Of a DNA stretch of 64,000 bases, positions 1 to 64,000 are shown in pieces. The position numbers were made by a program, and so were the translations under genes. The DNA is taken from contig NZ_CP039934.1 of NCBI RefSeq assembly GCF_009792295.1, positions 124,001-188,000 of the forward strand, in the 5' to 3' direction. This DNA comes from Myroides fluvii (GTDB lineage: Bacteria > Bacteroidota > Bacteroidia > Flavobacteriales > Flavobacteriaceae). Within the stretch, counting starts at the first letter, position 1. The number at the start of each line of letters is the position of its first letter. The notes below the pieces were generated by a model. That model worked only from the letters and a program-made list of their open reading frames with translations, was not told the DNA's origin and did no database searches.

Positions 1-265
1 TTTTACCACGAGCTAGTATTTCAGGTTTTGATTGACACCTACCCGTCATTAACTCTCCTTTATCATTAATTTGATGGTATCGCATGTCAATCTCTCCTCT
101 TTCATTTACAAGTCCGAGTAAATGCCCACGCACAATCTTTCCGCCTTGGTAAGTTGCCGTTAAGATATTCCCTTCTTGCTTGTAGTGAAACACCGTTTCG
201 TTGGAGGTTTCCCCATTGGGTGTATTACTTGCTGCTCTAAATATTTTGTTGTTGTAGTTAATCAT
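1..265 (-). CDS. Small conserved protein, 'n-acetylglutamate synthase'-annotated family (3' end outside window)
   Basis: Reading from the ATG at 265 gives an open frame of 88 codons that runs off the left edge, so the C-terminus is missing. The N-terminus (MINYNNKIFRAASNTPNGE) and the alternating beta-rich pattern (tATYqGGkIvrGhLLGLv, then RYHQiNdkGELmtGrCqS) match a ~100-residue bacterial family usually labelled n-acetylglutamate synthase. That label is historical, and I see no GNAT fold or catalytic motif supporting an enzymatic role. It starts 11 bp after the stop of the upstream lipoprotein gene, so the two are probably cotranscribed. Function unknown. Confidence 0.7.
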   Translation of the reverse strand, partial: MINYNNKIFRAASNTPNGETSNETVFHYKQEGNILTATYQGGKIVRGHLLGLVNERGEIDMRYHQINDKGELMTGRCQSKPEILARGK

Positions 266-276
266 GTTGTTCTTTT

Positions 277-1329
277 TTAGTATGTATGCTCCAGTTGATA
301 TTTCACTTGTTCCATGCTGTAATCACTCAATTTTATTTTAGCCTGGATTGGATTGTATAACGCATTGGGATACTTTAATATAGCCAATAAAAGGTACTCG
401 CAACATGTTTCTCTTCTATATTCGTTTTCGATTTGAAAGGTTCGATTAAACAGTTCCACGGTTTTTTCATTGGGATATTTAGCCAATACTTGGTAACACA
501 AGCGCAATTGAGAATGAGACAATTGATCATTATTCAATCCCTCTTCAAAAAATTGCACCACTTCCTCGTAAAAATAGTCATCGGTAAATTCCAACATCGC
601 TTGTAAAGCCTGATAGGGTGATTCTTCTTCTTGAAGAAAGGAAGCAATTAACGCTTTATCTTCTTGCTTTTTATACCTCGCTAAAGGAATCAAAGCCGCT
701 GATTCTCTTTTCTCTTTCACTACTTGTCTTATTCTACTGTAATATTCCGCTTGGGGCGCTAAGTCCTCTAGCACGCTTCTTCTTTCATAGAGCACTATGT
801 TTTCATCATAGATAAAAATACTTTCTAACGTGGTTTGTTCCACTTCATTTAGTTTGTATCCTTGGTAATCTTCCTCATAATATTTTACTACTCCAACGAA
901 GTAGTCGCCTGTGTATTCAGAGCCTCCCAAGCAACCGCTCAACGTTTCTACTCTCGTTGTATCTTGCAAATGAGCCAATAAAATCGGAAATACCTGATCT
1001 GAGTTTTTAGCCGCTAAAGCCCTAAAGGCGTAACAACGCACTACTGGATTAGCATAATCGGTTAAGGCTGCCAATTGATCCATTGTAGCTATCTCTTTTA
1101 GTTGATTATACCTCTTCCACTGTTCTGAAGCATATCCTCCATCCCCAACATATTCACTTTCAACAACATTGTAAGCTTCCAGTTCTTCCACTACTTTCTT
1201 TAAAGCCGGAAGACTGTCTAACTGAAGGGTGAATTTCACTTCTTCCTGTTGGTTTATTTGCTGTTTATCTTTGCAGTTAAACAACGCCATACACAGTACA
1301 ATACTACATACAAAAGCAATGATTTTCAT
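277..1329 (-). CDS. Lipoprotein with HEAT-like helical repeats
   Basis: A 350-residue protein with a type II signal peptide: hydrophobic stretch at residues 4-17 and lipobox ALFNC with Cys19 as the acylation site. The mature part is acidic and helical, and contains a stretch around residues 95-120 (NPVVRCYAFRALAAKNSDQ) typical of HEAT or armadillo-like repeats. It is probably a membrane-anchored protein facing the periplasm or surface. No catalytic motif is visible. It is followed after 11 bp by the small gene at the left edge, suggesting a two-gene transcript. The 87 bp to the next upstream gene leave room for its own promoter. Function unknown. Confidence 0.75.
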   Translation of the reverse strand: MKIIAFVCSIVLCMALFNCKDKQQINQQEEVKFTLQLDSLPALKKVVEELEAYNVVESEYVGDGGYASEQWKRYNQLKEIATMDQLAALTDYANPVVRCYAFRALAAKNSDQVFPILLAHLQDTTRVETLSGCLGGSEYTGDYFVGVVKYYEEDYQGYKLNEVEQTTLESIFIYDENIVLYERRSVLEDLAPQAEYYSRIRQVVKEKRESAALIPLARYKKQEDKALIASFLQEEESPYQALQAMLEFTDDYFYEEVVQFFEEGLNNDQLSHSQLRLCYQVLAKYPNEKTVELFNRTFQIENEYRRETCCEYLLLAILKYPNALYNPIQAKIKLSDYSMEQVKYQLEHTY

Positions 1330-1416
1330 AGCCTTAATTTTTTAATATGGAATAGACTCTCTATCCCTTTGGATTACACTATATCAACGTACAATAACAG
1401 TTATTCTCAGCTGTAT

Positions 1417-2364
1417 CTACTTAAATACCTCAACACCTAAGGTAGAAAATCCCATGGTATTCAAATCCAAACATCCTCCAAAATGATTAATCACCTGATT
1501 GCCTATAAAAGGATAGAATGAACCAAAAAGATCGTTCTGAGGGAGGAGTATTGGCTCCAACTTACCCTTTTCCACATCAATGGTATAGAAACAAGCCTGT
1601 TCTTCCTCAGTTCCCTCCACAACGGTATCGTATACATAAGAGAAATACACCCGATTTCCTTTGATAAAATAGTCCGGCGCATAGTGCAAAGAAGAATCAA
1701 AATCCAACTTAATCTGCCATGCTACTTGTCCTTCTTTGTACAACGTTGCGATATAATCCCCATCAATATAGAAATAGGTTTCTGTATCGATCAAAGACAG
1801 GCGGTAAATCAATCGATTAGATGGCAAGGAAACAACCTGCCCTTCCCCTGTTTGAAAATCGTAGCGAAACGCTTCTGCTTTTTTTCTGGGATTCGGCAAA
1901 ACAAAGGTTTGCATTTGCTCATTCAAATGACCATAAGTAAGCGGATGAGCTCCAGGAAAAGTGTATACCACTTCTTCTGTTTGCCAATTGTAAATAAACA
2001 CTTTTTCTTTTCTTTTGATATCGCCTCGTATAACAAGCAGATTTTCTACGGGCGAAAACAACCCTTCATAGCCAAAGGCAATCTTGGTTACCATCTGTTC
2101 TTCTTGCGTTTCTACTTCTATTATTCGAATAAATCGCTTGCGGGTGTCGAACGTGGTATCGATTGTAAGGGCCTGTTTTCCATCTGCGGATAGGGCTACA
2201 ATTTCACTTTCTTTGGGTTTCTTGGCTACAAGATATTTCTTTTGCTCTTCCAAGTCATAGACAAAACTCCCATAATTGGAGTTATCACAAAAGAAGGCAC
2301 GCGGACTCGCTAGACTAATCCCCTGGTCGCTATAATAGATTTCGGGTTGGGTGTTCTTTTTCAT
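1417..2364 (-). CDS. Beta-propeller-like (WD40-type) hypothetical protein
   Basis: A 315-residue protein without signal peptide or membrane segment. Repeated blocks of four beta strands (VALSADGKQALTIDTTF; LFSPVENLLVIRGDI; VFIYNWQTEEVVYTF) have the spacing of WD40 or YVTN-type propeller blades, so it is likely a cytosolic beta-propeller used for binding. No enzyme motif is seen. It lies on the minus strand between the tRNA region and the lipoprotein gene, with a 230 bp AT-rich upstream region. Family assignment rests on pattern only; function unknown. Confidence 0.6.
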   Translation of the reverse strand: MKKNTQPEIYYSDQGISLASPRAFFCDNSNYGSFVYDLEEQKKYLVAKKPKESEIVALSADGKQALTIDTTFDTRKRFIRIIEVETQEEQMVTKIAFGYEGLFSPVENLLVIRGDIKRKEKVFIYNWQTEEVVYTFPGAHPLTYGHLNEQMQTFVLPNPRKKAEAFRYDFQTGEGQVVSLPSNRLIYRLSLIDTETYFYIDGDYIATLYKEGQVAWQIKLDFDSSLHYAPDYFIKGNRVYFSYVYDTVVEGTEEEQACFYTIDVEKGKLEPILLPQNDLFGSFYPFIGNQVINHFGGCLDLNTMGFSTLGVEVFK

Positions 2365-2536
2365 CTGGATTTCTTTTCAGGCTAAATATACTTTTAATTC
2401 GTGAATCTACCCCTCCTTTCCCCTACCAAAGTAGCGATACCCTAAAAACAAGCTAAAAATATAACGAGTAAAACACAGAGAATAAATCACTTACCTTTTT
2501 TTAGTAAAAAAAGGAATAAATACCCCTTGAAATCCC

Positions 2537-2566
2537 TTGTATTACATGCAAATTATCCTATATTTG
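2537..2566 (+). promoter_or_regulatory. Promoter of tRNA-Ser (Bacteroidetes sigma consensus)
   Basis: TTG at 2537-2539, a 19-nt spacer, then TATATTTG at 2559-2566. This fits the Bacteroidetes -33/-7 consensus (TTG, N19, TAnnTTTG) exactly. Transcription would start near 2573, about 25 nt before the mature tRNA. Confidence 0.8.
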
Positions 2567-2597
2567 CACTCGCAATACAGAAGTAACGCAGACTACT

Positions 2598-2682
2598 GGA
2601 GAAATGGCAGAGTGGTCGATTGCGGCAGTCTTGAAAACTGTTGACTGTAACAGGTCCGGGGGTTCGAATCCCTCTTTCTCCG
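2598..2682 (+). tRNA. tRNA-Ser (anticodon UGA)
   Basis: An 85-nt cloverleaf. Acceptor arms are GGAGAAA (2598-2604) and TTTCTCC (2675-2681) with discriminator G at 2682. The anticodon stem is GCAGT/ACTGT with loop CTTGAAA, giving anticodon TGA at 2632-2634. A long variable arm, as expected of serine tRNA, is followed by the T arm GGGGGTTCGAATCCCTC. CCA is not encoded. A strong promoter lies upstream and a Rho-independent terminator directly downstream, so this is a single-gene transcript. Its 3' end (CCCTCTTTCTC) recurs at 18637 and 20633. Confidence 0.95.
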
Positions 2683-2688
2683 CAAAGA

Positions 2689-2718
2689 AAACCGATAGTG
2701 TAACTATCGGTTTTTTTA
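2689..2718 (+). terminator. Rho-independent terminator of tRNA-Ser
   Basis: Perfect 9-bp stem ACCGATAGT/ACTATCGGT with a 3-nt loop (2700-2702), followed by seven T. It starts a few bases after the tRNA. Confidence 0.85.
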
Positions 2719-2766
2719 TTTTGTAAAAAGAACGGAAAGCTCGCTTTCTGCGTTCTTTTTACAAAA
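2719..2766. repeat. Long inverted repeat (15-bp arms) after the tRNA terminator
   Basis: TTTTGTAAAAAGAAC (2719-2733) pairs with GTTCTTTTTACAAAA (2752-2766). An inner GAAAG/CTTTC stem lies in the loop, making one long cruciform. A third short hairpin (GATAAGC/GCTTATC, 2777-2793) follows. It could be a second, bidirectional terminator. Confidence 0.7.
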
Positions 2767-2791
2767 TAAAAAAGTGGATAAGCGTAGCTTA

Positions 2792-3192
2792 TCTGTTTTC
2801 TTTGTGTCTATTAACCCCCTTTGGGATATGTAATCCCTTGTGTATAAACCGTAAATGTTTTCGTTAGATCGAATGCAACGAAGTATCTGTTTTCTTTTTG
2901 TCTATTAACCCCCTTTGGGATATGTAATCCCTTGTGTATAAACCGTAAATGTTTTCGTTAGACAAATCCAACGAAGTATCTGTTTTCTTTGTGTCTATTA
3001 CCCCCCCTTTGGGATCTGTAATCCCTTGTGTATAAACCGTAATTGTTTTCGTTAGACAAATGCAACGAAGTATTGGTTTTCTTTGTGTCAATTAACCCCC
3101 TTTGGGATCTGTAATCCCTTGTGTATAAAGCGTAGATGTTTTCGTTAGACAAATCCAACGAAGTATTGGTTTTCTTTGTGTCTATTACCCCC
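2792..3192. repeat. Tandem array of a 93-94 bp unit (four full copies plus a partial)
   Basis: Unit starts are at 2792, 2886, 2979, 3073 and 3166, giving periods of 94, 93, 94 and 93 bp. Each unit contains a run of C's followed by TTTGGGAT, then AATCCCTTGTGTATAAA, GTTTTCGTTAGA and CAACGAAGTA. Copies differ by scattered substitutions. Short frames through the array on the minus strand have low-complexity translations and are not genes. There are no variable spacers, so it is not CRISPR. Confidence 0.85.
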
Positions 3193-3227
3193 GAATGGGA
3201 TATGCAATCCCTCTTTAACTATTCTTT

Positions 3228-3348
3228 GTCATACCGAGTGAAACGCGGCATACCACTTTGGAATCCGCAATCTCTCTTTTTAATAAAAATGAAAGTATCC
3301 AATGTCATACCGAGTGCAACGCGGCATACCACTTTGGAATCCGCAATC
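3228..3348. repeat. Direct repeat, 45 bp, two copies 76 bp apart
   Basis: Copies at 3228-3272 and 3304-3348 differ at one position (AAACG versus CAACG). Each contains ATACCGAGTG(A/C)AACGCGGCATACC, an imperfect palindrome. A related core occurs at 7131 and 11431, so it belongs to a dispersed family. Confidence 0.75.
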
Positions 3349-3567
3349 CTTCAGTATTTATAATAATTAATTAAAAGCATAAACACCCAATTTTACACCC
3401 GAAAATGTAAATTTGGTTTTTTTATGGAATTTATTTAAGTAAATTAGCGTAAGATTTTACGAAATGCGCATATAGGTGTTATTTTACGAAACTACACCGT
3501 GTTTTATTTCGCGAAATAACAATGTTGTGCATCAGTCAAAACAGACGCATCGTATAAAAAACACCAT

Positions 3568-4842
3568 ATGGACTTAACATCACTTAAAGGAGAAAAAAAG
3601 ATACAAGCAATTCTTTCCCTTGCGAATGATATTAAAAATGCAGAACTTCTTTTTTCATTAACTACATCTGAAAAAGGAAATGTGAAACAATCTGCATTGC
3701 AAGCATTGGCTACGTTTAATTATGAACCTGCTTTGCCAACTTGGAAAAAACTGATTAATAGCAAAACTAAAGGCGAAAAAATATTTCTGCAAACAACAGC
3801 AGATACTATTTCGGATATTGTAGCAAACGAATTTTCAGCATTTTTAACCAAATTATTTAAACAACCAAACGGTTATAAACTAACAGAAAACGAACTAACT
3901 GATTTTAAAACCTATATTTCGTTAATGTTAGGTAAAGCAAGTGAAAAAATGCAGAATTTGTATTGGCTCATTGCAGAGAATAACGAAAAATTAAGCTCAT
4001 TTAATTTTCAGGGAAGTTCAAAAGGTTTGCTTATCAATAGCTACATTCATTTTTACAATCCAACAGCTAACGACATTAAAAAGATTTTTCCTGCTGTTCT
4101 ATCAATGTCAATTTTAAAAACCTTGGACAAAAGGTTAATAACCCTAGCAAATGAACTTTATAAAAAATATGCTGACAATTGGTTGTCTAGCGTTTTTATT
4201 TCAGGACTTCTTACACAACCAAGCAATGATGTTTTCAATAATTTTTTAGACAAACTCAATAACAAAGTAGATGTAGGATTTCTATACGACACTTTTGGAA
4301 CATTGTACTTTGACAAAAACATAGAAAAACACGTTGGACTATTATTTTGGGGACAATATAAATATGGAGAAATTGATACGAGATTTTCATTTTCCAGACC
4401 TTTATTTGAGAATTTAGATGAAAGATGGTTTGACCTATTATCAAATCAGCATCAAGAAAAAGTAACATTGCAAGTTTATAATCGAGGTGGAGTACTTTAT
4501 GAGGCTTATGATGAAATGCTGACAGAAATACTTCCAAATAAGTTTCAAAGCCAAATTATCAAACAAAAATTACAAGACTATTTTATTAAAAGAGAGGAAA
4601 AACATAACGGTTCAAGTACTTTATATCTCGATGCGTTAAATATTCTTAATTATGAAATTAACGAACAAATGGTTGAACGTTTCATAAACTGTAAAGATAA
4701 TGCAGTGAGTAAATATTCCCTAAAAGTTGACATCAATACGTTCACAAATTGGACGGACAAAAGAAAATTAGAATTCTACGAAAAAATATCACCAAAATTT
4801 GTACTTAAAGAAGAAATAGAAAGACTAAAAAATGGTGAATAA
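3568..4842 (+). CDS. Hypothetical protein with N-terminal HEAT-like helices
   Basis: A 424-residue soluble protein with no signal peptide or membrane helix. The first ~90 residues (AELLFSLTTSEKGNVKQSALQALATFNY) read as alpha-alpha repeats of the HEAT type; the rest is helical without recognisable motifs. Related N-terminal repeats occur in proteins near VWA/SWIM gene clusters, but no such neighbours are present here. It is isolated on the plus strand, preceded by GTTGTGCATCAGT and followed 7 bp after its stop by a ~100 bp imperfect palindrome, which gives it the look of a one-gene mobile cassette. Function unknown. Confidence 0.65.
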   Translation: MDLTSLKGEKKIQAILSLANDIKNAELLFSLTTSEKGNVKQSALQALATFNYEPALPTWKKLINSKTKGEKIFLQTTADTISDIVANEFSAFLTKLFKQPNGYKLTENELTDFKTYISLMLGKASEKMQNLYWLIAENNEKLSSFNFQGSSKGLLINSYIHFYNPTANDIKKIFPAVLSMSILKTLDKRLITLANELYKKYADNWLSSVFISGLLTQPSNDVFNNFLDKLNNKVDVGFLYDTFGTLYFDKNIEKHVGLLFWGQYKYGEIDTRFSFSRPLFENLDERWFDLLSNQHQEKVTLQVYNRGGVLYEAYDEMLTEILPNKFQSQIIKQKLQDYFIKREEKHNGSSTLYLDALNILNYEINEQMVERFINCKDNAVSKYSLKVDINTFTNWTDKRKLEFYEKISPKFVLKEEIERLKNGE

Positions 4843-4849
4843 AATGACC

Positions 4850-4953
4850 GAACGCACAACATAGCATTGGCAAAATGGCTACGTTTACGGCCAAATTGAT
4901 ACTTTTCGTTTCTATTTCCGCCACTTCGCAAAGCCCCGAAACGTTATGTAAAA
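4850..4953. repeat. attC-like ~100 bp imperfect palindrome, copy E1
   Basis: Left arm ATTGGCAAAATGGC (4866-4879) is partly complementary to right arm GCCACTTCGCAAAGCC (4920-4935). Outer ends are ACATAGC (near 4858) and GTTATGT (near 4943). The same blocks in the same order occur in copy E2 (6434-6540). The two copies bracket the TAC module. The resemblance to integron attC sites is in plan (long imperfect hairpin, AAC/GTT-type ends), not in exact core sequence. Confidence 0.5.
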
Positions 4954-4955
4954 TT

Positions 4956-5402
4956 TTAAGATTGAGCGTTAGTAATAATATCTTTATTTATATCAACAAT
5001 AGGTAAAATAAAATTATCGAAAGCAGTATCTCTAAATCTATCTAATAATAATCCTCTAGTCGTCGAATATGCAACTGCAGCTATATTTGTGGTTAAATTT
5101 TTATCCACGCTTATAATACCTTTATCATCAAAAGTATGTAATTCACCAAAATTTTCCACATGAAAAACATATTCAATTGATATTAAAGATTTTGCTACAA
5201 CATCTTCATTTTTATCTAAAATTTTCTTGATTTCAATATCCAAAATAGCTTGTATCAAGAAGTGTTCGTCATTAAATCCTAAGTCTATTTTATTATCTAC
5301 CGTAAAATAGAAATCCTCCGATTCATTAATATCAGATACACTATCAATGTTTAACTTATGAAGTTTATAGGAAATAATATTTAATAATTCAGGGGTAAAC
5401 AT
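4956..5402 (-). CDS. SecB-like chaperone of a toxin-antitoxin-chaperone (TAC) module
   Basis: A 148-residue soluble protein. The C-terminal half (VENFGELHTF, then AAVAYSTTRGLLLDRFRDTA and FILPIVDI) follows the SecB fold pattern: beta strands, the helix preceded by a conserved Y-x-T-x-R, and the terminal hydrophobic LPxVD segment. SecB-like proteins outside the export pathway are known partners of HigBA-type antitoxins in TAC systems, where the chaperone folds and protects the antitoxin. It is the third gene of the minus-strand set: toxin, antitoxin, chaperone. The antitoxin reading frame, if read past its TAG, stops 5 bp before this ATG, so the genes were originally adjacent. This gene looks intact. 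Confidence 0.75.
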   Translation of the reverse strand: MFTPELLNIISYKLHKLNIDSVSDINESEDFYFTVDNKIDLGFNDEHFLIQAILDIEIKKILDKNEDVVAKSLISIEYVFHVENFGELHTFDDKGIISVDKNLTTNIAAVAYSTTRGLLLDRFRDTAFDNFILPIVDINKDIITNAQS

Positions 5403-5494
5403 GATTATTAGTTAGCTATTTCGTTAAATTGTCTATTATAATAAACTTCTGAAGGAGGTATTTTACAATTAGATTTTTTTGTAACTTTTGATTT

Positions 5495-5815
5495 CTATTT
5501 TATAGATTCGTGCGAAGTATAATTATCATTAATTAATTCATTAAAATCATCTTCTTTTGGTATTTTAATAAGTTCTACGCCTAATTCACATTGTAACTTA
5601 CATAATGAACGTAATGTAAAATTATGTTCACCATTTAACCATTTTGATATTTCAGATGGTTTTTTTTCTAATTTTTCCGCAAGTTCTTTTTTACTTAAAC
5701 CTTGCGATTTTAAAGCTTCATTAATTTTTAAAGTTAATTCAGCATAAATACTTGAGAATAATTTAATATCCTCAGGTATTTCATTAATCATGTTTTTTAC
5801 AAATTGACTTTTCAT
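5495..5815 (-). CDS. XRE/HigA-like antitoxin of TAC module, C-terminus cut by in-frame TAG
   Basis: 106 residues with an XRE helix-turn-helix at about residues 36-75 (GLSKKELAEKLEKKPSEISK followed by WLNGEHNFTLRSL). It starts 2 bp after the toxin stop. The TAG at 5495-5497 is followed in the same frame by 28 more codons that read as protein (KSNCKIPPSEVYYNRQFNEI) and end in TAA at 5408-5410, 5 bp before the SecB-like ATG. Antitoxins of TAC systems carry exactly such a short C-terminal chaperone-addiction (ChAD) tail. The simplest reading is that a nonsense mutation removed the tail. Without it the antitoxin may fold independently of the chaperone, or may be defective. The DNA-binding part is intact. 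Confidence 0.75.
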   Translation of the reverse strand: MKSQFVKNMINEIPEDIKLFSSIYAELTLKINEALKSQGLSKKELAEKLEKKPSEISKWLNGEHNFTLRSLCKLQCELGVELIKIPKEDDFNELINDNYTSHESIK

Positions 5816-5817
5816 AA

Positions 5818-6354
5818 TTAATATAAAATTATAGTGTCATCATCAAAAATAATTTGTGATTCTTCTATAGTTATTATTTTTTCAATAATAGCACTTTCAA
5901 TTTTGGATGCATATCCTTGTGCTTCATGAAACTTCATAGAAACATCTGGGCTATTTTGCGCTTTTTCTGATGACTTAATTCCTCCGTTAAACAAAACTAA
6001 AATATTGTCTGAAATTCTATAACAATATAATCTCAAAGGAAAATTTTTATAAAAATAATTTAATTCAAATATTCTACTACTTCCTCTATCAACTATATAC
6101 GGTAATGCTTGAGCTTTAGCCTCGTTTCTATTAAACAATTCTACCTTAGCTCCGTGAACCTTACAAATTTCATTAATTACAAATTGTAATAATAATTGAG
6201 CTGCTTCCTTAATAGTAGAGTCCTCACTTTGACCATACTTTTCAAAAAACTTATCAGCTTCAGTATAACTATCTTCATCGTCAATATCTTGTCTAACAGA
6301 ATAAATAGTGCACCTTAAGTCTTCATGCCATTTGTCTTAGAAAAATGTACTCAT
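5818..6354 (-). pseudogene. HigB/RelE-like toxin of TAC module with TAA at codon 6
   Basis: From the ATG at 6352-6354 the frame reads MSTFF, then TAA (6337-6339), then continues open to 5818 as DKWHEDLRCTIYSV... for over 170 codons. The C-terminal part (ELNYFYKNFPLRLYCYRIS, then ILVLFNGGIKSSEKA with an A-rich helix) follows the RelE/HigB mRNA-interferase pattern. The first usable start after the TAA is a TTG at 6138, which would give only 106 residues and lose about 70. Toxin, antitoxin and chaperone lie in the canonical TAC order with close spacing. Probably inactivated by one point mutation; a sequencing error or rare-start expression cannot be excluded. Confidence 0.7.
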
Positions 6355-6433
6355 TATTTTTAATTGTCAAAGTTAAGATTAACTTATAAGTTAATCTTAT
6401 TTGTTACTACTAATTACAATATTCTAAAAAAAA

Positions 6434-6540
6434 CTTCACATAACAACAGTTTGGCAAAATAGCGTTGCTCAGTTTTGGCAATAATCGAAGTTTTTGCGGT
6501 GTTAATTCACTACTTCACCAAGCTGTAAAACGTTAGTAAA
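6434..6540. repeat. attC-like ~100 bp imperfect palindrome, copy E2
   Basis: Left arm TTTGGCAAAATAGC (6450-6463) is partly complementary to CTACTTCACCAAG (6510-6522). The right end is AAAACGTTAGTAAA (6527-6540). It aligns with E1 in both arms and in the AAACGTTA end block, and has the same orientation. It sits upstream of the TAC toxin, so E1 and E2 flank the module as direct repeats. Confidence 0.5.
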
Positions 6541-6716
6541 TCTTTTAAAATAGTATGTATATATTCCATAAAGTTATTCTGTGAAATTTTAAATCCTCAC
6601 AGCTCTAAAAAATTCTATAGAATAACTTTGATTAATATTTTACTTCTTTTTCTCCACGCTTTGAAAAATTTAGCTGTTTTAGGATTTTCTATAAAAAACT
6701 GATTTACATTTTCTAG

Positions 6717-7004
6717 TTAATTTATTAATTGCTCCTTTTCATTTGCTAAACGCTCAAACTGGGATTTATCAATGGTATTCTTAACAGCTACATACATAGA
6801 AAACCCTGTTACTAAAAGTAGAAAAATGTTCAGCACTATCAAGTACAACAACCTTTTAGAACTAACAGTCTTATGTACTTTTAAAAGCTCCTCATTATTT
6901 TTTGTTATCTCTCGATGAAATTGCTCAAAAGCATTCCGTAATCGTTGTCCTTGTTCTCTCTGTCGGAGTTCAGCAAGATTCACCGTCACTTTGATATTGC
7001 TCAA
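6717..7004 (-). CDS. Small membrane protein with coiled coil, probably truncated by in-frame TAA
   Basis: 95 residues: a charged helical segment (residues 10-47, rich in Q, R, E and K), one transmembrane helix at about 51-72 (LLYLIVLNIFLLLVTGFSMY), and a charged tail. After the TAA at 6717-6719 the same frame continues for 33 protein-like codons (VNQFFIENPKTAKFFKAWRK) to a TAG at 6615. The original protein was probably about 130 residues. It resembles small accessory proteins of mobilisation or conjugative regions in architecture only; no family is recognised. It is a single gene between E2 and the DUF2625 fragment, with no operon partners. Confidence 0.55.
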   Translation of the reverse strand: MSNIKVTVNLAELRQREQGQRLRNAFEQFHREITKNNEELLKVHKTVSSKRLLYLIVLNIFLLLVTGFSMYVAVKNTIDKSQFERLANEKEQLIN

Positions 7005-7128
7005 AAATCTTTGATGGTATCTAAATTTGCGTACTCTAATTGTATGACGTGCTGAAGTAGTAATTTAGTCATATCAGTTAATTTAGGTTTGTTTCACTCA
7101 CAATATCCATTTTTGGAAATAAAAAAAT

Positions 7129-7152
7129 GACGATACCGAGTGCAACGAGGTA
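7129..7152. repeat. Dispersed ATACCGAGTG palindrome copy
   Basis: ATACCGAGTGCAACGAGGTAT has ATACC/GGTAT ends. Similar sequences lie at 3231, 3307 and 11431. There is no coding sequence here. Confidence 0.5.
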
Positions 7153-7364
7153 TCAAGCGCAAAAGTTGGGGCCAATAACCCTAATCCTCTTATTATAGTC
7201 CAGTTTACAGTTCTCATGTCCTTCGACAAAGGAGAAATGGTTAGATGGGTTAAACCGATTAACCTTCCTAACCGATTCACAGTTCGCTGTTCACTGTCAA
7301 CCGTTCGCTGTCAACCGTTCGCTGTTCATCCATTGCGCATTTACCCGTTCTTTTTCTGCGCGCG

Positions 7365-7440
7365 CTATCTCTTGGTACTATCTCTTGGTACTATCTCTTG
7401 GTACTATCTCTTGGTACTATCTCTTGGTACTATCTCGTAG
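7365..7440. repeat. 13-bp tandem repeat (CTATCTCTTGGTA), five perfect copies plus a partial
   Basis: Copies begin at 7365, 7378, 7391, 7404 and 7417, with a degenerate sixth at 7430-7440. The array lies at the 3' end of the DUF2625-like fragment and replaces the rest of that gene. A 13-bp period shifts the reading frame with every copy. Confidence 0.95.
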
Positions 7441-7523
7441 TCGTTTTCGGCTTCCTTTAGCCATTCAGAGACTAATTCCCAACCTGGTTCGTCTAAGTTT
7501 ATTAATTCTTTTAGTGTCTTCAT
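7404..7523 (-). pseudogene. N-terminal fragment of a DUF2625 family protein
   Basis: The ATG at 7521-7523 opens MKTLKELINLDEPGWELVSE and continues WLKEAENDYEIVPRDSTKR to a TAG inside the 13-bp repeat array. The start, the DEPGW-x-LVxEW block and the EIVP motif match the N-terminus of DUF2625 proteins, which are normally about 200 residues. Only about 39 residues remain. Expansion of the 13-bp repeat, which itself encodes the last residues, coincides with loss of the rest. It is 3 bp from the next upstream gene on the same strand, so they were once cotranscribed. Confidence 0.65.
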
Positions 7524-7526
7524 TTA

Positions 7527-7778
7527 TTAGGTACTTAGTAGATAAATAGAACTGATCGCTAGTATGCCAAGGATAAGGATTACGATCATTATTTTCCGGT
7601 AGTTTTCATAACCAAAATATTCAACGAGTATCCTGCTTTTTCTGTTTCCCGTTGGGTCTGTTGCCCATTTCCATCTCTTTATGTATCCTATTAAAATTAG
7701 TGTAAAAATAAGACCAACAGTCATATAGGCGAGTTTGGGGTTATTTTTTATATGGTCAAAAATTTCGTCGATGTTCAT
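7527..7778 (-). CDS. Two-helix membrane protein, Imm17-like immunity protein
   Basis: 83 residues with two transmembrane helices (about 17-33 and 63-80) separated by a polar loop containing TDPTGNRKSRILVEYFGYEN. Length, two helices and the loop pattern (R-x(2)-x-F-G-x(4)-R) resemble immunity protein family Imm17 of polymorphic toxin systems. It is followed on the same strand by a broken DUF2625 gene and preceded by other small acidic hypothetical genes. This fits an array of orphan immunity genes, but no toxin is adjacent. The family assignment is moderate. Confidence 0.5.
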   Translation of the reverse strand: MNIDEIFDHIKNNPKLAYMTVGLIFTLILIGYIKRWKWATDPTGNRKSRILVEYFGYENYRKIMIVILILGILAISSIYLLST

Positions 7779-7908
7779 TGCATCTTATCTCTTTGGTTGT
7801 GTGCTGTAAAATTACTAGTAGAAAGCGAGAAGAAAGCTTTTTACCCCAATATCTCAATTGCAAACCCCTCATTTGTTCCGTTATTTGTTGAATGAAACAA
7901 AAAGCGTT

Positions 7909-8394
7909 TTACTTTTTATTACTACTTTCATTTATGCACGCGATAATTTCTAAAATATCAACAAGGATATCCTCTTTATCATCTCCTAGCATTTCAAATA
8001 ACACAAATTTATCTGTATTATTGTGAATATCAGTCAGGGCCTTTTTTAATGTTAGCAATTCCTCTTTTGAGATGTCAAAAGTTAGAATTTTTGAGCCGTA
8101 AGCATTTGTCAAATCAGCACTTCCGTTTCTTTCACTTTCAGCAACAATTGCTGTTAGTGCAATTACCGCATCTTCATAATGTACAAACTGATCGAAGTCT
8201 GGATTTTCAAGTCGGACGTTGTTATCTGTGCGTTGACTGAGTAGATCAGGTTGATCAAAATATTTTTTTAAGTCACAACGTTTATAAATTTCCGTCAGCG
8301 TTAATTTTTTACTTGGAATTTTCTCCAAAAATTGTTGAAAGTCTCCACCATAATCACTTCCAAATGCGGTGTCTTTCCATTTTTCTATTGCCAT
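7909..8394 (-). CDS. Small acidic hypothetical protein (possible immunity protein)
   Basis: 161 residues, acidic, soluble and helical, no signal peptide. Residues 70-160 (YEDAVIALTAIVAESER, later LTLKKALTDIHNN and LFEMLGDDKEDILVDILEII) form a helical pattern seen in several immunity-type proteins, but no named family is recognised. It is a separate transcription unit on the minus strand, with 200 bp to the next gene upstream. That gap (8395-8596) contains CACTTCGGTGTAAACTTG, possibly a degenerate cassette boundary. Function unknown. Confidence 0.6.
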   Translation of the reverse strand: MAIEKWKDTAFGSDYGGDFQQFLEKIPSKKLTLTEIYKRCDLKKYFDQPDLLSQRTDNNVRLENPDFDQFVHYEDAVIALTAIVAESERNGSADLTNAYGSKILTFDISKEELLTLKKALTDIHNNTDKFVLFEMLGDDKEDILVDILEIIACINESSNKK

Positions 8395-8596
8395 TTGTTT
8401 TTATTTTAGTTTGTGTTTATTGCTGAAGCGTTGTTCTAAAAATGGAACACAAGATTTCGAGGCATGGCGATGGCAGGCAAATTGAAGCCGGAACTTTCAA
8501 TTAAAATACAAGTTTACACCGAAGTGAAAAAAGTGATATCGAACCTTTTCATCCCCCTAACCTCCGACCCTTATTTTATTGCCAGCGGGGATTTTT

Positions 8597-9202
8597 TCAA
8601 ACGTACGATTTTACTATAAAATCATACGCGTGTTCGGTAAAATAGATCGGAATATTGCCCCAATCTAATTTTCTTTCTTTTGCCGTTTCGTGTGCTTTTT
8701 TCATTATTTCCATAAATCTGGCAATTATAATTTGTTCACACCAATCTCTTGCCTCTTGCATTTCATCGGTCCATTCGTCATTTTCCTCCTTTTCTTCAAT
8801 CGTTTCAAAGAGAGTTTGAAATTTTTCGTAACCTGTCAAGACAAATTCTTTTGTTGTCATTACCTCTCTTTTACAGTCCGAGAGCCATTCCATGTCCTCA
8901 AGGTCTAGTCCGCCGTCTTCTTTATAGGCAATGCCGTCTATGTACCAAACATCCGTGTTTATGTCAAATTCGTTCATTTCAAAGTACATTGCTTTAATTT
9001 CTATTTTCTTTGAAATTTCTTTGTAAAAATTGTCCATCCAATTGACTAAATCGTCGGTAGGATTTGTAAAGGATTTACCCATAATATCGTGAAATTCTGT
9101 TGTAGCAATTTCACTAAGCTCTTTTTCCGCAGTAATAATGGCTTTCTCAAAGTCAAGATTTTCAAGGTCAGAATTTATTTGTTCTGCAAAATCAAAGTTC
9201 AT
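8597..9202 (-). CDS. Hypothetical acidic protein
   Basis: 201 residues, strongly acidic and rich in Trp (DTDVWYIDGIAY, MEWLSDCKREV, ARDWCEQII), with no signal peptide or membrane helix. The start MNFDFAEQINSDLENLDFEK is preceded by an A-rich stretch. I do not recognise the family. It lies in a row of minus-strand small genes with the size and composition typical of immunity or SUKH-like clusters, but the diagnostic motifs are absent. Upstream (about 9245-9325) is a short block ending in GTTAGCGG read on the minus strand, similar to ends of other cassette-like units. Confidence 0.6.
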   Translation of the reverse strand: MNFDFAEQINSDLENLDFEKAIITAEKELSEIATTEFHDIMGKSFTNPTDDLVNWMDNFYKEISKKIEIKAMYFEMNEFDINTDVWYIDGIAYKEDGGLDLEDMEWLSDCKREVMTTKEFVLTGYEKFQTLFETIEEKEENDEWTDEMQEARDWCEQIIIARFMEIMKKAHETAKERKLDWGNIPIYFTEHAYDFIVKSYV

Positions 9203-9330
9203 TTTTGTGTCTTTTAAATATTATTTGTTTCTGTCATTACCCATTTTTTATCGGTTTCCGCTAACTTGTATATTCCACTTTAAAGTAACGACAAGCTGCC
9301 AAAATTAGATGTATAATCGTTGCTTTTTAG

Positions 9331-9654
9331 TTACCATTCTCGCCAATTATCAATATATTCAGTTTTTTCATCAAGCCCTACAATCGTGCCCATTTTATAT
9401 AAAGCGGCACATAATCCTTCTCTTTCTTCTGTGTCGATGGTACTTTCAATACCATCGTTATCTTCAATTTTGTTTAGTGATAGCACACAATTTTCAAACA
9501 AATTAAGTATTTCGCTACTTTCTGTGTTTTCGGGAAGTGCAATTAATTGGTCTCGAAGCAAATTGAGTTCGACCATTAGAATTGGTTCTAAATCTTCATA
9601 AACGACTGGAAGCGATTGCTTGAAATCAATCTTTTGTAATTCTAGCTTTTTCAT
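9331..9654 (-). CDS. Hypothetical protein, immunity-like, coupled to upstream gene
   Basis: 107 acidic residues. The C-terminal block (TEEREGLCAALYKMGTIVGL, then EYIDNWREW) is reminiscent of a small helical family often adjacent to polymorphic-toxin genes. Its ATG overlaps the end of the upstream gene by 4 bp (9651-9654), a sign of translational coupling, so the two proteins are probably made together and may interact. No catalytic motif is seen. Function unknown. Confidence 0.6.
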   Translation of the reverse strand: MKKLELQKIDFKQSLPVVYEDLEPILMVELNLLRDQLIALPENTESSEILNLFENCVLSLNKIEDNDGIESTIDTEEREGLCAALYKMGTIVGLDEKTEYIDNWREW

Positions 9655-10199
9655 AATTCAAAATTATCTATTTTTTTGTGAGAAAATTTAAGCGTATAAT
9701 TTATTTCTCCTGCTTTTTTTGTTGCAATTCTTGCTTGGTTAAGATCAAGTCGATATTCTTTTAGACAAGTTTTGATACTGCTAACCGCTTTTTCACTATC
9801 TACAACGCTACAAAAAATATTAATTTTCTTTTGCCCCATATCAAAACCATCAACATCGCCTAATCCATTCCAACCAAGATGGTTTTTTAAATATTCTTGC
9901 ACCTTGTCTTTAAGCCATAAATCTCTTTTATTCCCTAAATCACTCTTTAAAGGAAACTGAACAACAACCCAGTGATGATTATCTTGATCAATTTGATAAT
10001 AGCCCTTGTTTTCACAGTCTTTACAAAACTTGTTTACAAAATCGTCATTTTCATTTTTTGTTTCCATCGGAATCTCTTCTACTTTTCCTTTGTAACCAAC
10101 TTTTCCATCGTGAACAATTGCTACTTTTCTTTTTTCGTCAAACCAAGTTTCTTTGTAAAATAGTTGTTCTTTGTCGTCAGTTTTATAATATTTTATCAT
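9651..10199 (-). CDS. Hypothetical protein with WGR-like N-terminus
   Basis: 182 residues. The N-terminus (YKETWFDEKRKVAIVHDGKV followed by GYKG) has the beta pattern of WGR-type or similar small binding domains, and the central part (HHWVVVQFPLKSD, GWNGLGDVDGFDMG) is compact alpha/beta. Its ATG overlaps the TGA of a truncated upstream gene (10196-10199) and its stop overlaps the next ATG, so this was a three-gene operon of which the first gene is nearly lost. The arrangement effector, then two small proteins is common for toxin/immunity sets. Function unknown. Confidence 0.6.
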   Translation of the reverse strand: MIKYYKTDDKEQLFYKETWFDEKRKVAIVHDGKVGYKGKVEEIPMETKNENDDFVNKFCKDCENKGYYQIDQDNHHWVVVQFPLKSDLGNKRDLWLKDKVQEYLKNHLGWNGLGDVDGFDMGQKKINIFCSVVDSEKAVSSIKTCLKEYRLDLNQARIATKKAGEINYTLKFSHKKIDNFEL

Positions 10200-10357
10200 T
10201 GTACGTTCACTTTGTTTATGCTGTTAGCCATGTTGATGTATAATGGTAGTTCTGGTTTTTGGCTTTGCCTTCTAGGGTTTATATCTGTAGAATCCTGTGC
10301 CATAATTCCGGTTGAAAAGTTAACTAGACCGTCGGACTCAAATGTACTATATTTAGT
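10196..10357 (-). pseudogene. C-terminal remnant of a gene upstream of the 9651-10199 pair
   Basis: Reading on the minus strand, the frame opens after a TGA at 10358-10360 and codes about 53 residues (STFESDGLVNFSTGIMAQDS, then LPLYINMANSINKVNVQ) to a TGA overlapping the ATG at 10199. The overlap shows it was the first gene of this operon. The ESDGLVN motif recalls the acid-residue region of lipase-like effectors, but the fragment is too short to be sure. The 5' part has been replaced by unrelated debris at 10345-10900. Confidence 0.45.
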
Positions 10358-10402
10358 TCAATACGGGTTGCAGAGCAACTAAAAGTATTAATTAATAAAT
10401 AG

Positions 10403-10534
10403 GCTTCTGAAGGATGGACTTATAGTAGATTAGAAAGTGTATCTACTTATGTAGGAGCAGATAATGGTTGTTTTGGTGTTGGTGCTAAACCAGGTTATAC
10501 AACAACAAGACAAATGATTGTATTCTCTAAATAG
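10403..10534 (+). pseudogene. Short coding remnant, plus strand
   Basis: 43 codons in one frame (EGWTYSRLESVSTYVGADNG, then CFGVGAKPGYTTTRQMIVFS) ending in TAG. Composition is protein-like, without a start codon and with a stop directly upstream. It is probably the C-terminus of a lost gene. Confidence 0.35.
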
Positions 10535-11632
10535 TGTGATATTTATTGCTGTTCATGATAAAATCTATTGGTTTTTATTTCCAACCAGTGTTAGAAGAAA
10601 ATGTATCTAAAGAGTGGAGTTATTCTTCCTGAAAATCCACTAGCAAAGAGAATACTTTAGTTGGTTGTAAGGGTATTTTGTAGGGAAGCCTACGCCAGAG
10701 CAAATCAAAGAGCTTCGTTTGAAAGAGAGTTTACCAACCATCAATGAACTAGGTAAATATATATTCGTTCAGATGAAACCATTCACTGCTCATCCATTGC
10801 CCATTTTCCCCATGATTGCACCGTTTACTTGATTACTACTCATTTTTGAGAGTATGCGTCCTAGCTACCTTCACTCCTATTCACGTTGTAATACTAAAAA
10901 AACAAAAAAACGTACAATACCCCCTTCCGTATTCTTCCATTTTTGAAAAAAAAAGGTGTAAATTTTCTTTTTTGTTTTGCACGAAAAATCACTACAAACT
11001 AATAACCACTACACTAACAAGAATAAGTTTAGAGTTCCTTTTGGGTTTGTTCGGTGTTTGCTTTGGGTTTGCTTGGTTTGAGGGCCTTTTACCGAACAAA
11101 CACAAAAGAAAGATAAAACAAACCCAAAAAGAAGACCACCTAGAGGCTATTAAAAAAATCAATAACCACCGAGTTATTATTTTATTTTGGAGTTCGATGA
11201 ATCTCCACTGCGTTACGATTTCATTTTACGCTTATTTCACCTTTTTGACGCTCAGAATTGGTTAGGAGGTCAACGAAAATTATCTTGATATTGAACGATT
11301 CGTTGTCTTTAAAACTTTAATCTGCTCTTTTGGATTCTATTTTTTCATTTGATAAGGCATAATGTCCTACTCTACTTGTGTTTCAGTAATGGAATAGGTA
11401 ATCCCCTTTTCTCCTTACCTACTCTTTGTCATACCGAGTGAAACGAGGTAGTCTCTATGTTAAGTATCCTCTTCATCTTCTTGATTCCAAACGTTTAAAA
11501 TATCTTTTTCAAGTACATATGGATTATAGTACGATTTTGCAGATAAAGGGTGTTTTTTATGTTGTTATGAACGTAAATTGTATTTAATTAATCTTGATAT
11601 TTGATATCAGCTAACTTGGTGTATAAACCGCT
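10535..11632. other. Gene debris without an intact gene
   Basis: About 1.1 kb with no convincing gene. Traces of coding sequence: about 10650-10760 (+) reads GKPTPEQIKELRLKESLPTI, helix-turn-helix-like; 11461-11565 (-) reads HPLSAKSYYNPYVLEKDILN followed by VWNQEDEEDT and a stop. GTAGGGAAGCCTAC (10682) recurs at 13939. A copy of the dispersed ATACCGAGTG element is at 11431. The 149-codon plus-strand frame at 10816-11265 has poor composition and no start context. Confidence 0.5.
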
Positions 11633-11761
11633 TTGTTTTGCCCTAATATAAACAAAAAGACCAAACCTAAATTTGATTGTGGAATAAGCTGCAATGAGAA
11701 GAATTATTTTCTAGTTAATTCGATACATCTAATTTTTGGAGGCCATACTAAATTAAAAAAA

Positions 11762-12430
11762 ATGAACAAAGTAGAAATATTTGAGAACGAAAGAGCAGCG
11801 GGATACAATCAGTTTGTAGAAACGTGGATACCAAATTATAATTATTTTTTAGATCGTTTGCCTAAGCTATTGAGCGGAGCAAACCATAAAAATGTATTAG
11901 TAGTGGGTTGTGGTACTGGAAATGAAATAGAAAGATTTATTCAATCACCTGAAACTTGGACCATAACAGGTATAGATCCTTCACCAGAAATGATTAAACA
12001 GGCGAGTGATAAACTGCAAAACAACAAGAATGTAACGTTAATTGAAGGTTTAGTTTCCGATTTAAATATCGAAAAAAAGTATGATGTAGCTACGCTCTTA
12101 TTGGTTTTGCACTTTCTTGACGATAACGGGCAAAAATTAAATTTATTGAAAGATATCGCCAATCGATTAATGTCGGGGGCAACATTTGTTATGTTGGATA
12201 TTACAGGTAATAAAGAACAAATTAAGCAAAATTTAAACGTGCTTAAACTTCTTTTACCAGATGGTTTGGACGAAACAGAAATCAGTAATCGCTTGAATAG
12301 AATAGAAAATGAACTTTTTTCTGTTTCAGAAGAAAGGTTGTCAGCCTTGTGTATTGAAGCTGGATTTGAGCAGCCACTTCGTTTTTTTCAATCGTCCATT
12401 TACCAAGGTTGGTTAACAACCAAAAAATAA
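11762..12430 (+). CDS. Class I SAM-dependent methyltransferase
   Basis: 222 residues from the ATG at 11762, preferred over more distant upstream starts because homology begins here (MNKVEIFENERAAGY). Motif I VVGCGTGNE at residues 47-55 binds SAM; the acidic residue of motif II lies in TGIDPSPEM; motif IV region is YDVATLLLVLHFL. The size and the small C-terminal helical part are typical of UbiE/CmoA-like single-domain methyltransferases. The substrate cannot be told. It stands alone on the plus strand between debris and the XRE regulator, with no operon partner. Confidence 0.8.
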   Translation: MNKVEIFENERAAGYNQFVETWIPNYNYFLDRLPKLLSGANHKNVLVVGCGTGNEIERFIQSPETWTITGIDPSPEMIKQASDKLQNNKNVTLIEGLVSDLNIEKKYDVATLLLVLHFLDDNGQKLNLLKDIANRLMSGATFVMLDITGNKEQIKQNLNVLKLLLPDGLDETEISNRLNRIENELFSVSEERLSALCIEAGFEQPLRFFQSSIYQGWLTTKK

Positions 12431-12604
12431 GGTAAACCCAAAAAAAGGTAATAGTATTATACATTAAACCTCGTATTCCAAGAAACCATCGTGATGTCTA
12501 TTGAAAATTTCCTCTTTTCCCGAATAAGAGAAAGATCTTATATTGGAATATTTTACCGAATAATTTTCTAACTTTACCATTCAATCTTTTTAAATCAATG
12601 GCTT

Positions 12605-12612
12605 TATCTTTG
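12605..12612 (+). promoter_or_regulatory. -7 element upstream of the XRE regulator
   Basis: TATCTTTG matches TAnnTTTG. It would place the transcription start near 12619, upstream of the ATG at 12637 but downstream of the ATG at 12598, which supports 12637 as the real start. No clear -33 TTG is seen. Confidence 0.45.
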
Positions 12613-12636
12613 AGCCTTGTTAATTCAGCTATTACT

Positions 12637-13035
12637 ATGGAACACAAAATACACCAAGGAAGAAATGTCAAGCGTTTTAGAGAAATGCTTGGAATCAAAC
12701 AAGAGGTTCTTGCTTTTGATTTAGGAGAAGATTGGAATCAAAAGAAAATTTCTTTACTAGAACAGAAAGAGGTGATTGATCATTCGCTCTTACAGCAGAT
12801 TTCTAAGGTGCTGAAGATTCCTGTTGAAGCAATTGAGAGTTTTGATGAAGAGCAGGCGATTAATATTATTTCTAGTACATTTAATGATAATGCTGTCGGA
12901 GTCATAGTTAACAATAACAATCCTTTAGAAGCAATTGTAAAACTTCACGAAGAAAAGATTGCTTTGTATGAGCGTATGCTTAAAGAGAAAGAGGAGATGA
13001 TGGCTCGTTTGGAAAAGTTGATTCAAACTAGGTAG
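12637..13035 (+). CDS. XRE-family transcriptional regulator (flavobacterial type)
   Basis: 132 residues from ATG 12637. The N-terminal helix-turn-helix (HQGRNVKRFREMLGIKQEVL, then FDLGEDWNQKKISLLEQKE) is the form common in Flavobacteriia. It is followed by a linker with NDNAVGVIVNNNN and a C-terminal coiled coil (residues 104-130, EEKIALYERMLKEKEEMMAR). These proteins are DNA-binding and cytosolic, and their targets are not known. A Rho-independent terminator follows at 13059-13099. The start was chosen because the family begins with ME(H/K)KIHQGRN and a promoter-like element lies just upstream. Confidence 0.85.
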   Translation: MEHKIHQGRNVKRFREMLGIKQEVLAFDLGEDWNQKKISLLEQKEVIDHSLLQQISKVLKIPVEAIESFDEEQAINIISSTFNDNAVGVIVNNNNPLEAIVKLHEEKIALYERMLKEKEEMMARLEKLIQTR

Positions 13036-13058
13036 ATATAAGTTTCTATATATAACAG

Positions 13059-13099
13059 AAAAAAGGTAGAATTACTAGAGAGGGTATTCTGCCTTTTTT
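13059..13099. terminator. Rho-independent terminator (both directions)
   Basis: AAAAAAGGTAGAAT pairs with ATTCTGCCTTTTTT with a 13-nt loop. It serves the XRE gene and probably the converging gene ending at 13111. Confidence 0.8.
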
Positions 13100-13110
13100 G
13101 CTTATATAGA

Positions 13111-13644
13111 TTATTCATCCCTTTGATATAATAGCCAACATGCCTCTATTAATCTATTTATACTAATAAAAGAGGTATTAACTTCTATTAATGGTGGTTC
13201 TATAAAGTCTCCAATTGCAAACTGTGTTATTTCAAATAAATCACTTTCTAACTTAACTACAGATTGTTTTTCAAAAACATGTTCAAATACTAAATAGGGA
13301 TTTAAATATTCCTCTTGCGAAAGCGAGCCCAAGAATGTCATCAATTTGGAAACTTCTGATTTGTCTATTGGACTTATCGAATAGTATTTTTTTGGGTTGC
13401 TTACTATCTTATAACTGCAACGTACAATCGAACGCAGTAAAGAATAGATCAAGAAAACTATATGAGGGGTTTTCTGTAGATAAATTTCACTTTTATGCGT
13501 GTGATTCATTAATTCTGATAGATGCAATTTTAACTCAGGAGGGTGAACTACATCAAATAAGCAGTACAACATATAATAAGGATTCTTGATTGGTTCTCCA
13601 TACCACATATGGGCTTCTAAAGAAAATTTTACTTTTTTCATCAT
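13111..13644 (-). CDS. Hypothetical protein
   Basis: 177 residues, soluble, no signal peptide. A central hydrophobic helix (residues 62-77, IVFLIYSLLRSIVRC) is probably buried rather than membrane-spanning. The N-terminus contains KFSLEAHMWYGEPIKNPYYM. No family is recognised. It is a single minus-strand gene converging on the XRE regulator across a shared terminator. The 424 bp upstream are noncoding. Size and isolation fit other one-gene accessory units nearby. Confidence 0.6.
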   Translation of the reverse strand: MMKKVKFSLEAHMWYGEPIKNPYYMLYCLFDVVHPPELKLHLSELMNHTHKSEIYLQKTPHIVFLIYSLLRSIVRCSYKIVSNPKKYYSISPIDKSEVSKLMTFLGSLSQEEYLNPYLVFEHVFEKQSVVKLESDLFEITQFAIGDFIEPPLIEVNTSFISINRLIEACWLLYQRDE

Positions 13645-14068
13645 TCATATCTTTTATGGTTTATTTAAAATTATCATGCTTTATATCAGTAAACTATTCG
13701 TTTGATAGGTAAATTATCTGCTATAAAAGTATTATTGATTTTGAAAATATAAGACTCATTAAAACATAGAAAATCAGAACTAAAAGAAAAGAATTATTAG
13801 GTTTTATTTTTTATTACTGATTACACAAAGTTAGGCCATGCCTAGCGGTTCACTAACAAGAAATTCCCCCATAAATGCTTGACTAAAGTTTTTGTTTTAT
13901 TGCGTTGCTTCTTGTGCTCGCTAAGTCATTGCCCATTTGTAGGGAAGCCTACAAATAACAACATCTTAATGACATCCTCTTTTTATGACTTCGTTTATTT
14001 CAACCAACCGATTCTTCTTGTATGTTTGGAGTACTATATTTAGTGCGTTAAATAAATCCCATTTTCAC
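13645..14068. other. Intergenic region without gene
   Basis: 424 bp of AT-rich sequence. It holds GTAGGGAAGCCTAC at 13939, also at 10682; GTACTATATTTAGT near 14032, also near 10344; and GTTCACTAAC near 13848. No reading frame of note. Confidence 0.5.
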
Positions 14069-14542
14069 CTATTTGTTGTGAGGAATGTTATTCAGGTTTC
14101 TTCGAATCGCTACTATTAATTGAGGATAATTCCCAAATTTATCTGGAGATAGAATAAAGGAGCTTTTATCAGCTAAAACGATTTCATTGAGGTGAAATCC
14201 ATCACTTATTTGCCCTGTTCTTCCTTGTAAGAAAGTTTTGTGCTGGTTAATTCGTACAATTTCGTGATACGGTATACTTCTTTTTCTCAGTCCTAAGAAA
14301 TATTGAATTTCTATTGCATTATTTCTTACAATTATTTTTGTAATTTTTAAAAATTCATATGTTCCACCTAGTACAAATAAAATAATAACAAAGATAAAAA
14401 TGAGGGCTGCTCTCTCTTTTGTGGGGTAATAATTTCCATCCAAAAATTTAAGACATATACCAATGCTAACAATAGCAGCGAAATATCCAAAAATCAGTTT
14501 TAAAATGTATAGATTTCTAAATTTAGAAGTTATGGTTCCCAT
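14069..14542 (-). CDS. Membrane protein with two helices and a PH-like (YdbS/bPH) domain
   Basis: 157 residues. Two transmembrane helices at about 13-31 and 46-65 are followed by a beta-rich domain (KITKIIVRNNAIEIQYFLGL, then KRSIPYHEIVRINQHKTF, and a final amphipathic helix LIVAIRRNLNN) that matches bacterial PH domains. These small inner-membrane proteins usually have no known ligand. It is a lone minus-strand gene. Start ATG 14540-14542 gives a short cytosolic N-terminus before the first helix. Confidence 0.65.
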   Translation of the reverse strand: MGTITSKFRNLYILKLIFGYFAAIVSIGICLKFLDGNYYPTKERAALIFIFVIILFVLGGTYEFLKITKIIVRNNAIEIQYFLGLRKRSIPYHEIVRINQHKTFLQGRTGQISDGFHLNEIVLADKSSFILSPDKFGNYPQLIVAIRRNLNNIPHNK

Positions 14543-14699
14543 ATCATTAGGTCGTGATTTCTTTACAGATCAGCTGTTTTATTTTCTAAATAAATATAAG
14601 ATTAAATCTTCATTCTATTATAAATTTTGTTGTTTTTGTTGTTTTTGTGTTTTGACTAGGACAATTTAGAAACCGTAATTGTTATTTTATCCAAATGCT

Positions 14700-15032
14700 A
14701 TGAATACGTACTTATATCTAAAAAAGATTTCGTTTGTAAAGCAAGCTATGGGAGCCTTATTCCTTATTTTTAGTGCTTTGTCCCTACTCATTTCAATCAA
14801 TGCATTACTTTTGTACTTAGTTTTTTTTCTTTTTTTGCAGGGCTTTATTTAGCTACAACGTCAGCCCCTAGCAGCTTCAACCACGCTAAAAGATGAACGA
14901 ATATGCATCAACGTGTTTAGCGAATCGAACAGTAATAAAACGTTATTCAGGACGACGGATAAAAACGAAGCGTTGGAAATTGCTGAAATTATTGCTTCTT
15001 TTTATAAAGTTGACATTAAAAACAAGCTGTAA
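14700..15032 (+). pseudogene. Small membrane protein gene with in-frame TAG
   Basis: From ATG 14700 the frame gives 50 residues with a basic start (MNTYLYLKKISFVKQ) and two hydrophobic stretches, then TAG at 14850-14852, then 59 more protein-like codons in the same frame (LKDERICINVFSESNSNKTL, then EALEIAEIIASFYK) to TAA at 15030. It looks like a ~110-residue membrane-anchored protein with a soluble C-terminal domain, interrupted by one nonsense codon. No frameshift is needed to join the parts. Family not recognised; the end of the soluble domain resembles bPH-type domains. Confidence 0.5.
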
Positions 15033-15100
15033 TACAACGTATCCCTCTGAGCAAGTACTTCTTGTTTGATCTAAAAACTAAATTGGATCAAGTGATGGTT

Positions 15101-15160
15101 GAAGTACTCGAAATTGAAATTGAACTTCCCTACTTGCTCTTGCAGTGGGCTGGAAAACTA
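15101..15160. repeat. Partial coding remnant, duplicated at 18863-18923
   Basis: The plus strand reads EVLEIEIELPYLLLQWAGK here and EALKIEIELLSYLLLQSAGK at 18863, followed there by 28 more residues to a TAA at 19009. They are diverged copies of the same gene fragment, about 3.8 kb apart. Origin unknown. Confidence 0.5.
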
Positions 15161-15324
15161 CTTTGGAGTTGTTGGGTTTTTGGTTAAATAGTAGGTAGAC
15201 TCAAAATATTGAGGGGTTTATAGATTTCCCTGTCTTATTAAAAAATGGGGTTATATGTTTGAAAACAATAAGGGTTTATTTATTAATAGAATATCATGAT
15301 ATTATTCAAAATCTAAAAAATACT

Positions 15325-15332
15325 TATCTTAG
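15325..15332 (+). promoter_or_regulatory. Probable -7 element of the KAP NTPase gene
   Basis: TATCTTAG, a one-base variant of TAnnTTTG, lies 28 nt before the ATG. Several other genes in the window have the same TATCTTAG just upstream (for example near 28544, 33578 and 37358). Confidence 0.4.
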
Positions 15333-15359
15333 TAAAATACACTTTACTACAAAAAAACT

Positions 15360-16751
15360 ATGAACATCAAAAATAATGAAGTAGAAATAGACAAGGCTCT
15401 TCCATTTAAAAACTGTAAATTAAATAGACAGATTTACGCTACTACTTTGACAAGTATAATTGAAAATTATAATCAAGGTTTTGTTCTTGCCATCAATAAC
15501 AAATGGGGATACGGTAAAACTACATTTGTACAAATGTGGGAGCAACACTTAATAAATCAAGGCTTTCAAACGATATACTTCAATGCTTGGAAAAATGACT
15601 TTGAAGATAACCCTCTTCTTGCTTTAATAGGTGAATTGAATTCACATTTTCAACAGAACAATAATATTGCACCAGTTATTCAAAAAGCTATTACAGTAGC
15701 TAAAAATGCAGTTCCAACTTTGGTAAAGGCTGTTGTGAGCAAATATATTGATACAGAAATAATAGTAGATGCAATTGACGGAATCTCTAAAGGAACAATG
15801 GAGTTATTTGAAAAGGATATAAAAGAATATAATGATAGAAAAGAATCAATAGAAGAATTCAAAACCTCTCTTTCAAAATTCGTTGCAGATAATACAGAAG
15901 ATAAACCCCTTATTTTTATAATAGATGAATTAGATAGATGCAGGCCTAATTATTCTGTATTACTATTAGAACAGATTAAACATCTATTCTCTGTACCTAA
16001 TGTTGTCTTTATTTTATCCATTGATAAAATTCAACTAGGAAATGCTATTAAAGGTGTTTATGGTAATGATAAAATCGATTCAGAAGAATATCTTAGAAGA
16101 TTTATAGATATAGAATATTCTTTGCCTAAACCAGATAATTATATTCCTTTTCTATATGACTATTTTGATTTTAAGTCCTTTTTTTATGATTCGGATAGGA
16201 TTCAAAGATTTGGAATAAATTATAACCAAGATGACGAATTATTTCAAATATCTTGTAAGAACTTGTTGTCTAACCTAACTTTAAGACAACAAGAAAAAAT
16301 CATGTCACATATAAGAATAGTACTGAGAATATGTCCTAAAGGATATATATTTCATTCTCATCTATTAGTTTTTCTTGTCTATTGTAAAATTATACATCAA
16401 GAATTTTATTTAAAACTAATAGGAAAAGAAGATATCCAAACAGTCCATAATGATTTTTATGCTATAATTAAGCCCCTAATAAAAATTAAAGAAGATGACA
16501 TGGTTAGTTTAGAAGCATTCTTTTTACAAAGTTATTACTCTAGTTTAAGTCCTAGAAATTATGCTATTTATAACAGTAAATCTAATAGTTCAGATGACTA
16601 CGACCTGCTTATTGAATCAAAAATCAATAATGAACTCTTTATAAGAAAACTGAAGAGTATTGATTCAACTAGATTTTATAATGCGTTTTATGATTCAATT
16701 GATAATTTGCTTGATAGGATAGAACTTACTAATGGGGTAATTATCAATTAA
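15360..16751 (+). CDS. KAP family P-loop NTPase
   Basis: 463 residues. Walker A is WGYGKTT at residues 49-55, the KAP block YFNAWKNDFEDNPLLAL at 73-89, and Walker B IFIIDELDRCRP at 185-196 followed by LLEQIKHLF. A sensor-like VVFILSIDKIQL lies at 215-226, and YLRRFIDIEY near 244 may carry the arginine finger. This is the STAND-class KAP fold. No clear transmembrane segments are inserted, so it is probably soluble, unlike many KAP proteins. KAP NTPases occur in phage-exclusion and defence loci (PifA; QatA of QatABCD). The remaining ~200 residues are helical and unrecognised. The next genes are a nuclease-like and an HNH protein, 170 bp and 1.1 kb downstream on the same strand. Confidence 0.85.
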   Translation: MNIKNNEVEIDKALPFKNCKLNRQIYATTLTSIIENYNQGFVLAINNKWGYGKTTFVQMWEQHLINQGFQTIYFNAWKNDFEDNPLLALIGELNSHFQQNNNIAPVIQKAITVAKNAVPTLVKAVVSKYIDTEIIVDAIDGISKGTMELFEKDIKEYNDRKESIEEFKTSLSKFVADNTEDKPLIFIIDELDRCRPNYSVLLLEQIKHLFSVPNVVFILSIDKIQLGNAIKGVYGNDKIDSEEYLRRFIDIEYSLPKPDNYIPFLYDYFDFKSFFYDSDRIQRFGINYNQDDELFQISCKNLLSNLTLRQQEKIMSHIRIVLRICPKGYIFHSHLLVFLVYCKIIHQEFYLKLIGKEDIQTVHNDFYAIIKPLIKIKEDDMVSLEAFFLQSYYSSLSPRNYAIYNSKSNSSDDYDLLIESKINNELFIRKLKSIDSTRFYNAFYDSIDNLLDRIELTNGVIIN

Positions 16752-16921
16752 AAATATAATAAGAAATAATAGTATTTCCGGAATTCAATAATAAATATTA
16801 GGATAATTACTTTATGTTTGAAAAGAAAATAATATTATTTAATTGTTTCGAGATTCGTATTGAAATTATCTTAATAAGTAGTTATGTTAGCGGTAATCTA
16901 TCCGAAAAATCTTTATAAAAA

Positions 16922-17704
16922 ATGCAGATAAACATACAAGCATTAAAAGACTTGATTGAAACTTCAAAAACAGAAAGAGAAGTTTTAGGCAGAATAATTA
17001 ATCCAATTATCGAAAAATTCAATTTGCCACAAAAAGAAATTTTAGAAGTCTGTCAAATAGGGAAATTTGTATATAAAATAGATTGCGAAATAAATATTGT
17101 AGATAAACCAAAACCGCCAAGGCCAGACTTTATAATTGAATATGACTCAAAACTAGTAGGATTAGAACACACAAGAATATTTAGTGAGAATGCAGACAAT
17201 TATAATCGTACTAAATCTATTATAGAATATTCAGAAAAAGTTTATAGAAAAATATTTCCAGAAGATAAAGTTCACGCAACTATTTCAATCATTGATGACA
17301 ATATTGAATATAAACAAAGTGAAAAAAAATCAATAGCAATCGAAATTGCTAAATACGTTAATTGTGTAAAAAATCAAATTGCAGTAGAAAAGCCAACATT
17401 TATTGAAAATGTTAGAACAAGAATACATTCACAGATTGACTTTACTTATAAAGAAAAAAAATGGGAAGCTGGATATTTGACTAAAGAACGTTTAGAAGAA
17501 GCAATTCGGAAAAAAGAAACAAGACTTGAAATTTATAAAAAAGGAGAAACAGAAATTTTAGAGTATTGGTTAGTGCTTTTAATTGGTTCACTTTCATCGG
17601 CATCCTATGAATTAAAGGAGAATGAAAACTATGAAATGTTATCTGAGTTTGATAGAGTATATTTAATGACTGACTTTGATGCAGAAATTATTAGAATAGC
17701 ATAA
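16922..17704 (+). CDS. Hypothetical protein with nuclease-like PD...E motif
   Basis: 260 residues, soluble. An N-terminal helical part (ETSKTEREVLGRIINPIIEK) is followed at about residues 72-93 by PRPDFIIEYDSKLVGLEHTR. The order PD, spacer, hydrophobic strand, G-[IL]-E-x-T matches the core of some PD-(D/E)xK-type nucleases, but the usual lysine is replaced by His, so activity is uncertain. Upstream the sequence GTTATGTTAGCGGTAA (about 16883) resembles ends of cassette-like elements in this region. Together with the KAP NTPase before it and the HNH protein after it, it may form a defence-type set, though spacing of 166-170 bp suggests separate promoters. Confidence 0.55.
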   Translation: MQINIQALKDLIETSKTEREVLGRIINPIIEKFNLPQKEILEVCQIGKFVYKIDCEINIVDKPKPPRPDFIIEYDSKLVGLEHTRIFSENADNYNRTKSIIEYSEKVYRKIFPEDKVHATISIIDDNIEYKQSEKKSIAIEIAKYVNCVKNQIAVEKPTFIENVRTRIHSQIDFTYKEKKWEAGYLTKERLEEAIRKKETRLEIYKKGETEILEYWLVLLIGSLSSASYELKENENYEMLSEFDRVYLMTDFDAEIIRIA

Positions 17705-17870
17705 AGTTTTCACAATGTGGTTGGTTTAGTTTATAATTAGGAATTCAAATAGATTATTTCTTTTTGTTAAAGAATTTAAACATCCCAATCATAGTTTAAA
17801 ACTTTCGTAATAAGGTGCGCACAACAGTTTAAAAAAGTGAACATCCCAATTGTTAAACAATATAAATGAC

Positions 17871-18464
17871 ATGGAATTGAAAAGCTATACAGATCTTCAA
17901 AAAGAAAAACAAAGCAACCATGAACCTATTTTTTATTCTGATCTTCTTAATACACTTGAGTGGAAGAACAGAAGAAAAGTTATTTTGAATAGAGATAATA
18001 ATATTTGTAAAAAATGTAAATCTGAACCATCAGAATTCATATGTGGAAAACCTTATAGGAAAACTACGAAAGAAGAAAAAGAAGCTGCTATAAAAAAATA
18101 TAAAGAAAGTGATATAGCTAAAAAATGGTTCGCTAGACTTGGAAGACATGCTAAAGCAGCAATTCCTATTTCTACCCTAACAGACAAACCAATAATTTTA
18201 CATGTACATCATAAATATTATATAAAAGGTAAATTGCCTTGGGATTATTTAGATGATGCTTTGATAACGTTGTGCCATGGTTGTCATCAAGAGACACATG
18301 ACACAGAAGAAATTCCTGTCTATACTGACGAGAAAATGATTGACAAAATGGATTTAACATCATGTGATAGATGTAATGGGAGCGGATATTTATCTGAATT
18401 CCATTATTATCAAAATGGCATATGTTTTAAATGTAAAGGAAATAAATTTCTGGAACTAATCTAA
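17871..18464 (+). CDS. HNH endonuclease with C-terminal zinc ribbon
   Basis: 197 residues from ATG 17871 (the upstream TTG at 17850 lacks a better context). The HNH core is visible: CKKC at residues 46-49, LHVHHKYY at 110-117 with His113/His114, then a Cys pair in LCHGCHQETH with His139 and His143. A second zinc ribbon CDRC...CFKC (165-188) with a DnaJ-like CxxCxGxG pattern closes the protein. HNH nucleases of this form are standalone or restriction-type DNases. It follows the nuclease-like gene by 166 bp. A 63-bp repeat (17785-17847) lies in the upstream gap and recurs at 20537. Confidence 0.8.
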   Translation: MELKSYTDLQKEKQSNHEPIFYSDLLNTLEWKNRRKVILNRDNNICKKCKSEPSEFICGKPYRKTTKEEKEAAIKKYKESDIAKKWFARLGRHAKAAIPISTLTDKPIILHVHHKYYIKGKLPWDYLDDALITLCHGCHQETHDTEEIPVYTDEKMIDKMDLTSCDRCNGSGYLSEFHYYQNGICFKCKGNKFLELI

Positions 18465-18603
18465 GTAAAATAAAACGCTTAGATAGGTTCATTTAAAACT
18501 AAACTAATCCTTGAAACAAGAAGTGAACTATATTAGAATATATAAATAGGAGCCCATAACTTTCCAAATTAGCTACTCACCCCAATCCAAGAAAGTGCCC
18601 CGT

Positions 18604-18798
18604 TATTTATAAAGCATACGGCATAAAAGAGGCTAACCCTCTTTCTCAACAAAAACCGATAACGCTCGTTATCGGTTTTTGTTGTTTATTTACCCAAAGG
18701 GCAATATATACTCCTCTCTTCTACTCTCTTCCTGTTTTTTGAGCATCAAAACAAAACCTATACTACCTGTATAGTATGGCTTTGCAATGCAGGAACAA
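18604..18798. repeat. ~195 bp direct repeat, copy A (with tRNA-Ser-like 3' end and terminator)
   Basis: It matches 20600-20793 over about 195 bp with scattered differences. It contains CCCTCTTTCTC (18637-18647), identical to the last 11 bases of the tRNA-Ser acceptor/T region, followed by a terminator hairpin like that after the tRNA, then TCTTCCTGTTTTTTGAGCAT and GCAGGAACAA. The flanking 18465-18603 and 18799-19161 hold no gene except the diverged remnant at 18863-19009. Confidence 0.75.
18651..18680. terminator. Terminator-like hairpin in repeat copy A
   Basis: AAAAACCGATAACG pairs with CGTTATCGGTTTTT around a 2-nt loop; perfect 14-bp arms, usable in both directions. Confidence 0.7.
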
Positions 18799-19161
18799 CT
18801 TTAAAGTATACTAATAAAATTACCACAAAGGTAACAGCAAAGGTAACAGCTAGTTATGTTTTGAGGCACTCAAAATTGAAATAGAACTTCTCTCCTATTT
18901 GCTTTTGCAGAGTGCTGGAAAACAACTCCGAAGTCGATCGTTTTTTATTGAGATAGAAGATGAATCTTTAATAGTTGAGATTTTTAAAACTATGTTTCCG
19001 ATTTACATTTAAGTATTTTGATCTCATAAAAAAAAACAATACTCTTTTTATTTTAATAAAATTGTCTGAATATTTTTTTTTAAAACTTTAACTAATTGTT
19101 TTTTCTATAATTTTTTTATTATATTGCATTAAATTAATGTTAAATAATTAAAATTTATATC

Positions 19162-19712
19162 ATGAGAAAACTATTTTTTTATTAACTGGAATTTTATTTT
19201 CATCACTTATCCTTTCTTGTAGTGATGAAAATAAAGAAGTGTTCAATAACACGCAAAAAATCGTTGATATTAGCAATGAAGAAGTAGAAGCAAAACCCAT
19301 TCCTGATTTTGATGTTAATGATTTTAGAATCGTAATCTATTTGAAACTTTTAAAAGTTCCTAAAAGGATTAGCCCAACAGGTGGAGGTGGTGGTATTGAT
19401 TGCTCTTTTGGATTTGGAGTATGTGGTGGTATACTTATCACGTGGTATCAAGTTCCATATAAACATAAACCTGAAGTTTTAGAAAATGAAGATGTTGCCT
19501 TGGTTTATAAAGTTGACAAAGATAATAAGAGAGTAATTTTTTACGCCCCAAATAGTTTAACTTCTTTAAATGAATTTAGTCAATCTGATGTTGCTGAATT
19601 TACTATCTATGAAGATATGGTAGTTGAAAAAGGTGTAGTATTAAAACCAGGAGATTACCCTAAACAATATGACAGTAAAGGGAATTATGCTTATGCAGTA
19701 GATATATATTAA
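19162..19712 (+). pseudogene. Lipoprotein gene with one-base deletion in a T7 run
   Basis: ATG 19162 begins MRKLFF, then a T7 run (19174-19180) shifts into TAA. With one more T the frame joins LLTGILFSSLILSCSDENKE, a classical lipoprotein signal with lipobox SLILSC, and continues unbroken to TAA at 19712. The mature part has a Gly-rich loop (PTGGGGGID) and Trp/Tyr-rich strands (GILITWYQVPYKHKP). The uninterrupted body (from 19239) shows the gene is otherwise intact. Either it is a pseudogene, the run is misread, or the homopolymer is a phase-variable switch. It is followed 9 bp later by a secreted protein gene, and both lie between ~195 bp direct repeats. Confidence 0.65.
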
Positions 19713-19721
19713 TATTTTTTT

Positions 19722-20294
19722 ATGAGAAAATTTTTTAAAATTATTATATTCCTATTTCCATTTATTGTATTTGGGCAAGGAATGGAAATAAAAGACACTC
19801 CTAAAGAGTATGTTGATCATATAGTTAATATATGGGAAGTTGATAGTAATAAAATTGTATACATTTCAAATGAAACATCACTCTTTAAATTAGCCTCTAA
19901 CTTTCATGAATCTGTATTATCTTTTGTAGAAGGGAAGCTTTCTACAAGTGCTGAAATTTTAGACGGAAGAAGAAAACGGAATAAAAAAGTTTGCGGACTA
20001 GCTTTGAATAATTTGGACATTGAAAATGTGAGAAAACATTTAAGAAAAGGAAAAGATTACACTAAAATTAAATTAAAAAGGATTGTAGATGACACGGAAT
20101 TTAATTTTGGAAATGATAGTATGACCGCAGTACTAGTTTATTCAAAAAAACTAGATTACGTCATAAATGATTATTTTAAAGTATTAAAGGAATTTTCGGA
20201 TAAAGGGATGGATTATGTTATTATCACGATGGACAATGAAATATCGAGTCAAATTCCAGGGGCATTAAGTCAAGGACAAGGTGTATCATTTTAA
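19722..20294 (+). CDS. Secreted hypothetical protein
   Basis: 190 residues with a Sec signal peptide (MRKFFKIIIFLFPFIVFGQG, cleavage after FG/Q), a typical Bacteroidetes signal ending in Q. The mature protein is alpha/beta with no recognised domain; it contains basic KGKDYTKIKLKRIVDD. It starts 9 bp after the lipoprotein gene, so they form an operon, and ends at a strong terminator (20306-20345). The pair is bracketed by direct repeats, suggesting movement as a unit. Function unknown. Confidence 0.65.
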   Translation: MRKFFKIIIFLFPFIVFGQGMEIKDTPKEYVDHIVNIWEVDSNKIVYISNETSLFKLASNFHESVLSFVEGKLSTSAEILDGRRKRNKKVCGLALNNLDIENVRKHLRKGKDYTKIKLKRIVDDTEFNFGNDSMTAVLVYSKKLDYVINDYFKVLKEFSDKGMDYVIITMDNEISSQIPGALSQGQGVSF

Positions 20295-20305
20295 TATTTA
20301 AAAAC

Positions 20306-20345
20306 AATAAGTAAGCCCTGATATTATTAGGGCTTACTTATTTTT
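20306..20345 (+). terminator. Rho-independent terminator
   Basis: AATAAGTAAGCCCT pairs with AGGGCTTACTTATT, followed by a T-rich stretch. It ends the 19162-20294 operon. Confidence 0.85.
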
Positions 20346-20599
20346 ATTTCCCCATTCTTTAGAGGTAGTTAATACCTAAATTATAAATTTTATGATTAAA
20401 AATAAATATCAAAAATGATTATTAATAAAGGGAAAAAATAATTAAATCATACAAAACATCATAAACAGTACTTTTTTTATTACACAAATACTTGCCATAT
20501 AAATTACGTATTTTTACTTTTTAGAATCAAACGATTCCAATCATAGTGTAAAACTTTCCGAATAAGGTGCTCACGACAATCCAAAAAAGTGAATATCCC

Positions 20600-20793
20600 T
20601 ATTTATAAAGCATACGGAGTAAAAGAGACTAACCCTCTTTCTCTACAAAAACCGATAGCGCTTGTTATTGGTTTTTTTGTTTATTTACCCAAAAGGCAAT
20701 AGGTACTCCCTTTCTTCTACTCTCTTCCTGTTTTTTGAGCATGAAAATAAGCACAATGCTGCCTGTATAGTATGCCTTTCAATGCAGGAACAA
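20600..20793. repeat. ~195 bp direct repeat, copy B
   Basis: Partner of 18604-18798, with the same CCCTCTTTCTC block (20633-20643) and terminator-like hairpin (20647-20678). Directly upstream, 20537-20599 matches 17785-17847 (CCAATCATAG, AATAAGGTGC, AAAAAAGTGAA), so the full element here is about 257 bp and the other two sites hold parts of it. Confidence 0.75.
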
Positions 20794-20829
20794 ATCGAAG
20801 CCTAGCGAAAATAAATCGCTCCAATTCCC

Positions 20830-20935
20830 CCCTTGTTGGTCTCATTTGCATGGTGGACTCAGAGGATGCGACCCTTCGTTGCCTCAGGGTGACATACTGG
20901 ATGGAAGTACGGTCTGGGAATACTCTCGTACATTC
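20830..20935. repeat. Direct repeat next to IS21 remnant, left copy
   Basis: Shares CCCTTGTT, then GGTGGACTCAGAGGATG and TGACCCTTC-like and GAAGTACGGTCTGGG blocks with 21355-21486. The two copies flank the istB remnant. No gene in it. Confidence 0.6.
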
Positions 20936-20989
20936 AAATGTATCCACCCGAGCAAGTACATCTTGTGAGATATAATTATTCTATAGTGT

Positions 20990-21280
20990 CTGTATGTAAC
21001 TTATCAGAGAGAAATCAAGAAGGTACTTAAATGTGACTTGCTTATTTTGGATGATTTTGGACTACAACCTTTTGATAATCTGATTAGAGAAGCGCTCTTT
21101 GATATCGTTGATCAAAGGTATAATCAAGCTTCTATTATTTTATCCTCACAAATACCTGTAGCTGCTTGGTATCCTTTAATCGGGGAAAATACTATTGCAG
21201 ATGCGGTTCTTGATCGAATCGTCAACTCTTCTCATAGAATAGATCTTAATGGAGAATCAATGAGGAAGACAAACTTTTAG
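20990..21280 (+). pseudogene. IS21-family IstB ATPase, C-terminal remnant
   Basis: About 95 codons (REIKKVLKCDLLILDDFGLQ, then ALFDIVDQRYNQASIILSSQ and AVLDRIVNSSHRIDLNGESM) match the second half of IstB: Walker B LLILDDFG, the sensor strand IILSSQIP, and the end DRIV..SHRI.L.GESMR. The Walker A half and istA are missing. IstB is the transposition helper ATPase of IS21 elements. It is a dead fragment. Confidence 0.8.
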
Positions 21281-21354
21281 CGTTTGAAATAACTTTTTTT
21301 GTATTATTGTATAACTTTTAAAAGTGGCACCATTTGACTGAAATAACCACACAA

Positions 21355-21486
21355 CCCTTGTTCTTCCCATTTGCGTGGTGGACTCAGAGGATGTGACCCT
21401 TCCCCTTCCTTCGTCAAGATGACAACGCCTTCTCATGGACATACTGAGCGGAAGTACGGTCTGGGTTGGAATACTCTCGAGCATTC
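21355..21486. repeat. Direct repeat next to IS21 remnant, right copy
   Basis: Diverged copy of 20830-20935 with about 26 extra bases. It lies between the IS21 and IS66 remnants. Confidence 0.55.
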
Positions 21487-21490
21487 TAAT

Positions 21491-21673
21491 ATCTATCTGT
21501 AAATTTCCATCATATAAATACGCACTTAGGTTATCCCATCTAGTTTGGGAGTAAGCAAAAGCTTTGCCTACTTGATTTTTAGGTAAGGTCAATTTCATTT
21601 GATTGCCTCGACGATTGATAAAAACATAGACGCTCTCATTATGAGCCACTTGATTCAGCTCATTTAGGATAAT
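21491..21673 (-). pseudogene. IS66-family transposase remnant (TnpB-TnpC junction)
   Basis: On the minus strand one frame reads ESVYVFINRRGNQMKLT, which matches the end of IS66 TnpB (Orf2), directly joined to LPKNQVGKAFAYSQTRWDNL and SAYLYDGNLQID, the C-terminal block of the IS66 transposase TnpC just before its conserved NN. The parts normally lie more than 1 kb apart, so an internal deletion fused them. Non-functional. Confidence 0.6.
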
Positions 21674-21691
21674 TATGTAAGCAAAAATGTT

Positions 21692-21699
21692 TATATTTG
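21692..21699 (+). promoter_or_regulatory. -7 element of the AbiE-type operon
   Basis: TATATTTG matches TAnnTTTG. It lies 5 bp before the ATG at 21704, so transcription would begin about at the start codon, which predicts a leaderless mRNA. No clear -33 TTG. Confidence 0.45.
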
Positions 21700-21703
21700 T
21701 ACT

Positions 21704-22207
21704 ATGATTAAGCAATTTGAGAAATATAAAGGAATACATCCGGGTATTGTACTTGATAGAGAATTAAAAAAACGTTCTATCAAACAACGTCCTTTTGCTT
21801 TGTCTTTAGAGGAACATCCTCAAACGTTTAATGCTATTACCAAAGGTAAAAGAGGTATCAGCACGGCATTGGCATTGAAGATTGAGCGAGAACTTGGGTT
21901 GGAAGAAGGTACTTTGGTGATATTGCAAGCCTATTATGATATTCAAAAAATCAAAGAAAAAGAAAGCAAAAGCACTCCTGATCTACATATCCTGAGTAAA
22001 GCTTTGTTTTGGGATACGGATATTCAACACATCGATTGGAATCGACAATACAGAGCTGTTATTCAACGTGTTTTTGAGCGAGGAAATGAGAATGACAAAA
22101 ATGAGATTATCCGCTTTTATGGTACTGAAAAAGTAAACCAAGCTTTGCAGGAGTCCAATATCAGAAACCCTTACACGATTTATAGATCCAATAAAACTAC
22201 AGGCTAA
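21704..22207 (+). CDS. HTH antitoxin with DUF6922-like C-terminus (AbiEi role)
   Basis: 167 residues. The N-terminal XRE-like helix-turn-helix (GIHPGIVLDRELKKRSIKQR, then ITKGKRGISTALALKIEREL) is followed by a C-terminal domain with LSKALFWDTDIQHIDWNRQY and VIQRVFERG, the pattern of DUF6922 proteins found next to AbiEii-type nucleotidyltransferases. It is expected to repress the operon and counteract the toxin. The toxin gene starts 2 bp after its stop. The operon sits directly right of the IS66 remnant. Confidence 0.75.
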   Translation: MIKQFEKYKGIHPGIVLDRELKKRSIKQRPFALSLEEHPQTFNAITKGKRGISTALALKIERELGLEEGTLVILQAYYDIQKIKEKESKSTPDLHILSKALFWDTDIQHIDWNRQYRAVIQRVFERGNENDKNEIIRFYGTEKVNQALQESNIRNPYTIYRSNKTTG

Positions 22208-22209
22208 TT

Positions 22210-22896
22210 ATGATGTATTATAACACGGTCAATGATCTTTTAAAAAGCACATTGATTACGCTAATGGAGTCCTCTGTATTTCAGCCTTTTCGTTTAGTAG
22301 GCGGTACAGCATTAAGCCTTCAATTAGGACATCGTTTGTCTATAGATATAGATTTGTTTAGTGATGCCCCTTATGATTCTATTGATTTTAAAGCTATTGA
22401 TGAATTCATAGAAAATACATTTCCCTACCACCATCATTTTTCAAATCTTAATCCGGCAATGGGTAAATCTTACAGTGTGGGTACAGATAAGGAAAATGTG
22501 GTAAAATTAGATGTGTTTTATACGGATACTTTTATACACTCTCCTTTGATTGTGGATGAAATCAGAATGGCTACTACCGAAGAAATCATTGCTATGAAAA
22601 TTGATGTAGTACAACGTATAGGTCGCAAGAAAGATTTCTGGGATTTGCATGAATTACTACTCCAATACACTATTTCTACCATGCTTTCTCTCCATCAGGA
22701 ACGTTATCCTTACACACATGATGAAGAACTTATATTGGATAATCTCATTAATTTTGAACTTGCTGATGATGATTTTGATCCAATCTGTTTAAAAGGGAAA
22801 TATTGGGAATTTATAAAGGAGGATATTGTTGATACAGTAAAAGCCAATTATATTGATTTTTATCTTAAATTTACACAAAAAATATTATCTTTTTAA
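22210..22896 (+). CDS. Nucleotidyltransferase, AbiEii/AbiGii toxin family
   Basis: 228 residues. The signature LVGGTALSLQLGHRLSIDID (residues 29-48) holds the GG of the nucleotidyltransferase fold and the metal-binding Asp46/Asp48. A third acidic position lies in VVKLDVFYTD, and the KxD..QR..KKDFWDL block follows. AbiEii-type proteins transfer nucleotides to tRNA or other targets and act in abortive infection and toxin-antitoxin systems. It is in an operon with its HTH partner (2 bp spacing), which fits a type IV-like or related module. All key residues appear present. Confidence 0.85.
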   Translation: MMYYNTVNDLLKSTLITLMESSVFQPFRLVGGTALSLQLGHRLSIDIDLFSDAPYDSIDFKAIDEFIENTFPYHHHFSNLNPAMGKSYSVGTDKENVVKLDVFYTDTFIHSPLIVDEIRMATTEEIIAMKIDVVQRIGRKKDFWDLHELLLQYTISTMLSLHQERYPYTHDEELILDNLINFELADDDFDPICLKGKYWEFIKEDIVDTVKANYIDFYLKFTQKILSF

Positions 22897-22906
22897 ATTA
22901 AACAAA

Positions 22907-23203
22907 ATGATTAAAACTACAATGAAAATGATGACAGTTGTATGTACTGTATCAATGTTATTAACTTCTTGTTATTCTTACACCAGTGTAGTAGGAAGTG
23001 GAGCCCAAGGTAACAATCAAACGACAAAATGGAATCACTATGTAATTTATGGATTAGCACCCGTTGGAGTTTCTGACTCAAAACAAATGGCTGACGGAGC
23101 AGCAAATTACACAGTCCATACAAGACAGTCTTTTGTGAACGGATTAGTTTCTGCTATAACTTTCGGAATATATACACCTTCAACAACGACCGTAACCAAA
23201 TAA
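22907..23203 (+). CDS. Bor-like lipoprotein
   Basis: 98 residues from ATG 22907. The signal peptide ends in lipobox LLTSC with Cys22. The mature part (HYVIYGLAPVGVSDSKQMAD, then TRQSFVNGLVSAITFGIYTP) matches Bor/Iss-family outer-membrane lipoproteins as annotated in Bacteroidetes. In enterobacteria Bor affects serum resistance; the role here is unknown. The ATG follows the AbiEii stop by 10 bp, so it may be transcribed with the module. Confidence 0.75.
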   Translation: MIKTTMKMMTVVCTVSMLLTSCYSYTSVVGSGAQGNNQTTKWNHYVIYGLAPVGVSDSKQMADGAANYTVHTRQSFVNGLVSAITFGIYTPSTTTVTK

Positions 23204-23256
23204 CATCTAACGCAGAGAGTTTGTTATTTAATATCAAACTCTCTTGTTTAAATTTT

Positions 23257-23445
23257 ATGAAAAAAATACTTTTTTATCTATCATTAGGAATATCAATTCT
23301 CTTATTAATCAATATTTTAAATATTTTGATATCTGATTTAAATCGACTTACCGAATATGGATATGGTTACTTAACAGGAAAAGTGATTTTATTAGTTGTT
23401 TTCACAACAATTGTACTGATAACTATAAAACATAGAACTAAATAA
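23257..23445 (+). CDS. Small two-helix membrane protein
   Basis: 62 residues from ATG 23257 (MKKILFYLSLGISILLLINI), with hydrophobic helices at about 4-26 and 38-56. No family is recognised. It lies 53 bp after the Bor-like gene on the same strand. The start was chosen because upstream in-frame codons are AT-rich noncoding and MKK gives a normal N-terminus. Confidence 0.5.
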   Translation: MKKILFYLSLGISILLLINILNILISDLNRLTEYGYGYLTGKVILLVVFTTIVLITIKHRTK

Positions 23446-23576
23446 AAACGGTAAAAAGGAACTACTTACAATATATTTTTGGCCCAGTTAAGTGTTTAAA
23501 TTGAATTTTATTTCTAATTCCCACCACTGTGTTAAGCTTAAAACATTACCCTTACTTTCACCTACGAAACCAAAAA

Positions 23577-23951
23577 ATGAACGAATTTTATTTAAAAGAA
23601 AAATCGATTGACCTAGAATTAAGCGCTGGTAGCTACCAAATATTTTTCACCGGTGGTTGGTTTATTAAAAACCTGGAGGAATTAGACGTTGAGCTTATCG
23701 ATATAGAAACCAATAAAAAAATAGCACTGATTTCTAACAACTTTTTTGGCTTGCGAAAACAAGATTTTATAAAAGGACAAAAAGCGGTTCTTGCTTTTCA
23801 GTTTAATCTAGTAAAATCATCTCGCTTAACCTTTTCAATACACAATCCCGAGACTTTACTACTACAAAAAGTGCATCCTTTTCTGTTTCTTTACAACATT
23901 TTTTTTCCTAGAAAAGTAGAAGTAGACAAAATTAGGGTTGTCATTAGATAA
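23577..23951 (+). CDS. Hypothetical beta-rich protein
   Basis: 124 residues from ATG 23577, no signal peptide. Strand-rich (LELSAGSYQIFFTGGWFIKN, VELIDIETNKKIALI) with an aromatic, hydrophobic C-terminal segment (HPFLFLYNIFFPRK). No family recognised. Immediately after the stop come CCGCTAACAGCAGTAACTG and a short noncoding block, similar to the boundaries of cassette-like units. Function unknown. Confidence 0.55.
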   Translation: MNEFYLKEKSIDLELSAGSYQIFFTGGWFIKNLEELDVELIDIETNKKIALISNNFFGLRKQDFIKGQKAVLAFQFNLVKSSRLTFSIHNPETLLLQKVHPFLFLYNIFFPRKVEVDKIRVVIR

Positions 23952-24378
23952 AACTACCGCTAACAGCAGTAACTGTTACACTACTCCACTTGGAACCTAA
24001 AAAGCGAAACTTAAATATATGAGGGCTTTTTCGGAAGCTTATCCACAACTTCCAATTGTGCAAGTGCTATAGATGATAAACTAAAAACACCAGCAGACGG
24101 AGCCTACAATCGGACTTTTGTTGTGTGCTTCAAAAAGCAAGGTGAAAGTAGAATATGCAATGCGAGGTTTGACAAGACCATTGGGTGTTGCTTCATACGA
24201 ATTGGAACAGTTGATAAAAGAAAATAGGGACAAGCTGAACGAAAATGGCGAAGAAAAATAATCAAAAAAACTGCTGCCTATACCCTGGATGTACTGCCAA
24301 TAGAAAATTAAAAGTTCAGCCACTTCATTAGGTCTCAAAAGGATAGCATTGATTTAAATAAAAACACAAACAAAAAAA
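23952..24378. other. Noncoding region with decayed nuclease fragment
   Basis: 427 bp. It starts with CTACCGCTAACAGCAGTAAC, a block like the GTTAGCGG ends seen near 9250 and 16890, and contains the YhcG-type nuclease remnant described separately. The final ~100 bp lead into the DUF4328 gene. Confidence 0.45.
24072..24261 (+). pseudogene. C-terminal remnant of a YhcG/DUF1016 PD-(D/E)XK nuclease
   Basis: The frame DDKLKTPADGA shifts by one inserted base and continues as TIGLLLCASKSKVKVEYAMR, then GLTRPLGVASYELEQLI to TAA at 24259-24261. The motif GLLLC.SK..V.VEYA.R....P.GVA.YEL is the conserved end of DUF1016 (YhcG) nucleases, normally about 350 residues. The N-terminal and catalytic parts are absent. 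Confidence 0.7.
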
Positions 24379-25050
24379 ATGGCAAAATTAAAACCCAATG
24401 GGCAAAGGGCTAAAAATGCAATCCTATTGATATGGATGATGTTAGCACTAGATATTATAGCTTTACTTTCGAAGTATTTTCAATACGATCTCCTTCAAGC
24501 TGTGGCCAATGGCTATGAAATCTCCATGGAAAAAGCAAATGCAAATGACACCCGAGAACAAATAATCAGTCTACTCTACTTGATTACCTATATCATCTCG
24601 GCAGTAACCTTCATTCAATGGTTCAGACGGGCGTATTACAATTTACATCAAAAAGTATCTAATTTATCGCATGCAGAAGGTTGGGCTGCAGGTAGTTGGT
24701 TTGTGCCGATTCTTTGCTTGTTTAGACCCTACCAGATCATGAGAGAATTATATGAGGAAACAAAAGCAGTATTGGTAAAAAAGGGGATTAATTTCAATCC
24801 GAATTTTACTACAAATGCTTTAGGATTGTGGTGGGCCCTTTGGCTTTTAACTAATGCAATAGGACAATTCGTATTTCGGTACGCACAGCATGCTGAAACA
24901 ATAGACGAATTAACGATAACTACAGTAACAAGTATGGTAGCCAACACCATAGGTATTCTCCTTGCTTTAGTTACCATCAAAGTTATTGCGAACTATGCGG
25001 CAGTTGAATCTTTGTTACTAAAAAGTGAGGAAGAAACACGGAATGATTAA
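24379..25050 (+). CDS. DUF4328 family membrane protein
   Basis: 223 residues with four transmembrane helices (about 15-34, 60-80, 150-166, 182-206). The conserved centre FRRAYYNLHQKV...EGWAAG followed by SWFVPILCLFRPYQIMRELY identifies DUF4328, an inner-membrane family of unknown function common in Bacteroidetes. Stand-alone gene on the plus strand; it converges with the 25115-25591 gene. Confidence 0.85.
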   Translation: MAKLKPNGQRAKNAILLIWMMLALDIIALLSKYFQYDLLQAVANGYEISMEKANANDTREQIISLLYLITYIISAVTFIQWFRRAYYNLHQKVSNLSHAEGWAAGSWFVPILCLFRPYQIMRELYEETKAVLVKKGINFNPNFTTNALGLWWALWLLTNAIGQFVFRYAQHAETIDELTITTVTSMVANTIGILLALVTIKVIANYAAVESLLLKSEEETRND

Positions 25051-25114
25051 CAAGTGTTTACCACAAGGACTATTTAAAATGGTATATAATTTATTATCTT
25101 GCATAAAACCAAAT

Positions 25115-25591
25115 TTAAAATGAAACTTCTAAAAAACCTTTAGATAGACGGTTTCCGTGAATTCTTCTAGTTTTTGTAAATAAGTTTATCCAATACGCCA
25201 TGTCATGTACAAAAACAGCTCTCTTTGGATGCCCTTCAGGGAATTCTTCAATTATATAAGCATCTACTCCATATTTTTTTTCTGCATTGGGGTACTTAAA
25301 ATCATCTAACTTTGAACCGAATTGATTTATTATTGCACGATCTATAAAACTGATAAAATCAATATCTCCAGGATTAACTTTTTTAGTCACAAAAGAACCA
25401 TCTACCCATTGTCTTAAAGTATCCAAATCACAAACTTTTTTTAAATCTTCACTGTATTTGAAATAATTTTCAACTACTTCTTTTCTTGTTGATGAGGGAA
25501 TAGTAGTTGCGAATTCCAATTCTAATTCTGCCCATGTTGAAACAATTTTATTAGCAGGTACAAGTAACCCTGAGTTATTAAAAATCAGCAT
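25115..25591 (-). CDS. DUF6932-like nucleotidyltransferase-fold protein
   Basis: 158 residues. RQWVDGSFVTKKVNPGDIDF at about residues 80-99 has the G-S-x(9,13)-D-x-D pattern of the nucleotidyltransferase superfamily, and its W-V-DGSFVT form is characteristic of DUF6932 proteins. The C-terminal part contains VDAYIIEEFPEGHPKRAVFV. No antitoxin-like gene is adjacent, so it may be an orphan relative of MNT or AbiEii toxins. It is a single minus-strand gene. Confidence 0.7.
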   Translation of the reverse strand: MLIFNNSGLLVPANKIVSTWAELELEFATTIPSSTRKEVVENYFKYSEDLKKVCDLDTLRQWVDGSFVTKKVNPGDIDFISFIDRAIINQFGSKLDDFKYPNAEKKYGVDAYIIEEFPEGHPKRAVFVHDMAYWINLFTKTRRIHGNRLSKGFLEVSF

Positions 25592-25881
25592 AATAAATTA
25601 AATATTGATAATCAAATACACGAAATAAACTGCTATTAACATCTGTTTTCAAATAAGGAAAAACTACGATTAAAGATTAATGTTCTCCATTTTGCTAAAA
25701 ACAATTGTGTAAACTAGCTAACAAGAGTTTTTCCTTTCTTAACCAAGGAAAACCGCTATCATTCTCCTTTGGACTATCTATGCTATTTGGCATTGTAAAA
25801 CCAACTATTACCTTCTTATTTTGAATAGAAGTGATCGCAAACATTCCTAAAAATTTTATCTTTACCTAAAAATAACAAAAT

Positions 25882-26352
25882 ATGAAAAAGATAGTTCCCC
25901 TTGTACTACTCGTTATATTGACTTTGGGCATGCGTAGTTGTAAAGAGCAAGAAGCAACGAAAACCTTTGAAACAGCGGATGTAGTAGGAACTTGGGAACT
26001 CTCCTCAGCAAAGCTTTACGATAGAGAAGCTAAGTTTTTAACTGAAACAACGCCGAAGGATGAATTTGGGTGTGGAAACCTAACTTGGATTTTTACCACA
26101 GATCAAATCGAGATTTTGACGTATGTAGGAAAAGGCGAAAACGGCCAGTGCCTGGAAGAAATAATCCGATTAAGTTATACCCTTCAAGATCACACCATCC
26201 ATACCGTAGACGATACGGGGGTAAAAGAGGAAATGCTCATCACCCATTTGACCGAGGATGAATTCACTTTTATGACTTCCCTACCTAATCCGCTAAATGA
26301 GAAAGATAATGCGATTAAATATACAGAAATTCGATGCAAACGAGTGAAATAG
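25882..26352 (+). CDS. Lipocalin-like lipoprotein
   Basis: 156 residues with a lipoprotein signal (Cys20 in LGMRSC; the lipobox is unusual with R at -2). The mature domain begins VVGTWELSSAKLYDR, the start typical of lipocalin-like (DUF4488/DUF5004-type) proteins of Bacteroidetes, and continues as beta strands (LTWIFTTDQIEILTY). A TATCTTTA -7-like box lies near 25858. The next lipoprotein gene starts 87 bp later on the same strand. Confidence 0.65.
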   Translation: MKKIVPLVLLVILTLGMRSCKEQEATKTFETADVVGTWELSSAKLYDREAKFLTETTPKDEFGCGNLTWIFTTDQIEILTYVGKGENGQCLEEIIRLSYTLQDHTIHTVDDTGVKEEMLITHLTEDEFTFMTSLPNPLNEKDNAIKYTEIRCKRVK

Positions 26353-26438
26353 AAAAGAGATTGAACGTTTTTTTACAGACTAATCAAGGATTTCTAACCA
26401 GAACACCAAGTAAAAACAGTAATAGCACATTTTACAAC

Positions 26439-26912
26439 ATGAAGAAATTGACAATTATAGTATGCAGCACCCTTCTTTTCATGGGTTGCACAAAAAAGAA
26501 GGAGAACAATACACCAATGGAATCAACAACGGCAGATAGGACACAAACGGATACCTATAGAATCAAACTAAATTCCATTGAGGGAGAACCTGGTTTAGCG
26601 GATTATGCTCAAGAAGGAAAAGAAGTACAGGGCGAAATCACCAAGCAATTACAAGGTTCCGATGGCAGTGAATACTATGCAGTAAAGCTTGATCAACCCT
26701 TTGAATATAGCGAATCGGCAGCTACGGCTGATGCAAAAGCTAATTATCTCATAATTGGTGGTCGATTTCAGGGACAACCTTTACAAAAAGGAGCCAACCA
26801 TACGGTTGTCAATGTAGCCATTGTAGTAGATGATACTGCCATTTCTGACGAACAGTTAGACTTTTCTAAGGCTATCTTTGCAGGAATGGGCGAAGCAACA
26901 GAAATTAAGTAA
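26439..26912 (+). CDS. Hypothetical lipoprotein
   Basis: 157 residues from ATG 26439, chosen because it gives a clean SpII signal (MKKLTIIVCSTLLFMGC, Cys17). The mature part is beta-rich (SEYYAVKLDQPFEYSES, ANYLIIGGRFQGQPL, HTVVNVAIVVDD) with no recognised domain. Probably anchored in the outer or inner membrane facing the periplasm. Follows another lipoprotein gene by 87 bp. Function unknown. Confidence 0.65.
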   Translation: MKKLTIIVCSTLLFMGCTKKKENNTPMESTTADRTQTDTYRIKLNSIEGEPGLADYAQEGKEVQGEITKQLQGSDGSEYYAVKLDQPFEYSESAATADAKANYLIIGGRFQGQPLQKGANHTVVNVAIVVDDTAISDEQLDFSKAIFAGMGEATEIK

Positions 26913-27018
26913 TCATTGAACAGCCTCATTTAGAAACCTTTTCTCGAAGTAAATGTAAACTGCGGTTTTAGTCAGCCTATACATCCGTTGTAATTCCGCC
27001 TTAATCAAATCCCCTAGT

Positions 27019-27327
27019 ATGCGAATGAAAACTATTTTACCCCTCTTACTGTTCTTTTTTGTTTTCTCTAACGGTAGTTTCGCTCAATCAATAGATGATT
27101 CTTTCTCTCAAAAAAAGATGTTGAAAGATTTTGAGCTATTCAAGGAAATTAGATTGAAAGGCAATTCGGGGCTCTACACCTATCGCACCAAAAATCAAAT
27201 TGACAGTATCTATACTTGGGCAGCAAATGAAATTAAACGATCAAATACGTATCGTGATTTTTATACCATCCTTTGTCAAGTAACGGATTATGAAGGGAGC
27301 TTGCACAATGGAACGTATTGGATTTAA
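27019..27327 (+). CDS. Truncated N-terminal part of a secreted S41 peptidase-like protein
   Basis: 102 residues: signal peptide (MRMKTILPLLLFFFVFSNGS, then FAQ), then KKMLKDFELFKEIRLKGNSG, LYTYRTKNQIDSIYTW and RDFYTILCQVTDYEGSLHNG. This is the helical N-terminal domain that precedes the PDZ/S41 protease core in secreted tail-specific proteases of Bacteroidetes (usually about 450 residues). The protease core is absent and the frame ends in TAA. Either a natural short form or, more likely, a 3'-truncated gene. Confidence 0.55.
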   Translation: MRMKTILPLLLFFFVFSNGSFAQSIDDSFSQKKMLKDFELFKEIRLKGNSGLYTYRTKNQIDSIYTWAANEIKRSNTYRDFYTILCQVTDYEGSLHNGTYWI

Positions 27328-27451
27328 TTAAAAAACGTCAAAATACCCAACAGCCTTAATCGTCTGCAGTAAACAAAAAAAGGATATAAAAGAATAAAAC
27401 AGTTTCTGAATCGAGGTGCTAGCAAGTGTCACCCTTTTTCTATTGATGCAG

Positions 27452-27646
27452 CTAGTTTTGCATTACAATAGTGAGAAGGATCAAAACCAGACCCAAAACA
27501 AACAAAATAGACCAAGGATTGGCAAAGTTAATCGTTAGGCCAAAACTAGCCACTCGCTTGGGTACAATAAGTCGTTTATCTTGGGGGTTGAAATAAAATA
27601 CACCCCATTTCCAATGGGAGGGATCGTTAAAATTGGAGTTGCTCAT
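27452..27646 (-). CDS. DUF5808 protein
   Basis: 64 residues. The motif DPSHWKWGVFYFNPQDKRLI followed by VPKR and LTINFANPWS is the full DUF5808 domain, and one transmembrane helix (45-62) closes the protein. A small membrane protein of unknown function. Stand-alone on the minus strand. Confidence 0.8.
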   Translation of the reverse strand: MSNSNFNDPSHWKWGVFYFNPQDKRLIVPKRVASFGLTINFANPWSILFVLGLVLILLTIVMQN

Positions 27647-27784
27647 TTTGTTTTCATTTTATAGATTCTTCATTGAAAAATTCCTTAGTATTCTATAGCT
27701 ATCGAAAGATAAGAAAATTTTTCACGACGGCCCGTTCACTTCTTCTACACACAAGAATAAAGCAAATTAGACAGCAAAGGCAGT

Positions 27785-28423
27785 TTATCCAATAAACAAC
27801 ACTTGCGTTAGCAAAAAGCCGAGACCATTAAATAAGAAGTGTGTCAGTACGGCTAAACGAAAGTTATGCTGCAAGCGAATATGGGAATAAATTAATCCAG
27901 ATATAAAATAGGGAATCACGATTACCATAATACTCAAAAAAGACAAACGCTGTACCTCGTAATTTACAAGATGAAAGAATCCGAAAAGAAAAGACAGCAT
28001 CAGTACCATACTAGTGCTTCTCTTTCTCCATAAGCTACTTAAAAACTCCGTATACCTAAGACAAACGCTATAAACCAACAGAAATAACAAACTAGCGGTT
28101 AACACTCTAGTTACAAGAAAATCAAATGAATCTAATTGAACCCCCATATAAAAGGAGTATAAATAGAGATATAAAATAGCACAAGAAATACTGATATAAA
28201 CTGGCTTAAAAACTAAAGCTAACCGAAACATACTTTCCTCCAATAGGGGTCCAATCAAAACAATTAGAACAAACCTATACCAACCCGTTTTTTGTATTAA
28301 TTCAACTTTAGAATGATTCATCGGAACTTCAATCCAATTATTATCGACCAAAAAGAATATAATCGCTAAAAAAAATAGTTTGATTGCGATTAATAGGAGT
28401 AAAAATTTGAGTACTACGTTCAT
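27785..28423 (-). CDS. CPBP family intramembrane metalloprotease (Abi)
   Basis: 212 residues with about six transmembrane helices. Motif 1 is GPLLEESMFR with Glu62, Glu63 and Arg67; motif 2 GFFHLVNYE with His151; motif 3 THFLFN with His195 and Asn199. These are the CPBP (Rce1-like) catalytic residues, and all are present. Bacterial members process prenylated-like or bacteriocin-related substrates, or act in self-immunity; the substrate here is unknown. Single gene, minus strand. Confidence 0.8.
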   Translation of the reverse strand: MNVVLKFLLLLIAIKLFFLAIIFFLVDNNWIEVPMNHSKVELIQKTGWYRFVLIVLIGPLLEESMFRLALVFKPVYISISCAILYLYLYSFYMGVQLDSFDFLVTRVLTASLLFLLVYSVCLRYTEFLSSLWRKRSTSMVLMLSFLFGFFHLVNYEVQRLSFLSIMVIVIPYFISGLIYSHIRLQHNFRLAVLTHFLFNGLGFLLTQVLFIG

Positions 28424-28634
28424 TTTTGATTAAAAGAATAGTTTTTCTGTTGATATAATTCCTTGCCTACTCTATTTTTGATCAAAATACAGAAATTTAT
28501 TTTAATTTAAGCCTTTTATATTTTTTGAAACTAAATGTTAATTATCTTAGCGTTAGTCTTTTTACCGATATAGCGGAGTGTTTTATCCCCCTATACAAAA
28601 CAAAAGCCGTTCAATAAAGCTAAACAACACAACT

Positions 28635-29429
28635 ATGGGATTCGATATCAGTTACCACCCAATCAATGAACAAGAAATACAAACTTGGTATTTCGATGTA
28701 TTAGAAGATGAGTCAACCCTTGAAAAACAAGCACAAGCGCATCAAATAGACGAATTCTACGTTGAAAAGTATAGCAATACCATCAGCATTGCTAAAGAAA
28801 CTGCTGCTACGGATTATTTTGATAAAACACATGGCTATTATATAGCGGTGATACAGGGATTTTTCAGAACGTATTTTTACACCCGTGGTGCTGCTTTTTC
28901 GTTTTTAATTCAAGACAAACCTCAGTTTAAAAAATACACTACGCCTTGGGAAGAAGTTTTACAAGTGAAAGTACCCAATCCAATTGCAAACAGCTTGGTG
29001 GAGAACTACAGTTCAGGCGTTTATATGACGGCAGCCAACGTGGTTGAACTACTAGCTGATTATCAAACGAAGGAAGAAGTAAAAAAAGAGCTAGACGACT
29101 TTTATTCACATAACCGAATCAACGTTTTTCTTAGAGCGCTAACTGACGCAAAAGAAAATAACCTTGGGCTTTTGGAAGCTACGGAAGTGATTGAACCCAA
29201 TCCGCTGAATCTCAATGAATCGACTTGTTATTCCAATTTATTTAATTGCGATACCGAAGGGGCCTTGTTGTATGAAGAGGCGATGCTGGAGCAACTAAGG
29301 GAATTAGAGGGAAATCAAGGGTTAAATGACATGGAAATTCTCGAAAAAACGGAACGCGTAATCATCACCCCTGAACAAGTTGTTCCAGAGAATAAAAAAG
29401 GATTTTGGCAACGATTATTTGGAAAGTAA
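28635..29429 (+). CDS. Hypothetical Bacteroidetes protein
   Basis: 264 residues from ATG 28635 (MGFDISYHPINEQEIQTWYF), preferred over the frame start at 28578 because MGFDISYHPI is the conserved beginning of this group. Soluble, acidic, no recognised domain. The C-terminus KKGFWQRLFGK mirrors the N-terminus MSFFSKIFGSKNK of the next gene; such amphipathic FW..LFG ends often attach to membranes. TATCTTAG at about 28544 is a probable -7 box. The next gene begins 92 bp downstream. Confidence 0.6.
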   Translation: MGFDISYHPINEQEIQTWYFDVLEDESTLEKQAQAHQIDEFYVEKYSNTISIAKETAATDYFDKTHGYYIAVIQGFFRTYFYTRGAAFSFLIQDKPQFKKYTTPWEEVLQVKVPNPIANSLVENYSSGVYMTAANVVELLADYQTKEEVKKELDDFYSHNRINVFLRALTDAKENNLGLLEATEVIEPNPLNLNESTCYSNLFNCDTEGALLYEEAMLEQLRELEGNQGLNDMEILEKTERVIITPEQVVPENKKGFWQRLFGK

Positions 29430-29521
29430 AAGAATCCATTCCTTCAATTGATTTCAATACTTTCGTTTAACTTATACAACAATCAATTAACTACATCCAT
29501 AACCTAAATTTCCTATCATCT

Positions 29522-30085
29522 ATGTCATTTTTCAGCAAAATCTTCGGGTCAAAAAACAAAACCCAACAAGCAAACGAGATTAAACCCGTGCAAGAAACAG
29601 CAACAACTGCAGTGGACTCCCCTTTTACCTTAAACAAAATAGCTTGGACTTTTTCGGCTAAGTTTTATACGGATACGGAAGAGTTTAACCAAGAAGTCAT
29701 CGATTACCAAAATCTTATCTATCAAACAAATGAAAATTGGAAGCCCAACGAAGTTGTTTTTGATTTTTCTGAACTACAAATTCAGTATATGGCTTGGGTT
29801 AAAGGAGCATCCGATTTACTTGAAAACGAAACCTTGATTGAAGAGGATCGAGATGTCTTTGAAGAAGAACCTGATGAAGAGGAGGATGATATGTATCAGG
29901 TGGAGCTTTTAGCGAAGTTAACCGCTGATAATGGCAAGCATTTTACAGCTTTAGAATTTCTATTAAAAACACACAACCAACAGGTAAACAAAGAACTTGG
30001 TGATCACGTATTTTTTGAAGGTACGGATGAAAAACCAATACTAATTGAGGGTATTCCTACTTGTTATATCGCTTGTGGTAGTTAA
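29522..30085 (+). CDS. Hypothetical acidic protein with FFxKIFG N-terminus
   Basis: 187 residues. The amphipathic start MSFFSKIFGSKNK is shared by many soluble Bacteroidetes proteins. An acidic run (EEEPDEEEDDMYQ, about residues 118-130) separates two alpha/beta parts. Partial resemblance to the previous gene in size and style suggests they work together. No signal peptide or catalytic motif. Function unknown. Confidence 0.6.
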   Translation: MSFFSKIFGSKNKTQQANEIKPVQETATTAVDSPFTLNKIAWTFSAKFYTDTEEFNQEVIDYQNLIYQTNENWKPNEVVFDFSELQIQYMAWVKGASDLLENETLIEEDRDVFEEEPDEEEDDMYQVELLAKLTADNGKHFTALEFLLKTHNQQVNKELGDHVFFEGTDEKPILIEGIPTCYIACGS

Positions 30086-30182
30086 GAAAAACTGTAAAGC
30101 AATGTTGATCTGCTTCCTAAAAAGACAGACACAAAATACATGATTTAAAACCGTGAAAGCTGATGCCTAATTTTACAGCCAA

Positions 30183-30650
30183 ATGAATATTAAACTAATT
30201 TTACTTTTTCTTGTAATGCTATCAACTTCTTGCAAAAAGAAAGAAGCAACACCTAATTTTAATTGGTCTGATATCTCAATAAGGAATTCACATGAAGAAA
30301 TCATCATTTATAAAGAGCTAGACACAGCCTCTTTTATAAAACCAATATATGAAACTATAAATCATAATGATTTCTACACAAAACGCATTGGAACCGAACG
30401 CAAACAGATCAAATTTTCAAATTCAGAAAAGGATAGTATTGCCATTTATGTTCAACAAATAATTAGGAACCCGATAGAAACTGATCTATTTTGTACAGAT
30501 TATGTTGGAAATCTACATGTAACAATTCGCAATTTTAATTCATCATTTTCTGCTCATTATACTTCAGTATGTCAAGTAGATACACTATCTACCGAAACAA
30601 GAAAATTATTTAAGCTCTTGAATAGTAAAATCTATTTTTCTGATAACTGA
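30183..30650 (+). CDS. Hypothetical lipoprotein
   Basis: 155 residues with SpII signal (MNIKLILLFLVMLSTSC, Cys17). The mature domain is mixed alpha/beta (EEIIIYKELDTASFIKPIYE, YVGNLHVTIRNFNSSFSA). No known family. Single gene on the plus strand in a run of small lipoprotein and membrane-protein genes. Confidence 0.6.
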   Translation: MNIKLILLFLVMLSTSCKKKEATPNFNWSDISIRNSHEEIIIYKELDTASFIKPIYETINHNDFYTKRIGTERKQIKFSNSEKDSIAIYVQQIIRNPIETDLFCTDYVGNLHVTIRNFNSSFSAHYTSVCQVDTLSTETRKLFKLLNSKIYFSDN

Positions 30651-30764
30651 AAACCACAGATGCCCCCTATACTTCGCTTTCACAGCATTGCTAAATAGGA
30701 ATTTTCTGCTTTATTTTTTTATCCATTCTTATACTTGTAAATCCATAAAATTGAAATCTTAAAA

Positions 30765-31247
30765 ATGAAAAAAATACTTAGTTGGATATTTCTCCTTGCA
30801 TTTGTCTTTTTTATGTTTTACAACCCTATTTTTTGTGGCTTACAACTTGGTGCATTATGTGTTTATTATGTTGTTCACTATGCTACTTTTTTAAACCATA
30901 TCAATAAACACGGTAAAGAAAGTAGAGGCACAATCTTATCCTATGAAACAGAGGGAAAAGGACATAAAACCCCTTTAGTTGAATTTGAAATAAATGGAGA
31001 ACAAATAGTCAAGAAACCGTATTACTATGCATCAACAGATTTAAGTATACTCAAAACCTATAAAAACAAGATAAACAAATCAATTTCAATACTATATGAC
31101 CCAAGATGTCCTGAAAAATTTATTATTAAATCCGAAAAAGGGTTTAATTACTTCAGTTTAATATTCGCTGGACTTGTTGGATTACTCTTTGTATTAATTA
31201 GTTTAGTTCAACTTTATAAAAGTATAAGCCTGGATGGAATGGAATAA
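30765..31247 (+). CDS. DUF3592-like membrane protein
   Basis: 160 residues: N-terminal hydrophobic segment (5-40), a beta domain (SRGTILSYETEGKGHKTPLV, EFEINGEQIVKKPYYYA, ISILYDPRCPEKFII) and a C-terminal helix (131-152). The order G.I....Y.....-P.V.F...G......SILYDP..P matches DUF3592, a membrane-anchored beta domain of unknown role. Single gene. Confidence 0.7.
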   Translation: MKKILSWIFLLAFVFFMFYNPIFCGLQLGALCVYYVVHYATFLNHINKHGKESRGTILSYETEGKGHKTPLVEFEINGEQIVKKPYYYASTDLSILKTYKNKINKSISILYDPRCPEKFIIKSEKGFNYFSLIFAGLVGLLFVLISLVQLYKSISLDGME

Positions 31248-31381
31248 TAACTAGTATTCCACTACGCTTATTAAAGTGTAACGTACTATTTACGACCACT
31301 AGAAAAAAGCATTAACGAATCAAAGCGTTGATGTAGCATGAGCAAAATCATATAGTACTTCTAATTTTAACTTTAAAAACA

Positions 31382-31807
31382 ATAAAAAAACACTTAATTA
31401 GTATAACATTCTTCTTCTTGTTCAACCTTGTGGCAACTGCTCAGCATAGAAATTTTAGTGACTCCAACCCGCCTCATGTAACGGAAGTATCTTTCGACAG
31501 TGAACATATTATTTTAAATCACAAAATTGCTTATAAATACGAAAGAATAGAGAATCACTTTGTTATAAAAGACAAAAAAGGACAAAATTTAATTGAGGAA
31601 GATATTGAAAATATAGGATATCAAAAGTTTAAAAGTACAATTCATTTTCTTGCGCAAGATATCACGTTTTCAAACCCAGAAATTGTAGGCAGAAACGACT
31701 TAATTTTTGCATTTGTAAATTTCAATGTTTTTGAGAAAGATGGATCTATAAATGAGGAAAGACTAAAATTATTCGTTGATAAATTCAATCAACTCGAAGT
31801 AGAATAG
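31382..31807 (+). CDS. Secreted hypothetical protein, apparent ATA start
   Basis: The frame from 31382 gives IKKHLISITFFFLFNLVATA followed by Q, a normal Sec signal peptide whose first codon is ATA where ATG is expected. The first standard start in frame is TTG 31418, which would remove the basic end and half the hydrophobic core. So either ATA initiates, or the start codon was lost by a G-to-A change. The mature part is about 120 residues (VSFDSEHIILNHKIAYKYER, FKSTIHFLAQDITFS). Family not recognised. It overlaps the toxin remnant at 31783. Confidence 0.5.
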   Translation: MKKHLISITFFFLFNLVATAQHRNFSDSNPPHVTEVSFDSEHIILNHKIAYKYERIENHFVIKDKKGQNLIEEDIENIGYQKFKSTIHFLAQDITFSNPEIVGRNDLIFAFVNFNVFEKDGSINEERLKLFVDKFNQLEVE

Positions 31808-31944
31808 TTGACTATCTTTACTTATATCCTGAAAGAACGGGACAAAATAAAAAAGAAATATTATTTACAAATAATTCTACTTTTAAAGTTTTAGATATAA
31901 ATAATAATAGCAATCGAATTACAATAACATTAGAAGAAGTATGA
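31783..31944 (+). pseudogene. C-terminal tail of an ADP-ribosyltransferase-type toxin domain
   Basis: In another frame than the preceding gene, about 53 codons (DYLYLYPERTGQNKKEILFT, then NNSTFKVLDINNNSNRITIT and LEEV) end at TGA 31942-31944, one base before the next ATG. The pattern E-x-E/K-IL..-x(4)-FKV...-I-x-LEEV is the end of ADP-ribosyltransferase exoenzyme-like toxin domains (the E-x-E loop, then the last strands). Only the tail is left. Its tight junction with the next gene indicates a former toxin/immunity pair. Confidence 0.5.
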
Positions 31945-31945
31945 T

Positions 31946-32293
31946 ATGGATTTATTAAAAGAATACAAACAAAATACAACTTTCAAAAATGAAGAGGATT
32001 TACTTGAAAGTATAAAAGATATTTTTATGTTTGGATCAATTAAATCTGAATATAAAACTAATGCCATTATTGATAATAAAGAAGAAATTAATCAATATTT
32101 CATCAACTTTCTTGAATTAATTTTATCAAGTAATTTAGTAACTAAAAAGACTGATCGGCTGACTATCATCAATTTAATTGATGAATTCAACTATAGAAAT
32201 GAGATTTTAGATTTGATTAAACAAAAAAATGAACCCTCTTTAAAAGAAGCATCAAAAAGACTAGGTAAAAAGTTTATGTCCTCTGAGAAATAA
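31946..32293 (+). CDS. Probable orphan immunity protein
   Basis: 115 residues, acidic, all-helical and soluble (MDLLKEYKQNTTFKNEEDLL, TDRLTIINLIDEFNYRNEIL). It starts 1 bp after the stop of an ADP-ribosyltransferase-like toxin tail, the usual position of a cognate immunity gene in polymorphic toxin systems. No named immunity family is recognised; the call rests on position and composition. Confidence 0.5.
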   Translation: MDLLKEYKQNTTFKNEEDLLESIKDIFMFGSIKSEYKTNAIIDNKEEINQYFINFLELILSSNLVTKKTDRLTIINLIDEFNYRNEILDLIKQKNEPSLKEASKRLGKKFMSSEK

Positions 32294-32306
32294 AATACCC
32301 CACGAA

Positions 32307-33428
32307 CTATCCCTTTACTTTTTCATTTCGGATGGTCACACTTATCAATTGATACCCTGCAGCTGTGCGTAAAAACTCAAAGTGATTTTGGGTAAAGCTC
32401 TTTTTGTTTTGATGCGAGATTACAAGCGTCATCGTTGGATATTGCCAGTTTTTGGCTTCCCCACAATTCGTAAAATAGTGTTCAAACTCCGCCCCTTCAA
32501 ATATAAAGGAATTCAATCCATCTTGAGAAATAAAGTAATCGCAATTGGGTTGTACAATCTCCAACAATCCCTTTTTAAGGATAGCAAAGTTATCTTTGAT
32601 AAATTGCTCCTTGTTTGTAGTTGCCCACCCTGTTGCTGATTCCCACGTAAGGGTGTGATACGATGCTTGTATTAACTTTTCTTCGGTGAGGTTCACAAAC
32701 AAATCATCAGTCAGCCATTGCCTAAACTCAGTTTCGAAATCCACAAAAGAATAGGTTAAGCCATCTGTCCCTACAAACTCTTTTCGCGTTGAATCAAGAG
32801 AAGGGGTACTCGATTTTTCAAGGGAATACAAGTTGATGGCGTTATCGTAAGCGAAATTTTCAATTAGCACCTGATTCGCTGTATCCAGCAGTACTTCTTC
32901 CCCACCCGACCAACTAAAATGATTGCAGCCGGCGTGATTTCCGTGATTCCAATATTTTTTTTCTGCCCCTTTTAATGCCACTACCATGCCGTTTCTCACT
33001 CGGGTGAGGTCATTATAAATCGCTGGAATAACGATGTCTCCTTTGCTGTTAAATAGTCCAGTTTGATCAGTTTCAGGGTCTCTAAAGCGAATAAAACCTT
33101 CACTTTCGCAGTCTACCCCATTGTCGTAAATATGCAATTGGCCCAACCCTACTTCTCTCCCTTCTTTGGTGAGATAGTAGTTCTTCCATCCTCCATCGGT
33201 CTCTTCGGATACCGCGATAATGTTGTCAAACTTATGCGCTGAGGAATACCCCATAAACTTAGGTTCGATTTGAACCATACCACGTGAATCTTTATAGCCG
33301 ATGTGTATGCTGTCATTCGCCCAAAAGGCCGTCCAGGTATCGTTACGTTGCGCAACTACAGTGGAATTAAAACCCGTTACTAAACATACTAGAAAGAAGT
33401 ATTTTAGCGTCATTTTGGAGAATATCAT
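32307..33428 (-). CDS. Secreted WG-repeat protein
   Basis: 373 residues with a Sec signal peptide ending in VVAQ (residue 27). WG-type repeats follow: IGYKDSRGMVQIEPKF near 42-58 and GLFNSKGDIVIPAIYN near 122-138. The C-terminal ~150 residues (FETEFRQWLTDDLFVNLTEE, CDYFISQDGLNSFIF) form a separate domain without a known name. Likely periplasmic or surface. Single gene converging with the immunity-like gene 13 bp away. Confidence 0.7.
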   Translation of the reverse strand: MIFSKMTLKYFFLVCLVTGFNSTVVAQRNDTWTAFWANDSIHIGYKDSRGMVQIEPKFMGYSSAHKFDNIIAVSEETDGGWKNYYLTKEGREVGLGQLHIYDNGVDCESEGFIRFRDPETDQTGLFNSKGDIVIPAIYNDLTRVRNGMVVALKGAEKKYWNHGNHAGCNHFSWSGGEEVLLDTANQVLIENFAYDNAINLYSLEKSSTPSLDSTRKEFVGTDGLTYSFVDFETEFRQWLTDDLFVNLTEEKLIQASYHTLTWESATGWATTNKEQFIKDNFAILKKGLLEIVQPNCDYFISQDGLNSFIFEGAEFEHYFTNCGEAKNWQYPTMTLVISHQNKKSFTQNHFEFLRTAAGYQLISVTIRNEKVKG

Positions 33429-33623
33429 AGCCTTATATTTACTGTGTGAAAAAACAAGCTCTACCCTGCCTTTCGAAAAGTGAACTGCTAATTTAGTGAT
33501 TTAATCTATCCCTTAGAAAAGCCTAAGGCAAATTGTCACCTGATGCGTCTAGTTAGGGCTTTTTTATGAAAAGTTCGTTATCTTAGTAACCAACCTTTTA
33601 AACATCGTAAAAACGCAAAACCA

Positions 33624-34016
33624 ATGAAAAACATTCACCTCATTATACAAGAAAAATACGCGGATGCAACAAAGTTCGAAAAAATAGCAGAAGGCATGTA
33701 TAAAGCACTATACGCTTATGAAAATGGACTCGTAGATAAGGGAAATTTTGTTACCACGCTATCCTTTACTTTAGAAGAAGAATTAAATGAAATTGAGAAT
33801 AGACAATATCCCTTGGAAGATCTATTAGATAAATACTACGCTCATGTAGCTGAATTTATACAAAATGATTCCAATTCCGAAGAAATGATCCTAGAGTTAT
33901 GTACGCAAAACTGGCAAGATAGCATGGAAGAGTTACTAAACATTGTCGGTAAAAGAGTGTATAATCAAGAGGTAGAAATAGAGGGTAAAACATATATCCG
34001 ATTAATGATTGATTAG
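33624..34016 (+). CDS. Hypothetical acidic helical protein
   Basis: 130 residues, helical and acidic, no signal peptide (KFEKIAEGMYKALYAYENGL, QDSMEELLNIVGKRVYN). TATCTTAG near 33578 is a probable promoter -7 box. No family recognised. Single gene. Confidence 0.6.
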   Translation: MKNIHLIIQEKYADATKFEKIAEGMYKALYAYENGLVDKGNFVTTLSFTLEEELNEIENRQYPLEDLLDKYYAHVAEFIQNDSNSEEMILELCTQNWQDSMEELLNIVGKRVYNQEVEIEGKTYIRLMID

Positions 34017-34345
34017 CCTAGCAATGGACTTAGTCCAATCGTAAAGTCTTTAATTCCTCCACTTTCATTCGAGTATCTATCTCAATTCCTTTTCACTAAC
34101 TTTTTTATAATTTACTCAGCATCCCCTTCCCAATATTTCCATTATACCCTACTCTTCTTTACTTTCTATAAGAATTTTTTACTAAATATCTAATTTAGCG
34201 AAAAATAATCTATATTAGCACCAAATCTAACGTCGTACGAATACAGGTAGTTTAATGAAACTCTTACGTCTTTTATTTTGTAATAAAATACTGCTGAGTA
34301 TGCTATTGTACAAGCAGAAATTGTAAATCTTAATGAATTAAATCT
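34017..34345. other. Intergenic region with a probable promoter
   Basis: 329 bp without a gene. TATATTAG at 34211-34218 resembles the -7 box used elsewhere in the window; it would give a ~120 nt leader for the gene at 34346. No riboswitch-like structure was recognised. Confidence 0.4.
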
Positions 34346-35467
34346 ATGCGTACAACGGAAGAGTTAAACAAGACCAACTGGTTTTCTAAATTTTCGTTAT
34401 CCTTTTTAGCGATTGTGGGTAGTATCAATACGGCCCTTTTTATCATTGCCCCTCTTTTACCCTATAAACTTTCGCAGCTTATACTTCCTTTAGGTTTTTC
34501 TGCCTTAGGACTGTCGGTTCTTTTTTCTATTGGGTTTTCTTTTTATTGGCACAGAAAAGAGAAGAAAAACGCGTTTAACTCGATAAAATGTACGACTCGG
34601 CTTTCGGTCTTACTGCGTTATTGGATTGCATTTTTACTTTTGGATTTTGGGTTTCAAAAAATATTTGAGGTTAATTTTAATTATTCCTACCACATCAATG
34701 ATTCCTTAACCGGCGCATTAACGGGACAAGAATTAACGTGGAAATATTATGGATATTCGTACGGACTTGCAGTAATACTAGCCCTTTTTCAAATAATAGG
34801 CAGCGTTCTTTTATTATTCAAACGCACCCTTTTATTGGGGATTACGATCCTTTTACCGGTTATGCTCAACATTGTTTTGATTAATATTTTTTATGGCATT
34901 GGCCCCATAACACTGTTTACATCGCTCCTCATCACCTTTGGTTTGCTTGTTTTATTTCTACAGCTTAAAGTTGATATCATCCACTTTTTTAAGCAATACC
35001 AAAGTAAATTACCTTCCATAGGGACTCCTTTCTTCCGATCAATTGCGCGTATATTGTGTGTGCTGATTCCTTTAGTATTTATTATGTACTATAATTATGA
35101 TGTACATCGCTCTAAAAAGTATTTTGGAAAATGGAAAGTTACAGAAATGATCCGCAATGGAAAATTAGTAGCAGAAAATGATTGGCTACACGATACCTTA
35201 GCGTGGAAAACACTCTATATTGAAGAAAGAGGAAAAATGTATTATTGTACCAATCCCTATATGTATGTGGATAGCATGTCGATATTTATGAAGTACCATC
35301 ACGAGGAAAACGACCAGAATTTTAAAGTTATATCCTACGAAATGAATCTACATCAACCCGATACGATTCCAGTGGAGATTAACCATTTGAAGGATAACGT
35401 GATGCAATGGAACATGATCTTGTATAAAGATACGATTCAAATGAATTTAAAGCGAGAAGATTTCTAA
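34346..35467 (+). CDS. Multi-pass membrane protein with C-terminal soluble domain
   Basis: 373 residues. About seven hydrophobic helices in the first 255 residues, then a soluble beta domain (FGKWKVTEMIRNGKLVAEND, MYYCTNPYMYVDSMSIFMKY, VISYEMNLHQPDTI). The first helices loosely recall DoxX-type membrane proteins (KIFEVNFNYSYHIND). No catalytic motif. Single gene followed by a terminator-type palindrome at 35483-35500. Confidence 0.6.
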   Translation: MRTTEELNKTNWFSKFSLSFLAIVGSINTALFIIAPLLPYKLSQLILPLGFSALGLSVLFSIGFSFYWHRKEKKNAFNSIKCTTRLSVLLRYWIAFLLLDFGFQKIFEVNFNYSYHINDSLTGALTGQELTWKYYGYSYGLAVILALFQIIGSVLLLFKRTLLLGITILLPVMLNIVLINIFYGIGPITLFTSLLITFGLLVLFLQLKVDIIHFFKQYQSKLPSIGTPFFRSIARILCVLIPLVFIMYYNYDVHRSKKYFGKWKVTEMIRNGKLVAENDWLHDTLAWKTLYIEERGKMYYCTNPYMYVDSMSIFMKYHHEENDQNFKVISYEMNLHQPDTIPVEINHLKDNVMQWNMILYKDTIQMNLKREDF

Positions 35468-35482
35468 GATTCAATAAAAATG

Positions 35483-35500
35483 CGGCGTCTATAGACGCCG
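35483..35500. terminator. Terminator palindrome
   Basis: Perfect palindrome CGGCGTCTATAGACGCCG followed by TACGCTTTTA, between the converging genes ending at 35467 and 35535. The T tract is weak. Confidence 0.55.
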
Positions 35501-35534
35501 TACGCTTTTAAAAACCGCACACCAACTATTTTTT

Positions 35535-36008
35535 TTACTCCATCACGCGAATAACAAAAGCAAAATGCATTGTCCCTTCACTTTGGCTCTCTATCTTGTA
35601 GTTTTCGGATAAACTCTTGATTGCGATATCCTGTATAAAATAATGATCGCCATGACATGAACTACTGCGCTTTTCTTTGGTGTAATTTAGTGTTAGTATA
35701 TCCTCCTTCTTATAGGTGATATCAAGCTGATTCGATCGCACAGGTTTGGTATGACCAACTAAAAAACCAGAAAAAGAAGAAGTTCCCAAATACGCTATCT
35801 TTTCATTTGGATCCGTAGCGGTGAAGCTAACTAATTTAGTATCCAAAAGAACTTCTTTTCCCTCTTGATCAATAAATTGAAGCACTATTGTTTCATGAGG
35901 CGGTATGGAATTGGCGATACCTGAACAATCGTCATCACTACATGCCGTTACGAGTAGTAACACAAGAAAAGTAAGAGGCACTACAACGGTTTTTAAGCTA
36001 TTTTTCAT
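35535..36008 (-). CDS. Hypothetical lipoprotein
   Basis: 157 residues from ATG 36006-36008, chosen because it yields an SpII signal (MKNSLKTVVVPLTFLVLLLV, then TAC; Cys23). The mature part is beta-rich (HETIVLQFIDQEGKEVLLDT, KLVSFTATDPNEK) with Cys in SSSCHGDHYF. Such short Ig-like lipoproteins are frequent in Flavobacteriia. Function unknown. Confidence 0.6.
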   Translation of the reverse strand: MKNSLKTVVVPLTFLVLLLVTACSDDDCSGIANSIPPHETIVLQFIDQEGKEVLLDTKLVSFTATDPNEKIAYLGTSSFSGFLVGHTKPVRSNQLDITYKKEDILTLNYTKEKRSSSCHGDHYFIQDIAIKSLSENYKIESQSEGTMHFAFVIRVME

Positions 36009-36172
36009 TTTGATTTTTATAGGTTCAAAGTTAGTAAGAGGATCAATACGATTGTTATTCCTTCTATTTCCCTTCTCAGTAAACACTAAAAAGCCGACTG
36101 AATAACTATACTAATTTAGTTGAATTTTTCAAATGAACACAGGGCGCTTCAAAAAGGACGAAACCCTTTTTG

Positions 36173-37213
36173 TTATTGCTTGACAATCCACTCCACAATT
36201 TTTTGTTTCGGTTGTTCGTGTATTGCATAAGGCGTACTTTCTCCATCAGAAAAAAAGTGGTTTTCCCCCTCTAATACGGTCGCTGATATTGCGGGATTAG
36301 CTAGGTTATTTAAACGTGTTGTATTTGCTACTGGATCGACAAGTACGTCCTCCGCACCAATCATATAAAAGACGGGTATAGTTGTGTTTTTCAACCAATC
36401 AATACGATCTTTTGACACTAAATCACGATCTAAACCACCACCAAGCAAAAAACGAAAATGAGTAGCATATCTTTTCTTTGTATAACCGAGTTTCTTTGCT
36501 TCTTTTTTGTACACTTTCCAAAAGCTTTTTTCTTTTTGATTGGCGAGGTAAAAATCAATTAACTCCGAACATACTTTCTGTTTTTCTTCGAGTGTATCAT
36601 AGAGAAAGTAATCATTAAATCCATTTTCACTGTGTTGTAATTGATAGAGGAATAGTTGTTTACCTGTAACAACGGGTGCAGCAAAAAGCACTAAAAAATC
36701 TGGATTAATCTCATGTTCTAAGGCTTCTAGAACGGCTATACCCCCTAGACTATGACCGATAATCCCTATTTTTTTTCCTTGTAAATCTGGATGTTTCTTT
36801 ACCATATTAAACGCACTAACCAACTCTTCTCCCATCATGGTAACTGTGTAAGTCATATCACCTCCTCCTTCTCCTTTAGAATTTCCTTTTCCACGTTCAT
36901 CATATCGAAACACAGCGGTATGATTATCCAATAAAGCTTCAGCTAAAGGGCTATGAGTATTACGCGTATTATAGCCCGTTCCGGGTTTAATAATCACAAC
37001 TTTATCAAAACCATCTTTGGGAAGGATTAAACTTCCTTCAAAAGACACACTGTCCATTTTTTGTCTATAATCAAATGCAGGTACATTAAAATTGATCGTG
37101 GAAAAAGAATAGTTGTCTTTTCTAGGGACAAAGGCTTCGGGTCCAACACACATATTTTGTCCAAAACAAAAGGTCGTTAGCAAAAGAAAAGCTCCAAGAT
37201 ATTGTATCTTCAT
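36173..37213 (-). CDS. Secreted alpha/beta hydrolase
   Basis: 346 residues from ATG 37211-37213, with signal peptide ending at FCFGQ. Catalytic triad: nucleophile Ser155 in GHSLGG, acid probably in MIGAEDVLVDP, and His in LEGENHFF. Oxyanion region PGTGYNTRNTHSP and RYDERGKGNSKG match the serine aminopeptidase S33/acyl-peptidase-like group (Hydrolase_4). Exported; substrate unknown, probably ester or peptide bonds of small molecules. Single gene on the minus strand; 168 bp of AT-rich sequence separates it from the divergent gene at 37381. Confidence 0.8.
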   Translation of the reverse strand: MKIQYLGAFLLLTTFCFGQNMCVGPEAFVPRKDNYSFSTINFNVPAFDYRQKMDSVSFEGSLILPKDGFDKVVIIKPGTGYNTRNTHSPLAEALLDNHTAVFRYDERGKGNSKGEGGGDMTYTVTMMGEELVSAFNMVKKHPDLQGKKIGIIGHSLGGIAVLEALEHEINPDFLVLFAAPVVTGKQLFLYQLQHSENGFNDYFLYDTLEEKQKVCSELIDFYLANQKEKSFWKVYKKEAKKLGYTKKRYATHFRFLLGGGLDRDLVSKDRIDWLKNTTIPVFYMIGAEDVLVDPVANTTRLNNLANPAISATVLEGENHFFSDGESTPYAIHEQPKQKIVEWIVKQ

Positions 37214-37392
37214 AGTTAAATATTTAATTTGATTCATACTTATTTCACTCTATAGAGAAATAAACTTAATTAAACCCAACCTAATAATCAGAAGGGTTAT
37301 GTTTAATTTAACATATGGATTTCTTTTTTATACTCCCCGTAAGACCGCAATGTTGCTTATCTTAGCCTAGAATCTTTATTGTGGTTTTCGCT

Positions 37393-39600
37393 ATGAACAT
37401 ACTACCTCAACAACTAAATGCACTAGATGTACTAAACATCAGTATGAGTAATCCAAGATCAAAACAAAAGTTTCCTTCATCTTTCAACATAAGAACACTG
37501 TTATTCCTTATTCTTCTCTTCTCAAACACTATAAGTGCGCAGAGAATCATTTCAAATGTAAACCCTAGAATAAAAGAGTTGGAAGCTAGCATTATGCAAG
37601 GAGATTTTCAAGCCCTTGTAGACATAGCAGAATATTTCGATCACAAAGAGCCGATAAACACAATCTTCATCAATAGGATAATGAAGACGAATGAAGCTAA
37701 TCTTGCTAAAAATATAATACAAGAAAATTCCTTTTTTTTAGATCATGAGATAGTGATTGACTCAACCACTACCACGCAACAATTTAGAGATTTCTTACAT
37801 ACAAATAAGCATCGTATTGCTTATTCTGATTTGACTCATGCCTTTATGATTACACCTTTTGAACAAAGGAAAACAGACTATCATCTATTTGCCCTCTCTG
37901 ACGTAAAATTAAAATCCTTAGAAATAAACAGAAGCAAGCTTTTAAAAGACAAAAAACTAAAGTCTACTCCGATAAAAGGATTAATTCAGCAAAGAGATCC
38001 AAAATCTTTAGTGTATTTAGCCTCTTTACTCTTACAGAACAGAAACCTTTATGATGATGTAGATGCTATAGCAGATTTACTTCGCCTATTAACCCATTCT
38101 AACATCGCTGTACCTGATGATCATGGAAAACTAAACTATTATATAGAGCATGAGTACGATGAAACCTCAGCACTTAACTTGGTAATCTATTTTGCTACTC
38201 ACTACCAAGAATATCATTGGAATAAAGAAAAAAACTACTTTGAAAATAGTAAAGCAAACATCCATCCAACAACGAAAGAAAATAATTGGTTTGATGAACT
38301 TTCCAGCAACAATGATGTTGTTGCGTTGAATTCTTTTATTCAACTTAGTCAGGCCGACTCGGATAGAATAACAACCTTAGTTGAACAATACAAACCTTTG
38401 TTAGTTTCTACAAGAACCAATGATCATGTTCTACCAACCTTTCCCTACTCTTTTATCAAACAATTGGTTCAATTAACAGCTTATGCGAAAAAGAACCATA
38501 TTGATTTTAAAGGGAGTCCTGCGCTACTAGCAGATATTCAACTACTGCAATCTGAATTAACTTTTAAAGCACGCAGAGCCCTAGAGAATCGTTTAATTGA
38601 TGAACTCACCTTAGACAATATCACTTCTTTTGAATATTGGTGTTTGATTGAAGAAGAGAATGGGCAGCTTCGTAACTCAACAGGTCGAATTTTAGATAAA
38701 TTTTATTCTAAAAACTGGGAGAAACTACTACAACATCCGTTATATTTAGAGACTTACGTATTGAAATCAACTTTGTATAAACAGCTGGGTATTGTTGGTT
38801 ATGGCAACAACTACCTATTGAAATTCACGGGTAATCCAAATGGGGCAAAAACCTATCTAACTTCTTTGTCGACAGAACATCAAACCATACAAAAACAAAT
38901 CGAAAAAGCGATACAACAATGTGATGTTCCTGTTCAATACACTGAATTAACTACAACAGAATGGAGTGGAAATTATCAGAGTCAACCGCTGAATTTTACT
39001 ACTTCTTTAGATAGTATCAAAAAGAACATAAAGAACCGCGAGGCATATCAGAAAAGTCTTATCCTTCTGCTTTCTAAGGTGCATTATAATCAATTGGAAG
39101 AAGTTCTTCTAGCGATAAAACCAATGACATTAGACCCGGATTTACTGTATTCGTTTATGAATCGAGATTTTGGTTTCTCTTTTATTGGAAATTTTAAGCA
39201 AAAAAAAGTAAGACAAGATTTTTTAAAACAGTATATGACCTTAAGTGAATATCAACTGTATCACCATTATTTAACCCAAGCCGGTATTGATTTTACAGCG
39301 GCTAACGGGCAATTGGATTTTGATAAAATTTACACCATTTTGAAATATGACTCAAGTGATCCTTTGGTAGGCAGTAATGGTGGAACTAGCGACAATGGAG
39401 TATACGCTATTCTTAAGCTTCTAGAATTACACTTCCAAACTTCGTTGGGTTACCCCACAAAATTGTGCATGTCCAATCACATGTATGCTTGTAGTCCAAG
39501 AAAAAGAGCCGTTTCTTGGATGAACTATTTAGCCTCCCAGGATTATCTCAAAGAGGATCATCCTGAACCTGTTTCCTTTGCTTATTCAAGCGATAGCTAA
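37393..39600 (+). CDS. Large secreted protein of unknown function
   Basis: About 735 residues. A signal-anchor type segment (FNIRTLLFLILLFSNTISAQ) lies about 35 residues in, so ATG 37444 is an alternative start giving a shorter n-region. The body is helical, probably repeats of the TPR or Sel1 sort in the first half (DFQALVDIAEYFDH, DPKSLVYLASLLLQNRN). The end has CMSNHMYACSPRKRAVSWMN with two Cys that may form a disulfide. No catalytic motif recognised. TATCTTAG near 37358 is a probable -7 box. Single gene. Confidence 0.6.
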   Translation: MNILPQQLNALDVLNISMSNPRSKQKFPSSFNIRTLLFLILLFSNTISAQRIISNVNPRIKELEASIMQGDFQALVDIAEYFDHKEPINTIFINRIMKTNEANLAKNIIQENSFFLDHEIVIDSTTTTQQFRDFLHTNKHRIAYSDLTHAFMITPFEQRKTDYHLFALSDVKLKSLEINRSKLLKDKKLKSTPIKGLIQQRDPKSLVYLASLLLQNRNLYDDVDAIADLLRLLTHSNIAVPDDHGKLNYYIEHEYDETSALNLVIYFATHYQEYHWNKEKNYFENSKANIHPTTKENNWFDELSSNNDVVALNSFIQLSQADSDRITTLVEQYKPLLVSTRTNDHVLPTFPYSFIKQLVQLTAYAKKNHIDFKGSPALLADIQLLQSELTFKARRALENRLIDELTLDNITSFEYWCLIEEENGQLRNSTGRILDKFYSKNWEKLLQHPLYLETYVLKSTLYKQLGIVGYGNNYLLKFTGNPNGAKTYLTSLSTEHQTIQKQIEKAIQQCDVPVQYTELTTTEWSGNYQSQPLNFTTSLDSIKKNIKNREAYQKSLILLLSKVHYNQLEEVLLAIKPMTLDPDLLYSFMNRDFGFSFIGNFKQKKVRQDFLKQYMTLSEYQLYHHYLTQAGIDFTAANGQLDFDKIYTILKYDSSDPLVGSNGGTSDNGVYAILKLLELHFQTSLGYPTKLCMSNHMYACSPRKRAVSWMNYLASQDYLKEDHPEPVSFAYSSDS

Positions 39601-39675
39601 ATAGGCATATCTTGTGCTTCTAAAACCATCCCAACCACTACTTAACGCTAAAATTGAATGGTATAAAGCACAACC

Positions 39676-40038
39676 CTATGATTCCGCTTTATGTAGAAAT
39701 ACTTCCGCAGGAATACTCAAATAATCCTTTAGCTTTTGGGCCATTTTTAAGGTGATTTCTCTCTTTCCTGAAAGAACAGCAGAAACGTGACCTTTAGTTC
39801 CAATAATGGATTCTAAATCTTTTGCTTTCAATCCTTTTTCCTGCATTTTATATTTAATAACTTCAAGCGCATCTAGTTCAGGTAACTGATAATTTCTTTC
39901 GTCATAATCCTTAACTAAAACCAATAACAACTCCAACTCATCCCCTTTAGGTGTGTTTGGTTCTGCATGAAAAATTTCCATCATACGCATAGAAGCTTTA
40001 GTATAATCTTCTTCTGTTTTCAATACTTTCCAATTCAT
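39676..40038 (-). CDS. higA: HigA-type antitoxin
   Basis: 120 residues. C-terminal XRE helix-turn-helix (KMQEKGLKAKDLESIIGTKG, HVSAVLSGKREITLKMAQKL) after an N-terminal toxin-binding part (TEEDYTKASMRMMEIFHAEP, ELELLLVLVKDYDERNYQLP) typical of HigA proteins paired with HigB_toxin (PF09907-type) RNases. Its ATG overlaps the toxin stop by 4 bp, so toxin is first in the operon, as usual for higBA. Intact. Confidence 0.85.
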   Translation of the reverse strand: MNWKVLKTEEDYTKASMRMMEIFHAEPNTPKGDELELLLVLVKDYDERNYQLPELDALEVIKYKMQEKGLKAKDLESIIGTKGHVSAVLSGKREITLKMAQKLKDYLSIPAEVFLHKAES

Positions 40039-40370
40039 TCTTTTTCCTTTTTACCTATTAAAATTGTGGTGTCAAAAGTAATCGTCTCCACCTTAATCTT
40101 ATCATACTCCTGATGTGATCCAAACCAAATGACATAACATGCTTCTTGCACAAAATTTATCGAAACTACCAAGCGAAAATCATTGCCTTTGATATTAAAA
40201 ACAACCCTGTTATTATTCACAATACTTGCATTTCCATAAACGCGCTTTAATTCATTAAAATTCTTAAACGTATGTTTTGAAAATTCATTATACCAAACTA
40301 AGAGCGGAATTTCTGCCACTGGATATTTAGTGATATAAAATAGAATTGTTTTCTTAACTAAGATTTTCAT
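40035..40370 (-). CDS. higB: HigB-type mRNA interferase toxin
   Basis: 111 residues. The pattern FKNFNELKRVYGNASIVNNN, RVVFNIKGNDFRLVVSINF and CYVIWFGSHQEYDKI is the HigB_toxin fold (RelE superfamily): central strands with conserved N-I-K-GN-D-x-RL and WFGSHxEYD. It cleaves mRNA on ribosomes. The start ATG 40368-40370 is standard, and the antitoxin gene overlaps its end by 4 bp. The promoter lies in the AT-rich 150 bp upstream. Confidence 0.85.
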   Translation of the reverse strand: MKILVKKTILFYITKYPVAEIPLLVWYNEFSKHTFKNFNELKRVYGNASIVNNNRVVFNIKGNDFRLVVSINFVQEACYVIWFGSHQEYDKIKVETITFDTTILIGKKEKE

Positions 40371-40549
40371 AGATCAAATTTAAACAAAAGTTTGCAAATA
40401 GAAAACTTTTGTTTCCTACGCATACTAAAATTTAATGCGAGTAATCTTCATTTCAACTTGCATTTTATTAATTTAGCAGAAAAGAAAAATGCCTCCAACC
40501 GAATAATAAAAGTTGTAAGCTAAAAAAAAAGGAACAAATAAGAGATCCA

Positions 40550-40921
40550 ATGAAAGATGATACTTTCGCAAAGCCACGATTTATTATACTTAGCATTTTT
40601 GCTATCATCTTTGGGGTATTCATCTGGTTTACTTCTACAAATTATCCTATCAAAAGTGATTATTTCAACTTCAGAAAAGTAGAATTTAAAGCAACGGTAC
40701 AAGATAAATTAGATAAAAACCCAACACGGGCAAATACGATATACCTCCACAATGGTCCAGAATTAAGGATTCAAAGAACCCTATTTGATCAACTAAAAAT
40801 TGGCGACTCCGTAATAAAGAGCAAAGATTCAGATTCCATCTATTTTAAAACGGACCATGGTATTATCATTGAAGACTACAACGGCTTTAAAAGAAAAAAA
40901 TATCAGAATACATTAAAATAA
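40550..40921 (+). CDS. Small membrane-anchored hypothetical protein
   Basis: 123 residues: one transmembrane helix (about 10-28, FIILSIFAIIFGVFIWF) and a beta-rich periplasmic part (VEFKATVQDKLDKNPTRANT, IYFKTDHGIIIEDYNG). Such N-in/C-out small proteins are common in Flavobacteriia; this family is not named. Single gene, followed by another hypothetical gene 84 bp on. Confidence 0.6.
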   Translation: MKDDTFAKPRFIILSIFAIIFGVFIWFTSTNYPIKSDYFNFRKVEFKATVQDKLDKNPTRANTIYLHNGPELRIQRTLFDQLKIGDSVIKSKDSDSIYFKTDHGIIIEDYNGFKRKKYQNTLK

Positions 40922-41005
40922 ACGCGAAGGAAACACCTTTCCTTTATACTCCTACTCCACCGATTTCAATTACTTTAGCCTTACCTACAGCACAACCCAA
41001 TCCCT

Positions 41006-41896
41006 ATGATCGATCCAAAACTAATCAAGATACTCTCTAAAGTTTATTTACACCAAAATACAGTCGCGTATGATTCCGATAAACAGGTGTATACGTATCA
41101 ACTACAACCTGATAATGTAAAAGAAAAAGACCTTTCCCTATTAGCTGCTAGTGGCTACGAAGTAAATCAAATCGAACATTACCAACACAATCAGGTTGTT
41201 CAGAATCTGAGAACAATCGTCAATCAAGAGGGACTAGAGGCTAAAATCTACCACTTATTTATCCAAGCCATTGGCACTGGATTTCATCGCGGCTTACAGC
41301 CTATAATTAGTTATGGGTATGCGAAGCATCTCCCCGATCATCATTTTGAACCTTTTGAGGAAGACGCCTTTCGAAATCCTTGTAAAATATGTGGGTTACC
41401 CAAAGATAATTGGGAAAATGAAGGGAAGAACTTGTATGATTTGTATATCGGCTATTGTCGCATTGGCGGTTATACGGAAACGCTTTTGGATCTGAAAGAA
41501 ATCTCAACCTTTGATTCGATAAAAGCGAGTAAGGACGATATAGCGGTTTTTAAAAAGCTGATTGCCTGCATAGAACAAGCGACTGAAAAGGAAACACCTA
41601 CAGATTTATTACAACGAATTTCCAAAGCGAAAATACTTCCTAATAGCAATAGCACCTCCAGAACTTGGTTGTTGCGTATTTTAGCTGCTTTAGGCATCTT
41701 AAACAACAAACTCGTTGAGGATTACAGTATGCTACACCGTTTCTCTCCTTATCATCAAGTACGCGCTTGGGAAGAACAACTCCATCAAGAGGCACCAAAC
41801 CACCGAACAGAAGTGAATTTCCCGCTTTCGGCTTGGCGTGGAAAATTAGGGATTAATCACGAAATCGTAAATCACATTTTGACTGTCGTTCAATAG
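41006..41896 (+). CDS. Hypothetical cytosolic protein with CxxC motif
   Basis: 296 residues, no signal peptide. A CKICGLP motif near residue 131 may bind zinc. It is rich in aromatic and His residues (YGYAKHLPDHHFEPFEEDAF, LDLYIGYCRIGGY-like block). Bacteroidetes-specific hypothetical; no catalytic motif seen. Probable promoter around 40970 (TACTTTAG). Single gene upstream of the pst operon, 187 bp away. Confidence 0.6.
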   Translation: MIDPKLIKILSKVYLHQNTVAYDSDKQVYTYQLQPDNVKEKDLSLLAASGYEVNQIEHYQHNQVVQNLRTIVNQEGLEAKIYHLFIQAIGTGFHRGLQPIISYGYAKHLPDHHFEPFEEDAFRNPCKICGLPKDNWENEGKNLYDLYIGYCRIGGYTETLLDLKEISTFDSIKASKDDIAVFKKLIACIEQATEKETPTDLLQRISKAKILPNSNSTSRTWLLRILAALGILNNKLVEDYSMLHRFSPYHQVRAWEEQLHQEAPNHRTEVNFPLSAWRGKLGINHEIVNHILTVVQ

Positions 41897-42083
41897 CTTT
41901 ACTCTATTTTATAAGGGCTTATCTTCTAGCTATCGTATCACATCACTTTTATATCTACGAAAATCGCTCATTTAACGACTATGAGAATACTGTATTACCA
42001 TTCTCACATTTTCAATACATCGTTAACCTATTGATAACATTGTAGTAACTTTTACTTCAAAGTAAACGATGTTTTTTGTGGTA

Positions 42084-42959
42084 ATGAAACAGCTATACAT
42101 TCTTACACAAAAAAGTCTGCTTATTTTCTCGTCTTTCCTACTATTTTCCTGTGGAGACAAGAACCATTCGATCAAGATGAAGGGATCGGATACAGAAGTA
42201 AACCTCGCGGTAAACTTAGCAGAGAAATACACAGAAGTGGATGCCGATTTTAGTATTGCAATCTCCGGTGGTGGATCGGGAATCGGAATTACCTCTTTGT
42301 TAAATGGTCAAGCGGATATTGCGAACTCTTCTCGTCCTTTATCTGATAAAGAAATCCAACAATTCGAAGACAAGAACATCAAAGTACGCACGGTAATTTT
42401 TGCAGAAGATGCAACTGCTTTTGTGGTACACAAGGATCTTCCTCTCGAAGTAATTGATTTAGAAACACTAGCCAAAATCATGAAAGGGGAAATCACCAAT
42501 TGGAATCAGCTGACTTCCATTGATCTTCCCATCAACATTTACGGGCGTCAGAGTAGTTCAGGTACTCACTCTTTTATCAAGAAAAAACTCAAAATAGAAT
42601 TTTCAAATGCGGCCAAGGAGATGACCGGGAATGCTCAAATCCTCGAGGGAATCAAAACGGACAAATCGGGTATTGGCTATGTTGGCGCGGGTTATATTTC
42701 TCATGAAACAGCAACGAATCCGACGGTAAAAATTCTCAGCATCAAAGAAACTGCTTCTTCAATTGCCTATTCTCCGATTGACTCACATGCTATCAATAAT
42801 AGTCTCTACTTTTTTCAGCGCCCCTTGTATCAATTTATTTTGGAAGACTCTTGGGAAAAGGTAAAGCCCTTTATCGATTTTGAAAGTAGCGAAACAGGTA
42901 AACAATTGATTAAGGATCACGGGTATTACATCATAGAACGACCACAAAATGAAATATAA
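42084..42959 (+). CDS. pstS: PstS phosphate-binding lipoprotein
   Basis: 291 residues from ATG 42084. SpII signal with Cys23 (LLFSC). The phosphate-binding loops are clear: MKGSDTEVNLA, ISGGGSGIG, NSSRPLSDKE, and YGRQSSSGTH, in the order of PstS proteins. It captures phosphate in the periplasm and delivers it to PstCA. Its final 11 nt overlap pstC. First gene of the operon; the 187 bp upstream likely holds the promoter. Length is at the short end for PstS but matches Bacteroidetes members. Confidence 0.9.
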   Translation: MKQLYILTQKSLLIFSSFLLFSCGDKNHSIKMKGSDTEVNLAVNLAEKYTEVDADFSIAISGGGSGIGITSLLNGQADIANSSRPLSDKEIQQFEDKNIKVRTVIFAEDATAFVVHKDLPLEVIDLETLAKIMKGEITNWNQLTSIDLPINIYGRQSSSGTHSFIKKKLKIEFSNAAKEMTGNAQILEGIKTDKSGIGYVGAGYISHETATNPTVKILSIKETASSIAYSPIDSHAINNSLYFFQRPLYQFILEDSWEKVKPFIDFESSETGKQLIKDHGYYIIERPQNEI

Positions 42960-43839
42960 AGTTAGAATAAGTTTAGATATTGTCTTTCAATATATCTTTA
43001 AAGCGACAGGGCTTTTAGTCCTTTGTTTGTTAGGCGGAATTTTAGCCTTGTTAATTTACAATTCTTTTTCCTTTTTTGCAGCTGTAAAGCCCCTTGATTT
43101 CATCACGGGTATGGAATGGAATCCGACAGCCAAAACGCCAGCTTATGGGATGCTTCCTTTAATCTTGAGCACAACGCTTGTCACTTTTGGAGCCATGTTA
43201 ATTGCTATTCCTTTGGGCATTGGTACGGCTGCTTTTATCTCTGAATATGCCGGTACGCGATTGAAAAACATTTTAAAACCAGCGATTGAAATGTTAGCTG
43301 CTGTTCCTTCTGTTGTGATTGGATTTCTTGGTATTGTTGTCGTAAGTCCAGGTTTAGCCGATATGGCTGGATTACCCAACGGATTAAATGCATTAAACGG
43401 CGCCATTCTACTTGCTGTTATGGCTTTGCCAACCATTATCACCATTGCAGAAGATGCGATTCACGCCGTACCTAAAACCTATAAAGAAGCGAGTTATGGC
43501 GTTGGAGCAACCAAGTGGCAAACCCTGCGAAAAGTGATTATTCCCGCAGCTGCTCCTGGTATTATCTCAGCGATTATGTTGGGGGTAGGTCGCGCTATTG
43601 GAGAAACAATGACCGTGTTAATGGCTACAGGTAATGCCGCCTTAATTCCGTCTGGATTCTTCGATTCGGTAAAAACCATGACCGCAACAATCGCCATTGA
43701 AATGGGTGAAGTACCCTACCAAACCACGCACTACTACGGATTATACGCCTTAGCTACAGTACTGTTTTTCATGACTTTAATAGCGAATCTTGTAGGTGAA
43801 TATTTTATCAACCGATTAAGAAAATACCATGCAGCTTAA
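42949..43839 (+). CDS. pstC: PstC phosphate permease subunit
   Basis: 296 residues with six transmembrane helices; the BPD_transp_1 EAA loop is EASYGVGATKWQTLRKVIIP followed by AAAPGI. AAVPSVVIGFLGIVV and GRAIGETMTVLMATGNA are PstC signatures. It forms the channel with PstA. Starts 11 bp inside pstS and ends 11 bp inside pstA. Inner membrane. Confidence 0.9.
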   Translation: MKYKVRISLDIVFQYIFKATGLLVLCLLGGILALLIYNSFSFFAAVKPLDFITGMEWNPTAKTPAYGMLPLILSTTLVTFGAMLIAIPLGIGTAAFISEYAGTRLKNILKPAIEMLAAVPSVVIGFLGIVVVSPGLADMAGLPNGLNALNGAILLAVMALPTIITIAEDAIHAVPKTYKEASYGVGATKWQTLRKVIIPAAAPGIISAIMLGVGRAIGETMTVLMATGNAALIPSGFFDSVKTMTATIAIEMGEVPYQTTHYYGLYALATVLFFMTLIANLVGEYFINRLRKYHAA

Positions 43840-44686
43840 TAAATTTAAATTATCTTCTATCATTGAATGGGGAACCCTTGTTGGAACAACGCTTATCGTT
43901 TGCTTTTTCTTGGTTGTTATCCTCTTGGAAATTGTCAGCAAAGGAGCAGGAAGTATCTCTTGGGAATTCATCTCTAGCGTTCCTAAAGAAGGAATGACTA
44001 AAGGGGGAATTTTAACTCCAATCATTGGAACTGTACTCATTACACTCATCACGGCCTTGTTCAGTATTCCCTTTGGTGTATGTTGTGCAATCTATTTGAA
44101 TGAATATGCGGAAAACAACTGGTTAACGCGTATCATTCGTGCAGCTATTCGAAATTTATCGGGTGTACCTTCTATTATATACGGTTTGTTTGGATTGGCT
44201 TTATTTGTGCAAACCCTTCAATTGGGAACTTCCCTTCTGGCAGCGGGATTGACCTTAGGTCTACTGTCTCTTCCGTACATTATCACCACCACAGAAGAGG
44301 CTTTAATGCAAATTCCCAACAGTACCAGAGAAGCGGCTTTGGCTGTGGGTGCTACTAAATTTGAAACCATTAAAGACGTGGTAATTCCTTCTGCTGTTCC
44401 AGGTATTTTAACAGGTGTTGTACTTACCCTGTCAAGAGCAGCTGGAGAAACCGCTCCCATCCTATTTACGGGAGCCGCCTTTTACATCAGCGATACCAAC
44501 GGATACATCAACCAAGAGTTTATGGCACTTCCGTATCACTTATATATGTTATCTACACAACACCAATCCATTGATGAAGTAAGACCGATTGCTTATGGAA
44601 CAGCTTTAATCTTAATTCTTGTGGTGTTTTTATTAAACTTAAGCGCATTTTATATCCGTTATAAATTCAGAAAAAATGAAAACTAA
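43829..44686 (+). CDS. pstA: PstA phosphate permease subunit
   Basis: 285 residues, six transmembrane helices. EAA loop EAALAVGATKFETIKDVVIP, with LSGVPSIIYGLFGLALFV and LSRAAGETAPILFTGAAFYI matching PstA. It pairs with PstC. Overlaps pstC and pstB by 11 bp each. Inner membrane. Confidence 0.9.
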   Translation: MQLNKFKLSSIIEWGTLVGTTLIVCFFLVVILLEIVSKGAGSISWEFISSVPKEGMTKGGILTPIIGTVLITLITALFSIPFGVCCAIYLNEYAENNWLTRIIRAAIRNLSGVPSIIYGLFGLALFVQTLQLGTSLLAAGLTLGLLSLPYIITTTEEALMQIPNSTREAALAVGATKFETIKDVVIPSAVPGILTGVVLTLSRAAGETAPILFTGAAFYISDTNGYINQEFMALPYHLYMLSTQHQSIDEVRPIAYGTALILILVVFLLNLSAFYIRYKFRKNEN

Positions 44687-45422
44687 ATTATCAGCGAACA
44701 ACTTAAACATTAGCTTTGGAAGCAAACACGTTTTAAAGAATGTAAGTGTACAATTTGAAGAAAATAAAATTACCGCTTTAATTGGTCCTTCTGGATGTGG
44801 AAAAAGTACGTTATTGCGCAGCTTTAATCGCATGCACGACTTGGTTCCTTATGCTAAAATTCAGGGAACAATCCAATTAGAAGATCAAGATATCTATGCA
44901 AAAAATATACCCGTAACAGAAATTAGAAAACGCATTGGAATGGTGTTTCAAAAGGCAAATCCCTTTCCGAAGAGCATCTATGACAATATTGCTTACGGTT
45001 TGAAAATAAACAACCTTCCGCACGACAAAAGTGTGATTGAAAAAGCGTTGACAGAGGCCTTCTTATGGGATGAAGTAAAGGACGATTTAAAAATGCCTGC
45101 GCATCGTTTATCAGGAGGACAACAACAACGCCTTTGTATTGCCAGAGCCGTGGCGCTGCGTCCAGAAGTTATTTTAATGGATGAGCCTTGTTCGGCATTA
45201 GATCCAGTGAGTACGATTAAAATTGAGGAATTAATTCTTCATCTAAAAGAGAAATACACCATTGCCATTGTGACGCACAATATGCAACAAGCCCAACGCA
45301 TCGCAGATCAAACGTATTTCATGTATTTAGGAGAAGTAAAAGAAAGTGGTTTAACCCAAGATATTTTTGAAAATCCGAAACACGAAATGACGAAGAATTA
45401 CATCAATGGGGTGTTTGGGTAA
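44676..45422 (+). CDS. pstB: PstB phosphate ABC transporter ATPase
   Basis: 248 residues. Walker A GPSGCGKST (37-45), Q-loop GMVFQKANPFP, signature LSGGQQQRLCIARA, Walker B VILMDEPCSALDP and H-loop in VTHNMQQAQRIAD are all intact. NPFPKSIYDNIAYG is characteristic of PstB. It powers phosphate import. Last gene of the operon; no phoU follows, unlike in many genomes. A terminator lies at 45484-45518. Confidence 0.93.
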   Translation: MKTKLSANNLNISFGSKHVLKNVSVQFEENKITALIGPSGCGKSTLLRSFNRMHDLVPYAKIQGTIQLEDQDIYAKNIPVTEIRKRIGMVFQKANPFPKSIYDNIAYGLKINNLPHDKSVIEKALTEAFLWDEVKDDLKMPAHRLSGGQQQRLCIARAVALRPEVILMDEPCSALDPVSTIKIEELILHLKEKYTIAIVTHNMQQAQRIADQTYFMYLGEVKESGLTQDIFENPKHEMTKNYINGVFG

Positions 45423-45483
45423 AAACAAGTGCGTTTTGTTATTCAACATAAACCATCTGTAGTCGTAAATAAACAAGTATAAG

Positions 45484-45518
45484 AAAAGGCAACTCTTTTG
45501 AATATGAGTTGCCTTTTG
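45484..45518. terminator. Bidirectional terminator between pstB and the YfhO gene
   Basis: AAAAGGCAACTC pairs with GAGTTGCCTTTT with a 10-nt loop. A/T-rich flanks allow use from both sides. Confidence 0.85.
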
Positions 45519-45523
45519 TTGTT

Positions 45524-47992
45524 TTATTTTTTCCCTTTTTTGTATTGATATAAAATAGCCAAACCAAAAAGTAATAGTCCCATTACTAAAGTAAGTAACG
45601 TGATTGTCGTTCCCCTTTGAATGACCTCTGGTTCAAATTTAAATTCCAACTTGTGTTTTCCCGCTGGGATTGGCAATCCGCGCAATAAATAATTCACTTC
45701 ATAATGCGGAATAAGTTGACCATCGAGATAGGCATTCCATCCTTTTGGATAATACACCTCTGAGAATACGGCAAATCCCTCGTGTTCATTGTTTACTTCA
45801 TACTCCAACTGATCTGGACGATGGGCACTTCGCGTAATTGTTGCTGTTGAATCAACGACAAAAGCGGTTTGTTTTGTTATTTCAGCAAACTTGGTTCCAT
45901 TGACCACTGCTTCTCTTTTTGTGTCTAAAGTAGCCAACGCTTTCATTTCATCATCAGCGGTTTCAACTACTTTCAAAGATTGAACGAACCACACAGGACC
46001 ATTTGCTCCAGGATTGACCACAGGCACTTCCTCTCTATCTTCTGTTTCTAAAATCAGATATTTGACATTGAGCATATCTAATACGGGGAGACTCTCTTCT
46101 AAAGTCAAGGTCTCTGGATTGATATGGCCGATTAGCGTATGCAATTGAGGTTCTACCTGATAAAGGAATACTTGATCTGCCTTTTGTGGTCGAACCGCAC
46201 TATAACCACCCACTGATTTATGGAAGAAATTGGTTCTGGCTTGTAAGCGTCCTTGAGGGTTATATACGCGATAGTATGTTTTATCTTGGAGGATATATTC
46301 ATCTGCTTTGCTCATTTTAAAGGGAACACTCATCTCATAAGAAGTGACAAAATTATCGTCATTCACGTAGTTACGGTCTATAAGCACTAAATCGGTCACC
46401 ATGAATCCCCCTACGATAACAGTAGCAACCACAACAGATAGATACTTTTTAGACACCATGAACAGCGCAACGATAACAGCGCCAACAAATAGAGAAGAAC
46501 GCAGTAAATCGCTAGTATACACGCGTTGTCTTTCTTTGATCAACTCTGTTAAAAAGGCGCGTCCTTGTTCTGTTTGCACATACATTTGGTCGCGATAAGA
46601 AGTAAAGCTAAATCCTTGTTTTCCCAACCAAAGGACAACGACTAAAGCAAAAAAAACACCACCGCTCTGAAGTAAGTATTTGCTCTGATCTTGTGGTGCT
46701 AATTTAAAATAGGTTTGCAAGCCCATAATAGCGAGGATAGGCATACACAGCTCCACGATAACTTGAATAGAAGAAACCGCTCTAAATTTATCGTATAAAG
46801 GCACATAGTCAATAAATAAATTCGTCAACCAAGGAAAGTTTTTTCCCCAGGACAAGAAGAGCGTTACTACAATACTAGCAAGAAAAACGTATTTGATCTT
46901 TCGCTTATCTGCAAGGAAACACAAAACGGCGAGAAAAAAAACGATAGCTCCGATATAGGCCGGGGCTTCTACGATAGGTTGATCTCCCCAATACAAAGGT
47001 ACTTTGGATACAAAATCTCTTGCATCACTTGGCAGAGCCCCTTGATTAATGGCATATTGATATAAAACTGAATCTTCTCCCACATCTTCAGCCATCCCTC
47101 CTCCGAATAATCTTGGAAAAATAAGATTTAAGCTTTCGCCAATACCATAGCTATATTCCGTAATATAGTCATAGTTCATGGCTGATTGTGTATTGTTGGT
47201 TGAACCGTCTGGGTTAAAAGTTAATTCACTTTTATGGCGAATGGTAAACGAAGAAAACTCAGCGGTTGCCAACAGACTCGTCGCATTAGTTCCTAAAGCT
47301 AATACAGCAGCTACAACAAGTATACCTATTGATCGAGCTAAATGCTTATAATCTTGTTCTTTTGCAATTTTAATTGCGTAATACAGCCCTAAAAAGAAAA
47401 GGACAAACAACAAATAATACGTCATTTGAAAGTGATTGGCTTGTATTTCTAGTGCAACAGCTAAGGTAGTGAGTACACCACCTAAGAAATAGCGCTTTCG
47501 AAAAACAAGTATAATTCCGGCTATAACCAAAGGCATATACGCAATAGCATGTGCTTTGGCATTGTGTCCAGCTCCAAAAATAATAATCAAATACGTTGAA
47601 AACCCAAAAGCTAAGGCCCCAAAAAAAGCTTTTAGCGGTTTGACCCTCAACGTAAGCAATAGGACATAAAAGCAAAGCAAATACAAGAATAAATAATCCG
47701 CTGGTCGAGGTAAAAATCGAATCGTACGATCTAGTTCTTTGATGTAATTATAGGGATAATCCGCTCCCAATTGATAGGTGGGCATGCCCAAAAAAGAATT
47801 ATCTGTCCAATACAACTCCACGCCTTCTTCTAAACTAAAATCTTTCTGCGTACTCGACATGCCTATATATTGCGCTATATCTGATTGATAGATCGTTTTG
47901 ACCTCCATCACAGGAGAAAAATACAGCAAGGCAATCAAAATAAAACCAAAAAACGCTAAAACATGAGGGATATATCCGTAGGCTTTTTTCAT
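45524..47992 (-). CDS. YfhO family multi-pass membrane protein
   Basis: 822 residues from ATG 47990-47992. About 12-14 transmembrane helices, an N-terminal periplasmic loop after helix 1 with IYQSDIAQYIGM and LYWTDNSFLGMPTYQ, the GT-C-like arrangement of YfhO proteins, and a C-terminal beta domain (GFAVFSEVYYPKGWNAYLDG, LLRGLPIPAGKHKLEFKFEP) ending in a final helix. The PKGW...DG...Y..LRG.-PAG.H motif is diagnostic of YfhO. These are GT-C-fold, putative lipid-linked glycosyltransferases. Single gene. Confidence 0.85.
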   Translation of the reverse strand: MKKAYGYIPHVLAFFGFILIALLYFSPVMEVKTIYQSDIAQYIGMSSTQKDFSLEEGVELYWTDNSFLGMPTYQLGADYPYNYIKELDRTIRFLPRPADYLFLYLLCFYVLLLTLRVKPLKAFFGALAFGFSTYLIIIFGAGHNAKAHAIAYMPLVIAGIILVFRKRYFLGGVLTTLAVALEIQANHFQMTYYLLFVLFFLGLYYAIKIAKEQDYKHLARSIGILVVAAVLALGTNATSLLATAEFSSFTIRHKSELTFNPDGSTNNTQSAMNYDYITEYSYGIGESLNLIFPRLFGGGMAEDVGEDSVLYQYAINQGALPSDARDFVSKVPLYWGDQPIVEAPAYIGAIVFFLAVLCFLADKRKIKYVFLASIVVTLFLSWGKNFPWLTNLFIDYVPLYDKFRAVSSIQVIVELCMPILAIMGLQTYFKLAPQDQSKYLLQSGGVFFALVVVLWLGKQGFSFTSYRDQMYVQTEQGRAFLTELIKERQRVYTSDLLRSSLFVGAVIVALFMVSKKYLSVVVATVIVGGFMVTDLVLIDRNYVNDDNFVTSYEMSVPFKMSKADEYILQDKTYYRVYNPQGRLQARTNFFHKSVGGYSAVRPQKADQVFLYQVEPQLHTLIGHINPETLTLEESLPVLDMLNVKYLILETEDREEVPVVNPGANGPVWFVQSLKVVETADDEMKALATLDTKREAVVNGTKFAEITKQTAFVVDSTATITRSAHRPDQLEYEVNNEHEGFAVFSEVYYPKGWNAYLDGQLIPHYEVNYLLRGLPIPAGKHKLEFKFEPEVIQRGTTITLLTLVMGLLLFGLAILYQYKKGKK

Positions 47993-48163
47993 AATTTTAT
48001 ATAAATAATACATCAAATATAAAATATTCGAACCTATCTCCTGTTAACTCCTCTGACATATTATTTTTCATCTCGACTTACATCGAACATTTTCCTATAT
48101 TTATCTTGACTTTTTCTTGATAAAAGCAAACCCACTTTAAATCAGCACTAAACAAGTACACAC

Positions 48164-48640
48164 ATGAAAGAACATCACTACCGCGCTACAATCGATTGGA
48201 CGGGTAATCAAGGTAGCGGAACGGATCATTATACGCATTACGAACGCAGTCATACGATTCAAATTGAGGGTAAACCGCAGTTAGCTGGTTCTTCTGATCC
48301 GGCATTTCGAGGGGATACCACCAAACACAATCCCGAAGATTTATTTCTTTCTTCTCTTGCCTCCTGCCATATGTTGTGGTATTTACACTTTTGTTCGGTC
48401 AATCAAATTATTGTTGAAGCCTATACAGATACAGCTACGGGAACAATGATCGAAGAACAAGATGGCAAAGGGCGCTTTATCGAAGTAACGCTACATCCTA
48501 CCGTAACGGTTCAAAGTCAAGACATGGTGGCACAAGCCTTAGCTTTACACAAAAAGGCGAATGAATGTTGCTTTATTGCAAATTCGGTTAATTTTCCTGT
48601 TCACCATCAACCAACGATAGTCGTAAAAAACAAAGCATAA
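48164..48640 (+). CDS. OsmC family protein
   Basis: 158 residues. HNPEDLFLSSLASCHMLWYL with Cys68 and NECCFIANSVNFPV with Cys135/Cys136 carry the redox-active cysteine positions of OsmC/YhfA peroxidases. It likely reduces organic hydroperoxides in the cytosol, or is a YhfA-like member with uncertain activity. Single plus-strand gene; it converges with the secreted hydrolase across a hairpin. Confidence 0.85.
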   Translation: MKEHHYRATIDWTGNQGSGTDHYTHYERSHTIQIEGKPQLAGSSDPAFRGDTTKHNPEDLFLSSLASCHMLWYLHFCSVNQIIVEAYTDTATGTMIEEQDGKGRFIEVTLHPTVTVQSQDMVAQALALHKKANECCFIANSVNFPVHHQPTIVVKNKA

Positions 48641-48644
48641 AAAA

Positions 48645-48664
48645 AGGAGGCCATGGCCTCCTTC
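48645..48664 (-). terminator. Terminator of the secreted hydrolase gene
   Basis: Perfect palindrome AAGGAGGCCATGGCCTCCTT. Read on the minus strand it is followed by seven T, so it serves the gene ending at 48665. On the plus strand the T tract is weaker. Confidence 0.8.
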
Positions 48665-50365
48665 CTATTTTAGTTCAATTGGAATTAAATTAATCCACAA
48701 TCTTTTTCGATCCTTGTTTTTCACAAAGTTTTTAAGGGTAAAGACGCCATCATACGTAACTTTACTGTTGTAGTACAATTGGTCGTTGACATAGACCTTC
48801 ACCTTTTTCTTTACATCGATCATCTCTGGAGAAATAGCAAGGGCAAAAGACTTAATACGAGACGTTTTGATGCGATATACATTGTTTTTATACTCCGCTA
48901 CAATTTTACCTGAGGCCCGTGGAAAATCAAAAGCATCTTCATCAACCACTACTTCTTTCAGGGTATCATCGTCATCTTCTCCATACTCCAACCATTTTGT
49001 GATTTTAAAATTCGAGGAGGATTGCCAATTGGCTTTGGGTGCTAACGTATCTAATTTAATATCTTGTAACCAATCCATGCTGCCATTGGCCTCATCATCA
49101 AACTCCCAAGTCAAGGAAGAAGGAAACGTTTCTCGTTTTCGCTGCATCAAATCGGCAAATAGAATTTGATAAGCGGGTTCCGATTCGTCAAACTCAGGAA
49201 ACCAATGGGGAAATCCCGCATAGCGCACTTCTTTATAATCGGCCTTTATTTGGTTCATCAGGGCTGTAAAATCATCATTGGCATTGGGTGGATAATAGTA
49301 ATCCTGATCCGTTGAGAAATTGATAAAATTTCGATTTTTTATATTCGCTACAAACGTACCTCCCGTAAATACTTTAGGATGCGTATTAAATCCGTAAAAG
49401 CCTGCAAAAGGTGTTGCATTCTTCATCAAATAGGAAAAAACTCCCGTTGCACCATTGGAGTGCCCCGCTAGAAATACTTTATCATCATCAATATTAATTG
49501 CACTTTTTATGCGCTTCAATATCGTTGGAATCATAAAGAATCCCTCGTCTGAAGTCATCCAATTGTACTGTTTATTTGCACGGGGAAACACGAGAATCAC
49601 ATCGTGTTGATCGGCGTATTTGGTGTAGTAGCGATTCCAACCTCCCAGATTCAATTCCGCTGTTTGAAAATCGAGTAAAGAACTGTATCGAACAGCTCCG
49701 TGTAAAAAGAACAACAGGGGATACGATTTCGTGGGATTGTAATTTTTGGGTAAGTGAATGAAATAGGACGTCTTAGTTGAGTCGTTTAATTGAAAACTCA
49801 AGGAATAATCGCGTTGCGCTTTGGGCAGAAACACAAGTTCATTCTTAAGTTGTTCATATACCTCTTTTCCATTCTCAGGTGCATACAGTACCTGTAACTT
49901 CGTTTGAAAAAAAGCCTCTTCTTCTCTTTTTAAAGCAAGTTCAACTTGTTCTTTTTGTTTTGTAGCTGCCTTCACAACAACCTGCCAACGCGGGTCATCC
50001 AAAAGATTCTTGCACTCCTCTATGGCATCTTGGTGGGTGATATTTCTCCAACCTGGAAATCCATTGCCGTCTTTTTTATCCCCTAAGAGTTGATTTAAAT
50101 AACTAAAAGCCAAGTCTTTTTCTTGAAGAGATGCAGCCAGAATAACACCTTCGTATACATCTTCGACTGCTATGCTATCCGGAAATTGGGTAAATGCTTT
50201 TTGGTAATATAACAAGGCTTCTTTTTGGCTTGATTCCTCTTCTAGCTCAAGTCTAGCTTCTGCACGAGCTACCCAATGGGAATAAGTCTCTTGTGCCATT
50301 CCAACAGTACCACAAATAAGAGCCATCCAAATAACACACTGTTTCATGCTATGCTTATTTTTCAT
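48665..50365 (-). CDS. Secreted alpha/beta hydrolase-like protein (esterase-type)
   Basis: 566 residues with signal peptide (to VGMAQ, about residue 25). The first ~180 residues are helical, TPR-like. The middle is an esterase-type alpha/beta fold: YPLLFFLHGAVRYSS, then nucleophile Ser303 in AGHSNGATGVF, and a late His in AGFPHWFPEF. The C-terminal domain is beta-rich. Resembles poly(3-hydroxybutyrate) depolymerase or feruloyl-esterase-like peptidases (no precise family). Exported; substrate unknown. Confidence 0.7.
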   Translation of the reverse strand: MKNKHSMKQCVIWMALICGTVGMAQETYSHWVARAEARLELEEESSQKEALLYYQKAFTQFPDSIAVEDVYEGVILAASLQEKDLAFSYLNQLLGDKKDGNGFPGWRNITHQDAIEECKNLLDDPRWQVVVKAATKQKEQVELALKREEEAFFQTKLQVLYAPENGKEVYEQLKNELVFLPKAQRDYSLSFQLNDSTKTSYFIHLPKNYNPTKSYPLLFFLHGAVRYSSLLDFQTAELNLGGWNRYYTKYADQHDVILVFPRANKQYNWMTSDEGFFMIPTILKRIKSAINIDDDKVFLAGHSNGATGVFSYLMKNATPFAGFYGFNTHPKVFTGGTFVANIKNRNFINFSTDQDYYYPPNANDDFTALMNQIKADYKEVRYAGFPHWFPEFDESEPAYQILFADLMQRKRETFPSSLTWEFDDEANGSMDWLQDIKLDTLAPKANWQSSSNFKITKWLEYGEDDDDTLKEVVVDEDAFDFPRASGKIVAEYKNNVYRIKTSRIKSFALAISPEMIDVKKKVKVYVNDQLYYNSKVTYDGVFTLKNFVKNKDRKRLWINLIPIELK

Positions 50366-50455
50366 AATCTTTAAATATACTAAAAAACGAGTATTTTAGA
50401 GTTGATGCTGCTGAACTTCCTAACCCTAAATCAACAGTCTCCCATTCATTTCCAT

Positions 50456-51238
50456 TCATTTCCATTCTCTTACTATCTTTTCTACTATTTTATCAAAGCG
50501 ACTATCTAAACAAATACTTAAATCAGTTGTTATAAACTTTCCTTGATAGAATAAACTAAAAATAGTTGCTGGACTGGGTGCTTGTTGTGCTTGTTCTCTA
50601 CTTTCCAATTTAATAATAGTGAGGGATAAATTGCGTTTTTTTACTGTTTCCTTCAAAATATGCTGAACGTGTAATTCTGAAAAGGGACAACGATTGGAGT
50701 AATAGACCGTTACATCCGTTGTTTCTTTGCAATTCCCCGTTTGTACACAAGCATTAAATTGAGGGTCTTTTGCCTCTCCTTCAAATTTTAAAACTAATAA
50801 ACTGAAACCAGAACTCGTTTGTTCTACCGTTGTAAATCCGTGTTTCAACAACCACTTGGTATCACTCATAAAGTGAAATTTTTGGGTTCCCACTACGGTA
50901 ACTAATCCTTTATACCCTCTTTCCTTGGCATCATCAATTGCCAGTTGCAACAACTGCTTGGCATAGCCATTCCCTTTGTATTGTCCAGAGACCCAAAAAC
51001 AATTAATCAGAAGATAATCGGGTGCTGTTATAGGAACCCACCCCATAGCTGCAGGCCCATATTCCATAAACACTTTCGCTCTCGCATCTAAACGTCTAAA
51101 TACGTAGCCGTTGTCCATTTCTCTTTTGAGCCAATCCTTTTTTAATTGATAGCCCTCCCTGCATTTCTTATCCGAAATAGCACAACAAATATGCTCTTGA
51201 TTCACATTTGCCTGGTCTAATACAATAAATTTCTCCAT
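50456..51238 (-). CDS. GNAT acetyltransferase with YoaP-type C-terminal domain
   Basis: 260 residues. The GNAT core is seen in LLINCFWVSGQYKGNGYAKQ (motif A, Q/R-x-x-G-x-G/A as QYKGNGYA). The C-terminal part (VTVYYSNRCPFSELHVQHIL with a CPF motif) is the YoaP domain. This YoaP architecture is known but the acceptor is not. A Cys pair in QTGNCKE lies between. The start MEKFIVLDQANVNQEHICCA is conserved. Single minus-strand gene with 293 bp of noncoding DNA upstream. Confidence 0.8.
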   Translation of the reverse strand: MEKFIVLDQANVNQEHICCAISDKKCREGYQLKKDWLKREMDNGYVFRRLDARAKVFMEYGPAAMGWVPITAPDYLLINCFWVSGQYKGNGYAKQLLQLAIDDAKERGYKGLVTVVGTQKFHFMSDTKWLLKHGFTTVEQTSSGFSLLVLKFEGEAKDPQFNACVQTGNCKETTDVTVYYSNRCPFSELHVQHILKETVKKRNLSLTIIKLESREQAQQAPSPATIFSLFYQGKFITTDLSICLDSRFDKIVEKIVREWK

Positions 51239-51493
51239 TCCGTTAAACGTTGGTTAGAACTGCTAATATAAGCGAGTTTAATTCCTATTAAAAGTACATC
51301 AAATATACCATGCAACACAAGAATTAAATGGCAAAATCAACTCTAGCTTACTAAAAAAGGTACAAAACAACTGCTTTGTGCTTAAACGTAACGTCAAACA
51401 AGAACTCCCTTCTTAATCCCCTAAAAAGCAAATCCTTAACTTGCTTTAACACCTGCACTTTTCTCTTGTTACCCCCTACATATCACAGCTAAA

Positions 51494-51530
51494 GAAGGAG
51501 AAAAACTAGATTATTTTTTCTCCTTTTTTA
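51494..51530. terminator. Terminator of the AraC regulator
   Basis: AAGGAGAAAAA pairs with TTTTTTCTCCTT with an 8-nt loop, T-rich flank. It lies just below the stop at 51532; the rest of 51239-51493 holds nothing recognisable. Confidence 0.75.
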
Positions 51531-51531
51531 G

Positions 51532-52491
51532 CTAATGTTGCTTGTGCTTTTTTCGATATTGAATTGGAGTAATGCCTACGTGTTTCTTAAAAAATCGACC
51601 GAGATAAGATTCCTCCGTAAAGTTCAAATTACCAGCTATAATCGCTATAGTATCATTGGTTTGGATTAATCGGGATTTGATTTCATCTAGGAGCTGTTTT
51701 TGAATGTAATAACTTGCGGGATGGTTGGTCATTTCCTTGACAACATCATTGAGATAATGCGGGTGAACGTGCAATAAAGCGGCATATTCGTTCACTTGCT
51801 TCAAATCTATTATTTTTTGATTTACTAAAAGTTGGAAACGCGCAACCAATTGTTCTTTACGTGACAGCACAAAAGGCGTTTCTACTTTTTTGTGGTTGTA
51901 TATGCGTTCTGCTTCTAATAAAATGATATTCAAAAACATCCGAACGAGTAAATCGTCATTAAACGTTTGCTTTTGACATTTTTCATTGTTCAATTTCCAA
52001 AACAAGTGTTTCATCATCACTACTTCTCGCTCAGACAAATTGACAAAAGGTTTTTGTCCAAATTGAAAGAAAGGAAAGTTATTGAGCTTAATTTGATGTT
52101 TTAAGCACAAGAGGAAATAATCCGAATCAAACAAACACATAAATCCCTTTACCTCTTCACTCCAACGCTGAATATGATGCAGTTGATTTTCTCCGATAAA
52201 ATACATAGCGCCTGCTGCAAACACATACTTGGTATAACCAATCACTTCTTCTACTTGTCCTTGGGTGATGAGTATCATCGTATAAAACTGCTTACGCGTT
52301 TGTTTTCCTTCGGTAAAAGTGGGCAATTGGGACAGATTTTCAAGGGTAAATATTTCTAAAAAACCTACTCCCGCTTGATAAGCGAGGGTACAACATTCTT
52401 CACAAATGATATTGCCTTCTTGATCTGAAAAATACAGGGATTTAAAATCTTCTAGTGTTTGTATTTCCTTGATATTAGCTTCAGTTTTCAT
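51532..52491 (-). CDS. AraC family transcriptional regulator
   Basis: 319 residues from ATG 52489-52491. The N-terminal cupin-like sensor (KQFYTMILITQGQVEEVIGY, AGAMYFIGENQLHHIQ) is followed by a C-terminal AraC double HTH (LNDVVKEMTNHPASYYIQKQ, IAIIAGNLNFTEESYLGRFF, then KKHVGITPIQYRKKHK). Binds DNA and an unknown small effector. The gene directly upstream (DUF2938, same strand, 73 bp) may be a target. Confidence 0.85.
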   Translation of the reverse strand: MKTEANIKEIQTLEDFKSLYFSDQEGNIICEECCTLAYQAGVGFLEIFTLENLSQLPTFTEGKQTRKQFYTMILITQGQVEEVIGYTKYVFAAGAMYFIGENQLHHIQRWSEEVKGFMCLFDSDYFLLCLKHQIKLNNFPFFQFGQKPFVNLSEREVVMMKHLFWKLNNEKCQKQTFNDDLLVRMFLNIILLEAERIYNHKKVETPFVLSRKEQLVARFQLLVNQKIIDLKQVNEYAALLHVHPHYLNDVVKEMTNHPASYYIQKQLLDEIKSRLIQTNDTIAIIAGNLNFTEESYLGRFFKKHVGITPIQYRKKHKQH

Positions 52492-52564
52492 GCTTTGCCT
52501 TTGTTTCATTTAAAGATAGTAACAACTTTTGACTTCTTCTCCCCTTCTTCTTTGATTTTTCTGA

Positions 52565-53068
52565 TTAATACCCAAGTATGACCTGCAGTAGAACACCGCC
52601 AAGATACAATCCGATTCCGTATATCGTATGCGTCAGTAAACTGCGTATGCGCGCTGTTTTTGGCTGGGGCGTTTTAGAGGCTGCTATGCCAAAACCAAAG
52701 GCTGGTTGCATCATAAAAAATGGAGCTACGGTGGTGAGAATTCCAACTGACAAAGCGGGAATCAAACTCGGTTCATACCCCCATTCCACTCCCCAAATAA
52801 GCAAGAGTACAAAGGCAAAGGTAATACCAATCAGGTAATGGGCTACCCATCCAATCGCTCTTTCACCTGCAACAGGAGTGGCTTGCATAATGTTGGCATG
52901 GCGAAAAACACCTTGTCTAAAATGGCCAATCCACCTTCCTAAAAAGGCATAATTAAGGGAGGGTATCTGAAATACTTTTTTGAGTACAAGGGCGTATAAA
53001 TCCATAAAAATAGTTGCACTTACGCCGATAAAAATTGAAAAAACGATAACGTGTAGTATTGTATTCAT
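52565..53068 (-). CDS. DUF2938 membrane protein
   Basis: 167 residues, four to five transmembrane helices. The block ARGxxx-like GRWIGHFRQGVFRHANI followed by GERAIGWVAHYLIGITFAF, and later PFFMMQPAFGFGIAASKTP with the end SLLTHTIYGIGLYLGG, is characteristic of DUF2938, an inner-membrane family of unknown function often near AraC regulators. Minus strand, upstream of the AraC gene. Confidence 0.85.
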   Translation of the reverse strand: MNTILHVIVFSIFIGVSATIFMDLYALVLKKVFQIPSLNYAFLGRWIGHFRQGVFRHANIMQATPVAGERAIGWVAHYLIGITFAFVLLLIWGVEWGYEPSLIPALSVGILTTVAPFFMMQPAFGFGIAASKTPQPKTARIRSLLTHTIYGIGLYLGGVLLQVILGY

Positions 53069-53160
53069 CCTAATCTTTTTTATTTAATACAAAACTAGGA
53101 CATGACAGGGGGATAGGATGGATCCGAATGGGAGTAAAAACAGGACAAATCACAGCAAAT

Positions 53161-53192
53161 AAAAAAGAGGACTGTCCAAGGTCCTCTTTTTC
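53161..53192. terminator. Terminator of the efflux operon
   Basis: AAAAAAGAGGAC pairs with GTCCTCTTTTT around an 8-nt loop. It lies below the AraC-HMA gene (stop at 53249) and ends the minus-strand operon. Confidence 0.8.
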
Positions 53193-53248
53193 GTCAACAA
53201 ACTAGCAAGCTATACAAGGTACCTGCATAGCATTCAGTAATTAAGTAA

Positions 53249-53824
53249 TTAAGTAATAATATGATCTAAAAACTTTCGTTCAAACCGTTTATTCTTTCGA
53301 TAAATTGAAGGTGCAATTCCGACTATTTTTTTAAACTGCTTGCTCATGTGACTTGCATCTTTATAATGCAATTGCTGGGCAATTTCATCTAGGGATAATT
53401 CACAATAGGAAATCAATTCTTTCACTTTTTCAATTCGCTGTAAAATATAGTATTTCTCAATGGTCAATGCGGTTTGTGCTACAAATAATCGCGCAATTCG
53501 CGCATAGTTCAGCGAAGAGGTTGAAGCTAAATAATCGGATAAATTCAAATGGGAAATATGCTTGTGCTGAACATATTCAATAATTTTGGTTTTCACTTGT
53601 TCGACAATAATTTGGTTGGCATCTTGTAAAACTTCAAATCCCACCTGACGCAATCGCTCTTTTATTTGTTCTTTTACTTGTTGATCTAAAGGGGTAACTA
53701 ATTCAATTTCTCCCAAGCGAACAACTTTTGCTCTTACGTGTACCTTCAGTAATTCTTGTTCAACCAAGGTTACGCACCTCGGACAAACCATGTTTTTTAC
53801 ATATAAAATTAAATGGTGATCCAT
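53249..53824 (-). CDS. HMA-like/AraC fusion regulator
   Basis: 191 residues. The N-terminus (LILYVKNMVCPRCVTLVEQE) has a CxxC (Cys14, Cys17) in the position of a heavy-metal-associated (HMA) domain, and the following ~60 residues keep the beta-alpha-beta pattern of that fold (VRAKVVRLGEIELVTPLDQQ). The C-terminal HTH (ELSLDEIAQQLHYKDASHMS, then KQFKKIVGIAPSIYRK) is AraC type. Expected to sense a metal through the CxxC and regulate the adjacent RND efflux genes. Last gene of the set on the minus strand, 53 bp after the TRASH-like lipoprotein. Confidence 0.75.
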   Translation of the reverse strand: MDHHLILYVKNMVCPRCVTLVEQELLKVHVRAKVVRLGEIELVTPLDQQVKEQIKERLRQVGFEVLQDANQIIVEQVKTKIIEYVQHKHISHLNLSDYLASTSSLNYARIARLFVAQTALTIEKYYILQRIEKVKELISYCELSLDEIAQQLHYKDASHMSKQFKKIVGIAPSIYRKNKRFERKFLDHIIT

Positions 53825-53877
53825 ACTTCAAAAAATATAGGGAAGTAGAAGTACGAACTACTTCCCTATGAAACAAA

Positions 53878-54336
53878 TTAATTAACCTGAGCCTCTGCTA
53901 CAAATTGTTGGTAATTCGCTTCATTTTTAAAATAAGCAACCTCACCATTGTCTCCTATCATGACAATATAAGCTTCAGCTTTATCTACTGTTTCTAAAGT
54001 GAAAGGATCTTTAGCTAGGCGTACTGTCTCATCCTCTGGGATACGAGATTGACACATCGCGCAACAGCCATAATACACCTTACCCTCATGTTCTACTTTT
54101 AGTTGTTCTTTTCCCATGAATGCATCATTAACCATACACACTAATTCTTTGGGAACGACAGCTCCTTTTTTGTATTTTGCTGAAGGAGCAACAGGCTCTC
54201 CCCTATTTTGATTCATCTCTTCCTTCACCTGTTCTAATGCGGCTTCTGCTTGTTGATTTCCTTCTTTTTGTTTTTCTCCACAAGCAATGGCGAATACACT
54301 TAACGCCAGAACTACTGTAATTTTAATTGCTTTCAT
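53878..54336 (-). CDS. Metal-binding (TRASH/YHS-like) lipoprotein
   Basis: 152 residues with SpII signal (Cys19 in AIAC). ELVCMVNDAFMGKEQLKVEH followed by YYGCCAMCQSRIPED places Cys67, Cys91, Cys92 and Cys95 as in TRASH/YHS metal-binding domains. Periplasmic or outer-membrane anchored. Starts 4 bp after the adaptor gene stop, so it belongs to the RND operon, where such proteins may buffer or deliver metal (probably copper). Confidence 0.75.
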   Translation of the reverse strand: MKAIKITVVLALSVFAIACGEKQKEGNQQAEAALEQVKEEMNQNRGEPVAPSAKYKKGAVVPKELVCMVNDAFMGKEQLKVEHEGKVYYGCCAMCQSRIPEDETVRLAKDPFTLETVDKAEAYIVMIGDNGEVAYFKNEANYQQFVAEAQVN

Positions 54337-54340
54337 TTTC

Positions 54341-55432
54341 TTAATTCATTTTTTGTTCATGCATAATTTCTTCTGTTGCCATTTTGAGGATTGGTGTTCC
54401 TTCGGTTAAATCACCAAAGATTTCAACCATCATCGGCATAGCTCTTCCTTTTATCACGTTCACGTGATAAGCCACGCCCCCTCTAACTTCAATGACATAA
54501 ATACCTAAGTTGCTTTCCACTAAGGCCGATTTAGGCACAAAGAAGCTTGCTTCTTCCCTTTTCAATTGCAAGGTTACATCCGCAATCATATTGGGTTTCA
54601 ATAGCTGTTCTTTGTTGTTGATATCAGCTTGAATTTGTTCTGAGCGAAGTCTTAAATCCAAGCTTCCGGCTTTTCGCGTAATTACGCCAGTAAATTCTTT
54701 TTGCGGGAGGGTTCTCACTTTAAATTTTACCGTATCTCCTTCTTTGATAAAAGGGGTATTTGCTTCTGATATGGATAGATTTAAACGCAGCGTATTGGTA
54801 TCTTCTACAATCAACAAGGGCATTTTACTCATTGGTCCTACATAAGCACCTTTATCAACCTGTCTGTCTGTGATAACACCATCAAAAGGTGCGCGGATTA
54901 CCAAATACTGATCGATGTTTTGCATTTCTTCATAAGCTGATTTCGCAGCTGCTAATTGCGCTTTATCCGCTAGCATTTTTGCTGTAATCTGCTCTACGTA
55001 ATCTGGTGCAATGGCTCCTGGAGTTTCATTGGCTTTCAGGGTACGATCATAGGTTGCCTTGGTGGAAATATAAACAGCTTCTTGGCCTTTCCACTTTGCT
55101 TGTGCATTCGAAACTTGTGCCTGAATCTCAGGGGCTTCTAAAACCAGTAACACTTGACCTTTCTTTACAGGGTCTCCAATATCTACGCGTAAATCAGTAA
55201 CATAACTGTTTACTTTGGCAAATAATTCCGTGCGCTGATCCGCTCTTAATTCACCTGGTAATTGTAAGGGAACTACAGGATTGCTCTTCTCAATAGCTAT
55301 TGTTTCTTTGCTATTCATTCCGGGCATCATCATCCCTGCCTCGCCTTTTTTCTCTGCTGTATCAGGCGTTTTTTTATCTGCACAGGCCGTTAATACAACT
55401 AAACTAACTAGGGTTATATATATTCTTTTCAT
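54341..55432 (-). CDS. RND periplasmic adaptor (membrane fusion protein)
   Basis: 363 residues, lipoprotein with Cys17. Barrel-sandwich hybrid halves (AKVNSYVTDLRVDIGDPVKK, APFDGVITDRQVDKGAYVGP) frame a helical hairpin, followed by a beta-barrel (EGDTVKFKVRTLPQKEFTGV). Typical HlyD/CusB-type adaptor linking the inner-membrane pump to TolC. Stop and next start are 4 bp apart from the TRASH-like gene, and 5 bp from the permease gene upstream. Confidence 0.88.
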   Translation of the reverse strand: MKRIYITLVSLVVLTACADKKTPDTAEKKGEAGMMMPGMNSKETIAIEKSNPVVPLQLPGELRADQRTELFAKVNSYVTDLRVDIGDPVKKGQVLLVLEAPEIQAQVSNAQAKWKGQEAVYISTKATYDRTLKANETPGAIAPDYVEQITAKMLADKAQLAAAKSAYEEMQNIDQYLVIRAPFDGVITDRQVDKGAYVGPMSKMPLLIVEDTNTLRLNLSISEANTPFIKEGDTVKFKVRTLPQKEFTGVITRKAGSLDLRLRSEQIQADINNKEQLLKPNMIADVTLQLKREEASFFVPKSALVESNLGIYVIEVRGGVAYHVNVIKGRAMPMMVEIFGDLTEGTPILKMATEEIMHEQKMN

Positions 55433-55437
55433 GATTC

Positions 55438-58400
55438 TTATTTATTTTCAGTCGGTATATAGTGAATGCTTTCTGTATCTTCAGGATCTAAAGATGGAGA
55501 TTCTCGGTTTACTTTATTCATGACCCAAGCAAATACCATGGGCAAGATTACCAGTACAGAAATGGTCGAAGCTAAAAGTCCTCCAATTACAGCTCTTCCT
55601 AATGGGGCTACTTGCTCACTTCCTTCTCCATGTCCGATAGCCATCGGCAACATACCGGCGATCATCGCTAGCGTGGTCATGGCAATTGGTCGAATACGCA
55701 GTTTGGTCGCTTCAATAGCCGCTGCTGTAGAAGTCCATCCTGTTTTGCGCAACGTCTCAGCGTTGTTAATCAAGAGCACGGCATTGGCAATGGATACTCC
55801 CACGGACATGATGATTCCCATATAGGACTGTAAATTAACCGTTGACCCTGTTGCTTTTAGCAACAGCAGAGATCCCAACATAACAAAAGGCACGGTTGTC
55901 AAAATCACAAAAGACACTTTAAACGATTGGAAATTAGCGGTTAACATCAAGAAAATAACCACAATGGCAACTAATAATCCTCCTGCTAAACTTTGCATGG
56001 TATCATCCAACACAGGTGCCATTCCCATTAGTTCCACGTTTACTCCTTTTGGCAATTCTCCCAACTCAGCAATAGCTTGCTCTACATCTTCTTTCGCTCG
56101 ATTCAAATCCGTTTGATGCACATTGGCAATCACCGTTACATACCCCATGGTCCCCTCGTTATAGCTCTCTGCTAAGGCTTTGGTCTCAGTAATGGTTGCT
56201 ACATCACTTAATACCGGGCGATCGGCATTTTTACTCAACGGAATATTTTCTAATTCTTCCTTACTCGTTAATTGATTTTGAGGCATTTGAACCTGAACAT
56301 CATAGGCAATTCCCATCATACCTCCTACCCACATATTGCGGTTGGTGTAACGCGAAGACGCCGTTGTTGCTACTAATGACTTAGCAATATCCATCGCATC
56401 CAACCCCAACTGAGCAGCGCGTACACGATCAATGTTGATTTCATAGGCAGGATAATTCATCGAAATCGGCATCTTTTGATCGCGCATATAGTCGATTTCA
56501 TTCAGCTTCGCCAATAATTTATTCGCCGTCATCATATTCATCTTGCGCATCATCCCTGAAATGCGAATCTCAATTGGCGTGTTGGTTCCCTGGCTTAAAA
56601 TCTTTTCCGTTAACTCAATTGGCTCAAACGTCAATTTTAATTCTGGCAATTTTTCTTTGATGCGTTGGCGAATCTGATCCTTTAATTCATCCGTATTTCC
56701 GCTAAAATCTTTAAAAGCAATTTGCATCGAGGCTTCATGTGGACCTGCATTATATAAGTAGATTGGACTCACTGCAAACGAAGAAGGGTGTTGCCCCACG
56801 AAAGCAGATGAAATAGCAATTTTCTCTTTGCCAAATAAGTCTTCTACCTCAGCCAATAACTTTTTCACCTTCATTTCCGTATGTTCAATACGCGTACCTT
56901 CGGGTGCAGTAATACGCAGTTGCACTTGACTTGAATTGACTGCGGGCAAAACGTCTTTTCCGATGTTTTGATACATAAAAGCAACCGCTAATAAAGCAAA
57001 TACAACAGCTCCCGTTGCTATGATTTTCTTGCCTGGCATCACCTTCTCAATTCCGGCTACAACGCGATTCTTGAACTTATCAAATCCTTTGGCTTCTTCC
57101 GGGATCTTATGTTTCTCGGGATCGTACTTCATGATCCAGTTGGCCATAATGGGCACAAAAGTCTGAGACAACAAGAAAGAAACGGTCATTGCAAATCCAA
57201 TAGCCATGGCTAAAGGCATAAACAAAGCCCCTGGAATACCCGTCATCATAAAGGCAGGTGCAAACACGGCCAAGATGCTGAATAAAATCAATAGCTTCGG
57301 GAAGGCAATTTCCTTACACGCATCCCAAATAGCCTGTACCTTGCTCTTGCCGAGGGCAAAGTGCTGGTGAATATTTTCAATGGTTACCGTACTTTCATCG
57401 ACCAAAATACCAATAGCCAAAGCCAATCCAGACAAGGTCATGATATTAATGGTTTGTCCGAATAATTTCAAGAACAACACCGATGAAATAATGGCAATGG
57501 GAATTGTTAGGATTACAATCAACGCCCCTCTAGGATCACGTAGAAATAATAAAACCATTAATCCGGTTAATAAAGCACCCAAAACTCCTTCAACAATTAA
57601 ACTCTTTACTGCGTTGATTACATTGACGGATTGGTCAAATTCATACGAAATCTTCACATCTTCGGGTAGGTTATTCTGAATATGCGGAATCGACTTTTTC
57701 AATTGCTCTACAACATCATACGTAGAGGCTTTTCCGGATTTTGCAATATTGATATAAACCGATCGATTTCCATCAACTAAAGCATAGCCTGTTGTAATAT
57801 CAGCGCCATCTTTTACCGTAGCCACATCGCGTAGATAAACGTTGTCTACTTGTCCTTTAAACAAAGGAATACGACCAAACTCTTCTACCGTCTTGAGCGT
57901 ATTGTTGGTCGGTGTCAAATAGTTTTTATCGCCAACGTAAACATTCCCCGATGGCATGGTTACGTTTTGTCTGCTTATTGCTTCTACGATTTGCTCGGGG
58001 CTCATCTGATGCGTATGCAGTTTATTCGGATCAATATTAATCTCAATCGTACGCGGTGAACCACCAAAAGGAGGGGCCGTTGTCATTCCTGGAATTTTGA
58101 TCAAGAATGGACGGGCCACGAAGTTGGCAATATCCTGTAACTCGTTATTCGTTTTTGTTTCTGAGCGAAACACCAGCTGTCCCACAGGTTGAGAAGAGGC
58201 ATCAAAGCGAATAATAAAAGGTGGTGGTGCCCCTGGAGGCAAGAAAATTACGGAGCGATTCGACAGTGCAGAAATAGAAGCAATCGCCTCTCCCATATCA
58301 GTTCCTTCGTAAAATTCAATTTTCATTAAGGTTAATCCCTGTGTGTTTTTTGTATCGATACTTTTAATCCCATTGGCAAAAAGCATCATATTAACATACA

Positions 58401-58596
58401 TCTTGGTAAAATAACCTTCCATTTGTTGGGGTGTATATCCATTAAAGGAATGGGCAATATACACCACGGGTAAATTCATTTCAGGTAAAATATCCACCTG
58501 AATTTCTTTGGATGATTTGAGTCCAAAGAACAACAAACCTATAACCAATACCATAATAGATATCGGTTTGCGCAAAGCAAAGCGAATTAAATTCAT
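55438..58596 (-). CDS. RND efflux permease
   Basis: 1052 residues, full length, with 12 transmembrane helices in the RND order. LAIGILVDESTVTIENIHQH in helix 4 carries an Asp as proton-relay residue, and the C-terminal half repeats the architecture (GIIMSVGVSIANAVLLINNA, TLAMIAGMLPMAIGHGEGSE). Most similar in style to HAE-1/MMPL-like permeases; linkage to HMA- and TRASH-type proteins suggests a metal or linked stress substrate, but CusA methionine clusters were not evident. Substrate not certain. Middle of a tight operon. Confidence 0.88.
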   Translation of the reverse strand: MNLIRFALRKPISIMVLVIGLLFFGLKSSKEIQVDILPEMNLPVVYIAHSFNGYTPQQMEGYFTKMYVNMMLFANGIKSIDTKNTQGLTLMKIEFYEGTDMGEAIASISALSNRSVIFLPPGAPPPFIIRFDASSQPVGQLVFRSETKTNNELQDIANFVARPFLIKIPGMTTAPPFGGSPRTIEINIDPNKLHTHQMSPEQIVEAISRQNVTMPSGNVYVGDKNYLTPTNNTLKTVEEFGRIPLFKGQVDNVYLRDVATVKDGADITTGYALVDGNRSVYINIAKSGKASTYDVVEQLKKSIPHIQNNLPEDVKISYEFDQSVNVINAVKSLIVEGVLGALLTGLMVLLFLRDPRGALIVILTIPIAIISSVLFLKLFGQTINIMTLSGLALAIGILVDESTVTIENIHQHFALGKSKVQAIWDACKEIAFPKLLILFSILAVFAPAFMMTGIPGALFMPLAMAIGFAMTVSFLLSQTFVPIMANWIMKYDPEKHKIPEEAKGFDKFKNRVVAGIEKVMPGKKIIATGAVVFALLAVAFMYQNIGKDVLPAVNSSQVQLRITAPEGTRIEHTEMKVKKLLAEVEDLFGKEKIAISSAFVGQHPSSFAVSPIYLYNAGPHEASMQIAFKDFSGNTDELKDQIRQRIKEKLPELKLTFEPIELTEKILSQGTNTPIEIRISGMMRKMNMMTANKLLAKLNEIDYMRDQKMPISMNYPAYEINIDRVRAAQLGLDAMDIAKSLVATTASSRYTNRNMWVGGMMGIAYDVQVQMPQNQLTSKEELENIPLSKNADRPVLSDVATITETKALAESYNEGTMGYVTVIANVHQTDLNRAKEDVEQAIAELGELPKGVNVELMGMAPVLDDTMQSLAGGLLVAIVVIFLMLTANFQSFKVSFVILTTVPFVMLGSLLLLKATGSTVNLQSYMGIIMSVGVSIANAVLLINNAETLRKTGWTSTAAAIEATKLRIRPIAMTTLAMIAGMLPMAIGHGEGSEQVAPLGRAVIGGLLASTISVLVILPMVFAWVMNKVNRESPSLDPEDTESIHYIPTENK

Positions 58597-58602
58597 ATTC
58601 TA

Positions 58603-59991
58603 TTATTTTTGGGGAATAGCGTTGACTAATAGTTGAATATCTCCTTGAGCAGCAGCCTGCATTAAGAGCGCCTGCCAAAGGTTATTTTGAGCTACTTCAA
58701 AGGCAATTTCTGCGCGTTGTAGCGTGTATAAAGCTTGGGTAAAAGCTACTAAATCACTTAACCCATTATCATACAGTGCCTTTTGTTGATCAAAAGCAAC
58801 AGTGGCTGCGTGTACTTCAATCGTACTATGCGTCAAAATAGTGGTTGCATTTTGATAGTGTTCTTTTGTTAAGAGCACTTGATTTGCTAGCTCGCGATCC
58901 ATTTTAGCATATTCTTCTCGCAAGCTTTCAGATAGTTTCTCTTGCTCTTTCACTTTGGATGTGGTGCGGAAGAAATGGGAGATATTCCACGTCAATTGCA
59001 AGCCTACCAAATAATTACTACGGTCAATACCTACGCCATTACTGTAGTTTTTAGTAAATGCCGTATTGTCTTGTACATAGTTCCAATCAAAACCAGAACC
59101 GCGTCCTTGTATTATTCCAAAAGCATTCAATTGAGGCAAACTAGTGCGATGTACAAGTTTCTCCATCGTCTTACTTTGCTTTACTTTGTGTTCTTGCCAT
59201 TGGAGAATCGGATGGTTCTCTAGGGTGAATTCTCGCTCAAAAATGAGCGGTTTGTGGGTGTAAAACAGCGAATCTAATTCGTACGATTGGCGTTCGATAT
59301 CCAATAAATCAGAAAGTTGTTTGTCCCATTCCAATTCTTTGTCGTACGCTTTAATGTATGTTGTTTCCGCAAAAGCCACCTCAGCTTGCGCTAAGCGTTC
59401 ATCAACTTGAGCAATCAATCCGCTTTTTACTTTTGCTGCGGTAACGGTGTAAAACACCTTTGCGCGATCTAGATTTCGCTGCTGTACTTCCACTATGCGC
59501 TGTGCCCCCAATAAATTAAAATAAGTTGCACTAGCTTTGATTTGTTGTTTAAATATTTCTTGGGCTAAATCTTGTTGAGCCACCCCTTGTTGGTCTTTCA
59601 TCAGGGCCACCCCTTGACGGGTTTTACCAAAAGAGAAGATGTTCCAATTGACGTTGGCAAAATAAAGAGATCCAAAAGCGGCATTCCAATTCTGTTCTTC
59701 CAAAGGCATAGAAGTGGCCGCAGATCCCAATCCACCATAAGCGTATAAAGGTCCGTTTTGGGCATTAATTGTTCCGTAACTCTGTTGAGCACCGAAAGTT
59801 AAATCTGGGAAATAATTTCCCTTTTGATTTTGGGTATTGTAAATGGAAGCTTGTAGTTTGGCTTCTTTACTTTTTATTAAAGGATAGCGCTGGGTAACCT
59901 GCTCAATGGCCTGTTCCAAAGTAAGTGTTTGGGCAGATACAGCAGTTGCTGCACTCCACAAAACAACACACGCTATTGTATTGAATTTCAT
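58603..59991 (-). CDS. TolC-type outer membrane factor
   Basis: 462 residues with signal peptide ending AVSAQ. Two OEP repeats (LEQAIEQVTQRYPLIKSKEA; later REEYAKMDRELANQVLLTKE and KALYDNGLSDLVAFTQALYT) form the channel. It is the third part of the tripartite pump, first gene of the operon: TolC, permease, adaptor, TRASH lipoprotein, AraC-HMA, with spacings of 6, 5, 4 and 53 bp. Confidence 0.88.
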   Translation of the reverse strand: MKFNTIACVVLWSAATAVSAQTLTLEQAIEQVTQRYPLIKSKEAKLQASIYNTQNQKGNYFPDLTFGAQQSYGTINAQNGPLYAYGGLGSAATSMPLEEQNWNAAFGSLYFANVNWNIFSFGKTRQGVALMKDQQGVAQQDLAQEIFKQQIKASATYFNLLGAQRIVEVQQRNLDRAKVFYTVTAAKVKSGLIAQVDERLAQAEVAFAETTYIKAYDKELEWDKQLSDLLDIERQSYELDSLFYTHKPLIFEREFTLENHPILQWQEHKVKQSKTMEKLVHRTSLPQLNAFGIIQGRGSGFDWNYVQDNTAFTKNYSNGVGIDRSNYLVGLQLTWNISHFFRTTSKVKEQEKLSESLREEYAKMDRELANQVLLTKEHYQNATTILTHSTIEVHAATVAFDQQKALYDNGLSDLVAFTQALYTLQRAEIAFEVAQNNLWQALLMQAAAQGDIQLLVNAIPQK

Positions 59992-60071
59992 TTCAAATCA
60001 CGCGTTTAATTATACAATAACTCAGTAGCATCTACCCTATAGGCAGACACGTATAAAGTGTATTGTTATAA

Positions 60072-60485
60072 TCAAATTCTATACACGCAATGCAGGATGT
60101 ATAAGGGGACTTCCTCTATTAAATCTAGATAATATAGATAGGGAATTAGTACCTCTTTTGGCGCAGTAGTAAATTCGTAAACTGCACCAAAATAACGATG
60201 CAAAATAGCATCTAGAAAAAACGAAACTTGGAGGACCTTAAACGTTGAATTCTGTACTTCCGACTTTACTTTTACAACTTCAACTTTGTCTTGGCAGCAA
60301 TTCTTTTTAGGTTCTTTTACCGTTTTTCCTTTTAAGCTACAAAAAGCACAATTTTCTTCGCTACTTTGAGCAAAAGCCATACTCGTTTGTTGCACAAATC
60401 CTTTGCAGATGTGCTGATATGTACTGAAGCCAGAGGCCAAAAACAAGTACATAACACTAAATAGTATGACTAATATTCTCTTCAT
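60072..60485 (-). CDS. HYC_CC_PP family protein
   Basis: 137 residues from ATG 60483-60485. Signal/TM segment (MKRILVILFSVMYLFLASGF), then HICKG (the HxC motif), a middle CAFC, KNCCQDKVEVVKVKSE with the CC pair, and a C-terminal segment. The HYC, CC and V-x-K series defines the HYC_CC_PP family of Bacteroidetes, which is nearly always linked with heavy-metal or copper genes. It sits 80 bp upstream of the TolC gene of the RND operon. Confidence 0.75.
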   Translation of the reverse strand: MKRILVILFSVMYLFLASGFSTYQHICKGFVQQTSMAFAQSSEENCAFCSLKGKTVKEPKKNCCQDKVEVVKVKSEVQNSTFKVLQVSFFLDAILHRYFGAVYEFTTAPKEVLIPYLYYLDLIEEVPLYILHCVYRI

Positions 60486-60581
60486 ATGTAAGGCGAAGGT
60501 ATAAACTCCCACCTAAAAGAACATTACATAACTTTTGAAATATGTTGTATAATTTCGCAGTTTAGACAACCAACTTCCCCG

Positions 60582-61715
60582 TTAATTTGCGAACGTATCT
60601 CCTTCTTTTACCTTTTTTAAATCACCGACCAATACGCGATTCCAATCGGTATTTCCCTTTTGTACATACGCTTTCCCATCTGCTCTTTTCACAACGACAA
60701 CAGGCGTTGCTTCTATTTTATTTGCTGCATTTACGGTCCAGATATACGTTGTTTCATCTCGCATGAAAAGCGCTTCTTCCTTTATTACTTTGGTTGGAAG
60801 ATTTAAAATAGTCAGCACTAGATTTCGGATGTCTTGAACATTAGAAATTGACGAAACATTCAAAGTCATTACTATTTTCCCCTCTTCATTAATGGATTGT
60901 TGGGTTAGAGACTCCAACGCGGAGGCTGGCAATTGTAGGGAAGACTGATCCTGAAATACAATCTTTGCTCGCGTTTGCTGCAATTGATTGCGCAATAATA
61001 AATAGTTTTCACTGCTTACTGCAATCTGAATGGATTTTGCCTGTCCTTGCTGTAGCGTAAACAAAGGCTGATTCTCATCTATCGTTCTTCCTGCACCGAC
61101 TAAAATTTGCTTTACAACTCCTGCACTATTGGCTTTAATTGTCTTTTCAACATAGGTTACCTGAGCGGAAGAAGAAACTTTGTTGACTTGTTCTTCATAT
61201 TCAGCGGCTTCTTTTTTAGCTAAATTGTATAATGCATATTGTTTGTCGTATTTTTCTTTTGCCTCAGATCCATCCTCTCCACGATCAATCGCCAATAATT
61301 GATCCAATTGTTCTTTGACAAACTGTTTGGATTCTTTTGCTTTTCGCATGGCTTTCCCAAGACCTAAAGTATCTCCTTGAGCGATGCGTATCACCGCAAC
61401 ATCCTGACCTTCTTCAATGCGGCTATTCACATCCACTTTTAGTTGAATTAATTCTCCTTTTTTGTCTGTTCGAATGGCAACGGATGGCAATGCAGCCACT
61501 TGTGTGTGATACGTTTGATTAACAACGATTACCTCTTCTGTTACTCCTTCTATTCGCACTCCTTCTGAAGCAAGAGGCAACTGTTCTTCTTTTACCTGGG
61601 TTTCATTTGTTTCTGATGAGCGATTATTCATCCCGCGAATACCTACCCAAACCAAAAAAACAAGACAACCAATGGTCATTATAATTTGTTGCGCTCTAAC
61701 TTTTGTATTCTTCAT
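60582..61715 (-). CDS. HlyD/RND-type periplasmic adaptor, orphan
   Basis: 377 residues: N-terminal anchor (IIMTIGCLVFLVWVGIRGM), barrel-sandwich halves (LIQLKVDVNSRIEEGQDVAV, IKANSAGVVKQILVGAGRTI), a helical hairpin between (EKYDKQYALYNLAKKEAAEY) and C-terminal domains. The family is clear, but the permease partner is missing: the nearest RND genes already have their own adaptor. It may serve a distant pump. Single gene with 110 bp upstream to the terminator. Confidence 0.75.
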   Translation of the reverse strand: MKNTKVRAQQIIMTIGCLVFLVWVGIRGMNNRSSETNETQVKEEQLPLASEGVRIEGVTEEVIVVNQTYHTQVAALPSVAIRTDKKGELIQLKVDVNSRIEEGQDVAVIRIAQGDTLGLGKAMRKAKESKQFVKEQLDQLLAIDRGEDGSEAKEKYDKQYALYNLAKKEAAEYEEQVNKVSSSAQVTYVEKTIKANSAGVVKQILVGAGRTIDENQPLFTLQQGQAKSIQIAVSSENYLLLRNQLQQTRAKIVFQDQSSLQLPASALESLTQQSINEEGKIVMTLNVSSISNVQDIRNLVLTILNLPTKVIKEEALFMRDETTYIWTVNAANKIEATPVVVVKRADGKAYVQKGNTDWNRVLVGDLKKVKEGDTFAN

Positions 61716-61824
61716 AATTTACTTCAATAAGGGATACAAATATAACGAACTATCAACCGATTTTAAAGCGCTTTTCTCAATGGTTTTTCATTTTATTCCA
61801 ACCCAGTCAGAAAGTACGATAAAA

Positions 61825-61865
61825 ACAAAAGCTGATTTCTTCTAAGGGAAGAAATCAGCTTTTGT
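61825..61865. terminator. Bidirectional terminator
   Basis: ACAAAAGCTGATTTCTTC pairs with GAAGAAATCAGCTTTTGT in perfect 18-bp arms. It ends the minus-strand RND operon at 61886. Confidence 0.9.
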
Positions 61866-61885
61866 AATCATTACAACACTTGCGA

Positions 61886-63277
61886 TTAATGTCCGCCTAA
61901 AGCGCGGTATAAATCTATTTTTGACGCTAAGTAATCGCGTTTCAATTCTGCATAATTCAAGTTGCTCTGTAAAGCCAATGCTTGCGCATTCACAACTTCT
62001 AAATAGGAGGCTTTATCCAAGCCAAACATCACTTGAATATGATCCAAAGAGGTATTTAAAAGGTGTACGCGTTGTTGTACAACCTGTTCCCTCTCTTGCA
62101 TCTTGTCAATTTTAACTAAAGCATCGTGTACATCGGCATATCCTACTACCACAGCATTTTTAAAACTAATTGCCGCTTTTTCTCTTTCGATTACGGCAAT
62201 TTCATAGGCTGTTCTCAATTTTTTCTGCTGAAAGATAGGCTGTACCAATCCTCCAATTACTGTTCCAAACAAAGAAGCAGGCGTATTAAACCATTGAGAG
62301 GCTTCGATGGCATTCCATCCACCTTGAGCAGAGATAGTTAAGCTTGGATACATCTCTCCTTGAGCTGCTCCTGCCTTTGCATTGGCTTTTCTCAATTCTA
62401 ATTCTGCAATTTGAATATCTGGGCGTTGACTTAAAAACGCTGCTGGTACTCCCGTATTTAGATCCGTAGAAAACTGAAGGGCATTAATTGAGGCTGTGCG
62501 GTGAATTTTTTGGGGAAAATGGTTGAGCAAAACGCCCAACGCACTTTCTTGTAATGCAATTTCCTGTTCTAGCTGAGGCAATAATTCTTGCGCTTCTAAC
62601 CATTGTGCCTCTGCTTGTTGTACAGCAATACTTGACTCATTTCCAATTTCATACATTTTTTGAGTCAAGGCAAATGTCTTTTCACGCAATACTAATCCCT
62701 CTTCTGCAATGTGCAACTGTTCATCTAACATCAATAAATTGATATAAGCGGTTGCCACTTCTGCCACTAATCGATTCTCAATCGCTCTTTTTACTTCTTG
62801 TGTTTGCAAATAAGAAGCTAAAGCGGCTTCCTTTTCTCGCCTGATTTTCCCCCAAACATCCAACTCCCATGACAAATCCAAACGCGCCGTGTAATCTTTA
62901 CTTATACGAGGTGCTCCTGATAAGCCAATCTCACTATTCTTAGACCATTCCGTATGTGTTCCTGCAACTTGCATCGTCAGATTAGGCAACAACGCCATTT
63001 TAGACTGTTTATACAACAAGTTTACTTGATCAATATTCTTGATTGCCAATTGCAAATCTGTATTTTGATCTAAGGCTATTTGTACGTAATGTGCTAATTC
63101 TGCTTGACCAAAAAAGTTTTGCCAAGATAATTGCGCTAGTGTATTGGCTATACTATCGGTCTGTGCATTTGCATAAAACTGGGTTGGACTATCCAAGGAT
63201 GGGCGCTCATAGTCTTTTCCTACCTTACAAGCAGTAAAGAGTAAAGCAACCGGTATGATATATAGGTATTTCTTCAT
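61886..63277 (-). CDS. RND outer membrane lipoprotein, NodT family (OprM-like)
   Basis: 463 residues from ATG 63275-63277, chosen for its SpII signal (MKKYLYIIPVALLFTAC, Cys17) and the KVGKDYERP start typical of NodT factors. OEP repeats are visible (YVQIALDQNTDLQLAIKNID; RIEEGL-type second half). It completes a tripartite pump with the permease immediately upstream (13 bp away). The first gene of this second RND operon lies outside the window. Confidence 0.88.
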   Translation of the reverse strand: MKKYLYIIPVALLFTACKVGKDYERPSLDSPTQFYANAQTDSIANTLAQLSWQNFFGQAELAHYVQIALDQNTDLQLAIKNIDQVNLLYKQSKMALLPNLTMQVAGTHTEWSKNSEIGLSGAPRISKDYTARLDLSWELDVWGKIRREKEAALASYLQTQEVKRAIENRLVAEVATAYINLLMLDEQLHIAEEGLVLREKTFALTQKMYEIGNESSIAVQQAEAQWLEAQELLPQLEQEIALQESALGVLLNHFPQKIHRTASINALQFSTDLNTGVPAAFLSQRPDIQIAELELRKANAKAGAAQGEMYPSLTISAQGGWNAIEASQWFNTPASLFGTVIGGLVQPIFQQKKLRTAYEIAVIEREKAAISFKNAVVVGYADVHDALVKIDKMQEREQVVQQRVHLLNTSLDHIQVMFGLDKASYLEVVNAQALALQSNLNYAELKRDYLASKIDLYRALGGH

Positions 63278-63290
63278 GTCAAATTTCTTT

Positions 63291-64000
63291 TTAAACTTCC
63301 GTTGATTGTTCCGTTGTTGCGGGTGCGCCTGAAATTTTCTCTTGTAAATATTGGAAGAATACATACAAAATTGGAATAACAAATACCCCTAGTACTACAC
63401 CGAAGAACATTCCACCAGCGGTACCAATACTAATCGAATGGTTTCCTTGAGCTGAAGATCCTTGCACAAACATCAACGGAATTAATCCCGCAACGAAAGC
63501 GAAGGAAGTCATCAAAATTGGGCGCAAACGCAAACGCGATGCTTCTAATGCTGCTTCTACAATAGATAAACCTGCATTTCTGCGTTGTACAGCAAATTCG
63601 ACAATCAAGATGGCATTCTTAGCCAATAAACCGACGAGCATGATGAGTCCCACTTGTACGTAAATGTTGTTGGCAATTCCCACGGCGCCAATGGCGACAA
63701 AGACTCCAATAATTCCCACTGGTAAAGAGAATAAGACTACTAAAGGCAGGATGTAGCTTTCATATTGTGCGGCCAAGATGAAATACACGAATAAAATAGA
63801 CAATCCAAAAATGAAAATCATTTGATTACCGGATTGTTTTTCTTCTTTACTCAATCCCAGCCATTCAATTCCGTATCCCGTAGGTAATTTCTCTGATGCG
63901 ATCTGCTCTACTTTAGCCATGGCATCTCCCGTACTAACACCAGGGCTAATAATGCCATTTACTGTAATAGCATTGAATAAGTTATGCCTGCTGATGGCTT
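63291..64000 (-). CDS. RND multidrug permease, AcrB/MexB type (C-terminal part; gene starts beyond window)
   Basis: The frame is open to the right edge, so only the last ~236 residues are seen. VGLIMLVGLLAKNAILIVEF and the RLRPILMTSFAFVAGLIPLM block are AcrB-family signatures of the final transmembrane helices (HAE1). The NodT-type factor follows 13 bp later. This is a multidrug rather than a metal pump by family. Confidence 0.88.
   Translation of the reverse strand, partial: AISRHNLFNAITVNGIISPGVSTGDAMAKVEQIASEKLPTGYGIEWLGLSKEEKQSGNQMIFIFGLSILFVYFILAAQYESYILPLVVLFSLPVGIIGVFVAIGAVGIANNIYVQVGLIMLVGLLAKNAILIVEFAVQRRNAGLSIVEAALEASRLRLRPILMTSFAFVAGLIPLMFVQGSSAQGNHSISIGTAGGMFFGVVLGVFVIPILYVFFQYLQEKISGAPATTEQSTEV

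Follow-up and report, generated by a model that had tools for sequence, protein, structure and literature searches.

The window, meaning here the whole stretch of 64,000 nucleotides analyzed from the Myroides fluvii genome, contains at positions 4956–6354 three adjacent genes that are co-oriented on the minus strand and encode a toxin, an XRE/HTH antitoxin and a SecB-like chaperone, an order that is kept in relatives. The gene order and protein families anticipated in the preliminary description, those of a toxin-antitoxin-chaperone (TAC) module, were thereby borne out, with the toxin being HigB-like only probably; the nonsense codons that it had read in both the toxin and the antitoxin gene are likewise in place, and the corresponding genes of relatives are whole. 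The source genome consists of one contig with a length of 3,766,904 bases (99.85% complete). The features of the locus are as follows:

5818..6354, minus strand: toxin gene, probably HigB/RelE-like, closed at codon 6 (30 relatives; PADLOC PDC-M64)
6337..6339, minus strand: toxin nonsense codon TAA, the one TAA within the family match
5495..5815, minus strand: XRE/HTH antitoxin, 106 aa as encoded, closed by TAG at 5495–5497 (PF01381, E 2e-11)
5408..5494, minus strand: disused ChAD-like tail, 28 codons plus TAA at 5408–5410, a homologue of the C-terminal tail found in full-length relatives
4956..5402, minus strand: SecB-like chaperone, 148 aa, intact (structure model; Foldseek match to 5mtw; PADLOC PDC-M64C)
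6374..6399, no strand: presumed operator, a 26-bp perfect palindrome immediately ahead of the toxin start
6660..7093, minus strand: pseudogene of a 157-aa protein, probably a membrane protein, lying in two frames with an extra in-frame stop (tblastn)

The toxin frame begins with an ATG at 6352–6354, is closed by the expected TAA at codon 6 (6337–6339), and reopens at 6336 to continue to a stop at 5818–5820. A search with the 172-aa stretch that follows the TAA identified a total of 30 protein relatives, the best of which is 178 aa long and shows 94% identity at 100% query coverage; 28 of the 30 are 161–184 aa in length, and the remaining two hits, of 125 and 154 aa, begin well inside the protein and may be fragments. 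The eight closest relatives are 177–178 aa long and start at the equivalent of position 6354, rather than at the TTG near 6138 that had been considered as a possible true start. Between the TAA and position 6138 there is no in-frame ATG, GTG or TTG, hence no ordinary start, and a working toxin is therefore not expected from this gene. Comparison with relatives also revealed differences in three neighboring codons, among which the TAA lies. The toxin family occurs in 31 of the 398 genomes of the genus and 19 of the 397 genomes of the family (the source genome is counted in both); of the 33 places in the genus, the only one besides the window to carry a stop is a weak match (genome G713, E 1.6e-9), and none was found at the other 18 places in the family genomes. 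The source genome has no second toxin copy at E values up to 1, no relatives of the toxin piece were found in plasmid records, and none of its intact relative P0001 in phage records.

Searches of Pfam, NCBIfam and PDB sequences did not match the window toxin to any named toxin, and its assignment comes from a structure model of P0001 (pLDDT 87.7), for which the top six Foldseek matches were toxin-antitoxin chains of Streptococcus pneumoniae (6af3/6af4), all of them weak by E value (0.03–0.1), with probabilities of 0.89–0.99 and TM scores by target of 0.57–0.67 (6af4: probability 0.99, E 0.03). These two entries we take to be HigBA. The toxin is thus probably HigB-like, on a weak fold match of the modeled relative that is suggestive rather than firm.

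The antitoxin gene begins with an ATG at 5813–5815 and is closed after 106 aa by the TAG at 5495–5497, past which 28 in-frame codons (5411–5494), containing the motif EVYYNRQF, lead to a TAA at 5408–5410 that lies 5 bp before the chaperone ATG (5400–5402), exactly as described beforehand. The 106-aa product is 96–98% identical to three 135-aa proteins, the tails of which align with the 28-codon stretch. The ten closest antitoxins are all 135–136 aa in length (the window's own copy, P0035, aside), so that relatives with a 106-residue antitoxin and the same stop, which would have spoken against decay, were not encountered among them. The position of the TAG is occupied by tryptophan in all 16 of the closest rows, P0031–P0047, with the window's own copy left out, and intact triads of toxin, 135-aa antitoxin and chaperone are present in two genomes of the same genus. 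The ChAD extension is accordingly missing from the window antitoxin as encoded and present in its relatives. As a separate observation, the antitoxin P0048 of Sphingobacterium faecium has a shorter tail than its relatives P0047 and P0050 and may represent a second tail loss.

The chaperone has no Pfam match above the cut-off and received no name from NCBIfam, a PDB sequence search with it returned nothing below E 0.7, and profiles of the toxin and the chaperone gave no sequence match at E below 0.3 among solved structures. The best Foldseek match of its structure model (pLDDT 88.9) was 5mtw (E 5.8e-6, probability 1.00), a structure of Rv1957 bound to a ChAD peptide; SecB came next, and each of the 19 chains that reached E values of 0.001 or better belongs to an Rv1957 or SecB entry. 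No second chaperone copy was detected in the source genome at E up to 0.001. PADLOC models were run on the window toxin piece, the window chaperone and, as a stand-in for the antitoxin, the intact relative P0031; all three matched the defense system PDC-M64 (E 1.5e-37, 1.6e-17 and 5.6e-29, respectively), which is a candidate by annotation only and compared with which the window copy is broken. No paper naming PDC-M64 was found in the open-licence literature searched.

The palindrome at 6374–6399 overlaps the sequence TAACTTTG at 6368–6375, which fits the Bacteroidetes -7 element. When the DNA ahead of the toxin match was scanned in 128 rows, including the window's own, the matches above a length threshold comprised a perfect palindrome of at least 16 bp with the same CTTATAAG core in 9 of the 127 other upstream regions and the arrangement ACACTT-nn-AAGTGT in 18 further ones. 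The 26-bp palindrome, with this recurring core, is the likely operator for the XRE antitoxin.

The same gene order is found in the HigB1-HigA1-Rv1957 module of Mycobacterium tuberculosis, with which the locus also has the SecB-like chaperone fold in common (5mtw being the best match), and HigA1, like the window's relatives, is an HTH antitoxin with a C-terminal ChAD tail. The ChAD tail is the answer given by laboratory work to how chaperone addiction arises (PMC5105189): HigA1 lacking its last 42 residues is reported there to neutralize the toxin without the chaperone, fully in Mycobacterium smegmatis, whereas in Escherichia coli at the highest induction the rescue falls below that by full HigA1 plus chaperone. 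Residue W108 of the HigA1 tail is described as a key chaperone contact (PMC6377645). The window antitoxin of 106 aa is approximately as long as the product of this deletion (42 residues off 149, leaving approximately 107), and its TAG replaces a conserved tryptophan at the opening of the tail, comparable to W108 in HigA1, both being parallels by position. Unlike the M. tuberculosis module, the window has a naturally tail-less antitoxin and a broken toxin gene. A three-part logic with a SecB-like chaperone is also found in two anti-phage systems, CmdTAC, the title of whose report names an ADP-ribosyltransferase, and HigBAC of E. coli (PMC11980606); a report on jumbo phages touches on chaperone addiction only briefly (PMC12619734). 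Neither a naturally tail-less TAC antitoxin nor the window family was found described in the open-licence literature searched, which is weak evidence.

The stretch beyond the TAG had been proposed to be the region in which TAC antitoxins carry their chaperone addiction, and the distribution of the tail across the family agrees with this. Related loci were collected with the toxin as query and in part with the chaperone; a scan of contigs using only the toxin piece yielded no confirmed relative, and an alignment of toxins then matched 468 loci, of which only the best-scoring 80 were kept, making the family sample uneven. Viral contigs contributed five loci with the toxin alignment, none with the antitoxin P0031 and two with the chaperone. 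A total of 136 distinct antitoxin ORFs were obtained, from which the window's own and one with fewer than 450 bases downstream were removed. Among the resulting 134, a SecB-like neighbor was detected by profile for 114, whose tails extend 31–98 residues past the HTH core, and not detected for 20, of which 18 have tails of 0–14 residues; the other two (loci L106 and L107, with 52-residue tails) have a SecB-like neighboring ORF that was missed by the profile and recognized by eye, and they were moved to the class with a chaperone on this basis. A tail of at least 31 residues is therefore present in 116 of 116 antitoxins with a SecB-like neighbor and in 0 of 18 without. Twenty of these 116 rows came from chaperone-based searches and could not have been chaperone-less, because they were fetched by chaperone similarity; with these rows left out, the association is 96 of 96 with the chaperone and 18 of 18 without it. 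The window, which has the chaperone and encodes 20 residues past the core, is the sole exception to this pairing.

The 18 tail-less rows, from Mucilaginibacter, Chitinophaga and others, are two-gene homologues that combine a homologous toxin with a tail-less HTH antitoxin whose frame measures 88–115 codons from stop to stop; no SecB-like neighbor was found for them, and the toxin frame is split in one (L080). That the extension of a TAC antitoxin is absent from its two-gene homologues is known for other families (PMC5105189), and the contrast between tail-bearing and tail-less forms is now seen within one family. In a quickly built toxin tree with long branches (133 rows, of which 125 are labeled), the tail and the chaperone switch three times each, together in three of three cases, and the hypothesis that the tail-less class arose once was rejected (p-AU 6e-7, subject to the same long branches); a sign test on these three switches gives p 0.25, since three pairs cannot reach significance.

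The preliminary description had proposed that the toxin was lost first and the addiction tail afterwards, a sequence of events that the substitutions in the three genes do not support. Rates were compared on amino-acid changes alone and by Fisher tests, which ignore relatedness. Where the three nearest relatives all agree, the window antitoxin is changed at 1 of 102 sites before the TAG and at 6 of 26 sites after it (p 2.6e-4). This p value overstates drift, because tails change more quickly than the remainder of the antitoxin even when intact: in leave-one-out controls they took 5 of the 12 unique changes. Under the stricter requirement of invariance in six relatives, 3 of 15 tail sites are changed, and the six changes might reflect a few clustered events. 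The toxin body, compared with four relatives, is changed at 1 of 129 invariant sites, this one being beside the TAA (p 8e-5 against the tail). Ten differences separate it from its sister P0001, of which one, next to the TAA, is attributable to the window, three to P0001, and six are ambiguous, and the end branch of the window toxin accounts for 0.021 of the 0.065 path to P0001. With three references, the window toxin is changed at 2 of 137 sites and intact relatives used as controls show 3–13 changes at 136–146 sites, a comparison that is not like for like because the window has a nearer sister and the branches of the controls are longer. The chaperone is changed at 10 of 134 sites when two relatives are used (p 0.026 for the tail against the chaperone) and at 4 of 88 sites invariant in eight relatives, values that lie within the range of its relatives; this gene, expected to be dispensable after tail loss, therefore shows no clear decay. 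Judged by these amino-acid changes, constraint on the toxin body has not visibly relaxed, which implies that the toxin stop is recent and offers no support to decay that began with the toxin. The comparison suggests, with moderate confidence, that the tail was lost before, or at about the same time as, the toxin was closed; the order of losses stays uncertain because intact tails evolve fast and only amino-acid changes were compared.

The reading favored here, with a probability of roughly 0.7, is that a TAC module belonging to a Bacteroidota family is decaying at this locus, its toxin gene closed recently and its antitoxin freed from addiction, with tail loss suggested to be first or concurrent. 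In its intact form, a toxin predicted to be a ribonuclease of the RelE/HigB fold would be neutralized by the XRE antitoxin, whose ChAD tail would keep it unfolded unless bound by the SecB-like chaperone encoded by the next gene. The encoded antitoxin stops at the position of the conserved tail-opening tryptophan and should thus be chaperone-independent; by analogy with the HigA1 deletion, the clipped 106-aa protein would fold and bind without the chaperone and would still bind DNA. The operator, the DNA-binding domain and the chaperone all remain, so that the locus probably now amounts to a toxin-free autorepressor with an orphan chaperone. It looks like a fossil between two known states of TAC modules, and its antitoxin like nature's own ChAD deletion. 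A more specific sequence of events, in which the TAG, by replacing the tail-opening tryptophan, released the antitoxin at a time when the toxin still worked and loss of the toxin followed only later, is put forward tentatively, at odds clearly below even. If this is true, tail-first loss would be an intermediate in the switch between TAC and two-gene modules that is seen three times on the toxin tree. The origin of the addiction of toxin-antitoxin systems to SecB chaperones was named as an open issue in 2014 (PMC4257090), and a Bacteroidota family that has both tail-bearing and tail-less homologous pairs provides material for testing the mechanism of the switch.

The strongest competitor, to which we give a real if distinctly smaller chance, is that the toxin died first and that the tail, and later the chaperone, decayed with nothing left to neutralize. 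Loss of a toxin is generally expected to be harmless, and a toxin frame split by an in-frame stop or a frameshift accompanies a whole antitoxin at three other loci (L027, L074 and L080), with the chaperone also whole in two of the three; antitoxin-chaperone pairs without a toxin are, moreover, mentioned in print (PMC4257090). Against this order, only one of the ten toxin differences from P0001 is clearly the window's and three are those of P0001, whereas the tail is changed at 6 of 26 sites.

It is improbable that the locus has been remodeled into a working two-gene module in which translation of the toxin begins past the TAA, the antitoxin has no tail and the chaperone is no longer needed. 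The unrelaxed toxin body, the intact operator palindrome and the fact that 18 of the 134 related antitoxins belong to tail-less two-gene homologues would all fit such a module, but the three usual start codons are absent in frame before 6138, and a rarer start further in would cost the protein strand beta-1 (residues 4–11 of the toxin model). An error of sequencing or assembly behind one or both stops is rated equally low: the toxin stop does lie among three differing neighboring codons in a gene with few window-derived changes elsewhere, but the genome is a near-complete single contig, there are two separate stops with further changes beyond the second, and the adjoining gene (6660–7093) is broken too. 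Read-through of the TAG, which would make an addicted and a free form of the antitoxin, had been offered as an alternative and agrees with a tail that keeps its frame over 28 codons and stops 5 bp short of the chaperone. It is the least credible reading, because the six changes after the TAG hit sites that are invariant in the three nearest relatives; in addition, none of the 16 closest antitoxins ends at this position, and the toxin stop would have to be explained separately.

The gene upstream of the module is also broken. This pseudogene at 6660–7093 matches its 157-aa relative by tblastn with 75% identity over 117 aa plus a piece in a second frame, and a whole copy of the 157-aa gene is present in the same genome at approximately 3.033 Mb (6896–7369 of the excerpt L183). 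The stretch around the whole copy also carries an ORF that, by eye, resembles the end of a serine recombinase; with the neighboring gene broken and its whole copy beside a recombinase-like ORF, the DNA around the locus is probably of a mobile type and in decay. Copies of a repeat, approximately GCTTNGCGAAGTGGCGGA within a context of 100 bases, lie to either side of the module (minus strand, 4918–4935 and 6506–6523), and the repeat recurs in the genome at 3027636 and 3030981; allowing up to two mismatches, it has nine genome matches against two for a reversed control, some of them plainly unrelated. This arrangement resembles a cassette, but the idea of an integron cassette was set aside as unproven, since the flanking repeats fold no better than shuffled sequences and all matches to the integrase family are below the cut-off, as they are in 14 of 14 control genomes. 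Genes for the polymorphic-toxin immunity proteins Imm17 and Imm68 lie near the module at 7527–8394 on the minus strand, and on its other side four tandem copies of a unit of approximately 94 bases occupy 2778–3192, approximately 95 bases from a tRNA-Ser gene (2598–2683).
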